Below are positions 1-7,381 of a stretch of 7,381 bases of DNA, piece by piece; the stretch's first letter is position 1; every line of letters starts with the position of its first letter. The notes beneath the pieces are model-generated. The model was not told the origin of the DNA, ran no database searches, and was given only the letters and a program-made list of their open reading frames with translations. A program made the position numbers and the translations under genes. The DNA is from Pseudomonadota bacterium (GTDB lineage Bacteria; Pseudomonadota; Alphaproteobacteria; Acetobacterales; Acetobacteraceae): the NCBI GenBank assembly GCA_021808055.1, contig JAKBCH010000079.1, positions 1 to 7,381 of the forward strand. The letters are read 5' to 3'.

Positions 1-970
1 CCAGGCCGATGACCAGAGCGCCGCTAACCCCAACAAAGCCACAAGCCGGGGTGATGGCGACAAGGCCCGCCACAGCGCCGGAAACGCCGCCCAACATGCT
101 GGGCTTGCCCTTCACCATCCATTCCACGATGACCCAGGAGAGCACGGCGGCGGAAGTGGCAAGCTGGGTGTTGATGGCAGCCATGCCAGCCAGGCCACCA
201 GCGGTAAGGGCAGAACCGGCGTTGAAGCCGAACCAGCCAACCCACAGCAGAGACGCACCGACCATGGTGTAGGCCATGTTGGCGGGCGCCATGTTGTCAC
301 GCCCATAGCCAGCGCGCTTGCCAACCATAATCGCGGCAATCAGGCCGGGCACGGCGCTGTCAATATGCACCACCGTGCCACCCGCGAAATCCAGCACGCC
401 GAGATTGGCGAGGAAGCCGCCCGGGCCCCAGACCATATGCGCGATCGGGCAATAAACCGCGAGCAACCAGATGCCCACGAACACCATGGAGGAGGAGAAC
501 TTCAGACGGTCAGCCGGGCCACCCAGGAACAACGCCGGGGTGATGATGGCAAAGGTGCACTGGAAGAAGGCAAACACAGTTTCAGGAATGGTGCCGGAAA
601 GGCCGTTCAAGCCCGTGCCCATCAGCATCACGCGGGAGAAACCGCCAAACAGCGGCGCCAGCGGGCCAGAACCAGCGGTGAACGCCAGGCTGTAGCCAAC
701 AACGCACCACAGAACGGTGACGAGAGCGGTGGTGAAGAAACACTGCATCAGCATTGCCAGCATGTTCTTCTTCCGCAGCAGGCCAGCATAATAAAGCGCC
801 AGCCCAGGCACCGTCATCATCAGCACGAGGGCGGAAGAGGTCAGCATCCAAGCGGTGTCGCCCGAATTGAGGGTCGGGGTGGGAGCAGCGGTCTGCGCCA
901 GGGCAGGCGCACAGCCCAAAGCTGCCAGGCCGAGGCCCAAGGGCACGCCTAAAAGGGATCTTTTCGTCAT
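1..970 (-). CDS. amtB: Ammonium transporter AmtB (N-terminal 323 codons; 3' end beyond the window)
   Basis: An inner-membrane Amt/Rh/MEP channel that conducts ammonium under nitrogen limitation. The frame is open from the ATG at 970-968 to the left edge. Residues 1-26 look like a cleavable signal peptide ending ALAQ, as in many bacterial Amt proteins. Landmarks can be placed by comparison with E. coli AmtB: the periplasmic gate Phe in FFQCTF (about 136), the substrate-site Trp in AHMVWG (about 181), Asp194 and the first pore histidine in LDFAGGTVVHID (His202), and the second gate Phe and Ser in WFGFNAGSA (249, 253). GKPSMLGG and ITPACGFVGV lead towards the second pore histidine, which lies outside the window. 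A GAGGA ribosome site sits 4 nt before the start. The family often sits behind glnK, but no glnK precedes it here. Function is confident; the C-terminus is unseen. Confidence 0.96.
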   Translation of the reverse strand, partial: MTKRSLLGVPLGLGLAALGCAPALAQTAAPTPTLNSGDTAWMLTSSALVLMMTVPGLALYYAGLLRKKNMLAMLMQCFFTTALVTVLWCVVGYSLAFTAGSGPLAPLFGGFSRVMLMGTGLNGLSGTIPETVFAFFQCTFAIITPALFLGGPADRLKFSSSMVFVGIWLLAVYCPIAHMVWGPGGFLANLGVLDFAGGTVVHIDSAVPGLIAAIMVGKRAGYGRDNMAPANMAYTMVGASLLWVGWFGFNAGSALTAGGLAGMAAINTQLATSAAVLSWVIVEWMVKGKPSMLGGVSGAVAGLVAITPACGFVGVSGALVIGL

Positions 971-1071
971 CAAGTCCTCGTTCCTCATTGCGCTGCCTTG
1001 AAGGCCCGGAGCCCGAACAGGCCGGCGGCGCGTGGTCATGAAAGCTCAGTGCGTTTCGGCAACTCAACAGA

Positions 1072-1087
1072 AGCAAGGAGTATGCCA
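1072..1087 (-). promoter_or_regulatory. Sigma-54 (-24/-12) promoter of amtB
   Basis: On the minus strand the bases read TGGCATACTCCTTGCT. Against the sigma-54 consensus TGGCACG-N4-TTGCW this matches 10 of 12 defined positions, including the near-invariant GG and GC elements at exactly the required 10-bp separation. Transcription would start near 1061, giving a leader of about 91 nt before the amtB ATG. NtrC-activated sigma-54 promoters are the established control mode for amtB and glnK in proteobacteria, so the motif and the gene support each other. No other element of this quality was seen in the intergenic region. Confidence 0.8.
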
Positions 1088-1173
1088 GTTTCGGTGCCGC
1101 CCCGCGCGTACACAACAGGGGCCGGGATCACGCCGCGGAGACATCCGGAGACAATGAAGACTGCAAAATTTTA

Positions 1174-1190
1174 TGCCTTAATTATAGGCA
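1174..1190. promoter_or_regulatory. Possible NtrC-type enhancer dyad upstream of the sigma-54 promoter
   Basis: TGCCT-N7-AGGCA with an AT-rich centre. NtrC sites are 17-bp dyads with outer triplets TGC-N11-GCA, and this one has that spacing, although the usual inner AC/GT bases are replaced by CT/AG. Its centre lies about 121 bp upstream of the predicted amtB start, a usual enhancer distance. It could equally be an operator for the divergent flavoprotein gene, or a chance palindrome; the binding protein is inferred only. Confidence 0.35.
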
Positions 1191-1273
1191 AAGCCGTGTC
1201 CATTTTTTCTTCACCCGGCGGCATGGATGAACAGCCTGTTCCCGGCACATCAAAATTCTGGCAAGCTGGGGGC

Positions 1274-2455
1274 ATGACAAATTCATGCGATATCGCGGTG
1301 GTTGGCGCTGGGCCGGTGGGCGGCACGCTGGCGCTGGCGCTGGCGGCACGGGGCCGCAAAGTTCTTCTGGTTGACAAGGCCGACCTCAAACCCATGGAAA
1401 ACCCCGATTTCGATGGCCGGGCCTATGCCATCGCGCAAGGCTGCAAACCTTTGTTGCAGGAAGCCGGCATCTGGGAGCGTCTGCCCTTCGCCCCCTGCCC
1501 GATCAAGGATATCGACGTGACGGACGGCAAGCCCGGCCGCGCGCCCTCGCCGTTGAAACTACATTTCGACCACCAGGCGGTAGGCGATGATCCGTTCGGC
1601 TGGATTATCGAGGCGCGCTCCGTGCGGGTGGCGCTGAATGCGGCACTGGCGGAATCCGGCGTGATCGTCCGCGCGCCCGCCGAAGCCTCAGTGAGCCGGA
1701 GCGCTGAAGGTGCTGTTCTGCGCGTGGGGGACGAAACCTTCACCGCTAAGCTGGTAGTGGCGGCGGAAGGCCGGCAATCGCCCCTGCGAAACCAGGCTGG
1801 CATAAGCGTCACCCGCCTGCCTTATAATCAGACAGCCGTGGTTTTTGCCCTGGCGCATGAGCTGCCCCATAATAACGTGGCGTTGGAGCATTTCCTGCCC
1901 GCCGGGCCGCTGGCCGTGTTGCCGATGACCGGTACGGCCGAGCACCCCAATGTCTCCGCCGTTGTGTTCACTGAAAGCGATGCCAACGCCAAACTGCTTT
2001 ACGGCATGGACGATGCGGCGCTGGCGCAACATGTGCGCGCGCGGCTGGGCAAACGGCTGGGGGGTTTCAGCCTCGCCGGGCGGCGTTGGATTTATCCGCT
2101 TTATGCGATGTATGCCGCGCGGTATTACGACACGCGGCTGGCTCTTGTGGGGGATGCCGCGCATGGCGTTCATCCCATCGCGGGGCAGGGTTTGAATCTT
2201 GGTTTGCGGGACGCGGCGGCGTTGCTGGAATTAACATCTCAGGCCCAAGACCCCGGCGCCGATTCTGTGCTGCGCGCCTACCAGGCCCAGCAACGCCCCA
2301 TCAACATGGCGATGCTGCTGGGCATGGATGCGCTGGACCGGTTGTTTTCCACCAATTTCCCGCCCGTGCGGCTGGTGCGCGACCTCGGCCTTGCAGCGGT
2401 GGAGCGGATGCCGCGCCTGAAACAGCGATTCATGCGGGCGGCAATGGGGCGGTAA
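1274..2455 (+). CDS. UbiH/UbiF/VisC/Coq6-family FAD-dependent hydroxylase (ubiquinone biosynthesis)
   Basis: A 393-residue flavoprotein monooxygenase, close to the family's usual length of about 390-400. Residues 7-35 form the FAD-binding Rossmann motif, VVGAGPVGG followed by the acidic end of strand 2 in LLVDK. DGRAYAIA (47-54) matches the family's N-terminal flavin region. AAEGRQSPLR (163-172) is the DG motif, with Glu in place of the usual Asp. LVGDAAHGVHPIAGQGLNLG (291-310) is the GD motif contacting the FAD ribose and pyrophosphate. The C-terminal helix (about 351-393) is typical. These enzymes hydroxylate the ring of ubiquinone precursors at the membrane; which carbon (UbiH, UbiF or the alphaproteobacterial UbiL type) cannot be told here, so I give no symbol. 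I chose the ATG at 1274 because the Rossmann fold starts right after it. Its G-rich ribosome site is weak, and in-frame ATGs at 1154 and 1223 exist. Confidence 0.88.
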   Translation: MTNSCDIAVVGAGPVGGTLALALAARGRKVLLVDKADLKPMENPDFDGRAYAIAQGCKPLLQEAGIWERLPFAPCPIKDIDVTDGKPGRAPSPLKLHFDHQAVGDDPFGWIIEARSVRVALNAALAESGVIVRAPAEASVSRSAEGAVLRVGDETFTAKLVVAAEGRQSPLRNQAGISVTRLPYNQTAVVFALAHELPHNNVALEHFLPAGPLAVLPMTGTAEHPNVSAVVFTESDANAKLLYGMDDAALAQHVRARLGKRLGGFSLAGRRWIYPLYAMYAARYYDTRLALVGDAAHGVHPIAGQGLNLGLRDAAALLELTSQAQDPGADSVLRAYQAQQRPINMAMLLGMDALDRLFSTNFPPVRLVRDLGLAAVERMPRLKQRFMRAAMGR

Positions 2456-2478
2456 GGCCGTAAAATAACTCACCAAAC

Positions 2479-2499
2479 TGCCCGGAAGGGCGTTTTTTT
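2479..2499 (+). terminator. Short rho-independent-type terminator after the hydroxylase gene
   Basis: GCCC and GGGC flank a GNRA-type GGAA loop, with one possible extra U-G pair, followed directly by seven T residues. It lies 24 bp past the hydroxylase stop and just ahead of the antiporter start. The stem is short at 4-5 bp, so termination may be partial and some read-through into the antiporter gene is plausible. Confidence 0.6.
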
Positions 2500-2514
2500 G
2501 TGTAAGCAGGCAGC

Positions 2515-4305
2515 ATGTTCCTCACGCTGCTCATCCTCCTCGCCGCCATTGTGCTCGCCGTGCCTTTGTCCCGTTACGCGGGGTTGGGGAGCATTCTCGG
2601 CTACCTTGTCGTGGGGGTCATCATCGGCCCCTCCGTAACGGGGCTGATTACCAATGTGAACGAGATCAGCGATGTGTCGGAACTCGGCGTGACCATGCTG
2701 TTGTTCCTCATCGGACTAGAGCTGCGGCCGCATCGCCTATGGGTTCTGCGCAAGGCGGTGTTCGGCATGGGTGCGGGGCAGATGGTGCCAACCTCCCTGG
2801 TGCTGGCGGGCATTATCATGTTGTTCGGCGTACCAGGGCGGGACGCCGTGGTGCTGGGTATTGGGCTCGCACTTTCTTCCACCGCCATTGCCCTGCCGCT
2901 GCTCTCCGAGCGTAATCTGCTGCCCACCATACCAGGGCGCGACGCCTTCGCCGTGCTGCTGTTTCAAGATATGGCGGCGATTCCGGTTTTGGCCCTGCTA
3001 CCCATTCTGGCGGGCAGCGGAATGCCGCATTTCTCGTGGGAGGATGTGGCGCGGGGTGCCGCCGTGGTGGCGGTGATTCTGGGTGGCGGCATTCTGCTGG
3101 TGCCGCATCTCTTCCGCATGGTGGCGGCGGCCAAGGCACCGGAGGTGTTCACCGCTACGGCGCTGTTGCTGGTGGTGGGCACAGCGGCGCTGGCAAATTG
3201 GGCGGGGCTTTCGGCCTCTTTGGGTGCGTTTCTGGCCGGGGTGATGGTTTCGGATTCTGATTACCGGCACGAATTGCAAGCCGATATCGAGCCATTCGAG
3301 GGGCTGCTGCTCGGGTTTTTCTTTATCTCTGTTGGCATGTCTGCCGATATTGGCCTGTTGCTGCACAAGCCTCTGGAGATTTTGCTGCTGGTGGGCGGGT
3401 TAACCATGGTGAAGGCGGGTATTGCTTTCATGGTCAGCTTTCTGCGGCGGCGGCTTACCGGGGCAGCTTTGCGGTTTGCCCTGGCCTTGCCGGAGGGCAG
3501 CGAATTCGGGTTCGTGCTATTCGCCGCCGCCGTGGCGCAGGGCACGCTGGATAAAACCCTGGCGGCGGAGGCAACGCTGGTCATCGCACTCTCCATGATG
3601 GTCGCCCCGGTACTGTTCTCACTCTCTGAGCGGGTTGCCATGGGAACGCTGGAGGCCAGAAAACATCAACGCCCGTTCGACAGGCTGGAAGATTTGCAAG
3701 CAGCCCCTGTCATCATCTGCGGCTTCGGCCGCGTGGGGCAGATTATCGGGCGGGTTCTGGCAATGCAGAAAATTCGCTTCACCGCTCTGGACCGCAGCTC
3801 CGCCCAGGTGGATTTTATTCGCCGGTTCGGGGTGAAGGTGTTTTATGGCGACCCCACGCGCGAGGAGCTGATGCGGTCAGCCGGGGCAGAGAGTGCGAAA
3901 GTTCTTGTGTTGGCGCTTGATGATATGGACGCCAGCGTGGCCGTGGCGGAAATGGTACGGCGCAAATTTCCACAATTGCGAGTGGTAGCCAGGGCGCGCA
4001 ACCGCCACCACGTACACCGGCTGATGGGGGCCGGGGTTGACCTGTTTGTGCGCGAAACCTTTTTCTCCTCCCTGCGGTTAACAGAGATTGTGCTGGAAGA
4101 GCTGGAGATACCCGAAGCCCAGGCCAAACGCGCGATCGAGCTGTTCCGCAAGCATGACGACCGGATCTTACACGAGACCTACGCCTTTGGAAATGACGAA
4201 ACCAAGCTTATCCAAACCGCGCAGGAAGCCGCCAAGGAATTGCAGGATCTATTCGAAACCGACCAGAGCGATTTGGGCGAGGATGAGGCAAACGCTCCGG
4301 CCTGA
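2515..4305 (+). CDS. Kef-type monovalent cation:proton antiporter (CPA2) with RCK/TrkA-N domain
   Basis: A 596-residue inner-membrane protein of the KefB/KefC group, near the length of E. coli KefB and KefC (about 600-620). The first 375 residues are about twelve hydrophobic segments forming the Na+/H+-exchanger fold. They carry LFLIGLELRP (63-72), LALSSTAIALPLLSERN (118-134), FQDMAAIPVLALLP (150-163), the loop HELQADIEPFEG (252-263) and LPEGSEFGFV (325-334). Residues 397-515 are the RCK_N regulatory domain: GFGRVG (403-408) is the nucleotide-binding glycine motif and Asp426 ends strand 2. The tail (about 520-596) matches the Kef C-terminal helices and is acidic at the end. In E. coli such proteins release K+ during electrophile stress under glutathione control with KefF or KefG; no such partner gene is here, so glutathione gating is not shown. 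Start: ATG at 2515 after a weak AGCAGG, 59 bp beyond the previous stop. Confidence 0.9.
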   Translation: MFLTLLILLAAIVLAVPLSRYAGLGSILGYLVVGVIIGPSVTGLITNVNEISDVSELGVTMLLFLIGLELRPHRLWVLRKAVFGMGAGQMVPTSLVLAGIIMLFGVPGRDAVVLGIGLALSSTAIALPLLSERNLLPTIPGRDAFAVLLFQDMAAIPVLALLPILAGSGMPHFSWEDVARGAAVVAVILGGGILLVPHLFRMVAAAKAPEVFTATALLLVVGTAALANWAGLSASLGAFLAGVMVSDSDYRHELQADIEPFEGLLLGFFFISVGMSADIGLLLHKPLEILLLVGGLTMVKAGIAFMVSFLRRRLTGAALRFALALPEGSEFGFVLFAAAVAQGTLDKTLAAEATLVIALSMMVAPVLFSLSERVAMGTLEARKHQRPFDRLEDLQAAPVIICGFGRVGQIIGRVLAMQKIRFTALDRSSAQVDFIRRFGVKVFYGDPTREELMRSAGAESAKVLVLALDDMDASVAVAEMVRRKFPQLRVVARARNRHHVHRLMGAGVDLFVRETFFSSLRLTEIVLEELEIPEAQAKRAIELFRKHDDRILHETYAFGNDETKLIQTAQEAAKELQDLFETDQSDLGEDEANAPA

Positions 4306-6072
4306 CTACAATGCCAGCGCCACCGCTTTGAATATCTGCGCGGGCAAACTGCCGCCGACCAGGTTCTTGCCCGGCGCATTGTCATCATTGCCAAGCCAGA
4401 CGGCGATGATCTCGCCTTTCGCGTAACCCACAAACCAGCCATCCCGGTAATCCTGCGTGGTGCCAGTTTTACCCGCCGTATAAACCCCAGGAATAAACGC
4501 TGCCGTGGCCGTGCCGGAAAGCACCACCTGGCGCATCATCGCCGCCACTGCCCACGCATCGCCCGCAGGCACTGCTGGCACGGGCGCTGGCACATGCGCG
4601 GCAACGCCATTGATAGCGGTAACGCCATAAGGCGTCACACGCTCTCCGCCATTGAAAAACGCGGCATAGGCGCTGGCGAGCTGCATAACACCCACCGCAC
4701 CCGTGCCCAGCGCCATGGTTGCGTCATCCGGGAAATGATCATCCAGCCCCAAAGCGCGCGCCACGGCGATAACCCGCCTTGGCCCACCCGCGCGCAGCAG
4801 GATGCGGATGGCGGCGGTATTCATCGAATCCGCCAGCGCCTCGGTCATGCTAACCTCGCCGTGATACCCCTTCTCGTAGTCATGCGGGCGGTAGCCACGC
4901 AGGTTCAATGGCGCGTCCAGCACTGTTGAATCAGGGCTCATCCCCGCCATCAGACCGGCCAGCCAGACGATGGGTTTGATCGCAGAACCCGTCTGCCGCC
5001 GGGCCAGCACGGCGCGGTTATAGCCCTCACGGTCGCCCACCCCGCCGACGATGGCACGCACCGCGCCGGACCGTGCATCCAGCACCACCACCGCTCCTTG
5101 CGAGACCTGATATTTGGCACCCTGCATCTCAATAGCGGAATCCAGTGCTGTCTGGGCCGCGGTTTGCACACCTGGGTTCATGGTAGTGGTGAAGGTCACA
5201 TCCTCACCTTCAGGGATCAGCCCTGCCTCATGCTGGATGGTCCAGAGCGCGAACCATGAACTTCGGGAGATGGGCGAGGCCGCATCGCCCAACTGGGCTG
5301 TGGCCGCATTTTCCTGCTCAGGCGTGATAACGCCGGTGGCCACCATGGCGTTCAGCACCTCGGTCGCGCGGGCGGAGGCGGCCTGGGCGTTTACCAGCGG
5401 GTTGAGGCTGGAGGGGGCCTTGGGCAAGCCAGCCAAAATCGCGGCCTGGGCGAGGCTCAGGCGCGAGGCTGGCTCGTTAAAATAAAGCCGCGACGCGGCA
5501 TCCACCCCATAAGCGCCACCGCCCAGGTAAACCCGGTTGAGATAAATGCCCAAAATCTGTGCCCGGCTGTAATGCCGCCAAAGCCAGAGGGAAAGAAAAG
5601 CCTCTTGCACCTTGCGCCGCAACGTGCGCTGGTTGCCAAGGAACAGCGTTTTGGCCACCTGCTGGGTGAGAGTGGAACCGCCCTGCACCACATGGCGGTG
5701 AATAACATCCGAGACCAAAGCACGGAAAATTCCCCGGCTGTCAAACGCACCATGCTGATAAAACCGCCGGTCTTCTATGGCGATGAAGGCAGCGGGCACA
5801 TAGGCCGGAAGAGCTGATGGCAGCACCACCCGGCCCGAGACATCACCAAACCGGGCCACCAGCTGCCCTGCCGGGTCAAGCAGCCTTATCGCCGGGCGGC
5901 GGGTTTGGGTGATGGCGATCGCCGGATTCGGCATATTCCAGGTAAACCAAAGCCCCGCGAGCCCTGCCCCCACCGCACCCCAGATGCCCAGCATGATGAG
6001 GACCCGCGCCACTGCCCAAGTGCTGCTAAGGCGGCGTTTTAGAACAGGAGACGGCTTAGGCAGCAGGGGCAT
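4306..6072 (-). CDS. Class A penicillin-binding protein (bifunctional transglycosylase/transpeptidase, PBP1 type)
   Basis: A 588-residue bitopic enzyme that polymerises and crosslinks peptidoglycan in the periplasm. A basic cytoplasmic stretch is followed by one membrane segment (about 22-44). The GT51 domain covers about 70-235: the catalytic Glu100 in IAIEDRRF, QGGSTLTQQ (130-138), the second catalytic Glu157 in RKVQEAF, and LNRVYLGGGAYG (168-179). The transpeptidase domain has all three penicillin-binding motifs: SxxK at Ser363-Lys366, SxN at Ser416-Asn418 and KTGT at 535-538. It is short beside E. coli PBP1a (about 850), lacks large inserts and stops soon after the transpeptidase fold. 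The ATG at 6072 is preferred because AGGGAAGG sits just upstream; an in-frame TTG at 6090 would add six residues. Its TAG directly abuts the antiporter TGA. Confidence 0.93.
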   Translation of the reverse strand: MPLLPKPSPVLKRRLSSTWAVARVLIMLGIWGAVGAGLAGLWFTWNMPNPAIAITQTRRPAIRLLDPAGQLVARFGDVSGRVVLPSALPAYVPAAFIAIEDRRFYQHGAFDSRGIFRALVSDVIHRHVVQGGSTLTQQVAKTLFLGNQRTLRRKVQEAFLSLWLWRHYSRAQILGIYLNRVYLGGGAYGVDAASRLYFNEPASRLSLAQAAILAGLPKAPSSLNPLVNAQAASARATEVLNAMVATGVITPEQENAATAQLGDAASPISRSSWFALWTIQHEAGLIPEGEDVTFTTTMNPGVQTAAQTALDSAIEMQGAKYQVSQGAVVVLDARSGAVRAIVGGVGDREGYNRAVLARRQTGSAIKPIVWLAGLMAGMSPDSTVLDAPLNLRGYRPHDYEKGYHGEVSMTEALADSMNTAAIRILLRAGGPRRVIAVARALGLDDHFPDDATMALGTGAVGVMQLASAYAAFFNGGERVTPYGVTAINGVAAHVPAPVPAVPAGDAWAVAAMMRQVVLSGTATAAFIPGVYTAGKTGTTQDYRDGWFVGYAKGEIIAVWLGNDDNAPGKNLVGGSLPAQIFKAVALAL

Positions 6073-6116
6073 CGCCTTCCCTGCTGCCAACCGTGCGCAG
6101 ATGCGTCAACCGCTGT

Positions 6117-6144
6117 TTGACCCAGGCACCAGAATCGCTAAACA
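6117..6144 (+). promoter_or_regulatory. Candidate sigma-70 promoter for tRNA-Leu
   Basis: TTGACC (6117-6122), a 16-bp spacer, then a weak -10, TAAACA (6139-6144). It would start transcription a few bases before the mature tRNA 5' end at 6154. The -35 is good and the -10 matches only about half of the consensus. The whole region between the divergent PBP gene and the tRNA is 81 bp, so this promoter overlaps the leader region of the PBP gene. Confidence 0.45.
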
Positions 6145-6153
6145 GGCTCCAGT

Positions 6154-6192
6154 GCGGGCGTGGCGAAATCGGTAGACGCACCGGACTTAAAA
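6154..6192 (+). tRNA. tRNA-Leu(UAA), 5' half only, interrupted in the anticodon loop
   Basis: The sequence reads as a standard leucine tRNA up to the anticodon loop: acceptor 5' strand GCGGGCG (6154-6160), T8-G9, D arm GCG / AAATCGGTAGA / CGC (6163-6179), A26, anticodon stem CCGGA (6181-6185) and loop CTTAAAA (6186-6192). The anticodon is TAA at 6188-6190. The next five bases should be TCCGG to close the stem but are ACCGA, and no variable arm, TTC loop or acceptor 3' strand follows anywhere in the window on either strand. As it stands this end cannot give a tRNA. The break falls where element DNA with an integrase gene begins, which indicates site-specific insertion in the anticodon loop. 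Intron interruption at the same place is the alternative. Confidence 0.85.
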
Positions 6193-6206
6193 ACCGATTG
6201 AGTCCG
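6182..6206 (+). other. Hairpin joining the tRNA anticodon stem to the inserted sequence (group I P1-like or recombinase core dyad)
   Basis: CGGACTT (6182-6188) is complementary to GAGTCCG (6200-6206): six Watson-Crick pairs plus a T-G wobble at 6188/6200, and the helix can continue with A6189-T6199 and A6190-T6198. Position 6188 is U34 of the tRNA. In group I introns, P1 pairs the 5' exon with the internal guide and places a U-G wobble at the splice site; the known tRNA-Leu(UAA) introns of cyanobacteria and plastids splice after U34. Alternatively, the dyad is a tyrosine-recombinase core site whose left arm is the tRNA stem. I see no group I P, Q, R or S core elements within the window, which favours the second reading. 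Confidence 0.45.
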
Positions 6207-6256
6207 ATAAAAGCATCGTAACTAATTGATTTAAATAAAGTATTGAGAATCAAAAA

Positions 6257-6275
6257 CTTACACAACTCTTACACA
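6257..6275 (+). repeat. Tandem CTTACACA repeats, possible arm-type integrase sites
   Basis: CTTACACA occurs at 6257-6264 and again at 6268-6275, an 11-bp period and so about one helical turn, in the AT-rich DNA between the tRNA junction and the integrase start. Tyrosine integrases of the lambda class bind short direct repeats in the attachment-site arms with a separate N-terminal domain. Position and phasing fit that role; binding is inferred. Confidence 0.45.
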
Positions 6276-6285
6276 GAGCTAGACT
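6257..6285 (+). promoter_or_regulatory. Candidate integrase promoter overlapping the CTTACACA repeats
   Basis: CTTACA (6257-6262) and TAGACT (6280-6285) each match the sigma-70 consensus at 4 of 6 bases and are 17 bp apart. Transcription would begin near 6292, giving a leader of about 12 nt before the ATG at 6304. The -35 lies in the first CTTACACA copy, so bound integrase could repress its own gene. This is a weak motif call. Confidence 0.3.
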
Positions 6286-6298
6286 TTTGCCAAAAATG

Positions 6299-6319
6299 CG
6301 CGTATGCGTACGCGTATGC
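6299..6319 (+). repeat. CGCGTATGC direct repeat across the integrase start
   Basis: CGCGTATGC is present at 6299-6307 and 6311-6319, separated by GTA, so the segment is a 12-bp period and contains the palindrome GCGTACGC. Both candidate integrase start codons (6304 and 6316) sit inside the repeat units. It may be an operator or excisionase site, or simply a duplicated start region. Confidence 0.5.
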
Positions 6320-7381
6320 CGGTCAGTCATGAGCTCCTCGGCGGAAAACTCCACGTCTACCGCCGCGAAAATTCGCCGTTCTGGCAATGCGCCGCCTATG
6401 TGAACGGGCGCAATCACCGCGTCAGCACAAAGGAAGAAAGCCTAAGCCGCGCCAAGGATTTTGCCGAAGACTGGTTCCTTGAGCTCAAGGGCAAAGTGAA
6501 GCGCGGCGAAGCCCAGAGCGGTGGCATGACCTTCGACAAGGCCGCGGATCAATTTCTGAAAGAATTTGTCGCGCTGACGGCGGGCGAACGCAGCCCGGTT
6601 TATGTGCAAGGCCACCAGGACCGGCTGCGCGTTCATCTCCGACCGTTCTTCGGCAAGAAGGCACTCACCGAGATCACCCCCGGTGTAGTTCAGGACTACC
6701 GGATTCACCGGATGACCTCGCGCAAGCACCCGCAGACCGGCGAGCCGATGCGCCCGGCCAAAAACACGCTCCACCAGGAAATCGTCTGCCTGCGCCAGGT
6801 GCTCAAATGTGCCAACCGGCACGGCTGGCTTGCCTATCTTCCCGACCTTTCCGCGCCGTTCCGCGCCTCGGGCAAGGTCTCACATCGCGGCTGGTTCTCA
6901 CTGGAAGAGTACAACCAGCTCTGGCGCGCCACGCAGCGCCGGGCGAAGAAACCGCCCAAGGCGCGCTGGCGGCGCTCTTGCGAACAGCTGCATGACTACG
7001 TGCTGCTCATGGCCAATACCGGGTTGCGGCCGGACGAAGCCGCCCGGCTGCAATTCCGTGACGTGACTGTGGTGATGGACGAGGCCACCCAGGAGCGCAT
7101 CCTCGAAATCGAAGTGCGCGGCAAGCGCGGCACCGGCTATTGCAAGAGCATGCCGGGCGCCGTGATCCCGTTCGAACGGCTGCGCAACCGGCTGCGCCCG
7201 GTCATCGAGGAGAAAGAGGACGGCGAAGAACCGTCCGGCCGATCCGAGTCGGCCTCGACCGAGATGGTCAAGCCCAAGCCCACCGACCTGCTGTTCGACC
7301 GCAGCCACCGGGAGCTGCTGAAAACGGTTCTGGAGGAAGAAAAGCTGAAATTCGACCGTGAGGGCAATCGCCGCAGATCGG
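6304..7381 (+). CDS. Tyrosine-type site-specific recombinase (element integrase), N-terminal 359 codons
   Basis: A phage/ICE-type integrase that would move the element in and out of the tRNA gene; the frame is open to the right edge. Residues 1-65 resemble the arm-binding N-terminal domain, with YRRENSPFWQCAAYVNGRNHRVST. Residues about 75-180 form the SAM-like core-binding helices (TFDKAADQFLKEF, KNTLHQEIVCLRQVLKCANRHGW). The catalytic domain starts near 198; box I is NTGLRPDEAARL with catalytic Arg242. The beta-hairpin lysine is probably Lys274 in RGKRGTGYCK. The HxxR box and the nucleophilic Tyr must lie beyond the window, so an intact enzyme is not proven. A linker around 301-325 is rich in Glu, Ser and Lys. 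Start: ATG at 6304 or 6316, neither with a visible Shine-Dalgarno site; an in-frame TAG at 6280 limits extension. It lies 112 nt past the tRNA match. Confidence 0.9.
   Translation, partial: MRTRMPVSHELLGGKLHVYRRENSPFWQCAAYVNGRNHRVSTKEESLSRAKDFAEDWFLELKGKVKRGEAQSGGMTFDKAADQFLKEFVALTAGERSPVYVQGHQDRLRVHLRPFFGKKALTEITPGVVQDYRIHRMTSRKHPQTGEPMRPAKNTLHQEIVCLRQVLKCANRHGWLAYLPDLSAPFRASGKVSHRGWFSLEEYNQLWRATQRRAKKPPKARWRRSCEQLHDYVLLMANTGLRPDEAARLQFRDVTVVMDEATQERILEIEVRGKRGTGYCKSMPGAVIPFERLRNRLRPVIEEKEDGEEPSGRSESASTEMVKPKPTDLLFDRSHRELLKTVLEEEKLKFDREGNRRRS

What the first reader, a model, noticed from the sequence alone, without database searches (positions are those of the whole stretch)
6154..6206. tRNA-Leu(UAA) broken in its anticodon loop and not restored at the integrase-proximal end
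Seen: a perfect tRNA-Leu 5' half through the loop CTTAAAA, then unrelated DNA with an integrase gene. Known: tyrosine integrases use a few tRNA sublocations, the anticodon loop among them, and elements usually carry the downstream tRNA part so that the gene on the promoter side is restored. Inference: here the side keeping the host promoter and 5' half was left broken. Either the element carries its own 5' half and rebuilds the tRNA at its far end from an element promoter, or the tRNA is lost or duplicated elsewhere, or the insert is spliced out of the RNA.
Basis: partly seen in the sequence, partly recalled or inferred. Interest (0 to 1): 0.75.

Follow-up and report, generated by a model that had tools for sequence, protein, structure and literature searches.

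The report
Mobile element breaks, then replaces, tRNA
The broken leucine tRNA marks one edge of a mobile element that destroys its host's tRNA gene; close relatives of the element bring their own complete replacement gene, in most cases interrupted by a predicted self-splicing intron at the spot where the element's integrase would otherwise act.

Summary
Window 6154-6192 is a host tRNA-Leu(UAA) 5' part ending in the anticodon loop, followed by an integrase gene; six relatives carry the intact tRNA beside the same gene. The far end lies outside the window, so relatives supply the mechanism. In G692 (same chromosomal locus, integrase 90% identical) and G008 (same integrase clade) the element carries a SECOND tRNA-Leu(UAA) 50 bp after the integrase stop, interrupted in its anticodon loop by a group I intron (whole in G008; cut by the contig end in G692). 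In G008 (11.1 kb, with a relaxase) and G076 (15.0 kb) the far end holds the orphaned host 3' half: neither junction restores the tRNA. This is the logic of phage 'tRNA-dependent lysogeny' (mBio 2024), here in an integrase element of Acidocella relatives. Eight elements plus one relic were found; all nine replacement genes differ from attB in the loop, by an intron (6) or C32->U (3, two of them identical). Boldest untested reading: the intron hides the replacement gene from the element's own integrase. Against it: phage Gaia's replacement tRNA has an unbroken loop, and some Acidocella have native tRNA-Leu introns. New variant of a known kind.

The parts
6154..6192 (+). host tRNA-Leu(UAA) 5' part through the anticodon loop (loop 6186-6192 CTTAAAA); left side of attL
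   Evidence: match to intact tRNA-Leu(UAA) in L002-L007
6176..6192 (+). attachment core ACGCACCGGACTTAAAA as deduced from G008, where both ends are known; presence as core in the window is by analogy
   Evidence: shared by attL and attR of the G008 element; same letters in the window
6193..6206 (+). element side of attL, differing from the intact tRNA at 6193 and 6197
   Evidence: same letters through 6200 in G692
6258..6275 (+). two TTACACA repeats 11 bp apart (6258, 6269), candidate arm-type integrase sites (inferred)
   Evidence: 0 of 2000 mononucleotide shuffles hold the pair; similar pairs at the same place in G008, G692, G076, G121 and (10 bp apart) G292; TTACACA also at the G008 far end
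6304..7380 (+). tyrosine integrase gene, cut off by the window end (359 of about 426 codons)
   Evidence: PF14659; 90% identical to the G692 integrase, clade with G692 and G008 100/100
4306..6090 (-). penicillin-binding protein gene, host flank that fixes the locus
   Evidence: PF00912, PF00905; neighbour of the intact tRNA in L002-L007
2515..4305 (+). Kef-type exchanger gene (my label), host flank
   Evidence: PF00999, PF02254

Best explanation
The window shows attL of an integrative element of an Acidocella relative (Alphaproteobacteria) that uses tRNA-dependent integration. Its tyrosine integrase recombines a short attP core with the anticodon loop of tRNA-Leu(UAA). The core is too short to restore the tRNA at either junction, so the host gene is destroyed (5' half here, 3' half at the unseen far end). 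The element supplies a complete tRNA-Leu(UAA) gene just downstream of the integrase, predicted near position 7635, about 250 bp beyond the window. In the relatives of this integrase clade that gene is split in its anticodon loop by a group I intron, which must be spliced out to give a working tRNA. Shown in the window: broken 5' half, core letters, arm-like repeats, integrase. Shown only in relatives: orphaned 3' half, replacement gene, intron. Inferred: integration chemistry, expression, splicing, need for growth.
For: Intact tRNA at the same place in 6 of 8 relatives. G692: same locus, same junction, integrase, then after 50 bp a second tRNA-Leu 5' half and 80 nt of the intron before the contig ends. 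G008: the same with a whole intron (RF00028 56.3 bits, gathering 50) and the host 3' half 11,081 bp from attL. Outer halves of G008 pair with each other (GTGGGTG/CACCCGC), the inner copy with itself (GCGGGCG/CGCCCGC). Joined outer flanks give tRNA-Leu(UAA) in G008 and tRNA-Leu(CAA) in G076; joined exons give tRNA-Leu. Leu-targeting integrases, the window's included, form one clade (100/99). In 5 of 5 UAA-targeted genomes the patterns found no intronless tRNA-Leu(UAA) elsewhere.
Against: The window's own element end is unseen; its replacement gene and intron are predictions. Far ends were found for only 2 of 8 elements. Missing tRNA-Leu(UAA) copies may be assembly gaps: 6 of 38 genus genomes show neither an intronless copy nor a known intron or element copy. 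No expression or splicing data.
Confidence: 0.87

Rival explanations
1. Restoring island of reversed layout: the far end rebuilds the tRNA from an element-borne 5' half joined to the host 3' half.
For: Would also leave a broken 5' half here; in G076 and G694/G696 the acceptor letters alone cannot tell host from element copy.
Against: In G008 and G076 the far end is core plus host 3' half without a 5' half. In G008, G121, G292 and G022 the inner tRNA's acceptor stem pairs with itself and differs from the host 5' half.
Confidence: 0.06
2. The host keeps a second intact tRNA-Leu(UAA), or lives without it, and the element carries no replacement.
For: Cannot be excluded for the window, whose genome is not held. 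G696 has a further intact CAA gene besides its element copy.
Against: Every Leu-targeting element seen past its integrase (8 of 8, plus relic G707) carries a replacement gene or its 5' half. UAA-targeted genomes show no other intronless copy.
Confidence: 0.05
3. Assembly chimera or pseudogene fragment rather than an att junction.
For: None found.
Against: The same junction at the same locus in another assembly, and the same design in other elements.
Confidence: 0.01
4. About the intron only: it is passive baggage, captured with a neighbour's intron-bearing tRNA gene, with no role in protecting the gene from the integrase.
For: Group I introns in tRNA genes are common in the group: 83 of 299 family genomes match RF00028 at E<=1e-4, 18 of 299 over the cut-off. 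Three Acidocella genomes (G698, G704, G708) and G289 have them in native tRNA-Leu(UAA). Gaia's and Fionnbharth's replacement tRNAs have unbroken loops.
Against: Native intron-bearing tRNA-Leu(UAA) is a minority in the genus (3 genomes, against 26 with an intronless copy), yet both UAA element lineages have it (Fisher p about 0.02, post hoc, lineages not truly independent). Intronless CAA elements carry U32 where 34 of 34 other CAA matches have C32.
Confidence: 0.6

Closest known systems
tRNA-dependent lysogeny of actinobacteriophages (Guerrero-Bustamante and Hatfull 2024, PMC10865867; abstract, results sections 5, 6 and 10, discussion and search passages read)
   Same: Tyrosine integrase, attB in a tRNA, short core, tRNA not rebuilt at the junction, element-borne tRNA of the same isotype; phage Gaia uses tRNA-Leu(CAA) with its tRNA downstream of the integrase
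   Different: Alphaproteobacterial element with a relaxase (G008), no phage relatives found; replacement tRNA mostly interrupted by a group I intron. The two phage tRNAs checked are not interrupted
Caldiarchaeum tRNA-Thr disruption (Sugahara et al. 2012, PMC3293823; abstract, passages and part 1 of 2 of the discussion read)
   Same: tRNA 5' fragment, recombinase gene, then a complete tRNA with an added intron; the authors propose that an element-borne intron could prevent further invasion
   Different: Archaeal tRNA introns (protein-spliced class, recalled), not group I; there the attP itself is proposed to hold the intron
Archaeal tRNA introns that disrupt attB (proposal of Randau and Soell as cited in PMC4090602; passages read)
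   Same: Intron in the target loop proposed to block integration
   Different: Host protection, not a replacement gene carried by the element
IStrons (PMC4227781; search listing with start of abstract only)
   Same: Group I intron joined to a mobile DNA element so that insertion is tolerated
   Different: There the insertion itself is spliced out; here only the intron inside the replacement tRNA
Ordinary tRNA islands (Islander, PMC4383910; search listing only) and the tRNA-fMet sister elements found here
   Same: Integrase of the same family, anticodon-loop target
   Different: They carry the tRNA 3' part beside the integrase and restore the gene there

Membership tests
tRNA-dependent integration (as in tRNA-dependent lysogeny) | Tyrosine integrase with attB inside a tRNA gene | tested here: met
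   Window integrase beside the broken tRNA; integrase clade
tRNA-dependent integration (as in tRNA-dependent lysogeny) | Short core, so no functional tRNA at either junction | tested here: met
   attL in the window; both junctions in G008 and G076. The window's far junction was not testable
[quoted passage not shown]
   In relatives: whole in G008, G121, G076, G694, G696, G292, G022, relic G707; 5' half plus intron start in G692. For the window itself not testable
tRNA-dependent integration (as in tRNA-dependent lysogeny) | The replacement tRNA is required for survival of the integrated cell | not testable with these tools
   Only the apparent lack of other copies
tRNA-dependent integration (as in tRNA-dependent lysogeny) | The element is a temperate phage | tested here: not met
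   G008 element encodes a TrwC relaxase and no phage gene was recognised among 9 proteins; no phage relatives of the integrase. So it works like that system but is not shown to be a phage
Ordinary tRNA-restoring island | tRNA regenerated at one junction from element sequence | tested here: not met
   Window attL; G008 and G076 ends
Group I intron (RF00028), in relatives | Match to the family model over its gathering score | tested here: met
   G008 56.3 bits, G121 51.1, G707 57, G292 51, G022 51.7. G692's fragment did not match
Group I intron (RF00028), in relatives | Self-splicing in vitro | not testable with these tools
   Only P1 with U.G at the 5' splice site in 9 of 9 whole Leu introns and tRNA-like joined exons
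IStron | The inserted element as a whole is removed by splicing | tested here: not met
   The intron is 219-238 nt, inside the replacement tRNA only

The most novel reading that the evidence does not exclude
The group I intron is a self-immunity device. It splits the anticodon-loop attB inside the replacement tRNA, so the element's own integrase, and rivals using the same site, cannot recombine with the essential copy, while splicing keeps the tRNA functional. Intronless elements do the same with a C32->U change in the loop. As elements decay they leave intron-bearing tRNA-Leu genes behind, spreading the introns and site immunity through the population (relic G707).
Probability: 0.35. Interest if true: 0.82.

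Novelty: new variant of a known kind. Interest (0 to 1): 0.64.

Why it matters
It extends the tRNA-replacement strategy from actinobacterial phages to integrative elements of Alphaproteobacteria and joins two usually separate topics, integrases and tRNA group I introns. It offers a concrete route by which tRNA introns could move between species, and makes the old proposal that tRNA introns protect against integration (Randau and Soell, as cited in PMC4090602) testable with one integrase and two versions of one tRNA gene. It also warns that tRNA scans that do not allow introns miss such genes: plain ARAGORN found none in L008 or G692.

Tried and rejected
Rfam on the window gave one match only, a sub-threshold plant snoRNA (6198-6276, E 0.95, 27.6 bits against a gathering score of 43), taken as chance. 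The window integrase had no confirmed relative in viral contigs and the attL 21-mer no match there; the L008 integrase had no match in phages at 1e-10 and only relatives under 60% identity in 8 plasmid records. A protein search gave 6424 relatives at E<=1e-100 among 7999 scored (120 listed) but no genomic context.

I first took the inner tRNA copy of L008 for a far-end junction of a 1.7-kb element; the host 3' half 11 kb away and the acceptor-stem pairing showed that it is internal. A separate origin of the G121 intron from tRNA-Arg(CCU) introns, suggested by one tree, is not supported: one clade of Leu introns is not rejected (p-AU 0.25). The G121 splice site is ambiguous: after U33 gives anticodon CAA; after U34 gives UAA but the intron would then end in C. 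CAA is preferred because the broken host gene is CAA and the only other match in G121 is UAA. ARAGORN's intron mode mis-assigned L081, L082, L085 (Ser) and L088 (His, Ser); the first three give tRNA-Leu when the exons are joined, L088 I assigned by eye.

Literature: ten searches of an open-access library; I saw the listed titles and abstract starts (30 of 240, 20 of 214, otherwise all that were listed) and none described a group I intron in an element-borne replacement tRNA. Most subscription papers are not held, so this is weak evidence of absence. PMC6103662, on anticodon-loop integration in Acidithiobacillus (title seen), is not held. PMC12429752 (passages) reports Sinorhizobium prophages without features of tRNA-dependent lysogeny.

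Full report
1. Observation. Window 6154-6192 is the 5' part of a tRNA-Leu(UAA) up to the end of the anticodon loop (6186-6192 CTTAAAA); the homology then fades. ARAGORN finds no tRNA. The locus reads ammonium transporter (PF00909), FAD-dependent enzyme, Kef-type exchanger, penicillin-binding protein (PBP), tRNA. The nearest relatives found by the PBP include Acidocella aminolytica, A. facilis and MAGs; Acidocella is in Acetobacterales. 6 of the 8 closest (L002-L007) have an intact tRNA-Leu(UAA) upstream of the PBP. L001's contig begins 39 bp before the PBP and cannot show it; L008 is interrupted.

2. The key relative. L008 (MAG contig JAKBAV010000004.1, handle G008) has a related insertion in the same tRNA: host 5' half, integrase (426 aa), then 50 bp after its stop a second tRNA-Leu 5' half, a group I intron (RF00028, 56.3 bits, gathering 50) and a 3' half to CCA. 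The host's own 3' half lies at the other end, 11,081 bp away core to core. Its acceptor strand (CACCCGC) pairs with the outer 5' half (GTGGGTG), while the inner copy pairs with itself (GCGGGCG/CGCCCGC). So the inner gene is wholly element-borne, and neither junction is a tRNA. Joining the outer flanks gives an intact tRNA-Leu(UAA), and joining the inner exons gives tRNA-Leu(UAA). Nine proteins of the element were matched to Pfam: a TrwC relaxase, a RES/Xre pair, a zincin-like peptidase, a TauD-type enzyme, the integrase, one weak recombinase match below its cut-off, and two without a match. It looks mobilizable rather than phage-like.

3. Other members. Integrase searches: 3 of 299 genomes of G008's family at E<=1e-150; 2 of 385 class genomes, one of them G008 and one an fMet-type; 9 of 38 genomes of the Acidocella genus group, 5 Leu-type and 4 fMet-type; with the G121 integrase 2 of 397 at 1e-165; with the G292 integrase 2 of 299 at 1e-140. 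These samples overlap. Leu-targeting elements seen: G008, G692, G292, G022 (UAA) and G121, G076, G694, G696 (CAA), plus relic G707 (UAA). The G694 and G696 loci are identical over 4,218 bp and count as one lineage. In the seven with a whole integrase gene and a readable start of the replacement tRNA other than G694, the tRNA begins 50-97 bp after the integrase stop. G692 sits at the window's locus with the same attL junction; its contig ends 80 nt into the intron, too short for an Rfam match. In G076 the far end is again core plus host 3' half, 14,956 bp away. Far ends of G121, G292 and G022 were not found in the stretches read, nor those of G694 and G696 by a motif scan of the stretches fetched; G692's contig stops first. 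Leu-targeting integrases form one clade (100/99) that includes the window's; the window groups with G692 and G008 (100/100) and is 90% identical to G692. Of the 14 integrases of the sister group, 6 have a complete tRNA-Met and 4 a tRNA-Met 3' part just upstream, the ordinary restoring layout; 4 could not be judged (L052 none seen, L058 and L063 cut off, L079 only the last bases).

4. The replacement genes. All nine differ from attB in the anticodon loop: six have the intron (G008, G692 partial, G707, G292, G022, G121) and three have U32 instead of C32 (G076; G694 and G696, identical). Among 63 matches of a tRNA-Leu pattern in 38 genus genomes, 3 CAA copies have U32 and they are exactly the element copies; 34 CAA matches (3 of them attL halves) have C32; 26 are UAA. 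Fisher p is 1.3e-4, or 0.002 with 2 lineages against 31; the test was thought of after the first U32 copies were seen. Of 30 RF00028 loci returned for 299 family genomes, 4 are tRNA-Leu (L112, L113, L114, L124) and 3 of these stand beside an integrase of this clade, as against 0 of 25 other assigned loci (24 tRNA-Arg(CCU), 1 tRNA-Asn) within the 1.5-kb flanks; 1 is unassigned. L113 is G121, already known from its integrase. Lower-scoring hits were given no loci and were not classified. P1 pairings with U.G at the 5' splice site are possible in 9 of 9 whole Leu introns, native ones included.

5. Native introns and a relic. G698, G704, G708 and G289 have an intron-bearing tRNA-Leu(UAA) with no such integrase within the flanks searched; G704's lies directly after the Kef-type gene, the window's locus without the PBP. 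G698, G704 and G708 had no integrase match at 1e-150. In G707, at the same locus, the host 5' half is degenerate and the integrase is reduced to its last 27 codons or so, while the element's intron-bearing tRNA remains. That is what a decayed element would leave, and it could explain some native introns. The intron tree is too weak to decide the direction.

6. Mechanism. Shown: anatomy. Inferred: the integrase cuts in the loop, the host tRNA is lost, and the element gene takes over from its own promoter (in G694/G696 the stretch before the element tRNA resembles that before the host tRNA, by eye). In 5 of 5 UAA-targeted genomes the patterns found no intronless tRNA-Leu(UAA), so splicing would be essential. 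Incomplete genomes limit this: of the 12 genus genomes without an intronless UAA match, 6 have an intron or element copy and 6 have neither.

7. Known work. The logic is tRNA-dependent lysogeny (PMC10865867). Its discussion suggests that this may occur outside actinobacteriophages and cites a Lactobacillus prophage; its results speculate that a plasmid's own tRNA gene may serve as attB in tandem integration, which is the very problem an intron would solve. It does not mention group I introns. PMC11476347 mentions a similar tRNA replacement in Sinorhizobium (passages). Archaeal work proposed that introns block integration (PMC4090602, passages) and that an element-borne intron could prevent further invasion (PMC3293823). 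What my ten searches did not show is a group I intron inside an element's replacement tRNA.

8. Limits. The window itself proves only attL and the integrase. That its own replacement tRNA has the intron is a prediction (about 0.75) from G692, G008 and G707. Self-immunity is a hypothesis. Against it, Gaia's replacement tRNA keeps an unbroken CTCAAAA loop, and Fionnbharth's loop CTTTTAA is intact and shared with its attP, though the flanking stem letters differ.

Noticed in passing
L098-L111, L115-L117, L119-L123, L125, L126; L084, L086, L088: tRNA-Arg(CCU) with a group I intron is common among these relatives (24 of 30 family loci by ARAGORN; L084 and L086 by ARAGORN and L088 by eye in the genus).
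   Followed up: partly
L097 (G151:C1:5997540-5997787): A strong RF00028 match (78.5 bits) that ARAGORN's intron mode places in a tRNA-Asn(GTT).
   Followed up: no
L045-L049, L051, L053-L055, L075: A sister group of integrases sits beside tRNA-Met complete genes or 3' parts, several directly after rRNA operons; some genomes hold several such elements.
   Followed up: partly
L089 12605-12645 (G692) and L096 8462-8520 (G704): The penicillin-binding-protein gene that separates the Kef-type gene from the tRNA in the window is absent at this place in both genomes.
   Followed up: no
L001 1-39: The contig of a close relative ends 39 bp before the PBP start, near where the tRNA would be; possibly an assembly break at the same kind of insertion.
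   Followed up: no
L077, L078: Two different genomes (G696, G694) carry an identical 4,218-bp integrase-tRNA stretch: recent transfer, close kinship or a shared contaminant.
   Followed up: no
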